This document shows positions 1 to 64,000 of a stretch of 64,000 bases of DNA, one piece after another. The notes under the pieces are model-generated. The model did no database searches and was not told where the DNA came from. It saw only the letters and a list, made by a program, of their open reading frames with translations. Origin of the DNA: Morinoia aosen. Its lineage: Eukaryota; Arthropoda; Malacostraca; Amphipoda; Talitridae. Both the position numbers and the translations under genes were made by a program. Numbering within the stretch: the stretch's first letter is position 1; the number at the start of each line of letters is the position of its first letter. The stretch is taken from assembly GCA_030386875.1 (NCBI GenBank), contig CM059573.1:27569891-27633890 (forward strand), written 5' to 3'.

Positions 1-222
1 CATTAAGTACTACATGATGGTGGAACTTGTGTTCGAATGGCGAGCATGGAACATATATATTCTGAACCAAATTTTTTTCAGTACTTACGATGGTGGTTGT
101 ATTTATTTCGTCCGCTGAACAGAAATGTTATTGTAATTTTAAGAGTTTACTTTTTGCCCCCATGTGCATTGAACGTCGTAGCATGAGCCATTGTGGGCCT
201 TGTGGCTATTTAGTCAGTCTTA

Positions 223-772
223 CGGGTTCGCACTACGAGTTTGCAGTACTGGTTCGCAGTATGGGTTCGCAGTCCGGGTTCGCACTACGGGTTCGCAGTA
301 CGGGTTTGCAGTACTGGTTCGCAGTATGGGTTCGCACTACGGGTTCGCAGTACGCGTTCGCACTACAGGTTCGCAGTACGGGTTTGCAGTACTGGTTCTC
401 AGTATGGGTTCGCACTACCGGTTCGCAGTACGGGTTCGCAGTACGCGTTCGCACTACGGGTTCGCAGTACGGGTTCGCAGTATGGGTTCGCAGAACGGGT
501 TCGCAGTATGGGTTCGCAGTACGCGTTGTCACTACGGGTTCGCAGTATGGGTTCGCAGTATGGGTTCGCAGTACGGGTTTGCACTACGGGTTCACAGTAC
601 GGATTCGCAGTACGCGTTGGCACTACGGGTTCGCAGTATGGGTTCGCAGTACGGGTTCTCAGTACGGGTTCGCAGTACGGGTTTGCAGTACTGGTTTTCA
701 GTACGGGTTCGCAGTACGGGTTCGCAGTACTGGTTCTCAGTGTGGGTTCGCAGTATGGGTTCACAGTACGGA
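223..772. repeat. 13-bp minisatellite, about 42 copies
   Basis: The unit is close to GGGTTCGCAGTAC and repeats head to tail with single-base variants (CACTAC, CAGTAT, CTGGTT). Because 13 is not a multiple of 3, three units make a 13-codon (39-bp) period and every frame has the same content, so long open frames appear in all three plus frames and on the minus strand. These frames are best read as a by-product of the repeat, not as genes. Confidence 0.93.
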
Positions 773-921
773 TTAAGATTATCCCAAGTACTCGTTCTGC
801 TGCACTTGGTGTATGTAAATAGTACTACAGTGTGGGAAGTGCATCCATTTCATGATCCGAGTGCAAGAATTAAGCAATGAAGATTTTCCATGCCGAGGTC
901 AATTTTACCCAAAATCTAAAT

Positions 922-1188
922 CGCTGGATTGGCAGCGGATGCCCTATCACAAGGCTTCAGAGGTCTCCTGATCTTACGCCCCTAGACTTCTAGTTCTTGG
1001 GACATCTGAAGAGTTTAGTGGGAGGAAGACTGCTTCATTTCGAAATCGACCTCATCGGTAGAATTGTTGAAGCCTCAGCATAGATTTCTGAAACTCTTGG
1101 TGTCTTCTACCGCACCCGGCAATCATTGCACCAGGGAATGAACGCCTGCATCGCAACAGATGGGCGTCACGTTCAACATCTTTTGTAA
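922..1188 (+). pseudogene. mariner/Tc1-superfamily transposase, C-terminal remnant
   Basis: One frame reads RWIG, then PITRLQRSPDLTPLDF, an in-frame TAG, then FLGHLKSLV, and closes with RHVQHLL before TAA at 1186-1188. The SPDLTPLDF block surrounds the third catalytic acidic residue of DDE transposases of this superfamily, and the tail resembles the usual C-terminus of an arthropod subgroup. Only about the last 90 residues remain, with at least one nonsense codon, and no N-terminal DNA-binding domain or terminal repeat is visible. It shares this tail type with the remnant at 43153-43310. It is non-functional. Confidence 0.75.
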
Positions 1189-1739
1189 ATACTTGACACA
1201 ATATCCGATCTAATTTTTGTGGTTATAATAATTAAAGTCGTTATTCGGCTTCTTGTGTTCATAGTTATACTGCTTTTCTTACTTATACATTTCATTTCCC
1301 TGCCACTCTCAAAGTACAAATTTTTTCCAAGACGAACAAATTTCAAGTCCTTGTAACTCTTTTACCAAGAATCTTTACCCCCGCGATTAATTAACCTGTG
1401 CATGGGTGAACATATTTAAAGTCCAGGACTTGATAATGCCTACAATTACACTTTTAGAGTAATGTATGCCTCAACATCGAAATAACTTGGAATCAATATA
1501 GTCATCGTCATAATTACAAATCTACAATTAGCTTCATTAAAAATTCTTTCAATTCATTTCCTGGAGTTTCGTGTACTCACGCGTGAAGATAACGTATTTT
1601 CTTTTCCCAATGTCAACTTTTGGTAGAAATGACCTAGCAACGAAGCTTGGAGTTTATGCGCTCGAGAAAATATTTCAAGAAACGTGATTCATTGAGAATG
1701 ATTTGCCTTAAATTTTAGTAATCTGAGTCAAGAAGTGAG

Positions 1740-2150
1740 AAGTCAGAGTTTTATTCCTAACTCAGCAACCAACAAAGATGCCTTGTTATTGGCTGGTAAA
1801 TCCCTAAGGGGCATTAAACTATTATATCCATGAGAGTTAGCAATCCCAGGGGAATATGTGGAGGTTCAAGCTGAGAGTTAGGTAGGCTTTCTTTTTGTTC
1901 AAATTAAAGTTTTTTTTTGTTTGTTTTAGGGCTATGTGTTTTCAGTTCGCTGCTGTCCTGTTTTCAGTACCTACTACTTTCTTCTTCAACTTTTATCTTG
2001 TTTCATGAACTTCTTTCTCAACTTACTACATGTTTCTGTGCGCCTCGTGTTTAGATTCTGCATTCCCTCAAGTTCACACTAAATGGTATAAATGGTACCT
2101 TCCTCTTTCCTCTCTTTGGAACACCTCTGATGCTCTTAAAGAGGTTAATG
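1740..2150 (+). repeat. dispersed repeat family E, copy 1
   Basis: This stretch matches the reverse complement of 9735-10040 and, in part, 17880-18070. Shared blocks run in the same order: a GGAATATGTG block, GTTAGGTAGG, a pyrimidine-rich block around CTACTACTTTC, CTCAACTTACT, CATTCCCTCAA and a CTTTGGAAC block. No coding frame survives. It could be the 3' part of an old retroelement; the class is unknown. Confidence 0.6.
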
Positions 2151-4370
2151 GAAAACTATTTTCCCTTTTCTTTCATTCTCTTACACAAACATTGACAAGT
2201 GTTTTATGATACCCATGTACGTTACCAACTATATATACCTTTATACTAAAATATTTTACAAATCAATGCCTATGGTATAAATTTATCGGTGATTAAACGG
2301 TTTTTCTTTTCTTTCGTTTTTATTTCCTGGGAATCGTCTGTTTTCCTGTGAAAAAATTATGCATTGTAAATATTTCTTCCGATCTTCATAAGTCACCAGC
2401 GTATTTTTCTGGACATATATACTCTCATTTGTTTAGTTTTAGCGAAGCTGACATTGAGGAATGAATCGTTAAAGATGAACTTTCTTGAGTACCAATTTCA
2501 TGAGTGGAAGATTAGCTAAACAATAACTGAATGTGAGTCTTTTGCATTCACTTATAATGTTTAATACTTGACGTCCTAATGTATCACGTGGAAAGCAACA
2601 CTACAACGTCCTATTCAAACATAGAGAACTTCGTTACCACTCAAAAAATTAAACTCCAATTCAGCTCTCAATGCAAACTGGAATTTTTAGTTTTCTCGTT
2701 TCCATTAGAAGTGTTAAATTAGAAACATTTATCGAGATTCTTCCACTTAACTTCCTCGGTGAATTTTGATACTACTTAAAAATTCATACAGCATGAATGG
2801 CAAAATTAGAGCGTCCTCCACGAAACTGATCTATGATCATTTATTTAAGCCCATTTGTTGAAATAATTTTGATTAATGACACTATAACTATGCCCATGGG
2901 ATGTAGTTATCATAAATGATGATAAAATAACTATATCTATGTAACGTATACTTATTTTGATTTTGATAACACGACTACACACGTGCAATGTAACTACATA
3001 TTTTGATTCATGAACATAACCATGTACATGGATTGTAATCGTTCCGTCAGTGATGAAGTAATTGTGAACGTGTAAAAAACTACAGTGAATTTCTGTTGCG
3101 CAGCTACACTAGGTATACTTAGAAAATATCCGGACTGTGGTTATGTTAGGATAAGTTCAACGAGTGCCAATTCAAAATTTAATGGCTTCAAAGTTTTTAG
3201 TTCGGGAGCCCACACTTTGCCAAAACCTGAAGCTCTGGTCTTATACATAAAGGCTTCTAGTTTTCAGATTGTGTTACTACTATTGATAATGAAAATTAAA
3301 TAAGCTTATTCTGACATAACTGGAATATTAGTTGATTTTTTCGGCAATATGTAATACCCATGTACTTCAACCTGATCTCTTTGCATTGTTAACTTCCTTA
3401 TGTTTAGGCCCAGTTAACCTGTATTAATACTGAAAATTTCTGCTCATTTCTCAAGTTATTCCTTGAATCTTGTTTGTTTCTTTTAGAGATATATTGTACT
3501 TCACCATTTCATTTTCATGTTAAATTTTTCTCTTTTGATCACTCTCCAGTTTCTAAGGAAGCATACGCTGAATCGGAGGTTTTATAATTATGTTTTTGCA
3601 ATTTTAAAAAGGGAAATAGTGTTTGTTTCTTGGCATTATATAATTAATTACTGCTTCTTAAAGAAACATTTGGAAATGTTGTAAGATAATCAATATCGGC
3701 ATCGGGACACATGAATAAATAAAATACAAAGTAAACGAGTTGCAGGAAAAATAATAACACAACACCAGCAAAAACTTCACTTAGTCACACACATGCTGTA
3801 ACTGAAAGCAATGCACTATCTCAGCTGCAGTGATTGTTGCATTTATGCGATAGTACAAATTTTCTTACTAAAAACATTCCAAATTGCACCAAAAATACAA
3901 AATGACAATAACGTGGGCGTTTATTAAAATAAGAAAGTGTCAAATACAAAGTAAGAAGTCAGACGAGAATAAAAGACAGTATCATATTACAAACAAAGAA
4001 GCTAAAAGTGACTCTCATTTGGGAATAAAATGTCCCAAAAACGTCCGGCCCCTGCAACGAAAGCAGAACAACTTTTGCCTATCATAGCCGAGATATACAT
4101 AACATAGTGTTGAGCAATAATATTACATCTTTTCTGCTTTGTTACCCTTCATAATGTAGATACAGTAAAGAGAAGGCACTGTGCAAATCTTGCCTACCTG
4201 ATCTACATGTATGTAATAATTTTTGGGATTTTGAGCATAGTAATTGAATCAATTAGCGTAATTTCGTTGAATTGGTGGATACATGCTAATAGAAAAAACT
4301 GTGGATGCTTATCTATGCTTCTCAGGGTATAGAAACTGCCTACTTTGCCTACTCAGAAGACGCCTGTCAG

Positions 4371-4371
<1 letters not shown>
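2151..4371. other. AT-rich stretch, no gene seen
   Basis: I see no supported coding region, RNA gene or terminal inverted repeat. Open frames are under 75 codons and have no recognisable motif. Confidence 0.5.

Positions 4372-4402
<31 letters not shown>
4372..4402. repeat. (TA)n microsatellite
   Basis: An uninterrupted TA run of about 15 units abuts the left end of the giant palindrome. Confidence 0.95.
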
Positions 4403-4406
<4 letters not shown>

Positions 4407-4907
4407 ACACGACCCGTCATAAATGACGGGATTCGATATGGTCTTCGTACAAATCTTCCAGAATTGGATCATAAAGAATTCCCCACTCCCAAGAGTATCC
4501 GCGATTAAAATATTCTTGTACTTGTGCACTGGTGAAACTCGTATCACAGGCATCCTTTAAGAGCGTGAACGGGAGACAGACCAACCAACCAAGACGGACC
4601 GACCAATTTTATTTTTTTATTACTCAGTTGAACATTGTAATAGCATAGGAGAAATAATACACAGGAAATACCCAAAATTATTTATTTATTTGTTTGAGGA
4701 GACACTTGGAATTTTAGTGTGTAGGAATAATCAACACTATTTAGGGTATTTTTTTTGTGCGGACAAATTTCGGTTACATAAACTCAAAATAAATCGATTT
4801 TCACAAATGATATAGGGTCAAAAACTCCCTAGTTTTCGAGTTGTAAGGACTTAAAGAAACTTAAAAACTCAAAGTCGGATACCACGTGCGTGCCAATGTT
4901 AGCGCTA

Positions 4908-5215
4908 GTCTTGTGAGTTCCGACTCCACGAATCAGTTTTTAGCAGTTTTAACAGTTTTTTGTTATTTTTACAATGAAACCTGCAAGCATTTTACACTTG
5001 CAGAAAATTTGCAACGTAACTGTTCGTTAGGAAATAAAACTAAGCCATCAATGATAAACTTTAGTAGTTATTTCATTTAATTGAAAAAACGTACAAACAT
5101 TATTAAATGCTTCATAGCTTGAAACTGCAGATATTTTTCCTACCTGTAAAATGCTTGCAGTTTTTATAGTAAAAATATCAAAAACCTGTTTAAGTGGGGT
5201 GGGAACTATCGAGAC
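4908..5215. mobile_element. MITE, TA target site, inserted in left arm of the palindrome
   Basis: This 308-bp block has no counterpart in the right arm, where the flanks are nearly contiguous near 7468-7473. It is flanked by TA (4906-4907 and 5216-5217). Its ends form imperfect inverted repeats (GTCTTGTGAGTTCC against GTCTCGATAGTTCC on the other strand), and a subterminal pair CTGCAAGCATTTTACA / TGTAAAATGCTTGCAG is perfect. A TA target fits a Tc1/mariner-type non-autonomous element. There is no coding content. Confidence 0.7.
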
Positions 5216-5230
5216 TACACCTTTTTCATT

Positions 5231-5401
5231 TCAAATTAATCCAGTCAAGTTCAATTTAATCCAAATCAAGTTCGAATTAATCCAAGTCAAGTTCAAATAA
5301 GTCTAAGTCAAGTTTAAATTCATTTAAGTCATGTTCAGTTTATTAATCCGAGTCAAGTTCAATTTAACCCAATTAAAATTCAAATTAATCCCACCATAAG
5401 T
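5231..5401. repeat. 21-bp tandem repeat in left palindrome arm
   Basis: About eight diverged copies of a unit near TCAAATTAATCCAAGTCAAG. The same repeat in reverse complement lies at 7352-7470 in the other arm with fewer copies, so the two arrays changed length independently. Confidence 0.8.
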
Positions 5402-6252
5402 TGACTTAAGAATTGACGTAATCACACGTTAGTTTGAGCGAGCGTTTTTTGTGTTAAACATATTTTTATTGGATGTGATGAGCGAGACAACCGTTTTTTC
5501 TTTCAGCGAGGAATACATAAAATTTCCGCCGGTGTTGCAAACTAAAGCGACAAACTGTCGTAAAATGTACTGAGTATCCAGCATTAGGAGGCAGATGGTG
5601 ATTCAGATCTTTGAGGGGCGTAAAAGATACAAGTCAGTTATAGAAACCTCGGATTATTCTACTCATCGAAGTTATTTTAAAATTCTACATTATGGTAGTA
5701 TGCATCCATTCAAATACGATTATTTATGTTCAATAGATAATTTTATGTTACACATAAAATAAAGGTTTATACGCGTGAAATTTCACTTTATCACATGTGT
5801 GAAATCACATATACATGCAACTACATAAGAATAACATTGGACGATTGTAGATTTAATACTTAAAAGAAATTTAGTTACAAAGTCCTTTTTTTGCTCGTCC
5901 AAACGATATTCGTAAAAACAAGTTACAATTATTTCATCGACATAGATGATACATTTGCCTTGGCCATAAATTTCAAGGGATGACAACATTTTTATTGCTG
6001 ATGCAGGAGTGTACCTGTGTGGTAATGTGAGACTCATATCAATTGTGTTCAAACGGAATCGTACATAAGTACTCAGTAAATCGTATTTGTATATTTGTTT
6101 AAAGATTGGTCTACATATCGTCCAGTAGTAATCTTAAGTAGTTGCATATATATGATTTCATAAATAAATATGTGATGAAGTGGAATTTCACGCATATAAA
6201 TCACTATATGAGTGTAAATAAGTTCTTGATACTAATATGTGCAACATAAAAT

Positions 6253-7041
6253 GTAAGGGCATGGCTTAGCGCGTGCGTCCTGTCTCCTAATAAAGTGACC
6301 CCGGAGAGAAAGCCAGTGCTTGGCCATGCTCAGTATTATAATTCCGCCGAATACCCGATAACCGGGTTGTAAACTCGTCACGCCATCGTGTATGGCAGGC
6401 TGGGGAGGATATAGCGAGTCTTCCGAAGTGTCATGCGTCCTGTCGACCGCTCACAGTGCCGTGCTATTCATCCTTTCGTGTACCGGCTTCCTCGTATGAC
6501 CCTGTTCGTCAGGAACGCCCAGGCCCCCAGACCTCATATGGCCTTGGAGTTGCTGTCCGTGCTTCTCCAGTTAACTACGTGTAGCTTCGTCTCGAGTGCT
6601 CTCTTGAGGAAGGGGTTACTACTCAAGCCACCTTGTGACTGGGTGTGCTTGGCTGACGTCTAGATTTGAGACGTAGGACCTCGGTCCGGATTATATTTTG
6701 TATGTTGGGAATGTTTTAGGATTAAGAGGGTAGCTTAAGGATCTGCGCCAACTTCGGCTTCCGTGTTCGTTCCGAGTTGGACGCCACTTCGAATACTAAT
6801 ACATAAGTTAAGTGTTAATTTGATCCTGCCTTTCTCTGACCCTCTGGTAATCCGCTCCTCTGATAACGTTTCCGCGGGGACTCGTCTCGTCTCGTGTCTC
6901 TACCCTGGGCTGGACGAGGTTCCCCTATCTATTTACGTGGGGAGGGTACCTTACGAGGCCGGGAGCTGACCTTCAGTCCCAGGTACTCTTTGATACCAGG
7001 CGTAAGCTGCGCCGTTAGCCCGCCTGGCCCATCAAACCCTC
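6253..7041. mobile_element. GC-richer 789-bp insertion with 9-bp flanking repeat
   Basis: It interrupts the right palindrome arm. The identical 9-mer ACATAAAAT lies on both sides (6244-6252, 7042-7050), and the uninterrupted left arm carries the site once. Base composition is much more GC-rich than the surroundings. If the outer bases are counted in, the ends read TG...CA with a 7-bp duplication, which suggests a solo LTR; a 9-bp duplication with weak ends GTAAGGG / GAGGGTT would suit a Mutator-like element. No motif settles this. Short open frames inside (6433-6663, 6763-6969) are not recognisable. Confidence 0.7.
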
Positions 7042-7351
7042 ACATAAAATTACCTTTTGAACATAAATAATTGAATTAATGCATACTACCATTAACGTAG
7101 AATTTAAAAATAACTTTAATGAGTGATATAATACGAAGTTTTTACAATTTAATTGTATCTTTTACGCCGGTTAAAGATCTGAATCACACTCTGCCTCCTG
7201 ATGCTGGGGTCTTAGCACATTTTACGACAGTTTGTCTTCAGATTGCAGCACTGGATGGAATTTCATGTATACCTCGTTGACAGGAAAAATGATTGTCTTG
7301 CTCATCACATTCAATAAAAATATATTTAACACACAAAAAGCTCAAATCCAG

Positions 7352-7470
7352 GAGTGATTATTTCAATTCTTAATTGAACTTAGGGTTGGATTGATTTGAA
7401 TTTGATTTGGATTAATTTGAACTTGAGGTGGATTATTCAAACTTGACTTGGATTAAATTGAAGTGAAAAA
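7352..7470. repeat. 21-bp tandem repeat in right palindrome arm
   Basis: Reverse-complement counterpart of the array at 5231-5401 (units around ACTTGACTTGGATTAA), shorter and more diverged. Confidence 0.75.
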
Positions 7471-8056
7471 AGTAGCGCTAACATTGGCGCGCACGTGGTA
7501 TCCTACTTTAGATTTCAAAGTTTTTACAATTCTTTTAACTCTAAAACTAAGGAGTTTTGGGCATTTTTTTATTTGTGAAAATTAATTTATTTTGAGTTTT
7601 TCAACCAATGCTTTAAATTTTCTCGCGCAAAAAAAACCTTATGTACGTAATAAAACGTCAGGTGTCTCCATCAATTTATAAACAAACGAATGCTTTTGGG
7701 CGTAATTTCTCCTAGGTTATTACAATAGGAATCTGCTTGATTGGATCGTATCATATATACCATTCAACAAATATGAAAAACCTAGCACCTGCTGGCTTTT
7801 TTTGTAAGTAAAAAATTCTGTGTGAAAATTGAATCTATTGTTTAGAAAATGTAGCTTATCGTGGTATAAAGGTATAGCAATTTTGTCAAAAAATTCTCGG
7901 CTAATAATAACTTGAATTGTAATGCACAGTTGTTGCATGCTTGGTTGGTATGTGCGTCTGTGACGTTCTTATTAGGATGCTTAATGACCGCATCTGTGAT
8001 AAGAGTTTCACCGGTGCAAAAATATTTTAATCGCGTGTACTATTAGGATGGATATA

Positions 8057-8252
8057 CAGTATGCCCCACATAAAACCGAACCGAGTATTTATGTTCCCGT
8101 ATCAGTAAAACAATTATAAGAATACTTTAAGCATTTAATTTCTAGCAAAATTATCCGTCAAAATTACCCTATATAAAAGGTATTACTGATTTTGATGGTA
8201 TTACTGATACGGGAAAATAAATGCTCGGTTCGGGTTTTTGTGAGACGTACGG
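8057..8252. mobile_element. 196-bp MITE, TA target site, in right palindrome arm
   Basis: It is flanked by TA at 8055-8056 and 8253-8254. The ends are inverted repeats of about 50 bp: CAGTATGCCCCACATAAA at the left and the complement of CCGTACGTCTCACAAAAA at the right, followed by a shared CCGAACCGAG block and CCCGTATCAGTA. The left palindrome arm lacks it. TIR and TA target fit a mariner-type MITE. Confidence 0.85.
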
Positions 8253-8334
8253 TATTGGTTTGTCATCTATATTTTAATACTTTTTCAAAAGAAGCTATCG
8301 AATCCCATCATTTTTGACGGATCATGTGCACTAG

Positions 8335-8477
8335 TAGATATGTATTAGTAAAACTTGATTTTTACCGTTCTGTCGCCAATTTAAAAAACGTACGTAAATA
8401 AAGAATGTAAGAAACATATGTACAGGTTACGACACCTGGTTCATCAAGAAATAAAATATTCATCGTATAAATTGTGA
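8335..8477. other. short AT-rich spacer
   Basis: Nothing recognisable between the palindrome end and the hAT-like remnant. Confidence 0.4.
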
Positions 8478-8562
8478 ATAGGTGGAGTTGGAGTCGCAAA
8501 ATTCTGAAAAGGAAGAATTGGAGTCGGAATCGCAAATTTATTCCTCCGACTCCGCAACCCTG
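8478..8562. mobile_element. hAT-like terminal remnant with GGAGTC units
   Basis: Repeated GGAGTC-type units end in CTCCGACTCCGCAACCCTG. CAACCCTG is a usual right end for one class of hAT elements whose subterminal region is made of GGAGTCGGA units. No matching left end (CAGGGTTG) was seen, so this is at most a truncated fragment. Confidence 0.4.
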
Positions 8563-8569
8563 CCTGAAA

Positions 8570-9130
8570 GCTACTTTTTTTCAAGTCGAGTATGACTTTT
8601 GAAAGAGAAAAATGTGTGGGGAGGTTAGGTCTGGCAAATACGGGAGCTTTCGGACCTGGGGGATGAAGTGCTTGACCAAAACTGCTTCACAAGGAGCACT
8701 GAATGTGCCGGTGCATCCTCACACCAAGTATCGGACGCATGAAACTCCTGCCTGATGTGTCGATTGACATTCGGTAAATGCAGCAACACGTCACATGCAG
8801 TAGCACTCTTTGTTCACTGTCTGACTGGGTTAAACATAGTAATAATGAACGTTCACCTTGTTGTCGAAAACAGTCGACTGACTTGACATTAATTCGATTC
8901 GTCCGCGCTTTCTATGGTCGCGAAGACGCTGGGGTCTTCCATTGCAAAGACTGAACCTTGGTTTCAGAATAATTGCCTTGTACCCGTATTTTATCATCCT
9001 CGTTATAACCATTTTAAAACAAATTCTATTTTTCAAAATTTGATGTAGATGCTGAAGCTGAGTTTTTAACCATAGTGAATGCAAAGATGACACGCTAATT
9101 ATACGCTCCTTCCCACGGTACAAAAGTAAA
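8570..9130 (-). pseudogene. mariner transposase pseudogene
   Basis: On the minus strand from about 9120 downward, pieces in shifting frames follow the order of mariner transposases. First comes the region of the first catalytic Asp (VITRMIKYGYK where the family has ITGDETW-Y-YD), then a QWKTPASSRP block, then CDVLLHLPNVNRHIRQ, then EDAPAHSVLLVKQF, equivalent to the H-DNAPAH block of the second Asp, and finally a decayed PYLPDL block near the third Asp. Several frameshifts and stops break it. The fragment covers roughly the catalytic domain; the N-terminal helix-turn-helix part is not visible. It is a dead copy. Confidence 0.75.
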
Positions 9131-9242
9131 ACGCAGCAGTGATCGTGAATTTGGGAGTGATTCGCGACGCACTTGGGGTTATAGCTTGAACCTTACACAA
9201 ATCATGTTTTTGTCTTTTGTTGAAGAAAAATTATGATATTAA

Positions 9243-9400
9243 TTAAAGGCTCAGCAAAAGTTCGTAGCGTATTTTCCAACGATAAAAACACTCGACGAAG
9301 TTATCACCAGCGTGCTGTGTTTTGCTGCTAGAAAGTTCCCACGTATTGTGATGAAAATCTAACCAAGAAGACGAAAACATGAAGCTTTCCCCGAGTATCG
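9243..9400 (-). pseudogene. possible mariner transposase C-terminal fragment
   Basis: An open frame of 121 codons (9243-9608, minus) ends with DNFVECFYRWKIRYE, which resembles the conserved F--CF--WK-R tail of mariner transposases. The upstream part of the frame is not recognisable. It lies upstream of the pseudogene at 8570-9130 on the same strand, so it would be a second, separate copy or a rearranged piece. The evidence is a short motif only. Confidence 0.4.
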
Positions 9401-9734
9401 CTGCATAAGCAGATTGATTGAACGTGGTGATTACACTGCACTTGAAAGTCAGAGCGTTAAACGACCTCTTACTTAGTTGGAGCAATTCCGATGCGTAATC
9501 TGAAGGACAAGAGCACGTTTCGAACAGACCCTTGTCTCCAGAACCTACAAAATCAGCGACCAAAGTGATAAATATTTTCTTTGTTAAAGAAGGTAAGAAA
9601 ATATTCACAGGCTGAACCGGTATGCGAAAACGTAAAAATATTCATAAAACGTAAAACAATAAAAGTAACATTTATTCGAAATTTTGTTTCAGCTAAACTG
9701 TTGATTAGCTTAGATTGGAAGTTAGTTTAAGCCT

Positions 9735-10040
9735 CCTTAACCGCAACAGAAGCGTTCCAAGGAAAGGAAGAAAGAAGACCCCATTCAGTATAGAGTTGAG
9801 GGAATGTGAAATTTATGCACAAGGTGTACTTAAACAGTAAGTTGAGAAAAAGTTCACGATACAGGATTAAAGTTGAATAAGAAAGTAGTAGGAGCTGAAA
9901 AACAGAAGAGCAGTGAACCGAGAAAAGATGGCATGTAACAAAACCAAAAACTTATTCTATTTCAACGAAAAGAAGACCTACCTAACCCTTAGCTCGGGAC
10001 CTCACATATTCCTAGCTAAACTGTAAATCGCAAAAGGAAT
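9735..10040 (-). repeat. dispersed repeat family E, copy 2
   Basis: The reverse complement matches 1740-2150 block by block (GGAATATGTG, GTTAGGTAGG, CTACTACTTTC, CTCAACTTACT, CATTCCCTCAA, TTGGAAC). Confidence 0.6.
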
Positions 10041-10559
10041 TGCATCTCGAGTGTCATGTGATCATGTTTATGTAACAACTTAGCTTCCGTCCTCAGTTCG
10101 GCTACGATCTGTTTCCATAGTTTCAAACCAATACTTCTTAAAGCAACATTACACAACCGCATGAAATATACGACGTATTCATTTTATAGCTCCCCGTTTC
10201 TTGCAACCAATCAAAATGGCGTTCAGTTCTCTAACTTGCGGTGTTCGAGAGAAGAACACTTACTATAGAACTCTGATATTTAGTACTTCATGCAAGACTT
10301 CGTATCAACCCTGTTGCACGGAATTACACTTCTAAATGAACATTCTCGGGTTTTTTAATTATAATTCATCTCCCAACGGATGTCTCACTGAAAGGAAACG
10401 TGCACTAACACGTCGTTAAACCTTCGACCAGCGGGAAAGGTAGCGATTCCATAATTTACGTCGAACAGCTGCAGATGCAGCCACAATTTCAGGCCAATGC
10501 GTGGTCGCCAAATATTGAGTTACTCTACCTAACGTTCCACAAAAGGAAAAAATCAGCTA
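10041..10559. other. no gene seen
   Basis: No supported feature; the right part may be the decayed 5' side of the LINE fragment that follows. Confidence 0.4.
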
Positions 10560-11130
10560 TCAAAATAATACGATAGTTTAGACCCGTCCAGAACAGCAAG
10601 CGATGGCGATAAACTTCTACATCTCTTTGACAATTTTTTTCGGTACTCCCCACGTAGTTCTAATTGTGAGTGACTTCAATCTTCCTTATATGTACTTGGT
10701 ACATGGCGTAGTCCAGCGCTTGGAAAAAAGCTCATTGATCTATTTTCTATAAATTAGTAGCATTAACAATGGGCAGGACAATTTCCTGAGAATCGTTACC
10801 ACGGCACACGCCAGAAACGTGTGTGGTGAATGCCACAGAGGTTACGGACACAATATGAGTACATAAAATATGGTTCCGTAGTTAGAGTTGATTTTGCGCT
10901 TCATAAAACTTGAACGCAAAGATAAAACGATTGCGCTTTCTAGACTATTTTTGGGCTCACTCTAGGCAAACAAAAAAGAACTCGGCAGCTTTGACTCCCT
11001 AGAATTGATGAACAAACACGCTCGACAATGATCCATCTATACTGCATCAAGAACCTCGTTAGGCCGTTCGTTATACTTAGAAAACACTTCTAGCATTTTG
11101 GGGCATCTGCAGTCCAAAAGTTGATTCTCC
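10560..11130 (+). pseudogene. LINE endonuclease-domain remnant
   Basis: The plus strand encodes VVLIVSDFNLP at 10657-10686, the equivalent of the GDFN-P motif of the apurinic-like endonuclease of non-LTR retrotransposons. Downstream, pieces such as LEKSSLIYFL and NVCGECHRGYGHN sit where the family has its L--F-----L-Q and S-H motifs, followed by a lysine-rich stretch typical of the endonuclease-RT linker. Stops and a lost Gly (SDFN for GDFN) show decay. No RT domain follows, because a palindromic repeat begins near 11190. Confidence 0.6.
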
Positions 11131-11189
11131 CGATTTTTTTTTATTGCTTTAAATGAGTTAGAGACATGTCCCCGAATGTCTGTAAAAAT

Positions 11190-12030
11190 ATCAGGAACCT
11201 ACCCCAGAGCTAACGTCCCTCCCGGGGGGGGGGAGGGCATCCCTCTTACGGACCTTTTTTTCATTTTTGAACCTAAAGCAATGAAATTTGGTATACTGAT
11301 AGGAAATGCAATTTTGAATCATTTATCATCAATGACAAAATGCGATTTTCTTGAAAAGAAAACGGGAAATCATAGAAAACGACATTTTTGGGGGGGTTTT
11401 CTAAATGCTTCTCCTCCTACAGTTTTTGAGCTACAGTAATGACTTTGGTATCATTGAATGCAGAATAACGTGGACAAAAAAAAAAAAATCTGAAATTTTC
11501 AATTTTTTTCCATTTCATTTTTTTATATATTTCATCATTCATATTCCTCATCCCCATCCGAATATTTTTTTTATTATTGAATTTAGAGCAATGAAATTTG
11601 GTATACTGATAGGAAATACAATTTAGAATCATTTATCATTCATGACAAAATGCGATTTTCTTGAAAAGAAAATGGGAAATCATAGAAAACGACATTTGGG
11701 GGGGGGTTTCTAAATGCTTTTTCTCTGATAGTTTTTGAGCTACGGTAATGATTTTGGTATCATTGGATGCAGAATAACGTGGACATTCCAAAAACTTGAA
11801 TGCTTTTCCTCAAATTTCCAATATAAAAATTTAAAAAATTAAAAAGAAAAAAAATCAAAATATTCTCAAGAAAATTCAAATTTATGACGTCATAACTTTG
11901 AAACAAGAATGAATTTTGAAAAACTTCTCAATACATTTTAAAGCCCTTGTTTTTCTGCATCCAATGATACCAAAATCATCACTGTAGCTCAAAAAATGTA
12001 GGAGGAGAAGCATTTTGTTTCTTAAAAATA
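11190..12030. mobile_element. Palindromic repeat family A, copy 1
   Basis: Blocks CTCCTCCTACAG, TTTTTGAGCTACAG and TTTGGTATCATTG appear forward at 11407-11462 and inverted at 11958-12011. A third, forward copy lies at 11718-11772 because about 200 bp (11276-11474) are duplicated at 11588-11785. The centre holds the 8-bp palindrome TGACGTCA (11885-11892). A second family member lies at 26940-27450. No coding capacity. Confidence 0.8.
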
Positions 12031-12061
12031 GGTTTTATAAAAAAAGTAACTTATCAAGACG

Positions 12062-12366
12062 TTTGTCATTACATCTTCGAAGTTTACAAAGCTAGAGCAA
12101 TGCGGTTTGTTGCATTTGAAAGTGACATATGTGCTCTATCAATATTACGGGGGGATTTCCAAAATTGTTTCTGGAAAGATTTCCGTAGACTTTTTTACCC
12201 TAAAATTATAACTTTTGCATTGAGACTCTGACAAAAAAATTCATATAAATTCGGAATGAAATAAATCAAAAATTCCCCCCGTATTATGGATAGAGCGCAC
12301 GCTTGACTTTCAAATGCAACAAACCGCATTGCTCTAGCTTTGTAAATTTCGAAGATGTAATGAATA
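12062..12366. repeat. inverted repeat next to family A
   Basis: Arms 12066-12158 and 12269-12362 match as reverse complements over about 90 bp with few differences (shared blocks CATTACATCTTCGAA, GCTAGAGCAATGCGG, TTGCATTTGAAAGT, TACGGGGGGA). The loop is about 110 bp. This is a separate small palindromic element or an inner part of a larger composite. Confidence 0.85.
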
Positions 12367-12709
12367 ATATATGTATATATATAATTTTTTTTTTTTCAAA
12401 TAAAAAATTTTCTATGGCCTTATGAAAAATTTTTGTTTAAGATAAGTTGTTACAAATGTGGAGATCTAGTAGTCTGCAAATTTTCATAGACGTACGTCCA
12501 ATAGAACCAAAGTTGACCATTTTGTCAAAATGCTTCCCTTGAATCCATGTACCAGAGATTCAGAGATACACGATTTTTCTCTCGCTTCTATGCGCGGCGG
12601 GTGTTCTTGGATACGTGGTATGATATTTGTAAGTTTCTTCTGTTCATTTGAAAACAGTTAATTATATTCGTGTTTTATTGGACATGATCGTTCTAAATTT
12701 TTGATGTGA
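12367..12709. other. AT-rich spacer
   Basis: No supported feature. Confidence 0.4.
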
Positions 12710-12929
12710 CCGCTCACACTTTTTTATTAATGTTTTGGTCAATGTGAAGCGTGATGTGATCAAAGGAAATGGGAATTGTATTCTCAAGAATCACTAAAGG
12801 AACCCATTTAAGAACGTTTTACACGAATGACGTTTTGCTCGCTGATGCGTTATTTTAGAATTTTTAGAATTTAGAACTTTGAACTTGGCTTTCGCGTGCC
12901 AAGGAAGCGGGCGTGCCGAGTGGAATTTA

Positions 12930-13013
12930 ATTAATAACGGAAGCTAATGAAATTAATAACGGAAGCTAATTAAATTAATAACGGAAGCTAATTAAATTAA
13001 TAACGGAAGCTAA
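12930..13013. repeat. 22-bp tandem repeat, four copies
   Basis: Units start at 12930, 12952, 12974 and 12996 and read close to ATTAATAACGGAAGCTAATT; the last is shortened. Confidence 0.95.
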
Positions 13014-13155
13014 CCCCCTATTACAAACGTAAAAAGGTTGGGTCGTGAGGGGAAGCCACAGTTCTTCTAGTGAAAATTATATATAAAGGTTGAAAGCAAC
13101 CCATTAAGGTCACGTCAACAATCGTGTTTACATCTGCTCCATGATGGCGGCGTCC

Positions 13156-13236
13156 GTACCGGGTGGCGCCATCTATGAGCTAACTGTAAAGGTGTTGGTA
13201 CCGGGTGGCGCCATCTATGAGCTGACTGTAAAGGTG
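13156..13236. repeat. 42-bp tandem duplication
   Basis: Two copies starting at 13156 and 13198 (GTACCGGGTGGCGCCATCTA at the start of each), differing mainly by one base in the GAGCT-ACTG part. They are GC-rich compared with the flanks. Confidence 0.95.
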
Positions 13237-13819
13237 ACGACATAATAATAACGACTAAAAAAACATCAAAAGCACCATGTACAAGAAATAGTACGGTAAC
13301 TTTTTGTGTTATTGACTGATAACAATATTTCTTATTATTTTATTAACAATTTCTATCATTCTTTCATTTCTACGAAGTTCTGGCGAAAACTTTAACACCA
13401 TATGATCCGAACTTTGCCTTTCCCGACCCTACCTGGTCGTAGTCTGTGTTGCACATTTTGCGCGGGAAAGCGATTTCACCTATAACTATAAAACTGAATA
13501 ATTCTAAAATAACGCATCAGCGAGCAGAATGTCATTCATGTAAAACGTTCTTAAATGGGTTCCATTCGTGATTCTTTGGAATACAATTCCCATTTCCTTT
13601 GATCACATCACGCTTCACATTGACCAATGTTTCTTCGTCTCTAACTGTCGAACGATATAACTATATGGTAACTGAAAGATTTTGTGCTAAGCACAGTTAC
13701 ACGGTTCAACTGTTTGTTTTGAAGGTATATTTAATTTTATCCCGGTTTATCGTCTTCCAGTTTATTCTGCTCAAAGTACAGGATGGTATTTTTTAATGAA
13801 TCAGAAGATAACAAAAGAT

Positions 13820-14555
13820 TCGATCAATATGCAGTTTAAGCCTTTCACTGAAATTAAAAATTTGGTTTCAAAGAATCACTAAAGGAACACATTCAAAAAC
13901 GTTTTACATGAATGACATTCTGCTCGCTGATGCGTTATTTTCGGGTAATTCAACTTTGAAATTTTCGTGTTCCATTGCAGTTCCAGTCAGTTGCGCGCTT
14001 GAGCTGTTAGAGTACGTTTGAATACTTTGTAATTCATTATTAGCCGACCCCGTGGAGCCTGAACCCACTTCAAGGATCTTTTAGTTAAAAACACAATAAA
14101 GGTTATGACCCAAAAATATTAGCGGCACTGGGGGTTGTGAATACTTAAATCTAGAGTATTCACTCCAATGGTTTCGCTAATGTTAACGGAGGCCGCCATA
14201 TTGAAACTGATGTCAACTGCATATCGATTTCAGCATTCACTACCCCAATCCTTCTAATATTTTTGGGTGATAACCTTTATTGTGTTATTAACTAAAAGAT
14301 CCTAGAAGTGGATTCAGGTTCCGCAAGGTCAGCTAATAATAAATTACAAAGCACCCAAACGTACCCTAACAGCTAAAGCGCGCAATGCAACTGTTATGGA
14401 ACACGAAAATTCAAAACTTGAACAACTCGTAAATAACGCATCAGCGAGCAGAATGTCATTCGTGTAAAATGTTTTTAAATGTGCTCCTCTAGTGATTCTT
14501 TGGAACGGAATTTTTAATATCCGTGAATGGCTTAAACTGCATATTGCCCGAAAAT
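13820..14555. mobile_element. Palindromic repeat family B, copy 2
   Basis: Arms of about 290 bp: 13820-14115 against 14262-14552, sharing AATATGCAGTTTAAGCC, the GCTCGCTGATGCGTTATTT core, TTTCGTGTTCCAT, and AACACAATAAAGGTTAT near the centre. The centre is about 14116-14261. The outer core is that of copy 1, but the inner sequence is unrelated, so two elements share terminal-type sequence around different interiors. Confidence 0.85.
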
Positions 14556-14574
14556 TCATATGTTTCATTAACAT

Positions 14575-15300
14575 TCGTTTCGAGACAAATGCATTGACGT
14601 GGAAAATTCCGAAGGTCTAGATTTGAAGAAGTAATATGTGACAAAAAGTTTTCCTCACGGTTTCATTAAACGAAAAACAGATACGGTCAGGGTCTGAAAA
14701 TAATGCTGGCATTTTGTACGGCACATGATATAATAAATTAGGGCTGGTTAGGCATGGAGAGGTTGTGGTATGTTGTCAGGATAGATTAGGGTAAATCAGG
14801 TTAAAGATAGATTGTGTTACATTGGGTTACTTCAGATTAGGTTATAAAGTACAGGAGGTAAGATTAGACTTTTCACATTGGAAAATGACCGGGAATTCTT
14901 CAACGGGACGAAAAATGTCATTTTTAACATCGCAGATATACCGCAGATTTCATAAGAATATATTAACGCTGCAACCGAAGATCATTTTCTTACAAATAAC
15001 CCTCGGATTTTCTCAAAAGATTAGTCATCTCATATATTCCAGGCAGAAATCGTGAAGACTCAAAGGCTCCAAACATAAACTTAAATAGTGAGTAAATAGT
15101 CTTCAACACACCGTGCCTTCAGGACGTCGAGCGAAATAAAGAAACCACAGTTGCACGACAAGCTATAAGAAAAACAAAAAGCTTCCACGAATACGTTAAC
15201 GAATGAATAAAAAAGGCAATGTTGAGGATTGTTCGGGAATCGATATTTAATTTTTGGGTGCCGAAACATAGTTAATTAGATCGGAATAAGCAAGTTTTCT
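14575..15300. other. no gene seen
   Basis: Contains only short open frames without motifs (for example 77 codons at 14822-15055). Confidence 0.5.
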
Positions 15301-15302
15301 TC

Positions 15303-15364
<62 letters not shown>
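15301..15364. repeat. (ATT)n array, (TAA)n tail of a LINE
   Basis: About 20 ATT units. On the minus strand this is (TAA)n directly after the end of the LINE remnant, so it is likely the 3' tail of that element; TAA-type tails are known for I-clade LINEs and some relatives. Confidence 0.85.
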
Positions 15365-15365
<1 letters not shown>

Positions 15366-16345
15366 ATCAAGCAAAGCAACCCCAACGGGACGGATCGTGG
15401 ATCCATAGATTTCACATAGGAAACCCCGCCAGCATCAACTCCACGAACAGTGAAACAAAAACAAGGAACAAAGAGAAAACTAAAGGAAGAAAGCAGGAGA
15501 AGGAGAAGGACATACCAACCACGCAACAACCAGGAGTTGACAGCACCCTCGAAACCACCCAACGAAACCGAATCAAACACGGCAGAGGGAAGGGAGTTCC
15601 AGCGGGCAACGGAACAGGGGACAAAGCAACGCCTATACCGCGAAGTCCTACATCTAACTTCCCTCAGCTCAAAACTATGAGCAGCAGCAGCAGCAGCAGC
15701 AGCACGGGTAGCCCGAATCTGCTCGGCCCTTGGGGGAAGCATATGGAATAACCAGTGCCTTCTATAGTTGAATAGCTTATAAAAAACGCAAAGTTGGGCA
15801 ACCAGTACCGTCTCTGTGCGCCAGAGACGGTATGACCAATCCCGGACATAGCGCTGATGCAGATCTTACAATGCGATCCAAGAGACGCAGGTGGCAATCA
15901 GCCGCAGAACCCCAAACAGGCGAACAATACTCGAGCAGAGGAAGAAGAAAGGCACAGAAGCCTCTCCGCACCAACTGAGGGTCCTGATAAATTCCACCAA
16001 TTACCCTCAGGATCCCCAGCCTTTTGGAGACCTGTGAGACTACCCTCCGCACATGAGCCTCAAATGTGAGCCTCCCATCAAACCGCACACCCAGGAAATC
16101 AAGTTCAGGGTAAACCTCAATAACTCCCCGACATATGACTAGCTCACCGAACGGGGGCTCACTGGTCCTGGATCTACTCACTATGAGCGCCTTTGACTTA
16201 CTAGGATTAAGTATCATATTCCACCTCAAGCACCATTCGTTGATGCGTAACAAATCAGCATTCATGTCTTCTACCACCGCTGGACGCAACATGGGACCGG
16301 GCACAACGGCGACTAATGACGAGTCATCAGCATAAGCAATAAAAT
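15365..16345 (-). pseudogene. 5'-truncated LINE reverse transcriptase
   Basis: The first segment (16433-15777, minus) carries FIAYADDSS, the catalytic YADD box C, at residues 31-39 of that frame. LNPSKSKALIVSRSRT, LDFLGVRFD and LLEYCSPVWGSAADCHLRLL follow in the normal RT-thumb order. A second frame (15742-15362) gives CRTSRYRRCFVPCSVARWNS and LPSAVFDS, the usual C-terminal end of this LINE type. A frameshift lies near 15740-15776, and a GCT/AGC run (15676-15702) has expanded into a poly-Ala stretch. Boxes 0 to B and the endonuclease are absent: sequence upstream of about 16345 is unrelated, so this is a 5'-truncated insertion. Jockey/CR1-like or I-like; not decided. Confidence 0.85.
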
Positions 16346-16735
16346 TAAAATCTATGCACTTTCCGTCGTAAACGATTATTTTACGAATTATAGCGGTATG
16401 TTTAGTTTCGTCTACGATGACGAATGCGCTCAAATAAACAGTTACTCATTGATTTTCGAATTTTGTTGCTTGAATCGTGGTAAAGACATCGAAATAAACA
16501 ACTTTTCTTCTATACACTTTTTTCGTCAAATTAGTATTTAACGAGGTATAGCGGTAGGTTTGGTTTCGTCTTTGATGACGATCGGGCTGGAAGCGAGACG
16601 GCATTGCAGTGATACCGTCCGACGTGCTGCTTGAATTACTTCCCGCTCCAAACACTTGAGTTGCGGTAACTAATTCACCGCTATAACTCGTAAAATACTT
16701 ATTTACGACGGAAATTGCATAGAATAAAACATGTA
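16340..16735. repeat. inverted repeat with internal direct copy at LINE truncation point
   Basis: A block at about 16348-16408 (TCTATGCACTTTCCGTCGTA, then TATAGCGGTATG) recurs inverted at about 16674-16722 (ACCGCTATAA, TTTACGACGGAAATTGCATAG) and again in direct orientation at about 16510-16580 (TATAGCGGTAGG, TTTCGTCTTTGATGACGA). The truncated end of the LINE at 15365-16345 abuts it. Possibly the target repeat into which the LINE inserted. Confidence 0.6.
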
Positions 16736-17039
16736 TATTTCGATCTAATTTTCTATGTTTAGAATTCGAAAAGTGCATAATCGATTCCCGAACAGTCCTC
16801 AACATTAACCATAAAAAACGCCGCAAGACCGAGGATTAAACTTGACTGCTAACCCTAATATGTAGATGACAGAACTAAAGGCATGATTTTAAATTTAAAT
16901 CAACCGCCAAGCTTAAAAATGTAGCTAGCTCAAGCTGGCGATGCTCTCACGGGAGAAGAGGTACAAACATGTCAGTCTATTAAGCATATAATTCCACCAG
17001 AAATGTAGTTCTCCGTGTATATGAAAAAACAACTGAAGT

Positions 17040-17290
17040 TGTCAGCGAACCCTCTACAATTATGTTCAATCATGTCTCACAACTGAGCTATTCTCGCCGT
17101 ATCGAAAACAGCCCTATGTCATCCATTTTCAAAAAAGGCAACGAACGAAAAAAATCCAAAGCCATCGCCCAATCAACTTGACATCTATGATCTGTGCTTG
17201 GACCAGTGATCGACATTGACATTCTAATCCAGTAAAATGATAAAAGTAGATTCAAAATCCTAAATACTCACTGCTTGCAGAAGATTTAAC
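17040..17290 (+). pseudogene. LINE RT N-terminal remnant, part 1
   Basis: Plus-strand pieces read SSIFKKGNERKKS and, after a frameshift, PSPINLTSMIC. These match the order PIFKKG ... NYRPI-LTSI-CK of RT motifs 0-1 in non-LTR retrotransposons. The preceding FNHVSQLSYSRR fits the usual helix before them. Multiple stops are present. The fragment appears to continue at 17745-17865 beyond an inserted SINE. Confidence 0.6.
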
Positions 17291-17439
17291 TGAAATTTCC
17301 CAACCTCAAGCCCTGAACATTTTTCTACCTTTAAACAACATCACCCTGGTGAAATGAAAAGGTTGAGAAAGAGCTCACCTTATAGAACCTTTCTAAACCG
17401 ACCGGAAATGGCCGGTCATCTTGTACATTAGTTTTTCGA

Positions 17440-17625
17440 ATGCCTTATAACTAACACCTGGGCGCAATGATGGTCACCCCGGTCACGCCGGTACCCATTT
17501 CCGACACCTGGGTAGAGTGGGGAATTGTGGCCGAGTTCTCCCTTTTCCCAAAAGGGAGAATCCTTCCTTCCCGTGAAGGGCGCGCGCTCTTAACCACTCG
17601 GTCACAGTAAAATGGAACTATTCTA
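17440..17625 (-). mobile_element. tRNA-derived SINE
   Basis: On the minus strand near 17610 the sequence reads GACCGAGTGGTTAAGAGCG, a good polymerase III box A with the layout of Ser/Leu-type tRNAs, followed by CGCCCTTCACGGGAAGG. No clear box B (GGTTCGANTCC) and no tRNA fold could be made, so it is not a working tRNA gene. It is bounded by LINE RT sequence on both sides. A related head is at 42443-42520. Confidence 0.5.
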
Positions 17626-17744
17626 GAGGAATTCGAAACTATGCTCCCAGCCCCCCCTCAAAAAGTAATTATTCACGAGTAATTTGAAATAGGCCCGCTA
17701 CTCTCCATAATCTATTATCTATATCAACGTCCTTGGACTTGCAA

Positions 17745-17865
17745 TCAGTAAAGTGTACAAATTCGAGAGTGACAGAAACTTGTCACAGGGCTTTCCTCGG
17801 ACGAGACAGCCTTACCAATCACGCAAGCTTTTTATTCCGTCAGGGAAAAACATCAATAATTGTAT
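17745..17865 (+). pseudogene. LINE RT remnant, part 2
   Basis: The plus strand reads CHRAFLGRDSLTNHASFLF, resembling the QHGF--GRSCLTNLL-F block that follows motif 1 in LINE RTs. It lies in the right order after 17040-17290, separated by the SINE. Confidence 0.5.
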
Positions 17866-17879
17866 CTTTGGGAATTAAC

Positions 17880-18070
17880 GCTCTCGTGGAGATGATATAA
17901 GTTTCCGGACTGAAGGTTAGGTGGGCGTTCCTGTAGATTAAAAAGACTATATATGTTTTTCGCCTGTTACGAACCATCTTTTTTCGGTACACAACTATCA
18001 TTTTCTCAGTACCTATGTACTACTTTCTGCTTCAAATTTATCTTGTTACATTAACTTCTTTCGTCTTACT
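17880..18070 (+). repeat. dispersed repeat family E, copy 3 (partial)
   Basis: Shares GGTTAGGTGGGC, the CATCTTTTTTCGG block and CAGTACCTATGTACTACTTTC with copies at 1740 and 9735 in the same order. Confidence 0.45.
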
Positions 18071-21000
18071 GTTGCAGGGCGCAGAACGAGGGAATGTGTC
18101 TCCAAATGTGCCTGCAAATGTGTCTTTGCTGGTCAGCTGCGAGGGTAGAGACAGCTGGTCCCAAGTGTAAATTTTACTGTTATACAAAGGTTTGTAGGAA
18201 TGCGGACTGTTGCTGTAAAGGGTAGGAGCGTGCGCCTCAAAATGCACCTTTAAACACCGATGAGCTCGTTTACGTGCTCGTCGGCGAGCGGGGTTAAGGG
18301 GCGGCATAGGGACACACCTTGAGCACACGGTAAATTCATGCTAAAAACGCCTTCTACCATTTCTTTTGAGGGGTACCTCAAAAGAACCTTTCTTGTAGTT
18401 AGGGAGGCAGAAACTAAATTATAATCCAATTTAATGGGCCTGTTCCTCATTCTGGTCAATATCATTTGAGCGTTAATATCGATTAACGCTAAGTATTGCA
18501 CATTTTCACAGACACTTAGGAATTCCTACAGACCGAGGGTGATAGTTTTAAATATAAATATGGCAAAGATGACTATCGTATAAACCATTTAATTATAAAG
18601 AAAGACGTTGGGAGCGTTCGCTCATAATTATTTAAAAAAAAGGTAAGTCGTTTGTAAAACAATGGAATGAACTAGATATGCAATTCAAACATACACAAAA
18701 ATGTAAATATAATGTTAAGAAAAAACAGACTCTCTGTTAACAATTCATAACTCAAAAGAACTAAGATGGCTTTTCAGAATTGGTTTGTTCCCATGAGTGA
18801 GAAGAAATTTTGAAATTTTTAACTGTGTGGAAATATTCACCTACCCTACTCAAGACTGAAACTGTTGTTGCTGATTATGGTATTACTCAAAACTACTTGA
18901 TCCCTTATAGGGAGTGTGCAGGAATTGCTGTTATATTTGCAGTAAGATAATTCCTGCCACGACATTCAGCGATCCTACAACCTATACTACGTGCGAAGTC
19001 ATACTCACTCAGATGCACGTAATGCACAATTGTATTTATATCTCACGAATGCCTGCATTACGGCCGAAAATTTATCATCAAAACGAAAGTGAGAACTAAT
19101 TTCAAAGCTTCTGCCCATTATGACTCATTAATTTCGTTCGCTGAAATATTTCCTCAGCAGACTAAAAATTCCCGTTTTCATTTTCTGAAGCGATGACCAA
19201 AGTACGGAAACGGTAAGGTGTGAGCTCATAGCTGTTGATGCATAAATGAAAATGGAAGAGTACGTGTGTGCCTATGGATAGGAGCTGCTACATTTTTTTG
19301 CAGCTTCAAACGAAACACACATTCCTACGATTGTGTACGACATCTTTTTTCAAGAGGCAAAGGATGTGAGGCACCCGTGTTAACGAAATTTATTCCTTTT
19401 AAGGTTGAATAAAAACCTTTCATAAGAAAGTGTATGGCAACACTTGTCACCTAGGCATAAGCTAAGTCGATTTTCAACTTCTCAATTGAATTCATGAATG
19501 CAGAGTGTGCGCTAAACACTATCAGTAAGTCGTTTATTGTATAGTCTTGTTTAAACTTGTAAACTTTGTTTCAAACGTACAATTAGGAAAAAAATTTCCT
19601 AATTTATTTCATTTCTTTTTTTTCTGTTCCAGACTAGGTAAAATATCCATTAAAATTCCACTTAATTTCTAGTTTCGTCCATATAGTTACAACCCGTCCG
19701 AACCCCTGTTTTAGGGTGAGTTTGATTGTTCATAGCTTTTAAGTTAATCAAGATCTTTGAATTTCAATGTCCGGCATCACCGTCTTGTGTAATTTCACGC
19801 TTATATAACATACTTTACTTTGTTTAAATTGAATTGTAACCTCTTGGAATATATAAAATAAAAGATCGGACTTGATCTTTCCAGGTTTCGGTTTGCGGAC
19901 GAAGCTCAAGTCTAAATGATTATTATCCTGCCTGGCTAGTCATATAACGTACCTAACCCCCACAGATGCAATAGGTTTAAGTTTGTAAGGCTCAGATAGC
20001 CTATACTATGGAGACTGGTACCCCAGACTATTAGGTTTCCTCTATTCAAGAAAACCTTCGAGACTTTCATGTTTCTTGTCCACTCTGCTTCCTTCAGATT
20101 TCATACTTTTATTGCGATCTCTTCTTTGTTTTTTCCTCCTCTTTCTATATAACTTACTGTTTCTGTGTGGTATCCTGTGTGAAAATGCCATTGTGAATAG
20201 ATTCCCCCTTTTTACAGTCAATGCTAAAAAGTCACTATTCCTCGCTCTCTTGAGCTCACTTTTGTTGTGGTTAAGTAGTCTTGAGCTAACTAATATTATG
20301 ATGATAATGTGTGAGACGTCTCTAACATCATCAAGTGTTGATTTGAAATGTAAATTGAACGTAAAAATTAAAACTCATTACATTTTTAGTACGTTCCTGG
20401 ATTCATCCAGAAACGTTTAAAATGTTAAATAATTTTATTGTTTACTTATAATTCTATGCTCTAATATGCAAGCCAAGAATGTGAGCATTGATTACTGGCA
20501 TTTGTTGCTCAACTCTTCCATTTATAAATAACACTATTTCTATTGGTAATCTGAAAAGCGAGAATTAAGTATGTGCGTATAAATAATTTTCATAGTATTT
20601 ATACTCATCTAAAATGTGATGAATAATAATTCAGGAATGAAATTCAGAAAATATTGTGCTACTTCCATGTCTAATAGAATAGATGACATACATAGCTTTG
20701 TTTTTATTTCAACCCGTGAATGAAATGATCATTTATGAGGCTATTTTTTGGCGAGGGTAGAATTTAGTTTCCAGGAGCATGCTTCAAGGTGTTAGTGTTT
20801 TTTGTCCATTTGACATGTGCATGGACGTTGTAACTACCACCGTTAGAATACTTTAATTTGAAATTGTTGTGAACTAACTATTGGAGAACGATTTCAATTT
20901 AATTGAATTGTTATATGATGACTACAATTAAAATGACATTATCAAATGTTTCAAATCCATCAAGAAAGTAGCAACCAACAATAACTGTTTTTTTCTGAAT

Positions 21001-23821
21001 TTTGCTTGCGAAAAATTTATTTCCTATTATAATTTAAAAACCTAGCTAAATATTCTAAAAAAATCTTAAATTATACATTGGGTCCATGTATAAGAAAATT
21101 TAGGACACCACAAGAAGACGCCTCAGTATCCTGGTTTTTACTTCGGACGAGTTTTCCATCAACAAGAGAGTTTGACAGAACTCGACAGCATCCGCCGTTG
21201 AAAACCTCAAAACCTCAGTCATAAAGCCTTATTACTTTCTTCTCTCTTAAATTTTGGCCTAACGATGCTATTATTCATTTATTTTGTTCATTTATAGTTT
21301 TGCTTGTTTGAGCTTCTTTCCAGTCCAGTTGATAGTTCTAGTTACCACCCAGTAGACGGCCATCGGGGTTTTGCCCTGATGTGCGTTGTAACAATTAACC
21401 ATAACCGTGTCCAAGCGCCAATTAACCTTTACCTTAAACGTGTCCTAGGGTTATTTAACTGCTTAAGTAGATTAAGATAATTTTGAACCGTAATAATTGC
21501 ATACCGTTTCGCGATTCCAATTTCACTGGACTGGCACCTTCTACTGATTTCCTCTTGAAGCTCTTAAAGCCTTGCGCTCTTGTTTGGCATGAAATAAAGT
21601 GAGTACGTGATGAATTTTGCGCCATAAACGAATATAATGAAGTGTGAACTACTCACTCACTTTCTTGAACTAAAATTGTTTACTCTTCCTTAGGAAGAAT
21701 GAATCTTCAAATAATGCTCCAGCTGCTGCATCTGCGTATGTTGCAGGCTCTTTTAAATGCCACCGTCTTCTTAGGAAGCTAAAAGAAAATAAAGTTTAAT
21801 CCTTCGTTTTCATTTTCTTTGGTAAGAGTTTCGGGTTCAAATCTATTGTTTATTCTGATTTAATGCTTTCAGTTCTAAATGTAACCAGTTTGATTAAAAG
21901 ATCCTTAATTTAGTGGTATTTTTCTCTTACGGTTGTGTTGGTGCATTCGCACTCGCAAGTTTGTTTGTTTTCGTTTCGTGTTTTCTAGGAGAACTGCGAC
22001 GCGTCGTACTGCCGAAGAATGTTTCTATTAAACTAATTCAGATTCTATGTTCGTCATTTTCATCGTGTTCGAACACATGCTTGTTCGTAATTATCTCAAG
22101 TTCAAATTCTCGTTTAAGTCAAGGGAAGGATGTCAGAAGTAAATTAAATTTGTATATGGGTTAGAACTTAGGAGTATCTAAGTGCGTCATGTTTATTCTC
22201 AGTTTGGCATGTGACACACAAAATGCGTCATAGCACCTCCATGGCACACAATTGTGTGCCTGTTTGTGACAAGCGTGTGATCAAATACGCCTCATATTTT
22301 TTCTTGGTACACAAGTCATTCTTAGAGAGACTGAAGAAATCCAATTTGTTTCAGGCAGCTTCTCTGGCTACAAGCGGTGCAAATTGTATCTTTTCCTGCA
22401 ACCTCCCTAGCATGGAGCGAATTTTAAGTAGACTGTGCAAGCACATTTGTAAACATGAGAATGGTACTCCTGCTTTCCATCTTCGACAACTTTAAGGCAC
22501 TGTGAATACTCCCAGACATCTTTGGTCGAGCTCTGGAAAGATTCAAAATATACTTGTTCGTGATAGCTGCTTAAAAAGTGCTGTTGGGACTCATATACAT
22601 TGCTGAACTATGAGATTGTTCAACTATTGAGAAGTACGCTACTATTTAGAAAATTTCTAGCTTTGGCAGCATGTGATATTAAATCAAAATATATTCAGTT
22701 CCTAAATACAAACTACGAACCAGCTAAGACTCCTGGGAATAGAATATCTACTGAAATTATACCCAACTTGCAGACTGTCTTAGAAATCCAAATATTTCAT
22801 TTCACATCTGTAGGATTTCTCTTTTCTTTTCAGTCCACGGTTTTAGAGTGTTGATGTTCTTTGTTAGAGATCCTACCTCTAATCAAGCATCCAGTCAAGC
22901 TCGTGCGGGGAAGTTTCATTTGCAGGCTGCTTTCCCAGGCTGCAATCCGGTGACTTCTTTGTTCCCACAAAGAAAGCGATCCCTTGTATTGAATTTGACG
23001 GACGCCTTCAGCTGGTGACACTTAACAAGCTCGCTACGGGATCGTGTGCTTCAGGCTTCGCGAGTGCGTGCTGACATCACTACAGTCTTCCGAGCATCAT
23101 TACAAACTTGTTTCACGACATCATTAACCCTGTCATGTTTATAACGAAGCAATTGAGAGGCAGTGATTCGCAAGAAAGTCTCAAAGATGCGAAAAGAACG
23201 ATTAAAATTTTCGTCTTCTGGCACGCAATAAAATATTGAAATAATTAGTAAATGATTTTAGTTAGTAAAAACACACATTTCCCTTTGACAAATCCTGAAG
23301 TTTTATTAAAAATATATTATAATAAACAAAATTTCCTTTAAAGTGTCATTGTTCTAAGAATGTTCACCAATGTCACTTCGGATAGATCAGTCAGTTAGAA
23401 CAGAAGAAAATATCTTAACAGAAACGAGCGAAGTAGCCCAATTCCTCAAGTCCTGCGCTGAAAGGCATCAATCGCGCGCAGGCCCAAAAGAAATACTTTT
23501 GAAGTCGGAAGTTTTCACACACGAGTGCCGGTACGTTTTTCCTGACACAATATTTCTAAACGAAACCATTGCGCAAAACATCGTCCAAAGATTTAACAGT
23601 TTTCTTTTCATTTTCAGCAAGGTTAGAAACAGATCACCATATTTTCACGCTTTGTTGACGCTACAACCCAAGGAGGCATTTTTATCGATAAAATCGTAAA
23701 TAAATCACGTTAAGAAATGCGATTTTTTATGTTACTTGCTGAACTATGCATATTATTTTTTTTTTCAGGTCTATCTTGAATTCCAATTAACCCTCGTAGT
23801 TTAGCATAATAAAGGACTGTT
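18071..23821. other. long AT-rich stretch, no gene supported
   Basis: Open frames up to 114 codons (20076-20420, a hydrophobic low-complexity frame) show no motif. A somewhat GC-richer patch at 22860-23060 and frames at 18038-18501 (minus) and 23370-23699 (plus) were read and not recognised. Exons of unknown genes cannot be excluded. Confidence 0.4.
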
Positions 23822-24172
23822 AACCCTATACGGGGGTCAACACGATATTTGAGCGTATTCTCTGTACTAGCTAAGACTGTTTTTTTTTGGAGCTGGTTCC
23901 AGACCCTGGAAATTTTCCATAGAAAAATTTAAAGCCTTAGGAGTCTGGAAATTTTTTCTTAGAAATTTCCGGCTATTATTTCTGATTCGGACATTTTACT
24001 CAATGCTGAAAGGCCTTTCAAGAATGACATCGTTATAAAAAAAAAAACCGTTTATTTTAAAAAAAGTTGACACATGAGATGGATGACAAAAATTGGATTC
24101 ATACATTTCAGAATATGAATGTCCCTAATTGATAGATGAACCATAAGAGGTGGATGCCAGCCGTATCGAGGG
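23822..24172. mobile_element. TTAA-flanked MITE candidate (piggyBac-like ends)
   Basis: The left end reads TTAACCCTATACGGGGGTCA and the right end, on the other strand, TCAACCCTCGATACGGCTGG; the right TTAA would be mutated. Another TTAACCCT stands 29 bp outside the left end. There is no coding content. Confidence 0.4.
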
Positions 24173-25555
24173 TTGATGATATTATCGTGAGAAACAGTAT
24201 GAATATATTCTCTTGGATATTTTACAGTAAGAATAAGGTTTGAAAATTTATAAGTACTTTAAATACTAATGGAGAATGCCGAAGAGGAAGTTCGTTATTA
24301 TTTGGAGTAAAAAATGAAATACTCTACTGAACAGACTAGAATACCGTCCTAAGTGATTTCCATGCAATGAGCAAAGGTAGTCCAAAAAAACCTTTTTTAC
24401 CAACCTTTATAATTATTATAATTTATAAAAAACATAGAACAAGACGTACGTCTGAAACCAATAATTAAGCATCCACGCATTAATGAATTTGAAGGCTTAT
24501 TAGTCATACGATGAGTGGAATGATTTGTTTACGAAACTTGAGCTCAGGTTATGCTGGTTTCCATCTTTCTATCTAAGTTTTGGGATACAGAAACGTGTGA
24601 TGCTCACTAGGGTAGTGATAGATGTCTTTCTGAAACAATGAACCAGAGTTCCAATTTATTTAATGAAGTACCAAGATATTTCTAATTAAAAGTTCGATAC
24701 TATCTAGTCACAGAGCGTTTAGTGAAAGCAATCGTCATAACTTTCAGTTTTCTTTTTTTTTAGAAAAAATGAAACACTCTACCCTGATACATCGAACTAA
24801 CGACTGCATTGCTCAGTGTAGTTAAAAGAACAAATCAAAAATTAAAATAGCCTTAGAATACGCTTTGGTTTACTACATTGTAAAGTTTTTGGTATATATC
24901 ATCGTAAATTTTTTCGGTGTTGTTGGGAAACACCACTGAGCTAGTTTCTAACTTTATCATTGAATTACATATCAGAAAAATTAGGTTAAAGTCCAAAAAA
25001 CATAAGTTTTAACCTTCTTATTCTCTAGATATTCACTATTTCCTATAATAACACACAGACAAGGGCACGTGAGGTAAAATAGAAGCAAGGTTATAGATTC
25101 ATATCACTTAAAAGTAACAAATAGCTGCAAAATATCTCCACATAGATTACAAATGAACCTAATTTTGGTTTCATTATAATCGTTTCCTCTATGCAGGATA
25201 AGTGTGAGGTCTTTGCAGGAGGGATGCACTAAGGAATGAAGATAATTTATATTTCTGCTTCACACACTTTGAAATCCTGATCTCAAAGTAGCAGCCAGCA
25301 GATTGAAGGCAAACATTCAACCGTTTAGTTTGAGCTTACACGAAATGTTACTGTCCGTTATTCTTTGACAAAAGTGGTAAATGGCGTGATATGGATTTTT
25401 GGATTTTTTTCTTGGATTTTTTTTCAGTTAGAGAACTTTTTATACGCTGGGAAAGCTTGTTCCACAAAAGAAACTGAGAAAGCTTTTTGTCCCAGGTCAG
25501 ATGATCGGTAGTATAACATCATTCCTCACATTTTTTTTTTTGTGAGATTTTTGGG
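24173..25555. other. no gene seen
   Basis: AT-rich with homopolymer runs; nothing recognisable. Confidence 0.5.
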
Positions 25556-25559
25556 GAAA

Positions 25560-28260
25560 ATTTTGTAAACGTCTACATCACTCTGAGAGAGGGAGAGATA
25601 CAAGAACACTTATCGAGCTTTATGAATGTGGAATCTTTCTGGTATTGGGGTTCAGCCGAGTATTCTTAAGAGAGGGGTTGCATGATCGAGTTTCTAGAAA
25701 TTACCTGTGCACATTATTTCGGGTGTGAAGTTCAAGCATTTTTACAATTCTCTTTGAAAATATTGAGGCATGTCTCTCCAGACTGGACTGTAATAGTCCA
25801 AACGCAATAATACTAAAGTCTAGATCATAAATAATCAAGCTTTTTCGACGAGTGTGTTCTTGATACGATAAAAAAATGTTAAGGATCCACCAATTTCATC
25901 GCAAAATTTTTTCCAATTGTGGTTTGAAAATCAGCGTTTATCAAACCAAACACAAAAGATTTTACCACCATCTCCAAGACTCGATCACATCGTCTCCAAA
26001 CGTCATCGTATGTTTTAACATTTTCCATTCGCATTCTTTGATCTAAAAATAATGCATTGCGTTTTACTTATGTTAAGTTTAAGGTCGTTTTGGTAATACC
26101 ACTATTTCATATTCTCGAGAGAGCTTTCAGCCTTTACCATGGTATACCGTGGCGTTGACTAAGGTTTCTTTGAATCTGCTATCGGACTTGTCATTACAAT
26201 TTTGACAGCATCAGCATCCATTGAAATTTTTGTGTTTGCTTATACTGTTGGGAAATCATTAACAATAGTAGAAAATAGAAGCGGGTTAAGGATTAAACCT
26301 TGAGGAACGCCAAAGTTATTTGTAATATATGAAAAGTATTATTTTGTTACTTTAAGCACACTGCATGAGAACGGTTTAGTAGGTAGCTTTCAAAACAATC
26401 TGTTTCTATTCAGAAGTTTGATATTTTTTGCTGGAGTTTTTTACGCTCGACACTGTCGAACGCTTTGGAGAGATCAATCATTAGTAGGAGAGTCAAAATT
26501 TTTTGGTCGGTACATTGTATATTTTTTCTGTTATTAAGTAAAGTATCTTAAGTATCAGTGTTCTTTCTGTAAGCATTTTGATTGCGATGAAGGAGAGCGT
26601 CCCCCTTCTGCACCCCATGTTTTTGACATTTCTTGCGAAACTGGGATTTTTGCCGCTATAAGAAGTGTAAGGGTCAGGTACATCCTGTGAAAAAACGAGA
26701 CTCGTACGTTCACTCGTTCGCCCGCTACGGGGGTTCAAAGAATGGGGGGGAGGGGAGGGGGAAGTGGTATTTTATCATGTTACACCTCCCCCATGGCACT
26801 TTCTTCACGGCGCGAAGTTGCTATGCCATCTTCTATGTCTCAGGATTACTCTATAATGATTTCAGGGGTCTAACTTGAATCAAAAATTTAAAAAAAATTT
26901 TTATTTGAATTGTTTATGTTTCTTTGTTTTGCTTATAATGTAAACAATGGTTTTTGGGGTTTCAAAATGCTTCTCCTCCTACAGTTTTTGAGCTACAGTG
27001 ATGATTTTGGTATCATTGGATGCGGAAAGTCGCGGGGTTTTATGGATGCTAAAATTCGTTTCCTCAAATATACATTTTCAAAATGAAAAAGTGTAAAAAT
27101 AGGAAAAAAAAAACCTTTTTCGAAAAAGTGAAAATTTATGACGTCATAACTCATGAGCAATAAATAATTTTGGAATGAATTTTAGCATCCATAAAAGCTC
27201 GTGTCTTTCCGCATTTAATGATACCAAAATCATTACTGTAGCTCAAAAACTGTAGGAGGAGAAGATTTTTGAAACACCCCCCTTTTAACTTCGTTTTCTT
27301 TGATTTCCCGTTTTCTTTTCAAGAAAATTGAACTTTTGCTCTGAGCAAAAACGGTTCAAAATTCAATTTCCTATCAGTATACCAAACTTCATTGTTCTAG
27401 GTTCAATAATAAAGAAAAAAGTCCGTATGGGGGGCGCTCTCCTGAAGTAGGTGTGGTTGATATATGTGAAACGAAAGCTAGTTTGCAATTACTTTTTAAT
27501 ATTTTGATGCTTAATTGATGTCACCAGATTTTTGCAATGGTTTAATGGTTTATAGTTTCCACTGATCAGGAAATTTATTTGTGGCAAAAGATATTTTTAT
27601 TATCAAAGTAATCAGCCGTCTTTTATAGGTGTATTGAATGCTAATACCATCTTGTCCGTTTTAGTATTTTCAAGTGTGTATACAGTTTTTGGTGTTTCTG
27701 TAATACTAACTGGATATGGGCCTTATTTGTTTTTTAGTTTGTACAATACTTTGCTTAGCTGACTGGTTTTATTTCTTCGAGCTACTTAAAATCTCCGAAA
27801 AGAAAAAAGACTTTTTGATGGCTTAGATCAATTTAAGCGTATATTCAATCGACCATAAAGTTGAACTTTGAGCTGCTCATGGGTGTCTATAAAGACTACC
27901 GGAAATGAAAAACTTGTGTTTGTTTGCTTGAACATGGAGCGAAATCATTTCTATGTGTTCGAATTTTTCTCTTATCGCAAGAAGGGATGTTGAGTAGACG
28001 TCTATAATAAAGATGCGAAAACCACCACATCTTTTATTCCTGATTCCGTTCTAACGACACAATAAAAGTGTACCTGGTGATGTTGAAATTTGAACTTTCG
28101 CGGGTCGCACCGTGTTTCAGATACGCATAGAATGTCGATGTCGCTTGTAATTAACATTACCCTTATATCATCCATTTTATCGCTGAGATTGCAAACATTT
28201 ATGTAGTTTATTTTTCTTTTCTATTTTTATAGGTAGATGTTCATTTGAGGTAGTGCATTT
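25560..28260 (-). pseudogene. decayed LINE: endonuclease plus reverse transcriptase
   Basis: Read on the minus strand. Near 28240-28100, NLSDKMDDIRVMLITSDIDI and ILCVSETRCDPRKF give the endonuclease start and SET motif. Further down, RT blocks appear in order: HRNQNAYRKNTDT, MIDLSKAFDSVERKK (box A, near 26480), FGVPQGLILNPLLF (box B, near 26310), ISMDADAVKIV (box C, YADD changed to MDAD), LKLNISKTQCIIFRSKN (box D) and LLRLDYYSPVWRD. Frameshifts and stops occur throughout. A palindromic family A element sits between endonuclease and RT at about 26940-27450. CR1/Jockey-like by eye. Inactive. Confidence 0.85.
26940..27450. mobile_element. Palindromic repeat family A, copy 2, inside a LINE
   Basis: CTCCTCCTACAG, TTTTTGAGCTACAG and TTTGGTATCATTG lie at 26972-27022 and, inverted, at 27212-27262. 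The centre again contains TGACGTCA (27139-27146) in the context ATTTATGACGTCATAACT, as in copy 1. The right side continues with the copy 1 outer sequence (CAGTATACCAAA, TTTCTTTTCAAGAAAA). The left boundary is unclear. Confidence 0.85.
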
Positions 28261-29670
28261 GCAAGGTCTAGCGGACTATTTGGTATTGACTGACCCTTTG
28301 TTCAATGTTACCCTGTTCACTGATAGTGATATCGGTAACCGGGAAAATTCAATTTGATCAATGTTTTCAAGTCGAAAATAGTGTAGGTAAGAGCGTCGTG
28401 ATTTTCACTACGCATTTTCACGAGGGTGCTGTAGAGGTCATGTTTTTGATGAATGCTCGCCGAAGGACAATTTATTAAGACATTCGGTGTAGAGGAAATT
28501 GTTCTTTTCGAATTCCTATTTTCTTCTTCATAGAGTATGTGAATTGGTATTCTTATCACATTAGAAATTATTTGGGGTGTGAGGTCCCCAACAGCGGAAT
28601 TGAGGTCCTTTTCAACGATTTATTTATTGATTAGAAGTTCGAGGTTGCCACTGTTTTTGTCAAAGAATTTTCCATATTGATATTTGTTTCTTTTGATTTC
28701 AGTTTTTATAGTAACTTTAGATTTAAATAGTTCCATTGTAAAGTGTGTTGTGATGCAAGCTGTGTTGTTATTGCGTGAAGGAGAGACAGTGTCCGTCAGC
28801 TAAAGTGAGGGTAGGCTCTATCTTGAGCGATCGTTTGCAGCCATCCAGTATTTTTGCGGCGCGCGCGCAAATTGGGTTAGATACTGATTTTTCTGTATGA
28901 GTTTGGTCGTATATTGTTCTGAGGTTTTGTAAAAGCTGGAAATTAGTTCAGGGATCTTATTCTATTGAAGTGACTGTCAACGTGATTTTGATTTACGGAA
29001 AGAGGCTCGACAAGCAATGAGTTTCTTTCAATTGTTTGATTTTCGTGGGGGTGATTTTGAATACGGTTGTTTGATTGGCTTTTCAATATATTATGATTGA
29101 GCTTAAAGGAAAATTTCATGTTTCCTGCCAATTTCTTTCTTCCTGCGTATGTATCCGAAAGTCGATGACTGACTGAAAAGGAGGACATATCACAGTCACT
29201 ATTTGTGTCCGTTGAGAGTAACAAAAATTTATGGTTCGTAGTTACATTATAATTTTCAGAAGTTGAGTTGAGAAACGGCTTAGATTTATTTCCGTTCTTT
29301 AAGCTGTGTGTGTGCGAGTTGCTGAAGGCTCGGCTTGTTGGCGCTCTCAATTTGAAAGGGCTTGGGCTAACTTGTGCATAACATGCTCTAGCAGATTTTC
29401 TTTTTCAGAGCTTCTGATATTTGTTTTGTGAGAGTATTTGTTTCATATCGCCCAAATTTAATTTTACTGGAGAGATTCACAGTTCTGTTTGCTTTATGAC
29501 ATTTACTGAAAGGAGGACAAAGTGGTACAGTAATTCGCAAGGAAGATTTTATTGCGGGCTGTTAAAAAAACAAAACTTTTTTCTTGGATGCGAGACCATA
29601 GGAAGTTATTCAATGCATCATTATTATAGGTTTCCGTGTAAGTTTGAAGTTGAATTAAGCTCAAGCCTTG
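28261..29670. other. possible LINE 5' region, otherwise nothing clear
   Basis: Minus-strand open frames at 28317-28559 and 28943-29350 lie directly upstream of the LINE endonuclease and could be ORF1/leader remnants, but no zinc-knuckle or other ORF1 motif is visible. Confidence 0.3.
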
Positions 29671-30296
29671 TGTTACGTCCATAGTACGAACCGTTGAGTT
29701 CTACCACAAAAAAAGAGTGAGGACGGTTGAACGTCGCCCGACGTCTGGTCTGCTACCAAAAGAAATCCGCAAATTCAGTACAACACGGCCTGAGACGCTT
29801 GCGCTGCGACAGCTTGGCGGTTATAAAAAAAGGAGGGACTGCCTAACAGAGGGAGGCGACGCCTTTGCTCTTAGCTGCGGCAACTGGCAGCGTGATCTCA
29901 ACGACAGCGCGGCCTCAAGCTTGCAGCAGGAGCAGGGTCTTGGCAACAGCGGCAGCAACAGTGACCAGCAGCAGTAGCTGTCGACGTGGGTAGCTGCGGC
30001 AACGGCGCCCGCACCTGCTGTAACGGACGCAGAAGCTGCAGCAGCCCCAGCAGCACGAGGGTTATTTAAAGGGTACGACGACAGTTAGAGGGATCATTCT
30101 ACCCCTTGAACTCATCACTGAAAGGTCTCCTGGTGCCGCTTCATTAACTTGTTGAATTTGCATACGGCTGGCACACCGTATTTGACTCCGACATTGTGTT
30201 AATTTTCGCATAATAATTTAACGTGAAATACGAGACCCTACTATCGTACCTCGTCATCGCTACATTCTCCAAGTTACGTGTTATGGTATTGTAACA
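29671..30296 (+). mobile_element. possible solo LTR
   Basis: The block begins TGTTAC and ends GTAACA, the short inverted ends usual for Ty3/gypsy-type LTRs. It is much GC-richer than its surroundings (29740-30080, with CAGCAG runs) and holds TATA-like TATAAAAA (29822) and TTATTTAAAG (30062). Flanks CTTG / ATTG match in three of four bases. No primer binding site follows and no second copy is present, so a solo LTR would be the reading; an ordinary GC-rich exon or promoter is the alternative. Confidence 0.35.
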
Positions 30297-31257
30297 ATTG
30301 TTCCTCCTGAATTTGCTAGTCCCATTAATCTCTTGTCATAATTATGTGTTCATCCTTCATTAAAACAAGTAAAATACGTGGCCACAGTGAAGAAATGCGT
30401 TTTCTTTCTGAAAATAACTCCTTTGATTGGAAGGCCTGACTTGAAACGACTGAAAATTTGAAACAACGATAAACCTGGATTCGAAAGAAAAAGTAGTATA
30501 CGACACTTGGTTATAGCACAAATTCAACGCTTTGTAGAATTATTGAGCACTGCAATCATTTGTAATATAAATACGAGAAAGTGAGTAATCCTTAAGATAA
30601 GTACTTTGATTTTAGTTACGCTTGAGTGCAAGAAACAGGTACCTTGAAAACGGATGATGTCATTTGTGAGTCTAGGCATTGGATTGATAGTTTTGAGAAG
30701 GTCATCAAAACGCCCCGAGGGAACAGTTCGAATGCGACACATGCGATCGAAGTCATTTCCTCTGACAGTGGTTAGAATATTTTCACGTTGCTTCTGTGTA
30801 TCATAATGTTCATGATAATTGGATTCTACTTAAAGGGAAATACTATCAGGCCCCTCAGGCGTAAGGTTATGAGAATTTATATGAGAATTTACCGTAGAAA
30901 GCTTTTCGGTTATAATTCCGTTCTTTGTTACGGTGGAATGAATCGACGAAGGGCTTGGAGGCGTTCGTTGTCTTAATGTTTCATTGAAAAATGCTGTCGT
31001 ATGAGACAGACAATTGACAATGTCGTAAATTGTTTAGAAGCTTTTAATTTGTAGCGGGTTGAAGTACTTGTCAAGAGAAGTAGTAGTTTTGTTTGTTTTG
31101 CTATGCAATGAAAATTTTGCGTTATCTTCGCAACTTACGCTTCAAATGCTTTACTGCCAGTATGAGTTAATGCTCGGTGTTGAGATTTGTTGGCGAGAAT
31201 AAGGTAGTTTCAAAATACCTTTGACATCTAAAGGTAAATCCCTTGGTCTGTGTCACC
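30297..31257. other. no gene seen
   Basis: A 72-codon minus frame (30524-30742) has faint DDE-transposase flavour but is too weak to call. Confidence 0.4.
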
Positions 31258-31631
31258 TTAAGGCCCTTTTACATTGACGGTGTCTTCGCGCTCCACACCG
31301 TCGCTCCATCCCGCCAGTCAAATAAGCTCCGCCCACAGCAGAGCAAAATGACCCTTATTGCCACGCTCACGGTAAGGAGCGGCAACATTCAGCATGCTAA
31401 ATATTGGCAGCGTGCACTGCCAGTCGACATCGTTCAGTTGCTCTTGAGACCATTGGGAATGTGTAGTCATGGCTTACATATTATGGAGCAAGGAAGAAAT
31501 TAAAACTCCAATCGAAAAATATAAAGAATTTCCGTGTTTATGGAAAGGTAAGCTCGCAGAGTATAAAAAAGATTGTCTAGAGAGATTGCTTTTGAAAGTA
31601 TAGCATCTCACTTCCCAAATTATAATATTGC

Positions 31632-32757
31632 CAGTGTTGGGCACGCAACTTTTAAAATGTTGCGGCGCAACCGCATCCGCAACAACACGAAAGAAGGTGC
31701 GACGCAACCGCAACAGAAACTTGAAAAAAAATTGCGATCGCAACAGCAACATTTTATTTGTTATATATAATTTTAATAAAATATTGTTCAATTTATTTTA
31801 CGTATATATTGCTCTGCATAACAATAATATTAGGATATTCAAAATAGTGCATTGTTTTGCTAAAAAAATTAATAGATAGAGTAAATGTGTGGACTAGAAT
31901 TGAATGAAATATCAAGATACTGGAAGAAACGTTTCATTTGTAAATATAGCATGGACAATAAAATAAATTCCATTTTCTAATAATAATATTGAAAAGGCAC
32001 CTAGCTAGTAGCTATATTTTCATAGGAGTGCCATATATATAGCAAAATAAATAGAAAACAGAAAAGCGCAGAACATTTGTACAGCCTATATGACGCAGAA
32101 AGAAAAACTATGCATAAGCTCCGTTAATATATGAAATTCAACTGCCTTTTGTTGTTCCTCTGTTATAATTTAATATTGGCTCATGACCTCAATGTGGCAA
32201 TGCTAATGCACTGTAATGACGATCAACGTTGCTTTTAAAAAATGCCAACATTTCAAAATGTTAGTCTGAAAGCCGAGCACATCGTGGTCTCTAAATTTCT
32301 TTACCGACAGTCGTTCGACCGCAGCGCTCGATGGTATTGGAGTGTTAAATTCAATGAACGAAACGACAAATTCACTTGGAGAAAACATAGCTCTGTGAAA
32401 ATCAGCTAGTTCTGTTGATTACTGGCTGTTTCAGCCAATCAACTCACATCATTCCTAATAACATATGTTATATAATGAGTTACATTATACATACTTATAT
32501 ACTGTAAGCAAAGTGTATGTGTATCACTGTATCGCCTAATGCTAAGAATAAACATTTGCCAGATGGGTTGTACCCTGTACGGTTTAGTTTTAAATGAGCA
32601 TGAAACGCTTTTTAAATTCTATTGAAGGCTTTTTAAAAATTAAATTACCATCGTGATGTTGCGGTTGCGAGTTGCGGCCTGACACATCGAAAATTGTTGC
32701 GATCGCAACAGATTCGCAGCTCTCCGAAAATTGTTGCGGCGCAACTGCCCAACACTG
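31632..32757. mobile_element. hAT element, 1126 bp, perfect 8-bp TSD
   Basis: The 8-mer AATATTGC is repeated exactly at 31624-31631 and 32758-32765. The ends are CAGTGTTGGGCA and its complement TGCCCAACACTG, the standard hAT terminus, with subterminal GTTGCG / CGCAAC motifs and GTTGCGATCGCAAC palindromes at both sides. The exact TSD suggests a fairly recent insertion. Inside is only the dimerisation end of a transposase (32203-32388), so this is a deleted, non-autonomous copy. Confidence 0.93.
32203..32388 (-). pseudogene. hAT transposase C-terminal dimerisation remnant
   Basis: The minus-strand frame contains FIEFNTPIPSSAAVERL followed by a region ending FLKATL. This matches the hAT family C-terminal dimerisation block (P-SSA-VERLFS ... 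LV-L--N). The catalytic DDE core and BED zinc finger are missing from the 1.1-kb element. The expected FS after ERL is lost. Confidence 0.8.
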
Positions 32758-33287
32758 AATATTGCAATGGTTGAGATGAAAATTCAAACACTCAGAGGCC
32801 AAGACAGGAAACAGCTCTCACTATTCCAAAAATCAAAGAAATATACACTGCGTATGTAAATGTAAAATTAATTACAGTGTAATTAAATTGCACAATGCAC
32901 ATGGCTCTCAAGAAAAGTACTTCAAATACACGGGAAACATTCGGCAGGTGTCATTAGAAGACTATTCAAATTAAAGGAAAAAATACACCTAGAAAATAGT
33001 TATTGGTATTTATTTTTTCTTTCCATTTACAGTGTTTTTTGAAGGTAATTGAGTAATATTTAAGTTGTTTTAGAGTATATTAGCGTTTTTATATCTGCAA
33101 ATTGTTCTGCCAAGTATTCTGTCAGAATCGCAAAAGTAATACTGACGATTGCTGTCTCTGGGGAATGAGCGTCGTGTTGAGCGGCAATGTAAAAGCAACC
33201 TGGCGTGCACTGACGCTCAATCCTCTCGTGGGAGGAGTTATAGCAAGGTTACCGCCGCTCCACACCGCAGGTGTAAAATGAGCTTAA

Positions 33288-34385
33288 ACGTGTGACGTTC
33301 ACTGTTTCTTCCCTTGTGCCTGTGACGTCCATGCTGCTGGTAAACATTACTATATGTGATTATTCCTTTATTTTGGCGTTTCTAATTTAATTTGTGAATA
33401 CAATTAATGATCAATGTATGAAGTAATCTTTGTAGATAATCTGTATTGATGTAGTGTTCAGTGCGAGAGTAAGCGTTCCGATCGTAAATGTATTTCTTTT
33501 TTTGTTCTAGGTATCGTTACACTCGCATAACTCCTCGTTACCCTTACCTGTAACTCCTTGCTCAAACGACCCAAATTCGTGTTAATTGTTTCATTTGTTA
33601 ATCTTGAACGTTTCTGTAATTTCAATCCATAGACATAATAAGTCTAACTTTGAGTCTTCTGTTGACGACAATGGACTAACTATTTGGCAAAACCAACTTG
33701 CTTTAATGTTTAATTGTTATCTATTTGTAATTTCTTATCCTTACTAACGCTAGAATCCTCCAAACAAACATAAGACGGGGAAAGTCTTAACATTCACAAC
33801 ATTAACATTCAGTATTAGTAAGAAAAACTTATAACTTCTGAACTATGAGAAGCATTCACAGCGCATAAAATGCCCAAAAAGAATTCCTTCGTATTAATCT
33901 TAACACAATATGAGTTTTCAGGTTAGAAATGATCGCTTATATTTACAATTCTGTCGCGCACATATAATGAAGTTGATGGTGTCCTGATCGATGATGAACC
34001 TGTCTGAGCTGTGCTAGTGAGGCGAAGCTGAAGGGATGCAGCGCTGAGGCTCTCGTTGAGATGAGGGTCAGGTGGTAGTGGTACTGCATGAAGCTGAGGT
34101 TTGACTGATCGGAACGTTCTTCAAATGACTACTAGAGGTATGAGTCTCTCGAGAGAGGTCTTTTCTCTCGTCAGGCGATTTTGGTTGTATAATCTGCACT
34201 GTCGTTGCTTTGGAAGGTGAGCTGCATCTTTTGATTGGAAAACTGGCAACAAATGTGCAAGTCTCTTGCCGTTTGAGCACTAGGATATTGTGGTTATGAT
34301 GGTGATAGTTTCCTTATTTTTTAAAGCTGATTGTAAATATTTTACAACTTTTCACAGGCCAGTTATTCTTTTTTAAATAGTTCTC
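33288..34385. other. no gene seen
   Basis: A minus-strand open frame at 34068-34280 follows the LINE remnant but shows no motif. Confidence 0.4.
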
Positions 34386-34387
34386 TT

Positions 34388-35600
34388 CTAAATATCAAAA
34401 TCGGTAAGAAAGTAAATTACAAAGCCCAAAAAGTTTACTCCCACATTCTTTAACTCACAAATTTTCAAAATGAAAGCATCTGATAGTTTGGCCGTGGAAC
34501 GAATTTTTTCGGCGCGTAATAAGAGGTGATCAAGAAACATCGCTGGGATGTCGGAGGAGATGCGACGGGAGCTGTCAAGATAAGTACATAGTCGTGAGCT
34601 TGGTTGGTCTAGTGCTTCAATTGGGGTTTTATTCGTGGTACAGAGGAAGTGCCGATAATTAGTTTTGATGCGCGTTACTGAAGATTTTTTTATGCTAAAA
34701 CTCATTTTCCAGGTATCGGCGCATCGGAAAATATGGTTAAGGTCTGTTTGACGAAAAATTCTGTCTCGCTCGGTGAACGCCCGGTGACCAAGTTTTGCGT
34801 CATTTACGATTTCGTTAATTCTACTGATGGTTCATATATCAAGGAAGTTTACATTAATTATGCAAAGTAGTTGAAATAAACCGCCCTTTCGGAGAATTCC
34901 TAAAATTTCGGGTATCCATTCCCTAAATCACTCGGGTATCCATTCCCTAAATCACTCGGGTTTCCATTCCCAAAATCACTCGGGTATCCATTCCCTAATT
35001 CACTCGTGAACCACTACTCTTTAAGTACGATCAGTGAGCCATTTTCGTATTTATCAAGGGTGCAATGCAACTGAATACATCATGAGCTTTCACTTTTGCC
35101 ATCAGACATTTGTGGGTGGCTTTATCATTTTCATACTATAAGTCGAAACGTATGAGGTCTGAGGCATTCGACCTCTCGAAAATTCAATTGGCCTGTCCAA
35201 AAAAGTCAAGTAGATTTGTAAGAAACTACGTTTTTCCCGGAAACTGTGTTGAGAGTCTGCAATCGAATTTAGGGCTTAGAGATGTTTTACAATCTGGAAT
35301 TTGAGTAATCTGTCAATCGCTTACTAATGTTAGATTTCAGGTAGGTGATTAGGAGATAATTTTTGGGTACTTCCTTGTTTAATTTTTTGAAAATTATGTG
35401 ACATTTGCCACCTTCCAGTCCTGCCTCATTAATTCAGTTGCTAGCGATCGTTAGGAGGTATTCGCTATGGGTTCGCTGATTTGTCTGTTCCTTTATTAAG
35501 TACAGTGTACAAGGAACAAGGTTGTCAGGTTCAGTTGATTTGTATAGGTTCAAGAGGATAAGTTTTTTTCAACCTCTCTCATCGAGATAATGTCATGTGT
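34388..35600 (-). pseudogene. decayed LINE reverse transcriptase
   Basis: On the minus strand, LMRQDWKVANVT (near 35440-35400) matches the W--A-V-PI block before RT motif 1. FLTNLLDFFGQAN (near 35235-35200) matches the LTNLL-F block. QTDLNHIFRCADTWKMSF and SIKKSS (34750-34670) match the L--DLN-I--W---W-M-FN--KC block after box C. Boxes A to C lie in a stretch now occupied partly by a 24-bp tandem repeat, and many stops are present. The element is dead. Confidence 0.6.
34908..35003. repeat. 24-bp tandem repeat, four copies
   Basis: Units start at 34908, 34932, 34956 and 34980 and read close to TCGGGTATCCATTCCCTAAA plus TCAC. It lies inside the decayed LINE at 34388-35600. Confidence 0.95.
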
Positions 35601-35670
35601 TATAGGCAGCTGGATGTTCAAGGCTTGAAAGAGTGAAATTTCAATTGAATCCTGCTTTGTGAACTCTGAG
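35004..35670. other. 5' side of the decayed LINE
   Basis: Besides the RT N-terminal blocks listed for the LINE, nothing else is visible. Confidence 0.35.
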
Positions 35671-35679
35671 GTCAAACAG

Positions 35680-36790
35680 GGGATCATCTCTAAATTTTGA
35701 CTATTTTAATCCGATTCGTTTGAAATTCGGCCGGTATATGTATTTGTTGATAGTAAACTTTTTTACTCCTGTAACTTTTTCGATTTATTCCTTATTTTTT
35801 TGACGAAAAATTTGTTTATGGTACATTTTTATGGATATTTCAAAAGAGGACTCGCCATTGGGTTTTGATGCTAGAACACCACTAAACAGTTTTAGAATCG
35901 TTGGAGCATTTCTAACAGAAGTGCGGTTCTAAATTTTAACATTTGTAAATTTTTTTATATGTATATATGTGATATTTTATCACTAAACCAAATATACACA
36001 AATTTTTCGTTTTGAAACAGAAAAAAAATTGGCTAAAATTTGGTAGTTCGGAACCGTACCTTTGTTAAAAAATTTCCATGGATTCTAAAACTGTCTTTGT
36101 TTTTTCCAAGCGCAAAAACTCACTGACGAGTCCTCTTTTGAATGTTGAAAGATAGAGGTCTTGGGTATAAGCCAAAAAACAAAATTTTTTGTTGAAGAGT
36201 AATATAATGGAGAAGTTATGTAATTGATTGCTGTTCTCATTTTGATTTCGATAATTTACATGCATAACTTCATATTCACGCTGTAAATTGTGATTTAAAA
36301 AAAAACAAAATTTTAAAACTTACGAATATTTATATTTGTAGTCTGATTTTTATGAAATTTGACTATTATATGTAACTTTGAAAAGAAACACAATTTCTTT
36401 CATTCATTTTTTGATTCAAGCCTTAGTTTTTTGACAAAATTGGACATATATGTTTTTTAGTTAATTTTTATGGATATTTCAAAAGAGTACTTGTCATTGA
36501 GTTTTTATGCTATAACAAAACCAAACACAGTTTTAGAATCCTTAAAGCATTGCAAACAAAGCTACGACTTCAAATTTTCCATTTCCCGTTTTGTTTTGTT
36601 TTTATATTTGGTCGAAAACTCAGGATTTTGAGTCCTCTTACGAAATACGGGAAGGTGGGGGGGATCTAGCGTCCGTACCGCCATAAAATTTTAGGACCGA
36701 ATAGTCCACCATCTAAGGATTCTTTTCCAACAAAAAAACAAAAAAGCTCACCGGACTTACAGGGGCCTGGCAGGGGCCTGATATAATCCC
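35680..36790. mobile_element. Repeat family D: one inverted and two direct copies
   Basis: A block with TTCAAAAGAGGACTCG, GTTTT and ACAGTTTTAGAATC occurs forward at 35839-35913, inverted at 36072-36142 and forward at 36478-36552. The outer right edge reads AATCCCTTAA (TTAA at 36791-36794), and the left edge has CAGGGGATCATC, similar to the termini of the palindrome at 57583-58631. The inner 36640-36780 part is GC-richer. It is probably a decayed palindromic DNA element. Confidence 0.55.
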
Positions 36791-36794
36791 TTAA

Positions 36795-37344
36795 GAATAT
36801 AAGCTTTACTTCTATCATCGCTTTGGGCTTAACTGTTATTGTAAATCAACAGCACATTGGTGTCTTCTTCGAAGTATTTTTTAATAATATATTTATGGAA
36901 GTTTTATATTATTTTTGGCTTGCGCTGCTGCTATGGTTTCTTCATTCCGCTTTGCATGTCCTAGCATCCGTTTAACGGCTCTGCAGACACGCATGTGCTC
37001 CAGGCGATGAGCTTTTCTCTAGTATACTCCTATTTCAAGGCCACTATGCCAGTGTTGCCTGATATTTATTATGTGTCTTATCTCGTCTGCAAGCCAGGGT
37101 CCAGGAAGCATTACTAGTTGGTTTCAGTCGCACCGTTGGGAAATGAAAACAAAATAAATCAACCTAAAATAGTTTACCTTAATTTGCCCTAACCGACGTG
37201 GTTTCTTCCACCAAAAAAGTGGGCGTGTGCCGCCAAAAAAATGGGAGTGTTCCAACAATGCAGCGACTAAAAAACAGACTATATAATGTTATTCTTACCT
37301 GAACGTAATTATTGCCATATCTCGAAAATTAGGTATTAGCGAGC
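36795..37344. other. no gene seen
   Basis: Nothing supported. Confidence 0.4.
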
Positions 37345-37412
37345 AACTCGTCATTCACGTGAAACATTTTTACATGTGTTCTTCCACCGATTCTTGGACA
37401 CCAAATTTATAA
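37345..37412. repeat. diverged family B core
   Basis: GTATTAGCGAGCAACTCGTC, then ATTCACGTGAAACATTTTTA, TGTGTTCTTCCACCGATTCT and TGGA follow the family B arm core (GCATCAGCGAGCAGAATGTC, ATTCGTGTAAAA-GTTTTTAA, TGTGCTCCTCTAGTGATTCT, TTGGA) along its full length. No inverted partner was seen nearby. Confidence 0.7.
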
Positions 37413-37639
37413 ATTTCGGAAGCGCATTAAACTCAATAAAGACCTCGGTTTTTCCTAGCGATGTAGACATTTATTGCGAACTCAAAATCTATCGTATAGT
37501 GATCTCGTACTTTCTACATTACTCCTACAGGTTTATTCTGATCGTCCGAGGTCGTCATAACTATAGGTCTTATACACAATTATGTCGTGTCAGTTTAGTA
37601 ATGTACTATAGCAAATAATTTACGTTTAAGAGACGAATG

Positions 37640-38110
37640 AACTCATTGCCAGGGACTTGGTTTTATGATGAGGCCTAGTATATTTAAAGGAAGACCGAAA
37701 TTCCCACATTCGTGGGTCGTCGTCCATTGCTGTGCTAGCTGGGTTTCTATAGACGAGCACAATCTTTACAGTTGTCCCTTGCCGTGGGGAAATGTTCAGA
37801 TCTAGTACCTCAATATTTTGAGTTCTTACTGTCGTTTCAAGTCGCAGTTGCATCTTCTCTGAGTTATTTATAGAACCGCTATCGTTCATGCAGGCGAAAG
37901 TTAATCAACATTTTGGCACAAGTAGCTTTTCAATGAGACTTACGCTGAGATATGTCTCCAGTTAGATCTGACCCAAGTTTCGTTCAGAGCTAAAATACAA
38001 TACTCGAAGACCACACTGCCAGAACGCGTTTTAGACTTGAGTGGTGTGAAGGCTGTTGTCTCCCATATGTGCTGTTAAGTTGCAACTTGCGCCGTTGGCA
38101 TTAAAAAATT
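37640..38110 (-). pseudogene. LINE endonuclease remnant
   Basis: The minus strand encodes FEYCILALNETWVRSNW (near 38005-37955), matching the L-ETWL motif. After a frameshift, QNIEVLDLNISPRQGTTVKI and VLVYRNPAST follow, matching the E----I--------I---YRPP-S block. There is no GDFN box or RT downstream. This is a separate, 3'-truncated or rearranged LINE piece. Confidence 0.65.
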
Positions 38111-41100
38111 AAGCAACGTTTCAATTGGGGAGGTTGATGGTACAACGAAGTCTGTACTATCTTAAGAGTAATACGTAGATGAAATGGTGAAAAAAGTTTT
38201 ATATTATTTCAGTGCAACAACGTTTAGTGTAGCACGTATAAAGAAAACTGTAGATGAAGCTATTGTTTTTAGTGACTGTGAGCACAACCTATTTCTCGGT
38301 GCAGGTGAAGGGAAAACATTATCTATCGTTCCGAAATGATCAATAAATTATAGATTTGACTTTCAAAAATATATACGAATAATAAATATTAAGAATTTGC
38401 AAGCATTTTCCTAATTATGCAATTTTTTACGTTAGAAAATAGTAAAATTACCATTAATAATTCATGAAGGTAAGCGAAATATTAGTCAAATTCCTTTTAT
38501 CAATTTTTTGCAAGCCTGAAATTCACTTTACGTACTATGAGGAATATTTTTCGATTAATGAAGTTTCATTCTGTTTTTGCATGGAATATTGAATGAAAAA
38601 TTAAAAAATCATTTTGTATTTTGTAATTACTTTTGAAGTTTCCCTTTCCTTTGATCTTCTGAAGCTACTAATTGTCAGTTTCCAGGTAGAAAACTAGGTA
38701 GCTTCGATTCCTATGTTCTGAAATTGGGGTAAATTTCTCTTAAATGTAAATCAATGTAGGTGTTTTAGACGGGTATCGCGTTGGTGTATTTGCTAGTTTA
38801 TTTTAATTCCAGACTATGGAAAAATATAAAAGTTGTATTTTTGATGACATGAGACAGAGCTGTTCATTTTTAACCGGAGAGTTTTATTCCCGCCAGCGAG
38901 ATGCGCTCTTCACAAAAGCGCGATACGCTTCGTTTCTGTTGACTGTTGTAACTTGTATACCTTAATTTTTAATTTTCATTTTCTCGAGTTTCGATACTGC
39001 TACAAAAATCCAAAAGCTGTTCTGGTTTCAAGATGGTTAAAACCTTCAGAATACAAAAATAGGCTTGAACCTGATCACTTGCGTCTAAAAACTTTCTATC
39101 ACTTGTGTCGATCACTTACATCAAAAGGGTAGAAAAAAGTTTATCCTTGGGTGGTAACAAAATCTACAAACCTATCAATTTTTTCAAATTGAATTTATTT
39201 CATAAAAGATCTTGGTTCTCCTAATAAATGCTGGTGGGTTAAAACTTCCTCTTGGGCAATAATTTGATCTTAACTACGGATTCTTTTAGGTTTTCAAAGT
39301 TGAGAAACTCCTATTACACTTACTATCGTACACCAGAACACCTGCCTACAACTGTTTTTATTAAATTTTTAAAGCGGCTCAAGACCCGCTAAGTGGAGAA
39401 ACAATCTTGGGCGAGAGGTCACTGAGTATGATAGTCGAATTCACGTGCGTCATTGCTGGCTTTCATTCTGTGGTGCGGTCGCTTACATTTTTACTTCCAC
39501 TCTGACTGAAATTTTGAATGGTTCAAGAATAATAAAATCCTTCCTACAATTTCAACCTCTGATTCCAAAATCTGGTTGGATTCTAGTTGAAACCATTGTC
39601 AATATAGATCAGTTTTCGTCTGAAACTAATTTTTTCTTTCGTTTTATCCTTGCTTCTCTCAAAGTTCGACAATGTTTTGGTGTGTAAGTTGGGGATTCAC
39701 ATTATATTCAATGTCTTGTGTAATTGTGGTTTCCTTGACATTCCCTCTAATATCATCTAATAATTATGAGATAGAGCCCTTCTTTATTGCACTGTTCATA
39801 AAATAGTTATTTTGGGTCAGAATTTGTCGGTTTAGTAAAGAAGAAAATTTTGCCTTCTTTTCCATTCAGCTGCCGTTGATGAAATATTGTCCCGTATCAA
39901 AATTTACAAAAATTTTGTTATTGTTTGCTATAATATTTGCACTCGTCACCATATTTGATTGGCGCGTATTTGATTGATTTTCCTGCATGTGACTGACTGT
40001 ACACTTTGTCAAATGCTGATGCGTTCATTAAATGCTGATGCGAACATTTCACGAGGCATTCGCTTTCGCTTGCTGATAGACTCACTGGAGCTGTTATTTG
40101 GAGTCACTTTATCAAAGTGGATCTTGGCTTCGCATTAGTCCATGGGCGTGATTAGCAGCGTATGTTTCGAAGAAGCGGTGTCTCGAGAGAACTCCTTTTG
40201 TGAAGCAACTTGTGTGCGAGAGCTCTTCAAACACTTGAGTCTCTGCAAAGCATCAGGAAATTAAATTTAGCATGGCGATTTCATTATTTTATTTAAAAAT
40301 TTTATTGATTCATGTTTAGACGCTTATATGTACTCTACGATAAGTGCACAAACTTTTATGATGGAGTACAATTTCCAAAAAACAGCAGTTGAGTTAACGG
40401 AGGACCCTAAACCCTATTAGAGCTGAATTATAACGGTACATGTACACACTTATCTAAATTGATGCCGCAGTTGGAAGTTCCTCACAGAATTTAATTAGAA
40501 ATAGTTATTTCCTAGTTCAGTTGAACGTCATCTGGTTGAGCCAATCAAAATCATGCAAATATAAAAATAAAATTAATTCGAGGATGCTCAAGTAATCATG
40601 CGCTGTTAAAATCTATACTCATTAAACAAGACCTTATTACATAAACTATGTAAAATACAGTTACACAGTTGTAAAAAAGCCTGGAACAAATTCTGTACAT
40701 ATTTTCACAGGAGGTCAGGAAGTACTGAAGTAAGAATAAATAACTTTGGATGATTGGGACCGGTTGTTATCGTTACAAGCTTTACAAGAAGCCCACTACT
40801 GGCCTAACGTCGGGTGTTATATGAATGAAAACATGCTCGAGTCAGTAAAAACTACTGCAGATATGAGTGACGGCAGACAGGGCAGAATAACTAATTTGAC
40901 GAGAAAATATTGAGACATGATTGTAACAGATATAGTAATTTAGTTTTCAAATAGTTCCATAGTATGAGTACGCATTCGTTTACGTATATTTTCAACTGGA
41001 AATAATGCGTACGAGTTCTACGGGAAATTTCGTTATTCGCTCAACCGTGTACGCTGGATTACATCCTCTATTAAATATTGATCTGGTCTAAACAGATATT

Positions 41101-42435
41101 GCCTTAAATGAGAATGCACAAACTAATAACTAGAGCTGTGACATTGCATAACTTGCACATATGCACACCCAGAGATATGGAGGATGTTTTGTGCAATGCA
41201 AAATCACATATGCAATTATCCATGTGCAATTTGACAGATATAATATGCAAAATGTATTAAGCATATGCATGATATCATTACATAAATGCTGTAATACAAA
41301 TGGTGTAATTTGATTTTTTTAATGTAAAACTGCAAATTTGTTCCTTGATCCAGAAATTTTGTACATTGATGGGACCTCTCGCAATGTACCTCTTGCCAAA
41401 GCAACATCACAAGTTTTACCCGGTGCGCTGTGTTTAGTACCTGATGCCCAGGTTACCTTCTTGACCTGGACATTCAGTTCAGTTCCTCAGTTGTTAAATT
41501 TGGTTCATAAATAAAATAAAATAATGTGTCCGAACTGAAGTTAATGAAGTTTGAAGTGTTTAAGAAGTGCATGAGGTAATAGTTTTGTACACCTTGTGAG
41601 AGTTTTCCTGTTTTGTTCTACACATATGCCTCCCTATACGAACAAAGTGTTAAAGTGGAAATGTAACTGTGAAGTTTGTATCAATTCCCAAAACATATGC
41701 GTTTAGTGAATTAATAATGAATACCGTTGTTGCGCTCTGCTTGTTCATGAAAAATAAGAACGAACTCAGTAAGGTAATCCCTCGAATTCCGAATACGCCA
41801 CAAATTCCCAAAATTTGCATCACTACAGTGATTTAGCTTCCTGGACTTACATAAGGACAATGAAATCTGCAATTGACATTTATGTAGTGATCATATGCTG
41901 ATTTAAATATTCCTGTAATATTTGGTTTTCAAAACCTAATGCAAATGTTCGGTATTCGTGAGATGTCCGAAATAAGAGAAATTTCCTAGAGGAAGATTAT
42001 GAGAACTTTTTGTAAAAATTGTGTATTCATTTTTGTATTGAAATTTGCAGATGTATTGGATAATATGTTGATGAATGAAGAAATGAACAAATTTTTTTTA
42101 GTATTCTAATGATTACCATTATTTATTAGTTACGCCATCCCAAAGTACCACAAAGTGTAAGGAATGATACTTTCAAGAATGAATTTCCCAGAATTTGACT
42201 TTCGGGACGGATATCTGTATTGTACTTATTGCCGGAAAACTGTAAATTTGTCGTGCAATCTAATAAGAGTATACACTGTTATTGTCAAAATATCTGCTAC
42301 AACTTCATAGATATGAATAAAGATTATCCTTTTGGTTCAGCATAAAGTTAACCGATATTGACTCATTTTCATCGACGATAAAATCACCGAAGCTGGTAGT
42401 TTAAGCTCCATATCTCATCGAACGTACGAAACCAA
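38111..42435. other. long AT-rich stretch, no gene supported
   Basis: Frames at 39445-39687 and 41216-41410 are not recognisable. 41140-41290 is rich in TGCA/ATGC words but has no clear period. Confidence 0.45.
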
Positions 42436-42439
42436 CTTT

Positions 42440-42520
42440 TAGTGATCGCCGTGGCCGAGTGGTTATGAACGCACCCTTCCGTGAAGCTTGGTGCGGATTT
42501 TTACGGATTTGGTTATAACG
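42440..42520 (+). mobile_element. tRNA-like fragment / SINE head
   Basis: CCGTGGCCGAGTGGTTATGA carries a good box A; GCACCCTTCCGTGAAGC follows, like the SINE at 17440-17625 (CGCCCTTCACGGGAAGG). The anticodon arm and T arm do not fold and box B is absent, so it is a tRNA-derived SINE head or tRNA pseudogene. A 14-bp inverted pair (TTTCATCGACGATA / TATCATCGATGAAA) brackets it at 42368-42381 and 42521-42534. Confidence 0.5.
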
Positions 42521-42871
42521 GTATCATCGATGAAAACGTTAAACGTAGAAGTCATAAAATTTTATTTTTGCGGTACATCGAAATTTACTGCCAAGATCTG
42601 ACGTTTCGAATCAATAAGACAAGAGTCGGTGTCTTCCTGTCAAAGTAGCTCTTAATCTGAGCATCAGCTTAGTACAATCTCTTAAGTCATAAAAATAAAA
42701 TTTATCGGGTAAAATACGCTATCTATCTTAATTTTTAAAGGAACTAGTATACTAGTGACATTTCTCGAGAGGAGGAGACCAAATTCTTTCTGAAGACAGT
42801 TCTCACAACAAAAAGTCTCAAATTGGTTCAAAATTGCAGCTCTTAATGCGACCCGAGATGCATGATTTATA

Positions 42872-43486
42872 CAGGGTGTTTCAGAGCAAGGGGTACAAAA
42901 TGAACACCAAGTAGAAAATGACTAAATAAACACTTTTCTTCTACAAAATTTTTCGGAAAAAATCGGGTCGTGATATATTAGCTGTTCATTGTTTTAAAGG
43001 ATGAAATTTAATTACATAATTACTCTCAATATTTGTTTTGAATTTACGTCGCAAACGCTTCTATTCTATGAGAGTTTACAATAGTTAAATTTATTTAAGC
43101 TATCTATGGTAAAAAAGTTTTAGCAAGAAAGTTTAGCGTCATCCATTGAATCTGAGGAAGATCTCGTGGCCAGAATTATTGTAGTGGCTGCTGGTGAGAT
43201 TTCTGAAATGCCAGCCGTGTTTCCTAATATCCGGCAGTCTTTAAGGCTAAGGTTTGAAAAGTGCTTTGATGTAAGAGGAACACATTTTAAAAGATTTTTG
43301 CATAGTTAATTTCAGATAAATATTGCGAGTAATTGTGTCATTTAATTTCATCATTTAAAGCAATAAACAGCTAATATATATCTCAAAAACCCTAATTGTT
43401 TCGGAAAAGTTCATGGAGGAAAAAGTGTTTATTTCGTCATTTTCTATTTGTGTGCAATTTTGAGCCTCTTGTTCTGAAATACCCTG
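42872..43486. mobile_element. internally deleted mariner-type element
   Basis: Both ends share about 65 bp of inverted repeat: CAGGGTGTTTCAGAGCAAG at the left, and on the other strand CAGGGTATTTCAGAACAAG at the right, continuing into AAATGAC and AAACACTTTT. The left end is preceded by TA; the right flank is GA, so one TSD copy is mutated. Only the tail of a transposase remains inside. Confidence 0.85.
43153..43310 (+). pseudogene. mariner-type transposase C-terminal remnant
   Basis: The plus frame reads EEDLVARIIVVAAGEISEMP, AVFPNIRQSLRLRFEKC and RGTHFKRFL, the same C-terminal layout as the remnant at 922-1188 (LIGRIVEAS, RTRQSLHQGM, RHVQHLL). It is in the right position for the 3' end of the gene inside the element at 42872-43486. 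The catalytic DDE region is deleted. Confidence 0.8.
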
Positions 43487-44275
43487 GATAAACCAAGGCC
43501 CTAACGATCCTTTTACTGGTGAGATAACAGTCCATGCAGTTGGATACGCCGCAGCCACACCATCTCAATTCTATCCATCGGCTTCGTGAGGCAAGAGGGG
43601 ACGTAATGCACGATTTGAATAACTATTTCATAGAATATCACGAACAGGACGAATAAAAACAATACACAAAAATAATTATGTAGGATGAGGAGCAGATACG
43701 TCGATAAGCATACCTCTTGCCTTGAAAATTTTAGTAAGTAGCTTTGTGAATTTACGAAGCGTAGGCCAGGAACTTGGCTCTACATAGTAGTAGACACTGG
43801 CAGGAGAGTTCTATAATACGAAATAACTAAGTGGGATCCTACTATGCGCTGGCTTCTTGTGTACTCTCCGTTATGAATACACAATCTAGGAGTTATATGG
43901 CTTCTGAACGTGAGGTGTTCAAAAAACACTCAGGAAGAGAGGACGACGCTTCTCAGCGTCCCCGATACAAGCTCTAAAGCAAGGGCCACATTACACGAAG
44001 AAGGTATCAATACCGCCAAAATGATTCCACCTCAGACGAGTAAGAAAGAGTATTTTTGTGACTACCTAAGGCTCGTTCAGATCCACGGGCTCACCAAGCG
44101 TCCTGGGGTCGGATGGACGCGTCACGCCTCGAGGAGACCGACGCAAGAGCTTACGTCGCGTGAAGAAGGCCGACGAGAACAAGAACAAGGCCAAGAGGGC
44201 GAAAATTTTTTGCGGGTACCAAGACCCTCATCATTTAATTATACGTTCTCTAACACCTGCGATTCAAATTGGATA
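43487..44275. other. no recognised gene
   Basis: A 127-codon plus frame (43910-44293), basic and Glu/Arg-rich towards the end, runs into the hairpin at 44276. It has no motif I know, and its last codons come from the hairpin arm. Confidence 0.35.
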
Positions 44276-44333
44276 GTGAACTTAAAATGTTAATGGGCCA
44301 ATTGAGATTGGCCCATTAACATTTTAAGTTCAC
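44276..44333. repeat. perfect 27-bp hairpin, 4-base loop
   Basis: Arm 44276-44302 and arm 44307-44333 are exact reverse complements (start GTGAACTTAAAATG, end CATTTTAAGTTCAC); the loop is TGAG. There are no mismatches, unlike the decayed palindromes elsewhere. Confidence 0.97.
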
Positions 44334-44747
44334 TCGAATTTTTGTCTATCAGCGTAAAAATATCTATCAATAATAAAGGAATAATGTGTGGCATGCACCA
44401 ATCACTATTATTTAAGGAGCCGCGTATCGTCCGTACATCCCTCCGTCCGTCTGTGTGAACCCCTATTGACTATGGTATCCACAATACGCAATCGGCTTAT
44501 TTTTAAAAATCGAATTTTTCTATTGATCTTTCTTTGTTGAAATTCATCATGTCGCTTTGATATTTTTAATTGATATTGCAAAAAATATGTTTTAATTCGT
44601 TTGACCAGTAACCTGGCTACCACTTGGTATAAAGGCCCAGGATTTTGGAACTTAAGTTATTGTTTTCAAAATTGTGATTTTATTAAAAAGCTTTGAAAAG
44701 ATAATAGACGACATTTCAAAATAGAATTCCGGCAAAAGAGGCCACCA

Positions 44748-45170
44748 ATGATAGAAATATGTCCAACCCCAAGAGAGAAGTACCAAGACTTCGACAGCAA
44801 GAAAAAACGCCTAAGACGATCGGATGAACAACGCGAAATGGCAAGACGAAGCAATGCTGTTCGCCAACGAGAAACTAGAGCTAAATTGGCCCTTGACCGG
44901 CGTTTGGAAATTCAACGGAATAATGCAGAGCGGAACACCGAGTAGCTAGAGAGCTTAACACATGAAAGAAACGAGGAAATTCTTCGACATAACGCTGGAC
45001 AACATTGAGTGGCCCGAAAGAATTTAACTCAAGAAAGAAGGGTTGAAATTCTTCACACTAATGCCTAACAGCATCGACTTGCACAATCGAATTTAACTCA
45101 AGAAAGAAGGGATGAAATTCTTCAGATTAATGCCGACCAACACGTGCGCACCAATTTTAATAAACGGGCA
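44748..45170 (+). pseudogene. STPR-like 23-residue repeat protein, broken
   Basis: A single plus frame starting at ATG 44748 gives a Lys/Arg-rich leader and then about five repeats of 23 residues. The last two begin NLTQERRVEILHTNA and NLTQERRDEILQINA, and an earlier, more diverged copy is LALDRRLEIQRNNA. The 23-residue spacing and R/E-rich helical pattern match the score-and-three peptide repeat, a DNA-binding repeat known from the silkworm protein FMBP-1 and seen in some arthropod mobile-element proteins. Three in-frame stops (after residue 65 and in later repeats) break it, yet the frame is otherwise kept. What followed downstream is not recognisable. It could be a decayed host gene or the N-terminal part of a Helitron-type protein. 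Confidence 0.6.
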
Positions 45171-47308
45171 ATTAGTGCTTTGTTCAAAGCTCGACTTCAT
45201 TGTTATAAATGCTGGATGAACAAATTATTCCTTCAACCTAACAGGCGTATGGTATTCGTTTTAAGTATGTTTCATTCGAACAGATGGAACACCAGCACAT
45301 CGGTGGGTTGTTGTAACGAATAAATTTATAGAAATACTCGTTCAGACGGTCATCACTTGGATTTAACGTTGATGGTTTTCCAGATAGTTGACCCGGAACT
45401 CAAGCGATGCGACAATTCTAGTAAAATAAAATCTGTGTGCGAGGAATCAAACACGGAGAATTCATGACGCAGCTATGCAAAGAATTAAGGCTCAAAATAT
45501 TACTTCCATCGAAGTAAATCCTGCGTTTAAAGAGCGCAACGGCAGATCTATGGGAGGATACTGGCAGTGAACCCTATTGTTAATGAACAAAGTTGTTAAA
45601 ACTAGATATTGTTATGTTTGGAATGAATAAAAAATAATGAGAAAAACATCATTTTCTAATTGTGAGAAAGGCCAGCGCTCTGCACAATACTCATTGCTCC
45701 TTTTCTTCCTACTTAGTGCTTGTCTCTTTTAATTTGATTCTTGGTTATAATTGAAAATTTTTTCTATCTTACTTATCGAATACAAAATTTTGAATGAAAT
45801 GAAAAAAATACGTTCATCTTAGTTTGTACATGAAATTTGAGAAATTAAACGTTGTCACGTTTTAGGCACGTCCTATATTATTTTCCAGTAGGGTAGCAAG
45901 TACCTATGTTCTTTTTCCATAAAGTCTTTAAATTACGCATCTTCGTTCATGTATCATGTTGTTTAAGCTGCAGTGTTATCATTTGGTTCATTTTCAAGTC
46001 GATCTTCCATTCTTATTCCTCAACATGTGTGTAAACACAATTGGTAATCATCATCTGAATTTGGTAATCGATTAAAATTTTATTTTATTTAGAAGTCTCT
46101 TAAGCGCTGTGATAAAATGCCGGGAAGGGAGCCGAAATAGTAATGAGGAGGAATTTTATTTTAAAACTTGTAATCGTTGAAAAACCTCTAAATGATATAA
46201 CATATCGTTCATTTTATCTGTAATTCATAATTTACTGACATTTTCAGGACCATGAAGGAAACCAGGACGATGTTGAGGTATACTGCACTTCGGCGCATCG
46301 GGTGTACTCGTATGTCATGCAGTCTCCTTCCGATTGGTTAACAAATAGGACATGCATTATTCTCCTGATTTATTTGCTCATTGTTACGGGATTTTCTAGT
46401 ATTTAAGACGACTACTTCACAGCTTTCAAAATTTTTACATGAATTGCATAACTTTTCTGAAAAAAACATTTGCGTATAATAAGAATTTTAAGCATGTGGT
46501 TTAACTAGTTTTGACATATAAATAAATTTCAATGGAAACTTGCTACTTCAAATGAATAAATTTAAAAATTTTCATTCAACTGGAAAAGTTTTGCTTTTTG
46601 ATTCCATATATGAAGAATTTTTATTTTCGCTATCTCATGGCATTTCGCGCGAGTTGTCCTTTACGGTTTTTTACTCTCACTACACAAAGTGTACCGTTGT
46701 GAAATACCGAAAAAATTGCCCTGAGCACATACACAGAATTATCTGAAGCTTCTGGAAAATTTCAAAAAACATCGTAAGCCATCATATGACATGTAAATTA
46801 GTTTAGACACTATTTTATAGGGAAAAATGGATTAAAATAACCAAATTGAAACAAGATCCTGAACTAATCTTGGAATTATAAAATCAAGATAACTATGAGC
46901 ATAAATTAAGTGAACTCGAAAAAGCTTATCCGAAAAGTATCGCGACTTAAAAATTACGAAGCCTTGAAATTGTGAAACCTGGAGTTCTAAGGGCTAAAAA
47001 CTTTAGCTTTGAAGTTGGGAAGCTTGAAGGTGTTGGCGAGTTTTCAGCAGCTCAGAGAAGATGCTTGTCTCAACGAATTGCAAGTCGTCGCTCTGTGTAG
47101 ATTTGACCATACAGAAAACGGTCGAGCATCGATCCTGGCCACAATAAATTTCCTTCGATATTTAATATATGTACACAATTTTTGAGGAACTAACTTTGAC
47201 GCTATAAATTAGATCGGAAAAATTGTGTTATTTGAGTTAACACATTTTTCAACCCAATTCTTATTCATAAACCACATGGAAACTGTAAAGTCGAAGCTTG
47301 TAGCTACA
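45171..47308. other. no gene seen
   Basis: AT-rich; 45200-45600 may be further decayed sequence of the repeat protein. Open frames up to 68 codons (46540-46746) carry no motif. Confidence 0.4.
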
Positions 47309-47314
47309 TTTATT
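47309..47314 (-). terminator. poly(A) signal AATAAA for the 423-residue gene
   Basis: The first canonical AATAAA on the minus strand lies about 207 bp after the stop codon at 47521-47523. A variant AATATA at 47466-47471 is nearer. Confidence 0.4.
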
Positions 47315-47520
47315 CATTGAAAACAAGACATTTTTCGTTCAATAGACAAATTCTTTTCATTGGACTTTGGTAGTAGGGACTGGAGGACATTTTTTCTTTT
47401 CGGGTATTAGTTCACATTTTCATACCTAAGTGAGAAGCACATTGCATAAAACCTAAATTCTTGAAATATATTTAGTTATTTTGGAACTGCAAGCATTGCT
47501 AGGTCGCGAGAACAACGAAA

Positions 47521-48792
47521 CTAAGGACTAAGAAGTACAAACATTTCGTCGGCCAAATACGTGAGGTCCAAAAGTCCAACCGCCGACTCCAAGTGCCACT
47601 TGGCGTGAGGGATCACGGGATTGCACCAGAAATCGCCTGGATAGACGTCAGTCCCATTTTGGAAATCCAGGTTGAAGTAATCGTACGAATTAATTTCGTT
47701 CAGACGAGTGTTGACAATTGGTAAGTATTCATATCCTATTCCGTTAACTGTTTCGTTGAGGAAGAATGGGTTGTCTGTGAGAATTTCTTCTTGCCATAGG
47801 AAGGCATAAATTAGTTTCAAAACTGTGGTGATACCATCTTCAAAGAATCTTGTTTCCTCGATTACTCCCAAGGTGATATTCTCAGTCAAATAGCGGATCT
47901 CAGGCAGGTACTGATCCATGATGAAATCCTGATACTCAGCCTGAAGTCCAAAGGCAGACATGATGATTGGGGCCCAGTGATCCACAAATTCTGGTGTGAA
48001 AACTAAAGTCATTACATTGCTAAAAATTCCTGCGAATGACACATAGTAGTCAGGAATGTCGAATGTTGCTGTGTGTTCATGCCACTCCTCGACTGGCAAA
48101 TTCAAGTACATTTTCTGGAACTCATCGGCGAGTTCAAGTGATGTCAAATTCCTGTACGTCGGACTGAAGTCACGTACGATGGACGACGCTGGTAGATTTG
48201 CAATACTTCCTTGATGAACGAGGTAAGATAAAACTCGTATGCTCCAAGTATCTTGCTGCCCTCCTACGTTGGTGTGGCTTAAATGCATGAACGATGATCC
48301 CATCACCAAACTTACAAAGGCTTTACCAATTGCCTTGATGTAAACTTCAGGAAGATTGAAAACTGTCCCGGCGGCAACCTGCTTGCACAGTTCCAACGGC
48401 GGGTGAATGTAAGCAACATTCGACGCATAATTACATGGTTCGTAGACGGTCATGTTCAGAAAATCAGAGGTTGTTACATTTTTTTCAATATAAACTAAAT
48501 CCATTCCTCCCCATGGGTCACTTTCGGTGCCATTCATGATCCAGTAATTTATTATTCCTTGCCATGCGGAGTCTTGCGACGCGGTTAGGAGAGGGTCGAA
48601 AGTCACCATGCAGTCTCGTAATTCTTGAAAAAGAAGTCTGTCATACTCGGGCTCCCCAGTCATGAGCTGCTGCATAGCATCGAACATCTGCAACATGGCC
48701 GAATCTTCCTCAACCTGGCAATTTACTACAGCCACTGCCAGAGTGCAGAAAACCACTGCTGTCGCAGCACTGAGCGAGAATTTTAAAGCCAT
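47521..48792 (-). CDS. secreted glycoprotein of unknown function, 423 aa
   Basis: This is the only long intact open frame in the window. Residues 1-25 form a clear signal peptide (hydrophobic ALKFSLSAATAVVFCTLAVA, likely cut around C25/Q26), so the product should be secreted or luminal. The mature chain has seven N-glycosylation sequons (N87, N105, N113, N215, N305, N346, N379) and four cysteines (C61, C120, C136, C390), enough for two disulfides. It is rich in aromatic and acidic residues (for example DPWGGMDLVY, VDHWAPIIMSAFG, YPGDFWCNP), with no membrane span or GPI-type tail. The ATG has a favourable context (AAC before, G after) and no introns interrupt the frame. I do not recognise the family; an arthropod-specific secreted protein is an inference. 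No neighbour suggests a pathway. Confidence 0.9.
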   Translation of the reverse strand: MALKFSLSAATAVVFCTLAVAVVNCQVEEDSAMLQMFDAMQQLMTGEPEYDRLLFQELRDCMVTFDPLLTASQDSAWQGIINYWIMNGTESDPWGGMDLVYIEKNVTTSDFLNMTVYEPCNYASNVAYIHPPLELCKQVAAGTVFNLPEVYIKAIGKAFVSLVMGSSFMHLSHTNVGGQQDTWSIRVLSYLVHQGSIANLPASSIVRDFSPTYRNLTSLELADEFQKMYLNLPVEEWHEHTATFDIPDYYVSFAGIFSNVMTLVFTPEFVDHWAPIIMSAFGLQAEYQDFIMDQYLPEIRYLTENITLGVIEETRFFEDGITTVLKLIYAFLWQEEILTDNPFFLNETVNGIGYEYLPIVNTRLNEINSYDYFNLDFQNGTDVYPGDFWCNPVIPHAKWHLESAVGLLDLTYLADEMFVLLSP

Positions 48793-48982
48793 GTTCGTGT
48801 TGCCAGGATGAGACGCTTCTAACGCGATTCATGCAGTTGCACGGATTCTTAGGTTACTGCATCCTGAGAAGAGCGTCACCTGATGAGAACTGATTTCCTT
48901 CCCTGTAAAAGATACCGGCTACTACGCACCAGCTTGTTTATTACATTACGCGATAACTAAACCACTGTTAGCACCATAGTAA

Positions 48983-48990
48983 CTATATAT
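48983..48990 (-). promoter_or_regulatory. possible TATA box of the 423-residue gene
   Basis: ATATATAG on the minus strand is followed about 23 bp downstream by an ACAGT initiator-like word (48964-48968). This would give a 5' UTR of about 170 bp. The match is weak in AT-rich DNA. Confidence 0.3.
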
Positions 48991-49424
48991 GATTACTGAG
49001 ATGCATTGTTAAATTAAGTTCCTTTTTTGGCGACTTTTTGTATTGTTTTTTACAGAGTTCCTCAACGACTCAAATATTTGTAAGAAATTCTCATGTGCCA
49101 TACTTTAATTTTAAAGATTGGATAATTGATGTACTGATAATTGTGTACTGTTGCACACATTAATTTGGCAAGGACACTACTAAAGCACCCACTGCTTACT
49201 CAGTTTAATCACTGGTCAGATGAAGTAGTTTTCATCTGAAAAATTATAATGAAATCCATAGTACGACTGGTCCTGATGATAAATTATTCATTTATTTCCT
49301 ACATTTCGGCCTTCAGTCTGATAAACTCGAAGAATTCATGTATTTCAGGACCTTGAAGTGCTTCGATAATTTTTGGGTGCATTATATGGTTAACAATTTT
49401 AATTTTTAGAATTGCAATTCTTAG

Positions 49425-49640
49425 TTAATAGTTTTTATGTGACACAATTTTTAATGGTGTGTGAATTTGCCCGGTCCATCTGCATCGGAGTACATAAGCT
49501 GTATCTTCTGCACATTGAGACTGAGGATCGGTGAGGTACAGAGTAGACAATCGTACATTTGCAATTCCGAGGTCGGCTCCATATTCCTCCATTCGCCTCC
49601 ATGTGGTCAACAACGATTCAGAAATCACTAAATCTTTTTG
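49425..49640 (-). CDS. exon-like open segment (terminal exon candidate)
   Basis: After a possible AG acceptor at about 49641, the minus strand stays open to TAA at 49425-49427 with a protein-like reading: TTWRRMEEYGADLGIANVRL and CAEDTAYVLRCRWTGQIHTP are two parts of it. It is less AT-rich than the flanks. It lies 630 bp upstream of the 423-residue gene on the same strand and 300 bp below the Cys-rich segment at 49943-50190, so both could be exons of one gene. No family recognised; it could also be chance. Confidence 0.25.
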   Translation of the reverse strand, partial: QKDLVISESLLTTWRRMEEYGADLGIANVRLSTLYLTDPQSQCAEDTAYVLRCRWTGQIHTPLKIVSHKNY

Positions 49641-49942
49641 ATTTTATGTTAGAGGCCGAGTTTTGCCGATATTTGAATTTCAAAATCATTGTATGTTCTG
49701 AGGACATACTAATACCCGATGTCACGGATTTTTTCTTTCCCTTCTGCATTTCCAACTAACCGATATCGCCTGTGTGTGTGCGAATCTTATGCACGAATGC
49801 CGTTTTAAGTTATGTCGTTACTTTCAGCTGATGGTTAGACTATCTCAAAGCTTTCATTTTTATTAATGCATAAGTTTTTACTCTCAACTTCTTAAGGTAG
49901 GTATAAATTTTACCTTTCACTCCTAGGACATAGATTGGTCAA

Positions 49943-50190
49943 TTATTCCAAAAATGTTTCACAGGGAGGACTTCTAGTTCTTTCGCCTTGCTCCTCTCCA
50001 TCATACGCCACATTGGACGAATAACAAAGGTTGTATGAGCCTAGCAGGCACGAACATTTGGCCTGCTGCCACTGGGTCCGCACGCCGTGCCCACACCGTT
50101 CTCCAGAATAAATATTTGTAATGTTTCCTTCACATACTCGTAATTTCATTTCTAAAATCCTCCCTCTAAGTAATTTAAAATCACAGCTTA
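49943..50190 (-). CDS. exon-like Cys-rich open segment
   Basis: The minus-strand frame runs without stop from about 50190 to TAA at 49943 and contains seven cysteines: SCDF, RVCEGN, ERCGHGVR, AKCSC (two), NLCYS and SPPCE. The CGHGVR stretch recalls the C-G-G-V-R core of thrombospondin type 1 repeats, but the remaining spacing does not clearly fit. One sequon (NIT) is present. AATAAA follows at 49859-49864 on the same strand, 80 bp after the stop. An extracellular protein exon is an inference from cysteine content. Confidence 0.3.
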
Positions 50191-51124
50191 CAGAAATTTG
50201 ACGTGATAAACATTTTCATGTATGCATCAACTTTGTGGCTCCAAAAAATAGACGTCCTCATGCTATCGCATGGCTGCGTGTACCAGAATTGGAATCAGTT
50301 TCTGCAAATTTTTCAATGCATCCAATTGAACTATATCCCTTTCAAGTTAACATCAGGAAAATTTTTTATATGTATGTAAATTGAGTGATTTCAACTTTTG
50401 TTACGCTTCATAATGAAGCACCAACTTATGAATAATTTAACCCATTCGTTTCAAATCACAGAACCTGCATAGTTAAATTACTCTCATGATTTGCAATTCA
50501 TTTTTAAATCATACAGTTACTGGAAATTTCTTTGCCCTAACGTTTTCAGAATAGCGCGTAAAATATTCGAGAAACGCCAACAGAAAAAATTCCAACATTT
50601 TTCACTTCTCTGTCATTCCAATCCATGCTCAGTTATTACTCCCAAACGCCTGCTTCAGTATGTAGGTTGTGAATTTTGGAGCCGATGGACGTGTGATCGA
50701 GTGGTCTGGCTTAGCCACATGAGCGCTGTACGTCATGGTGTTGAGCGTGGTCCCAAGAAGCTTGAGAAGCACTTTTCGGTTGCGACACATTCTCGTTTCA
50801 ATATGAAAAATGTTATTAGGCCCCCTGGACAGATTTTAGATTTCAGACTTCACTATCGAGCCGAATTTACCCTATATTTCCGAGTCTCGTTCCATGATAG
50901 CATCAGTTCCTCTTGAGAGATACTTACAGTACAGTACCATTTCAGTTCATAATTCCTGTTTTTCTAAATGCATGTATCGATTCGAAATTTTTTGGATACT
51001 CATGAAGGTGTGCATCATTGTTCTTTGGTTGCTCGTCGTATATATGAGGAGCAGATGTCCTACTGACAGATTTAGGATGACTTACACGTATTACTATAGA
51101 TTTAAGAATTTAAAAACGAAGGTT
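50191..51124. other. no recognised gene; tRNA-like word at 50692
   Basis: A 141-codon plus frame at 50491-50916 has no motif. Inside it, GTGTGATCGAGTGGTCTGGC (50690-50709) resembles a box A and may be another SINE head. Confidence 0.3.
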
Positions 51125-51482
51125 AGGTATCATATTTAATAGAATTTAACGAAGCAAATTTTAAAATATCTGAATTGGTCAATTTTAAACGTTTCGGAGA
51201 CCAGCTCCATCTTCAGTAAGTCTGAAAAAATGAAAACCAAAATATGTTAGTTCTTGACAAAAGTGACAAAAGTGATCAGTAAGAAAAAAAATTTATACAA
51301 AAATTTCTCAAGGATATGAACTATTAGCATTATTTAAAAGCGGCTTCTCTTTTGCTATGTGAAGGGATTCTAGAATGCGCAAATTTAACTCGTTAGGTGC
51401 AAAGCTTAAAATAGAAAATTGTCCTCGGAAATACGGCTGCTACACTGCTCGGTATGAAGGCGGATTGATGAATGAGGAGGTT
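51125..51482 (+). repeat. Penelope-like element, left inverted arm
   Basis: Pairs with 52839-53192 at roughly 85-90 percent identity by eye. It includes the coding end of the endonuclease (51406 upward). Confidence 0.9.
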
Positions 51483-52778
51483 GACCTAAAGGTCTCCCGG
51501 TACGAAAGCTTACTCCGCGGTGCTGGGCGATCCTGACGTAAAAAGGCAGCGTCGTCATGCCGACGTAGCCAGACGTACACTGTACGCAACTAAATTTATA
51601 TACCAGGGATGCCCGCATCCGCTTAGGAACCCTATCTTTGTACCGAAAGAAAAAACCAACTCGCAGTAGATTCACAGTAATTACATTTAATTTTACCGCA
51701 GGAAAGTGGTGTTTAAAAAGGTTTTCAAAATCCCGGTGCATCTTGCTCATAAAGTCACCAAAATATGGAAATACGTAGTAGAGCTATTGCACCGAATCGG
51801 CGACATCGTTAATACCTGAATATCTCTTGGCTAAAAATTTTCTAATATGAGCATGAACAATTGAGGAAGGGAATCCGTTTTTACAAAAAAGGGAGACTAA
51901 AAAATTAAATTCAGCATGCAGATCCACAAAACTAGAACAAATGTTGAAGTCACGATTTAATAAGGTTTTAATCGCATTAATTTTAAATCTAGAGTTACAG
52001 TTGCTGTAGAAACTTATGCCCAATCCAGTAAAAGTAGCCTTACAAAAAACTGAAGAAGTGAAAGCTTTACCTACTCGAGTAATTTTTGAGTCCAAAAAAG
52101 ATAACGAGCCATTATTCTCAATTTCGATTGTAAATTTTATTGATGAATGTTTCTCATTTAAATAGTCCCTAACATTTGAGCATGACTTGGATCACGAAAC
52201 AACAAAAACGTGTCATCAATGTAACGGCGATAAAATTCTGGTTTAAATTCCACAGGACAATCGGCCAGCCATTTTTGTTCCCAGTGACACATGAAAATAT
52301 TTGCAAATGTGGGTCCTAACGGAAGACCCATGCCCAGGCCATCGATTTGTTTATACATATTACCAGCAAACACAAATATAGAGTTCATAACAGACAGTTC
52401 GTGAAGCGTCTTAAAATAAGATTTGCCTAGGCCTAAAACTGTATCACTTGTCAAAGCAAACAAGGAATTTATAATTATTTCAATGGTTTCTGCAAGTGGA
52501 ATATTTTTGAATAAGCTTTCAATATCAAATGAAGCCATGGTCATTTTATCGGCATTTCGACACGATGTGATCTCGTTAACAAATTGAGTTGAGTTACCAA
52601 GAGTATATTCATTCACAGTCAAAGGATTTAACACAGGTACTAGAAATCGTGCTGAGTTAAAACTAGGCGAATTCACTGCAGCAAAAATAGGACGAAATTG
52701 AAATTTAGATGGAAAGTCTAATTTAAGGATTTTCGGCAAACCATACAGGACTCCCGGACGTGAACCTGACACATACAA
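51406..52778 (-). pseudogene. Penelope-like RT and GIY-YIG endonuclease, broken
   Basis: The first segment (52778-52158) holds RPGVLYGLPKI, a core FDIESLFKNIPL (residues 84-95), GLGMGLPLGPTFAN (147-160) and YRRYIDDTFLLF with catalytic YIDD (186-189). It ends at a frameshift near 52160-52168. A second frame carries LDSKITRVGKAF and the linker down to 51784, where a stop follows DVADSVQ. The same frame continues with MSKMHRDFENLF and the endonuclease: VYKFSCVQC, SGYVG and FYVRIAQHRG (Tyr, YVG and Arg of the GIY-YIG fold, with the paired cysteines typical of this family), then PPHSSIRLH. So there is one frameshift, one nonsense codon and a missing 5' part. The RT primes on target DNA and the endonuclease cuts it in active relatives; this copy is dead. 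Confidence 0.9.
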
Positions 52779-52838
52779 CTTCGAGTATACAGTTCAGGAG
52801 AGAAAACCTTCAGATTTTTAAGCTTGCGTAAAAAATTA

Positions 52839-53192
52839 AACCTCCTCATTCATCAATCCGCCTTTATACCGAGCAGTGTAGCAGCCGTATTTCCGAGGAC
52901 AATTTTTCTATTTTATGCTTTGCACCTAACGAGTTAGATTTGCGCATTTTAGAATCCCTTCCCATTGCAAAAGAGAAGCCGCTTTTAAATAATGCTAATA
53001 GTTCATATCCTTCAGAAATTTTTGTATAGATTTATTTTTTTTCTTGCTGATCATTTTTGTCGAGAACTAACCAATTTTGTTTTTTATTTTTTCAGACTTT
53101 CTGAAGATGGAGCTGGTCTCCGAAATGTTTAAAATTGACTAATTCAGATATTTTAAATTTATCTTCGTTAAATTCTATTAAATGTGATACCT
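52839..53192 (-). repeat. Penelope-like element, right inverted arm
   Basis: Reverse-complement copy of 51125-51482. On the plus strand it encodes the same endonuclease tail words (SSIRL region), now disconnected from any gene. Confidence 0.9.
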
Positions 53193-56100
53193 AGGCTATC
53201 CGTGCTGTATTCTTCGTCTTCAAATTCTTAATGATGGTCCGACAAAGAAGTGTTAAATTTACGGAACTATAGATTTAGACTTGCATTCTATGCGGGCACG
53301 ATTTACCTACATGTACAATTCATTGATGACTTCAACCAGAAACAAAGACATGTCAAATATAGGTGTTACAAATTTATGTTCCGATTTGGTGCTAATGAAC
53401 TGCTTCCTATCGTCATGAGAATGCGTGTCAGTCCGGACTTCTTTGTTATGTTTCCTTTTCTTATCTGTTTCGTGGGCGAACTTTTATACTCTATAAGTAT
53501 TCTTCTGCCATTCTACCCCGCGGTTGGTAAGCGTTAGATCGAATTCGTTATTATGCTTGTCCGTAAATGAACATTTATGTTACAGTCTTCATGCGTCTTC
53601 AATTTCTGTTTTGTTTTATTGGAGGTCTCACAAGCACCAAACCTTTAGTTAGATAGGACAGATCAGTTTGTTAATTTATTTTCTTACGGTAGTTACTAAT
53701 TTTGATATTATGTAGAATTTGTTCATCTTGCTTCATTTCTATTGACCATCATAATTTTCCGTAAATGTTTATCCTTGATTATTCACACTTTCATTTAGGC
53801 CAAAATTTCCCTCCAAGAAATGGCTATCAAGCGCCCTGCGCCCAATAAGTCATTACGAACTAAGGGCTAGATCTCTGCCTTGACAAACCCCATATACCTG
53901 AATCCACAATTGCGTTTTGTTCTTTTCGAATAAACTATGACTGCATTAGACATAAACGCTCGATACAAAACCTCAATGAAAAAATCTATGAAGTTTTTTC
54001 TACGATAGCATCGATCTTGGCGAGAACAATTTTAGAGGTCGAAATTTCTGTTGTTCACTAAAACGATCTCAATTATTTTCGGTACTCATATGGACATGAT
54101 ACGCACTGCTCTCTGGGACATAAAACACTGCTTACGATTGATGATAAAAATTCACTGACCACAACTGAATTGTGGTCAGTACTATGCAATAATTGTGTTC
54201 CATTAGGGAATCCAATTGGATGCGTATTGATAACTTAGTGGTCATGAACAGGCAACAAGTCATGTTGAAAAAGTTGCTCGCCTAAACGAAGACCAGAAAT
54301 ACATCAACAAAAATTACCAATGCTCTTGAATGCTTTCATCCGCTTGACGCTGGCGAGACTAATCTAAGAGATTGGAAGGAATCTTCCTGTTATAAACAAA
54401 AGAGTGCAAATTGTAGAATACATGGTAATTGGAATAAAATCTGACGTTTTGGGATTATATTTATTATCCGCGTAAAAAAGTAACCCAATTCTAACAGGAG
54501 GAAAAAAAATTCAAAAATATTCAAACTCAAAAACATGGAAGGCGTTACAAAATTTAATACATAGATGGGGTATGAATTGTTTTTAATTCCTAAAAAGAAA
54601 ACTATCAAAACAAAGCCATCAATTAGAAAAGCATAGCGATATCGTGAGTATGTATATCAACTGAGCACAAAATCGATTTCAAGAGATACCTTGTCAAAAT
54701 TTTTTCGAGTTTTTCATTAATTATAATTAATCATTTCTTACAAAATCATCAACAAACTGTTATTGTATCTCATTTTCTTATGATTTATTATTTTGTATGC
54801 AATTCCTGTTTTTTCGATAAAAACTGCTCTAGCAATCTGAAAACGTTTTCGTCAAACGTTGGGACGTGAGACCACGGAAAAAAGGAGATTTCGCGTTTGA
54901 TTTATTAGTCTTTTTAAGATAAGGGTAAAGGTTTACAGCGAGCATTCTCACGTGGGATCGCAGGTCAAGGAAGGGTCGAAATTATGTTTATTTTACGAAG
55001 GCAAGCAATCGGACCGGGCCTTTTACACGTCTCAGTTTGCGGAAGAAAATTGTAGGTGAATATAGGTCTCCGTAGCGAGAATGTTAGCCAAAAAGAGGAA
55101 GTACTTTTAAGAAAAACTCTCCTTTTGGGCTGTTCTAGGGCAGAATACGGAGGAGAAAGGCTCGCCCTTGGCTAAAAGAATGGTAGGCACCCTTCGATGG
55201 GAGGAGCCAACATGAGTGTATGAAAATTTAAAATATAGAGCAGTTTGATCGCAACCACAGGAAAACGTGGTTTGCAGAGGTGCTGTGTGTGCGCGTGTAT
55301 AAAAATTCAGTTTCTCACTTAACAAAAAGAGAAATCTGCGTCGAGCAAAAATTTTTAAAATTGATTTGATGATGTGACAAAATAAAAACTAGTGATATTA
55401 CTAACCGGCAACGACCAATCGTAAGTTGAAGCCTCGTTAAATATTCAGTATTAATGTTGTTTTAATTATAGTTAGAAAATCAAGCATATTAAAGATGTGT
55501 CATATTCATATGAAGAGGGGAATGAGCATGATAATCTATCAAATAGTTGAACACATATTAACCATAAATGGTCAGAAAAAATACCATAATGTTGTTATTT
55601 ATTCAGATTGATCTATGTTTCGCAGATTGTCCTATCAAGCCATCAAAGTATTTATAATCAAAATTCATTAGAGAAAGTCAACGCTCTCGAATGGATCTGA
55701 GTGATTCCGGAAGAAATTGTTTAAAAAGATATCATCTCGATTGAGTGAAAATTTTCGGAAGTTTCAAAGTAATGAAGTTATTCATAATGATTAAAATGAT
55801 TTCTTGAAAAATGGAAGGAAGAAAATTATAAATGTTGATTCGCATTCAAAGACGGAACAGAAATAATACATAGAATAAGTTCTTTCTAACACTTGAATGG
55901 GGATTTGTACATATTGCAAAAATAAACCTCAATCTTTATTGCAACGTGAGGAACGCAGCAGTCGTGAAGTATAATCATTCGCAAAAGTTGTCTTTGCTGA
56001 AAGTTCCGACGCTTTTGTACATTGCGTCCGTCGTGCATATCAAAAACTGATGTTGGAATAAATTGAACCGAATAAGCGTCTGAAGAACAGCAATAGGAGT

Positions 56101-57442
56101 TCGAATTTTTTTTTTTTTTTGCTTACGTCACTGTATTTGTGTACCGAGTAATGTGAAGTACATTTGTTTTTTGGCATATTTATGAGCGAGAAATTCTAGT
56201 GCCAATAATTCTATATTTTAATAGTAGACGCTCAATTGGGAAATATAGGAAATTGAATGACGATATTAGGGTTTCAGCAATGTTTTCATTTGATTAACGT
56301 CAAAGTCATTGTGTATTAAGGTGTAATTCAAGTGAATATAATTTTTTTGAAGACCCTCAGAACTTATCAAGTCTTAAAAATATTATTCACTGAGCAGGTC
56401 TTACCTTCGATGGTACAAGAGAAACGCGTGGAAAACTATTTTGGAGCTGTGAGTGAATTTGGGAGCGAAACACAGTGAGTAGCCGCAATCATTTTCATTT
56501 TTCGTGCTGTCTCAACGAAATTATATGTTAATGTTAATGCTGTGTTTTATATAGCACTCGCACAGCTTTCAGTATCAGCATTTTTGTATGGAGGTGGGCC
56601 TCTCCTCCAACTGAGATTGCTTTGTAAATTAACGCAAGTTAGCAAGGCGCAAACACAGCTCGTGATATGTGAACAGATTTAAAAACAACTTTACCTCACA
56701 GCAGACAAATTTCAGCAAAATTATCTCATGCGATGAAAAGATAAGAACAGTAATAGAAAATTGAAGTAACACACATAAACGATATAGTTGTTAGAATCAA
56801 CAAAAGTGGGAGGAAAGAAGGCTAACATCGCCAAGGGAGGGTTGATAGTTTACCCCTAGTGAGAATAGAACCTTCAAGCAGTATTTACCGACATAGTGTG
56901 GATAACTGTAAGCTCTTCTATCGGTCGTATGTTGAATGACCCGATGGTGTAATGGTATTGTAAACTGAGAAATAATCAGCTTATTATTTTTATGATCCAA
57001 AATCGAAATATCTACCAAAATCATGCATAAAAACAATTTTCCTAGGTGGTTCAAAGAATTCATTTGTTAAAACAAAATGTTTTGATGCTTGAATATTTCA
57101 AACTTTTGTACTATGAGTTATTTATTTTATACGTACAATTGAATTTGTGGCACATCCAGAGCTTAACAACTGTTTACACTCATTAACGGAGAAATTCAAG
57201 ACACATTTAATTCAAGTGATACGCAATTGTTGAACTGTACGGTGTGTCAGCACAGCTTGAAACAGCTGGCCAGAACAATAGCATAGCAACTTGAGACACT
57301 GAGGCAGAAGTTAGAGTATTAGAAAAACAGCATCAACTGCTCCTGAACAGAAGGTCGGCTGTTTGATGACCCTGGCCCACAGTGAATAGAAAAGAAATTA
57401 TGTTAAAATAAAAGATCAGCTCTACTTAGAGACTTGCCATAG
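53193..57442. other. long AT-rich stretch, no gene supported
   Basis: A 95-codon plus frame (53250-53537) and a 72-codon minus frame in a less AT-rich patch (55107-55325) show no motif. A short palindrome with 11-bp arms (ACTGACCACAA / TTGTGGTCAGT) lies at about 54157-54181. Confidence 0.45.
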
Positions 57443-57450
57443 CCTAGACC

Positions 57451-58674
57451 AGTGGTATTCATTGCGCGGCTCGCGATGTCTCAATTCACGGCTCTCGAAA
57501 AATATATAAATTAATTTATGTATAATTTATATAATATACGCTAACTTGCAGTAGCTGCGGCTCTCTCAATCAATGCGTTTAAGGGGATCTACTACCCTGG
57601 ACTCGACCTCTTCGTTCAAACTTCACTGTACATATTTCTATTGCACCGATGGGAACGAAAATTTACACGTGGATGTAAAATTTAATTGCGAACACATTTG
57701 CATCTATAAAATTTTTTGATTTTAGCAAAAAAAAATTATTTATTTCACGATTATTAGAAAAATATATATAGTTGCGCAAAACCCTACCCACTGTATAATT
57801 TACAACATAAAAACGTGATTTTGGTCTCATTTGACGCAGAAGGACTGTACCAAGACCGTAACGTAGGATTATTTTGAATTTCGGGTTAGAAAAAAATTTA
57901 TGGATACATATGTCAAATACGTGTAATAAGAAGACAAATTCAACATACTTTTTTTGATCTCAGATTACAGGGTTCTATTGCAACTAGGTAAATGAAAATG
58001 AATACCGACATGTGAAATTATATTCTAAACACATTTGATTTTATGAAAAATTTCGAAATTCGCGATAGAAAAGAAGTGATTGGGCGAACATTTATATATG
58101 TACATTTATATATATTTTCTGCGCAAAACCACATCCCTTCTACAACTTTCAACGTAGAAGCGTGATTTTGGTCTCATTCGATGCAGTTTGACAGTGGGAA
58201 CAGCGTAGCAAAACAAAATTCTATTTGAATTCTAAATTAAATTTTTATTTTGAAAAACTAAAAAAAAAATTATTTTATTTTTTTCAAATGTTGGATATGT
58301 GTACCTATAACTTTTTTCTAGGTCGAAAATCAAAAAATCCTACGTTACGGTCTTGGTACAGTCCTTCCGCGTGGAATGACACTAAAATCACGCATCTAGG
58401 TTAAAAATTATGTAGTGAGTAGGGTTTTGCGCAAGGATTTATATTTTTCTAATAATCGCGAAATAAATTATTTATTTATGCTGAAATCGAAAAATTTTAT
58501 AAATGCAAATGTGTTTGGCATTCAATTTTAAACATCTGCATGTATTTTTGTTCACCAAGTTGCGATAGAAATGGGAAACAAACATTTGTAAAATTTGGTA
58601 GTCAAAGGGTAGTCCAGGGTAATAGATTCCCTTAACCGAAGTGGCTCTCTTGCAAAAATTAGTGAATAACACTG
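57451..58674. mobile_element. hAT element carrying a nested palindrome
   Basis: Flanks GCCTAGAC (57443-57450) and GCCTAGAG (58675-58682) match in seven of eight bases. The left end is CAGTGGTATTCATTG and the right end on the other strand CAGTGTTATTCACTA, followed by GCGGCTC / GAGAGCC-type subterminal words. Only about 175 bp of the hAT sequence remains around the nested palindrome, so it was already a MITE-size copy. Confidence 0.85.
57583..58631. mobile_element. 1049-bp palindromic element with TTAA flanks
   Basis: TTAA stands at 57579-57582 and 58632-58635. Arms of about 290 bp (57583-57870, 58320-58631) begin GGGGATCTACTACCCTGGAC and GGGAATCTATTACCCTGGAC on opposite strands and share TGCGCAAAACCCTAC and ACCAAGACCGTAACGTAGG. 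A third, forward copy of the GCGCAAAACC...CGTGATTTTGGTCTCAT part lies at 58119-58180. TTAA target and GGG ends fit Kolobok- or piggyBac-like non-autonomous elements. No coding capacity. Confidence 0.9.
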
Positions 58675-58682
58675 GCCTAGAG

Positions 58683-59379
58683 CAACAAGCGTTCCTGACA
58701 GCTGCGCGTAGGCAGAAAAGAAAGCGGTTGATTACCTGCAATATTCACCCCCCACTTGCTTCCTGCATGCGTGCATTCTTTTCATCAAAGGAAGTATAGG
58801 TTAGGTAGAAGATCAGGAGTTGCTTGACGAAGGCATTTGGGGTGAGCAAAGCGAGGTATTGTTTTATGGACTAGTAACGTTAAAATTAACCCTGAAATGG
58901 AAAAACTAGTACCCAGTGTCAAGTACTTTGTTCGTAAGAAAAATACGATGGAAATCGGTATTTAAAAACTGTGTTAGAAACGCTCATTTTTATATGAAAA
59001 AATATCAAATGAGCTGGGATATCTGAAAGCACAATAACGTTGAAAAAATTGGTTAATTTTATTATAGATCAACCATTTTATTTCGTAGCTGATGATGTGC
59101 AACAGCGTGAAACAACCTCATTTTTTAGAATCTTGAATTCCAAGATGCTTTTCAACATATAAAATACTTTACAAGGAGTTCCTCACTCTCAATTTGCTTT
59201 CAAAAATTGCAAATTACTGACCCACCTCTTTTGCCTGAGAAAATTATTATCTCGTTCTGTCAACACAAATTAGGCAAAAACAAGGATCCAAAAGCGTTAG
59301 ATATGTTGATGACTTCCATGCATCTGCATGGATAGCTCTAATGTAGATTAAAAAATATGTCCTCGAAACAAATGCTTTC
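58683..59379. other. no gene seen
   Basis: Nothing supported. Confidence 0.45.
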
Positions 59380-59382
59380 TTA

Positions 59383-60655
59383 GGGTGCGTGCACACTACG
59401 AGCGGAGCGAGCGGAGCGGCGCGGAGCGTCGCGGCACGGAGCGGAGCGGTGCGGCGCGTGTGTTCACATGTGAGCTGAGCAGAGCGACCTACACAAGCAT
59501 CAGTCGCTATGGAGCGTTCCGTGAACGCGCTTCTGTGGCTCGACGGCAAAACGGAAACACTGGATCCATCCCATCAACATGAAGAGAGATCGCTATGGAG
59601 AATACCACTATCTCTTCGAAGCACTGAGGAGAGATGAATCACAATTCTACGAGTATTTACGGATGAAGCCGGCAACTTTTGATGTACTACAATCCCTTAT
59701 AGAAAGAAAAATTTCCAACGAGATTAGATAAATTTGATGTTTAGCAATACACAAATTTTTATTGAGGATACATGTAGAGCAAAGTAGTTAAAGCAAAGTT
59801 AAAGTCTTTCCATATAGGCTGTATCACATATATTACTACAGGTTTTCGTAGGCCAGTACGAACAAAAAAGTCTTGTGGTGACTTAAACGTGAGTGAACGT
59901 AAAGTAATTCCCTTCAGAAATTCAGGGTTGTGCCAGAGAAACCTAAGTGAAAAATACTGACAAATATTGACTTGTCCTGACCAAATAGTTCTCGAAATAC
60001 TGATATGCTTTCCGTTAGTATTGGAAAAAATCACCCAAGCTCTTAAAATTTTGCAACTTATTGTGTATTTGACACTCATCGAGTCCTCCTCATGATCATA
60101 CGGCCTCATTTTTCTGACATTTTACGGAAAAAATGAAAACTTTATTAAAAAATCGTACATAATTATACTTTAATCAAGATCATAAAATAAAATACACAGC
60201 ATCACAAGAAAGATGAAACTACATCACGAGAAAAGCAAAATAAATTCCTTAAACTGAAGCATTAATAAAGTAACTTATCAGAGAAAGCAGAAGAAAATAG
60301 AAATAAATGATTAATGAACCCAAATGGGAGAAATTACACTAAAATATTACATGTTACACTATCAGTTACAATTGTTATATGATTAGTTGTACAAATAACT
60401 AGTTATATAAAAAAAATTTTTAACTTGAACGACAATTCTACCCCTGTAAGATATCAAGATCCAAGGGCGGAGCCGAGGAGAAACGCTCGCCGCGAGCGTC
60501 AAAAAATCCCAACGAATTTCCCGAGCGTGCCGCTCCGCTCCGCTCCGCGCCGCGCCGCTTGTCGTGTGAACAGCCAAGCGTTTCTGCATTCAAACCTGTA
60601 CAAACATTATTGCCGCTCCACTCCGCGCCGCTCCGCTCGTAGTGTGAACGCACCC
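59383..60655. mobile_element. PIF/Harbinger element, 1273 bp, TTA target duplication
   Basis: TTA is present at 59380-59382 and 60656-60658. Ends are GGGTGCGTGCACACTACGAG and, on the other strand, GGGTGCGTTCACACTACGAG, running on into repeated GGAGCGG / GGCGCGGAG words. Subterminal GC-rich inverted words recur further in (59420-59460, 60515-60560). TTA/TWA targets and such ends are standard for PIF/Harbinger. Only a small part of a transposase is present. Confidence 0.95.
59525..59731 (+). pseudogene. Harbinger transposase N-terminal fragment
   Basis: The plus frame reads AKRKHWIHPINMKRDRYGEY followed by HYLFEALRRDESQFYEYLRM and TFDVLQSLIERKI, then a stop at 59729-59731. This matches the W-HPIN ... 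GEY--L---LR-D---F--YLRM----F--LL block at the start of Harbinger nucleases. There is no in-frame ATG before M of NMKRD, and the DDE nuclease core is deleted. A 116-codon minus-strand frame at 59759-60109 in the rest of the element is not recognised. Confidence 0.8.
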
Positions 60656-60658
60656 TTA

Positions 60659-61159
60659 GGTAAGGTCACTCCAGGCGCGGTTTTGCTAAGAAAATCAGAG
60701 GCATTATAATTTTTTTAGAAAACGATAAATTCGATTTGACGTAGAATTACGAGCAAGCATTGTTCGGAAAAAGAGACACCAAGATTTCAATCTATCTAAA
60801 TCTCATATATATAATTAATGGCGTCTAATAACAATACATTAATGATAAATTACAGGGCGCAGAATATCATCTAAACAAACGACATCAGTAACGTCAGCTG
60901 GAAATCTCTTCTGGTGCAAAGCTCAAGCTCAATGAAATGACAAGATAAATAAGTTATGAATATTTGGGCGTAAGTATGCAAACAGAACATGGTGTTGGTG
61001 ATAATCTGCTAAAAACTTTTGTTTTTTCTTAATCACAGACTCCTTACATTTATTAACAAACAATACTGAATCTTTGGTCTGCTAAAACGTAGATAATAAT
61101 GATGCTATCGCTAAAACTTTTACCGATTGTTTAAATGGACTATGCAAGATCTTTTAACT
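60659..61159. other. no gene seen
   Basis: Nothing supported. Confidence 0.45.
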
Positions 61160-62060
61160 CCAAGATTGTAAAAAAGATTAAGATCTCAAGCTCATCCATT
61201 TAGAGCACCGTCAACCAGTGGAAAGAACAAGGAGATTTCAAAGATCGGCCTCGGAGTAGGAGGTCCCGATTACAACTAATCACTCCTTTTGATTGTGCTG
61301 TTCTAGGGATCATCAGGGGAAACATAAGACGTCCTCAAGGAATATCGCCAGGGAGTGTGTAACCAGTCCTAGAACAAATGGGAGGATTGTCCACGATGGT
61401 TCGGGAGTGTCTTTTTCAACCCGCAAAAGAGGCAAACTCTTGATCAAAATTTAAGTATAAAAAAATTGGATAGAGGAGAAGTGTTGTAAACGAGATGAAA
61501 AGAGGCACGGTTGGTGAAATCGCCTATAGCATGACGGGAAGTTGTGCGCAGGAAATGGCTCATAACTTGAGCCCTAACTGCGCCTTTGAAAGAATGGTTT
61601 GGGCAATTGCTATTTAAATAGAGAGTTGGTCGCGTGATGAGACATTTTTTATCATGGAACTTCCCTCGCATTTTTTAGAATCCATATTGCGCTATCAAAG
61701 TATGTGCAGGTAGACATGAATGATATTCTGATGGCAATGTTTGATTCCACTTTCGAATATTTTACGAATAGTACACTGTGGACGTTGTAGTGAGATGGGA
61801 CGACGACCACGAATTTTCCCCAGATTTATTCTCATGATTTTGGTGAAAGGATATGTTCACCAGATTCACCAGATCTTAGTTCCAAGGATTTCTAGTATGG
61901 TCTTTACTTGAGTAAAATATATTCCAGAGTAGACAGTTTCGTTAGAAATTTAAAGTCTTCACTGTTCCGTGCATGTGACGATATTTCCAGTAATTGCTTC
62001 GTGTTGCATCGTGCGACGCCGATTCGCAGCTCTTGTTGCCAAGAAAGGCAACGATATTAA
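61160..62060 (+). pseudogene. mariner/Tc1-superfamily transposase, degenerate
   Basis: Near 61205-61290 the plus strand reads STVNQWKEQGDFKDRPRSRR, the helix-turn-helix linker with the GRPR-like basic motif in its usual place. At 61865-62050 come SPDLSSKDF, VDSFVRNLKSSLFRACDDIS and SCCQERQRY, matching the SPDLNPLDY, L--SL---WD-I and final tail blocks. The middle (61440-61740) is too decayed to place the first two Asp residues. At least four stops or shifts break it. Length of about 900 bp agrees with a nearly full-length but dead gene of about 340 codons. Confidence 0.7.
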
Positions 62061-64000
62061 ATAAGTTCACCAGCAAAATTTTATCATTTGTATATGTATC
62101 ACTACTTCAGTTTAAAAGAGAAATGGATGGTTTCATGTATTAATTTGACGTAATTTTTTTTTTTGTTCAAATGCCCTGACTTGCCTTATGATTTTCATGC
62201 GTAATAGTTTTTCAAATTCAGTGAAGGTATAGCTCACGGGATCGGAGCTTTATCTAATTGGACACTTCCGTGGAAGTTTTATCATGATTCAGTATTAAGA
62301 TACCAAACAATCACCGTGGTTCGTCATGTCGCAGTACAGTTTTTATCTACATGGATGAAAGGCTGAATCATTGTAAGATAATTATTTATAAACAGAAAAT
62401 AAAGGAGAGTAGCATCGGAAGTGTAACAAGGAAAATAGTGAAATAGATATGTTGAAAAAAAAGATGATGCCGTAACATTGCTATTTTAGTAAATATTCAT
62501 ATGTAAAAGTGTAAGACATACTTTCAACTACAAGCGCAATTTGATGAGTAGGTTCGTGTGCCTCATTCGCATTCTCTTGTAGAGGAGTTCCCATGGTTAC
62601 AGTAAGCGCGCGATACCGTGCCAATATAATCTACACATATCGTAACTCAGAGTACATAAACAATGACAAATACCTGTGAGATAGGAGTCAACTCGCGGAA
62701 TGTTTGTTCGCTGAAAATTTATCGCTAAATACTCGAGTCTGCTTCTTGAACCGTTTTGGAATATTTTCCACGAGTTTTCCGGGGGCATTTGTAGGTTGAC
62801 ATTAAAGTAAGTTATCAGTTAACATTTACTTTCGCACAGCTGAGAAAAGACAGGGATTAGAGGTGATGAAGCTGCGGTAGCAGTGGCGAGTGGTTGATTG
62901 CGCACAGAAGGCGGATGCATAGGCTCTTTGTGGTTACGTCTAATTTCGATATACATACTCTCGTTGAAGGCCGAAAAGTGCTCCCGGCCGAGATGGGGAA
63001 CTTCGGTGTTGCAGCGCAGCGTACCTGCGGTGTGCTCATCTTCTGACGGTGTCGCCGGAGAGCGCAGGCGTAATTTGAGGCGCATCCTCTTAGTTTGTTT
63101 CTCTGCTTCATGTTTCTAGTTTTATTTTAGTTTGCCTGGAGCTTATCTTCTTTTCATGTTTTTTTGTTCTAAATTCGTCTTGAGTGCTCTCCCAACTTAT
63201 ATCCTTGCGAGTCTGTGAAGACAAGCGCTTAATTAAATACCTGACTTACGCGACGAGTTTCGTCTATTACTCTTAGGCCACCCGCCCACTGAGGCGATGC
63301 GATAGATGAGACGTCGGACGAAAACCGAGCTCATCAAATCGCATGCAGCGCGTTGCATCAGTACCGCCCATTGAAGCAACTCGAATCACATGAGAACCTA
63401 ATAAACATATTGCATCTCTCAACAAGTCGAGCCCTGCTTTGAAGCGCTCAACTGCTAATTAGCTGCGTGGCGGGAAATTTTATGTGTACAAATTCTAGTG
63501 ACCGTAATGCTCTGCTCTGTAATGACCATTTGCATAACATATCCTGGAAGTTTCTGCCAATGTACAGCACATCACTTGAATCATGCAGCGCCGATCGTTC
63601 CTGAATAAGGCATATCAATTTTTCACTTGTGTCCATTTACAGTTGGGAGTCCATCACAGAAAAACTAAAAGCTCGTACGTGATATCCAACTGCCAGACAA
63701 GCTCAAGCCTCGAAGTCGTTGGTCAGTACTAGCTGCAAGCGCTATGGATGCCAAGCAGCGCCATATTTTTGTATTTCATTTCCCGCAGCATTGCATAGAA
63801 AAATCTTACTCATTTCAATTAACATTTAGAATACCTATTTAATGTCTATTATAGTTATTTGTGGGTTTTGAAACTTTTATGAATGTTTTTTTGCACAATG
63901 GTCAATGTTTCGTACCAATTATCGCTAATATATGAGAAAAGCAACTTTATACATTGTCTACCTCACGCTGTCGCCAAAGAATGCATCACTTTAATGAGAA
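62061..64000. other. no gene supported; possible TIR at 63276
   Basis: A GC-richer patch at 62860-63110 has open frames on both strands without motif and might be an exon or CpG-type promoter. At 63274 TTA is followed by GGCCACCCGCCCACTGAGGC, which resembles a Harbinger-type left end, but no right end is in the window. Confidence 0.3.

Follow-up and report, generated by a model that had tools for sequence, protein, structure and literature searches.

The TIRs of hAT elements begin CAG(G)G, and in the Ac family of hAT the TSD has the consensus nTnnnnAn. DINE-1/HINE Helentrons insert without target duplication. According to PMC8961557, hAT elements of the hobo, mar and BuT2 group have short TIRs, 8-bp TSDs and lengths of 2.5-5 kb. 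Tetris, a foldback of Drosophila virilis, carries 220-bp repeats, its arms are flanked by TSDs of 8-10 bp, and no autonomous copy was found (PMC4079207). In Galileo, of the P superfamily, the arms are the true termini, the TSDs are 7-8 bp and there are copies with transposase segments (PMC4168063). DINE-1/HINE Helentrons are described with subterminal repeats of 12-15 bp, a TT target and a stem-loop at the 3' end (PMC4067079).

Positions 4403-8334 of the 64,000-nucleotide stretch of Morinoia aosen DNA analysed here (the window) form a giant palindrome. Judged from sequence, it very probably forms the core of a DNA transposon copy that is old and truncated on the left and belongs to a high-copy, non-autonomous family of hAT type; in this copy a palindrome, Q, with an inserted element, P, is a passenger. 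The unit resembles non-autonomous hAT elements and hAT MITEs in its short TIRs, 8-bp TSDs, high copy number and lack of detected coding capacity, and its TSDs may lean to nTnnnnAn (n = 7). It differs from the hAT elements of PMC8961557 in its length of ~5-7 kb, its ~30-bp subterminal minisatellites, its large internal palindrome and a transposase partner that is only presumed. Like Tetris, it has long inverted arms with external flanking, tandem-repeat outer, inner and non-coding middle domains; unlike Tetris, it has its arms within a hAT-like unit, its repeats are 21 bp and its inner element shows no TSD. Galileo shares long, structurally dynamic inverted repeats, lengthened by tandem repeats and inserted transposons, but its arms are termini, whereas the arms here are internal, with no transposase segments found. 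P, the only part compared with DINE-1/HINE, is similarly non-coding, high-copy and without a detected target duplication, but it is a long symmetrical palindrome with variable flanking bases.

Two nested palindromic layers

Self-comparison confirmed that the palindrome is real. Inverted matches join 5313-5748 to 7042-7468 (79.5% identity, 439 columns), 4780-4920 to 7460-7599 (78.7%), 4487-4549 to 7994-8048 (76%), 4389-4438 to 8296-8345 (80%) and, as the innermost arms, 5743-5873 to 6090-6221 (75.4%). A preliminary description of this DNA had proposed a centre under 300 bp, and the measured loop is ~216 bp. Its estimate of ~2.6 kb without later insertions agrees with the ~2.7 kb found after subtracting an LTR of 793 bp, a MITE of 196 bp and a left-only inverted repeat of 246 bp; the LTR and the MITE are the late insertions that it had sensed, and TRF recovered its 21-bp tandem repeats in both arms (Table 1). 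The statement that almost everything pairs holds with insertions excluded and decay allowed for, but not literally; significant inverted matches cover 1,976 of the 3,932 bases. In 20 mononucleotide shuffles, the cover was 0 bases in 19 and 46 in one. Thirteen other 3.9-kb stretches of the window had 0-1,181 bases in inverted matches; the palindrome was the largest measured, and the range indicates that inverted repeats are common in the window.

Table 1. Features of the palindrome and of the unit that carries it (window positions)
Feature	Positions	Strand	Remarks
Surviving part of non-autonomous hAT-like unit	3215-8562	+	Family homology starts at 3215-3217 (L016, L070, L072, L073, L074, L075) and stops at 8562
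Left interior of unit, non-palindromic	3215-4402	+	78-82% identity to L071, L072, L074; ends in (TA)n run 4372-4402 (TRF)
Outer palindrome Q, left arm	4403-4912	+	Pairs with 7478-8334
Short inverted repeat, left arm only	4948-5193	+	49-bp arms, in loop of outer palindrome; spanned by alignments in L012, L040, L041, L043
Inner palindromic element P	5213-7477	+	CTACACCTTTTTCACTTCAA-like ends on both sides; 1.47 kb without LTR
21-bp subterminal tandem repeats, P left arm	5230-5391	+	TRF, 7.6 copies
Central loop of palindrome	5874-6089	.	Gap between innermost arms
Solo LTR, late insertion	6252-7044	.	TGTAAGGG...CCCTCACA; 5-bp TSD TAAAA at 6247-6251 and 7045-7049
21-bp subterminal tandem repeats, P right arm	7370-7462	+	TRF, 4.5 copies
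Outer palindrome Q, right arm	7478-8334	+	Pairs with left arm
MITE, late insertion	8057-8252	.	196 bp; inverted ends, TA on both sides; missing at same place in L069, L072
Right end of unit	8335-8562	+	Subterminal GGAGTCGGAGTCG-type minisatellite, then terminal CTCCGACTCCGCAACCCTG

What had been described as one palindrome is in fact two nested palindromic layers of different ages, an older outer palindrome, Q, enclosing the inner palindromic element P. The consensus arms of Q are 78-96% identical, varying by segment, although sorting the arms into left and right ones by their best score may overstate the arm difference. On the whole, outer segments of the consensus are more diverged than inner ones. 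The short inverted repeat of the left arm occurs in other copies and is therefore older than the insertion of the window copy. Among the late insertions, the LTR has 39 other scored copies, 92-99% identical, with five same-strand pairs 5.96-6.09 kb apart, and the MITE is presumably Tc1/mariner-like in form.

That the palindrome is a one-off inverted duplication at this place, or an artefact of assembly, is exceedingly improbable. Nothing was found in its support, and for each of two arm queries all 39 other scored copies (the best 39 besides the window, from 2,360 and 4,808 first-look candidates) map elsewhere, across many contigs. The sequence belongs to a family that is dispersed, rich in inverted repeats and devoid of visible coding capacity.

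The hAT-like unit around the palindrome

Positions 4403 and 8334 had been given as termini, but the repeat runs on at both sides to short hAT-type TIRs with 8-bp TSDs. Of 47 palindrome outer ends, 36 pass into a left or right module that is also matched by a different copy; this count excludes twin loci and matches within the same copy (41/53 with self-matches). The reading of these ends as termini was dropped once the flanks proved common to other copies, and the palindrome is a passenger, not an end-structure. The other 11 of 47 ends have other or simple-repeat flanks, which count against the hAT-core reading and favour the alternative that 4403-8334 is a self-moving foldback element, with flanking, tandem-repeat outer, inner and middle domains, that landed in an older repeat. 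Its anatomy matches the Tetris scheme, with the tandem-repeat, inner and middle domains of FB and Tetris all present. A 510-bp unit related to the outer end of the palindrome also recurs in other contexts, and at C24:60052306 and C21:35092964 it forms inverted pairs whose members are separated by 51-54 bp. This alternative is nevertheless quite improbable, given the same non-palindromic flanks at 36 ends and the unlike divergence and distribution of the inner and outer layers. Moreover, at two of the inverted pairs one of the two flanks read resembles the flank of another copy (L032, L075), so the 510-bp units may sit in larger repeats. Palindromes of the 510-bp unit were also considered as a TSD source for the outer layer and rejected, no TSD being seen in the two pairs read. 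Arms acting as termini with 8-10 bp TSDs were found neither for the whole palindrome (36/47 ends) nor for P (nine loci). The foldback-type family suspected earlier is retained for the inner layer P alone (5213-7477), which is foldback-like; it shows no TSD, and the whole palindrome is not a mobile unit.

The hAT-type reading draws on the ends of the unit. The unit ends at 8562 in CTCCGACTCCGCAACCCTG, and its relatives begin with the matching CAGGGTTGCGGAGTCGG; at up to 3 mismatches, the TIR 17-mer has one place in the window, exact at 8546-8562. No family homology was found upstream of ~3212. The left end of the window copy was not located either, which hides the TSD of this copy and counts against the hAT reading. 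The expected TSD with the left end, at up to 1 mismatch, had 33 genome matches, none of them on contig C18, and this route to the left end was abandoned. The TIR 17-mer (CAGGGTTGCGGAGTCGG) occurs 1871+1901 times in the genome, against 0+0 for the reversed control. Its places on contig C1 include pairs that face inward and span 4.8-15 kb; among the 100 TIR places listed, all on C1, neighbour pairs within 20 kb were 42 inward against 4 outward and 2 same-strand. Of those 42 (among places listed), 18 measured 5.7-6.1 kb and 11 measured 6.9-7.03 kb. Perfect 8-bp TSDs were seen around 6 of the 10 TIR pairs sampled and around L076; T occupies position 2 in 5/7 of them and A position 7 in 5/7. The remaining 4 of 10 pairs have no TSD, which counts against the hAT reading. 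At L069, the TSD agrees at 7/8 bases, with TIR near-matches at both ends. Short TIRs are present at both ends in L076 and the 42 C1 pairs, and the window copy has one on its right side only; the 8-bp TSD of hAT elements is present as well. Both the ends and the duplications are consistent with a hAT-type element of the non-autonomous kind.

The 6.0-kb copy L076 has CAGGGTTGCGGAGTCGG at both ends and a perfect 8-bp TSD, and 29 of 39 other scored copies of its core are full-length at 92-97% identity. It matches the left interior of the window copy at 80.5% over 3393-4377 and keeps the outer arms of Q, its own arms being 76% and 83% alike. L076 lacks P; the TSD-flanked copy read whole is therefore a relative from another subfamily than the window copy. 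This, and the position of the L076 TSD in a GTT-rich site, count against the hAT reading.

No transposase was visible in the preliminary description. Within 3215-8562 no stop-to-stop frame exceeds 116 aa, and the frame of that length has no Pfam match. Five units examined had frames of up to 125 aa and no transposase was found in them, which counts against the hAT reading. A Pfam scan of 8 of the 12 longest frames from these units gave no match above cut-off; the 4 unscanned frames are low-complexity or overlapping. No link emerged between the ends of the element and the PF05699 matches present elsewhere in the genome, and no coding copy bearing these TIR ends was found. A short class of left-end matches (L075) was considered as a possible autonomous parent and rejected: it belongs to the family itself, altered by deletions and by insertions of its own, and no transposase was seen in it.

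The inner element P

P has CTACACCTTTTTC ends and 21-bp subterminal repeats, and occurs with both ends, sharp, at nine other loci. At no offset up to 12 was a TSD of 3-10 bp present in more than 2 of these 9 loci. Some copies begin CACTA, but a CACTA-type identity was rejected: no 2-3 bp TSD was seen by eye, or from 3 bp in the computed test, and the first letters vary. The TT target and 3' stem-loop asymmetry of Helentron/HINE elements were not found at the nine loci: the bases next to P differ between loci, and its two ends are symmetrical (the stem-loop was judged from end symmetry).

At L023, P is enclosed, at distances of 5 and 18 bp, by inverted flanks of 98 bp that are 90% identical and belong to another repeat. 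P was rejected as a regular part of such a repeat, since 0 of 39 other scored P places fell at the 38 other listed places (best 40 of 4,093 P matches, 40 of 150 flank-repeat matches). The nesting of palindromes and the centring of P in a second inverted repeat at L023 are the unusual points of this system. It is possible, if doubtful, that P is an independent palindromic element without target duplication, perhaps break-captured, that leans to the middles of inverted repeats. The nine sharp loci with a TSD in no more than 2 at any offset, and the position of P in the loop of Q here and within the flanks at L023, point to this. Between arms of 60 bp or more, spacers up to 150 bp account for 0.2% of the window, and those up to 300 bp for 1.7%; however, the Q loop beside P is ~300 bp in the window, for which 1.7% may be the more suitable background. 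Palindrome-centre cases are only 2 among 11 contexts (Q, the nine loci and L017/L021, whose flanks of P have no inverted match). The TSDs may have decayed in copies ~7-9% diverged, and the L036 flanks hold short direct matches (20 bp, 90%) in repetitive sequence. The sites read are occupied ones, and the flanks of P may belong to undetected larger units (the L025 left flank recurs at L032). The stronger proposal is rather unlikely, namely that P is a mobile palindrome unlike TIR transposons, without target duplication and preferring the centres of other palindromes, for example by cruciform-break capture, the nested palindromes then being hAT-carried.

The consensus arms of P match at 335/336 positions at the nine other loci, and differ at 11 of 334 columns in hAT-borne copies. 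Several arms of hAT-borne copies pair across copies left-left and right-right (both arms in L013/L018; right arms in L016/L033 and L045/L048). In hAT-borne L020, its own two arms are sisters, against simple inheritance. Maintenance of the palindrome for a function, such as hairpin RNA or arm-to-arm repair, would agree with a within-copy arm identity exceeding that of re-paired arms in 17 copies (reached in 0/5000 permutations), and with 9 private changes common to both arms in 17 copies, 5 of them in L017 (~1.4 expected from cross-copy pairs). It is very improbable, however, as private shared changes are absent in 8/8 hAT-borne copies having both arms, the L076 arms are only 76% and 83% alike within a family of 92-97% likeness, and ordinary gene conversion accounts for the homogenisation of a few copies. 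There is no sign of selection keeping the pairing of the palindrome.

Proposed history and significance

In the hAT-carried reading, Q would have lain inside the transposon early in its history; the related L076 still has its outer arms. The later order is suggested by arm divergence. In the lineage leading to the window copy, P would have inserted into the loop of Q, and its arms would have been nearly identical while lone P copies spread. The enlarged element would then have spread as cargo by cut-and-paste, presumably through a hAT transposase that worked in trans on the CAGGGTTGCGGAGTCGG ends and left the 8-bp duplications. The window copy would subsequently have decayed and gained the LTR retroelement, now a solo LTR, and the TA-flanked MITE.

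Long palindromes are usually thought to be unstable. Here, one of nearly 3 kb would be carried by a family of DNA transposons. The exact TIR of this family has just under 3,800 genomic occurrences, a count of TIRs and not of palindromes. The series of L076-type copies, older window-type copies and lone P copies would make palindrome decay, arm-to-arm conversion and palindrome-in-palindrome insertion measurable. For repeat annotation, palindrome ends should not be equated with transposon ends.

The palindrome within a larger dispersed unit

The preliminary description placed a giant palindrome at 4403-8334, and BLAST of this region against the window bore out its position. Inverted matches of 439 bp (79.5%), 141 bp (78.7%) and 138 bp (75.4%), plus shorter outer ones, surround a loop of ~216 bp. 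Significant inverted matches cover 1,976 of the 3,932 bases of the region; in shuffled controls (n=20), 19 had 0 such bases and one had 46. Smaller inverted repeats are common in the window, because 13 other stretches had 0 to 1,181 bases in inverted matches. The 21-bp tandem repeats were confirmed in both arms.

The genome (1.99 Gb, 29 contigs) was searched with two arm queries. The inner left arm was found at 39 other dispersed places among the best 40 of 2,360 first-look candidates, and the outer left arm at 39 among the best 40 of 4,808; both counts are lower bounds. Flanks beyond 4403 and 8334 are common to several copies. The reading of these positions as element termini did not hold, as common flanks continue outward at 36 of 47 ends (the left module at 30, the right module at 6), and other or simple-repeat flanks occur at 11. 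This count leaves out self-matches and twin loci and retains a few near-duplicate segments; a first count that included loci matching themselves gave 41 of 53.

The right module terminates at 8562 with CTCCGACTCCGCAACCCTG, and the left ends of three other copies (L069, L073 and L074) read C(A/C)GGGTTG(C/G)GGAGT or a near variant. The window copy of this unit retains the right end only. The 17-mer CAGGGTTGCGGAGTCGG has 1871 forward and 1901 reverse occurrences genome-wide, against 0 for the reversed control pattern. Its first 100 listed places, all on contig C1, contain 42 inward-facing neighbour pairs within 20 kb. Their lengths are clustered: 18 of the 42 measure 5.7-6.1 kb and 11 measure 6.9-7.03 kb. 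Both ends were read in ten of these C1 pairs, and six have a perfect 8-bp duplication. Flanks of the other four agree at 4, 5, 4 and 1 of 8 bases; two pairs without duplication have mutually reverse-complementary flanks, the pattern expected of a duplicated segment. The duplications lean to nTnnnnAn, which PMC8961557 gives as the consensus of Ac-type hAT elements. L076, a fully read 6.0-kb relative, also has a perfect 8-bp duplication, but its site is GTT-rich. The hAT-type motif of the family ends, together with the duplications and their lean, points to an hAT-type element. Eight of the best 40 right-end copies score alike and fall in one 5-Mb stretch of contig C5 (52.1-57.0 Mb), which suggests segmental amplification.

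Coding capacity and comparison with foldback elements

The longest frames in five units reach at most 125 aa. No Pfam match above the cut-off was obtained in the 8 of the 12 longest frames of these units that were scanned, and no transposase was found in the frames of the five units. The mobile unit is consistent with a non-autonomous hAT element. The genome has matches to the hAT dimerisation domain, of which the best 150 of 2,753 were scored. Many of the 150 are on contig C21, mainly at 4-6 Mb and 61-83 Mb; their frame lengths are similar, which suggests that a transposase-derived gene family has been amplified.

The anatomy of the window palindrome is like the foldback plan of Tetris, as given in PMC4079207. 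Galileo has arms extended by tandem repeats and nested insertions, according to PMC4168063. Unlike both, the window palindrome does not have arms that form the termini and are flanked by a target site duplication (TSD), the feature that defines these elements. A limited literature search, of titles and abstract openings, found no earlier description of this arrangement.

Element P, insertions and other features

Positions of features in the window
Feature	Position (strand)	Observation
13-bp minisatellite (TACGGGTTCGCAG)	221-771	about 42 copies; several frames are open
Degenerate stretch	about 1730-1775	by eye resembles the family's right-end minisatellite and terminal inverted repeat; possibly an older relative
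Left-arm inverted repeat, 246 bp	4948-5193	also in L012, L040, L041, L043
Element P	5213-7477	inner part of the palindrome; sharp ends (CTACACCTTTTTCAC...)
Solo LTR (TG...CA)	6252-7044	5-bp duplication TAAAA
Short inverted-repeat element	8057-8252	TA dinucleotide on each side
Open frame	15777-16445 (-)	resembles by its motifs the reverse transcriptase of a non-LTR element (YADD)
69-bp tandem repeat	44471-45142	reads as coding; 88% relative at L075 3300-3899
435-aa open frame	47521-48828 (-)	likely signal peptide at start; resembles an exon of a secreted host protein
Open frame	52158-52793 (-)	resembles by its motifs the reverse transcriptase of a Penelope-like element

L076 has the outer arms of the palindrome and no match to window 4741-7658. 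Its core was full-length in 29 of 39 other scored copies at 92-97% identity, and the inner arms of copies of the window's kind lie about 9% from their own consensus; the L076 branch is therefore the younger. The arms of L076 itself are 76% and 83% alike, and cross-arm matches in the listed copies of its core are 74-88%.

Nine further loci (L023, L025, L028, L029, L030, L034, L035, L036 and L038) have P with both its ends; there the adjoining sequence differs from the flanks of the hAT-like unit. The flanks of the nine are unrelated to one another, except that L029 matches L032 over 196 bp. The left flank of L025 recurs beside P in L032, and an outer-arm fragment is present in the far left flank of L029. 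No 3-10 bp duplication, at any offset up to 12, was present in more than two of the nine loci. In L036, the flanks match each other directly over short lengths (20 bp at 90%) in repetitive sequence; these matches cannot be read as a TSD, although they may represent one. L032 has, at 1-190, an exon resembling complement C3/alpha-2-macroglobulin (E 9e-6 for the best PDB match), next to a half copy of P. The P-bearing segment of L032 recurs at 93-94% in L011 and L014 on the same contig.

In the window, P lies within the loop of the outer palindrome, adjoining the right arm. In L023, P is enclosed by a 98-bp inverted repeat (90% identity) whose two arms lie 5 and 18 bp away. This repeat was found elsewhere (best 40 of 150 candidates scored), in one case as two inverted copies separated by 855 bp; none of the 39 other scored P places coincides with one of its other listed places. 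A convincing inverted flank around P was absent in the other nine contexts, the L017/L021 context included. In the window, spacers no longer than 150 bp between arms of 60 bp or more account for 0.2% of the sequence, and spacers no longer than 300 bp for 1.7%. The position of P in palindrome centres in 2 of 11 contexts is suggestive, not proof. Relatives of the inverted L023 flank at C12:12857634 and C12:12339559 have hAT-like right ends about 0.4 kb away (at C12:12858137 and C12:12340062), so this repeat may also occur inside hAT-like units.

Relatives of the solo LTR show 92-99% identity in 39 other scored copies and include five same-strand pairs spaced 5.96-6.09 kb. The short inverted-repeat element is missing at the corresponding place in L069 and L072. 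The 246-bp repeat is older, since other copies have it.

History of the arms

After removal of 13 near-duplicate rows, 30 left and 19 right arms of P gave consensus sequences identical at 338 of 339 columns. Agreement was 335/336 for lone P arms (9 + 9) and 323/334 for the remaining arms (21 left and 10 right), which judging by their flanks are hAT-borne. The outer-layer segments agree at 78%, 83%, 89% and 96%, with 5 to 15 right arms and a best-score arm assignment that may overstate the difference. These consensus agreements fit the entry of P into an older palindrome.

Arms of the same copy were more alike than re-paired arms in all 5000 permutations (17 copies), and within-copy identity was highest in L017 (97.3%), L025 (93.8%) and L036 (90.6%). 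L017 has 16 changes common to both arms, 5 private. Private shared changes were absent from the eight hAT-borne copies with both arms, and in L020 the two arms are sisters that have 11 non-private changes in common. The arm similarities fit occasional arm-to-arm gene conversion, or subfamily history, rather than maintenance.
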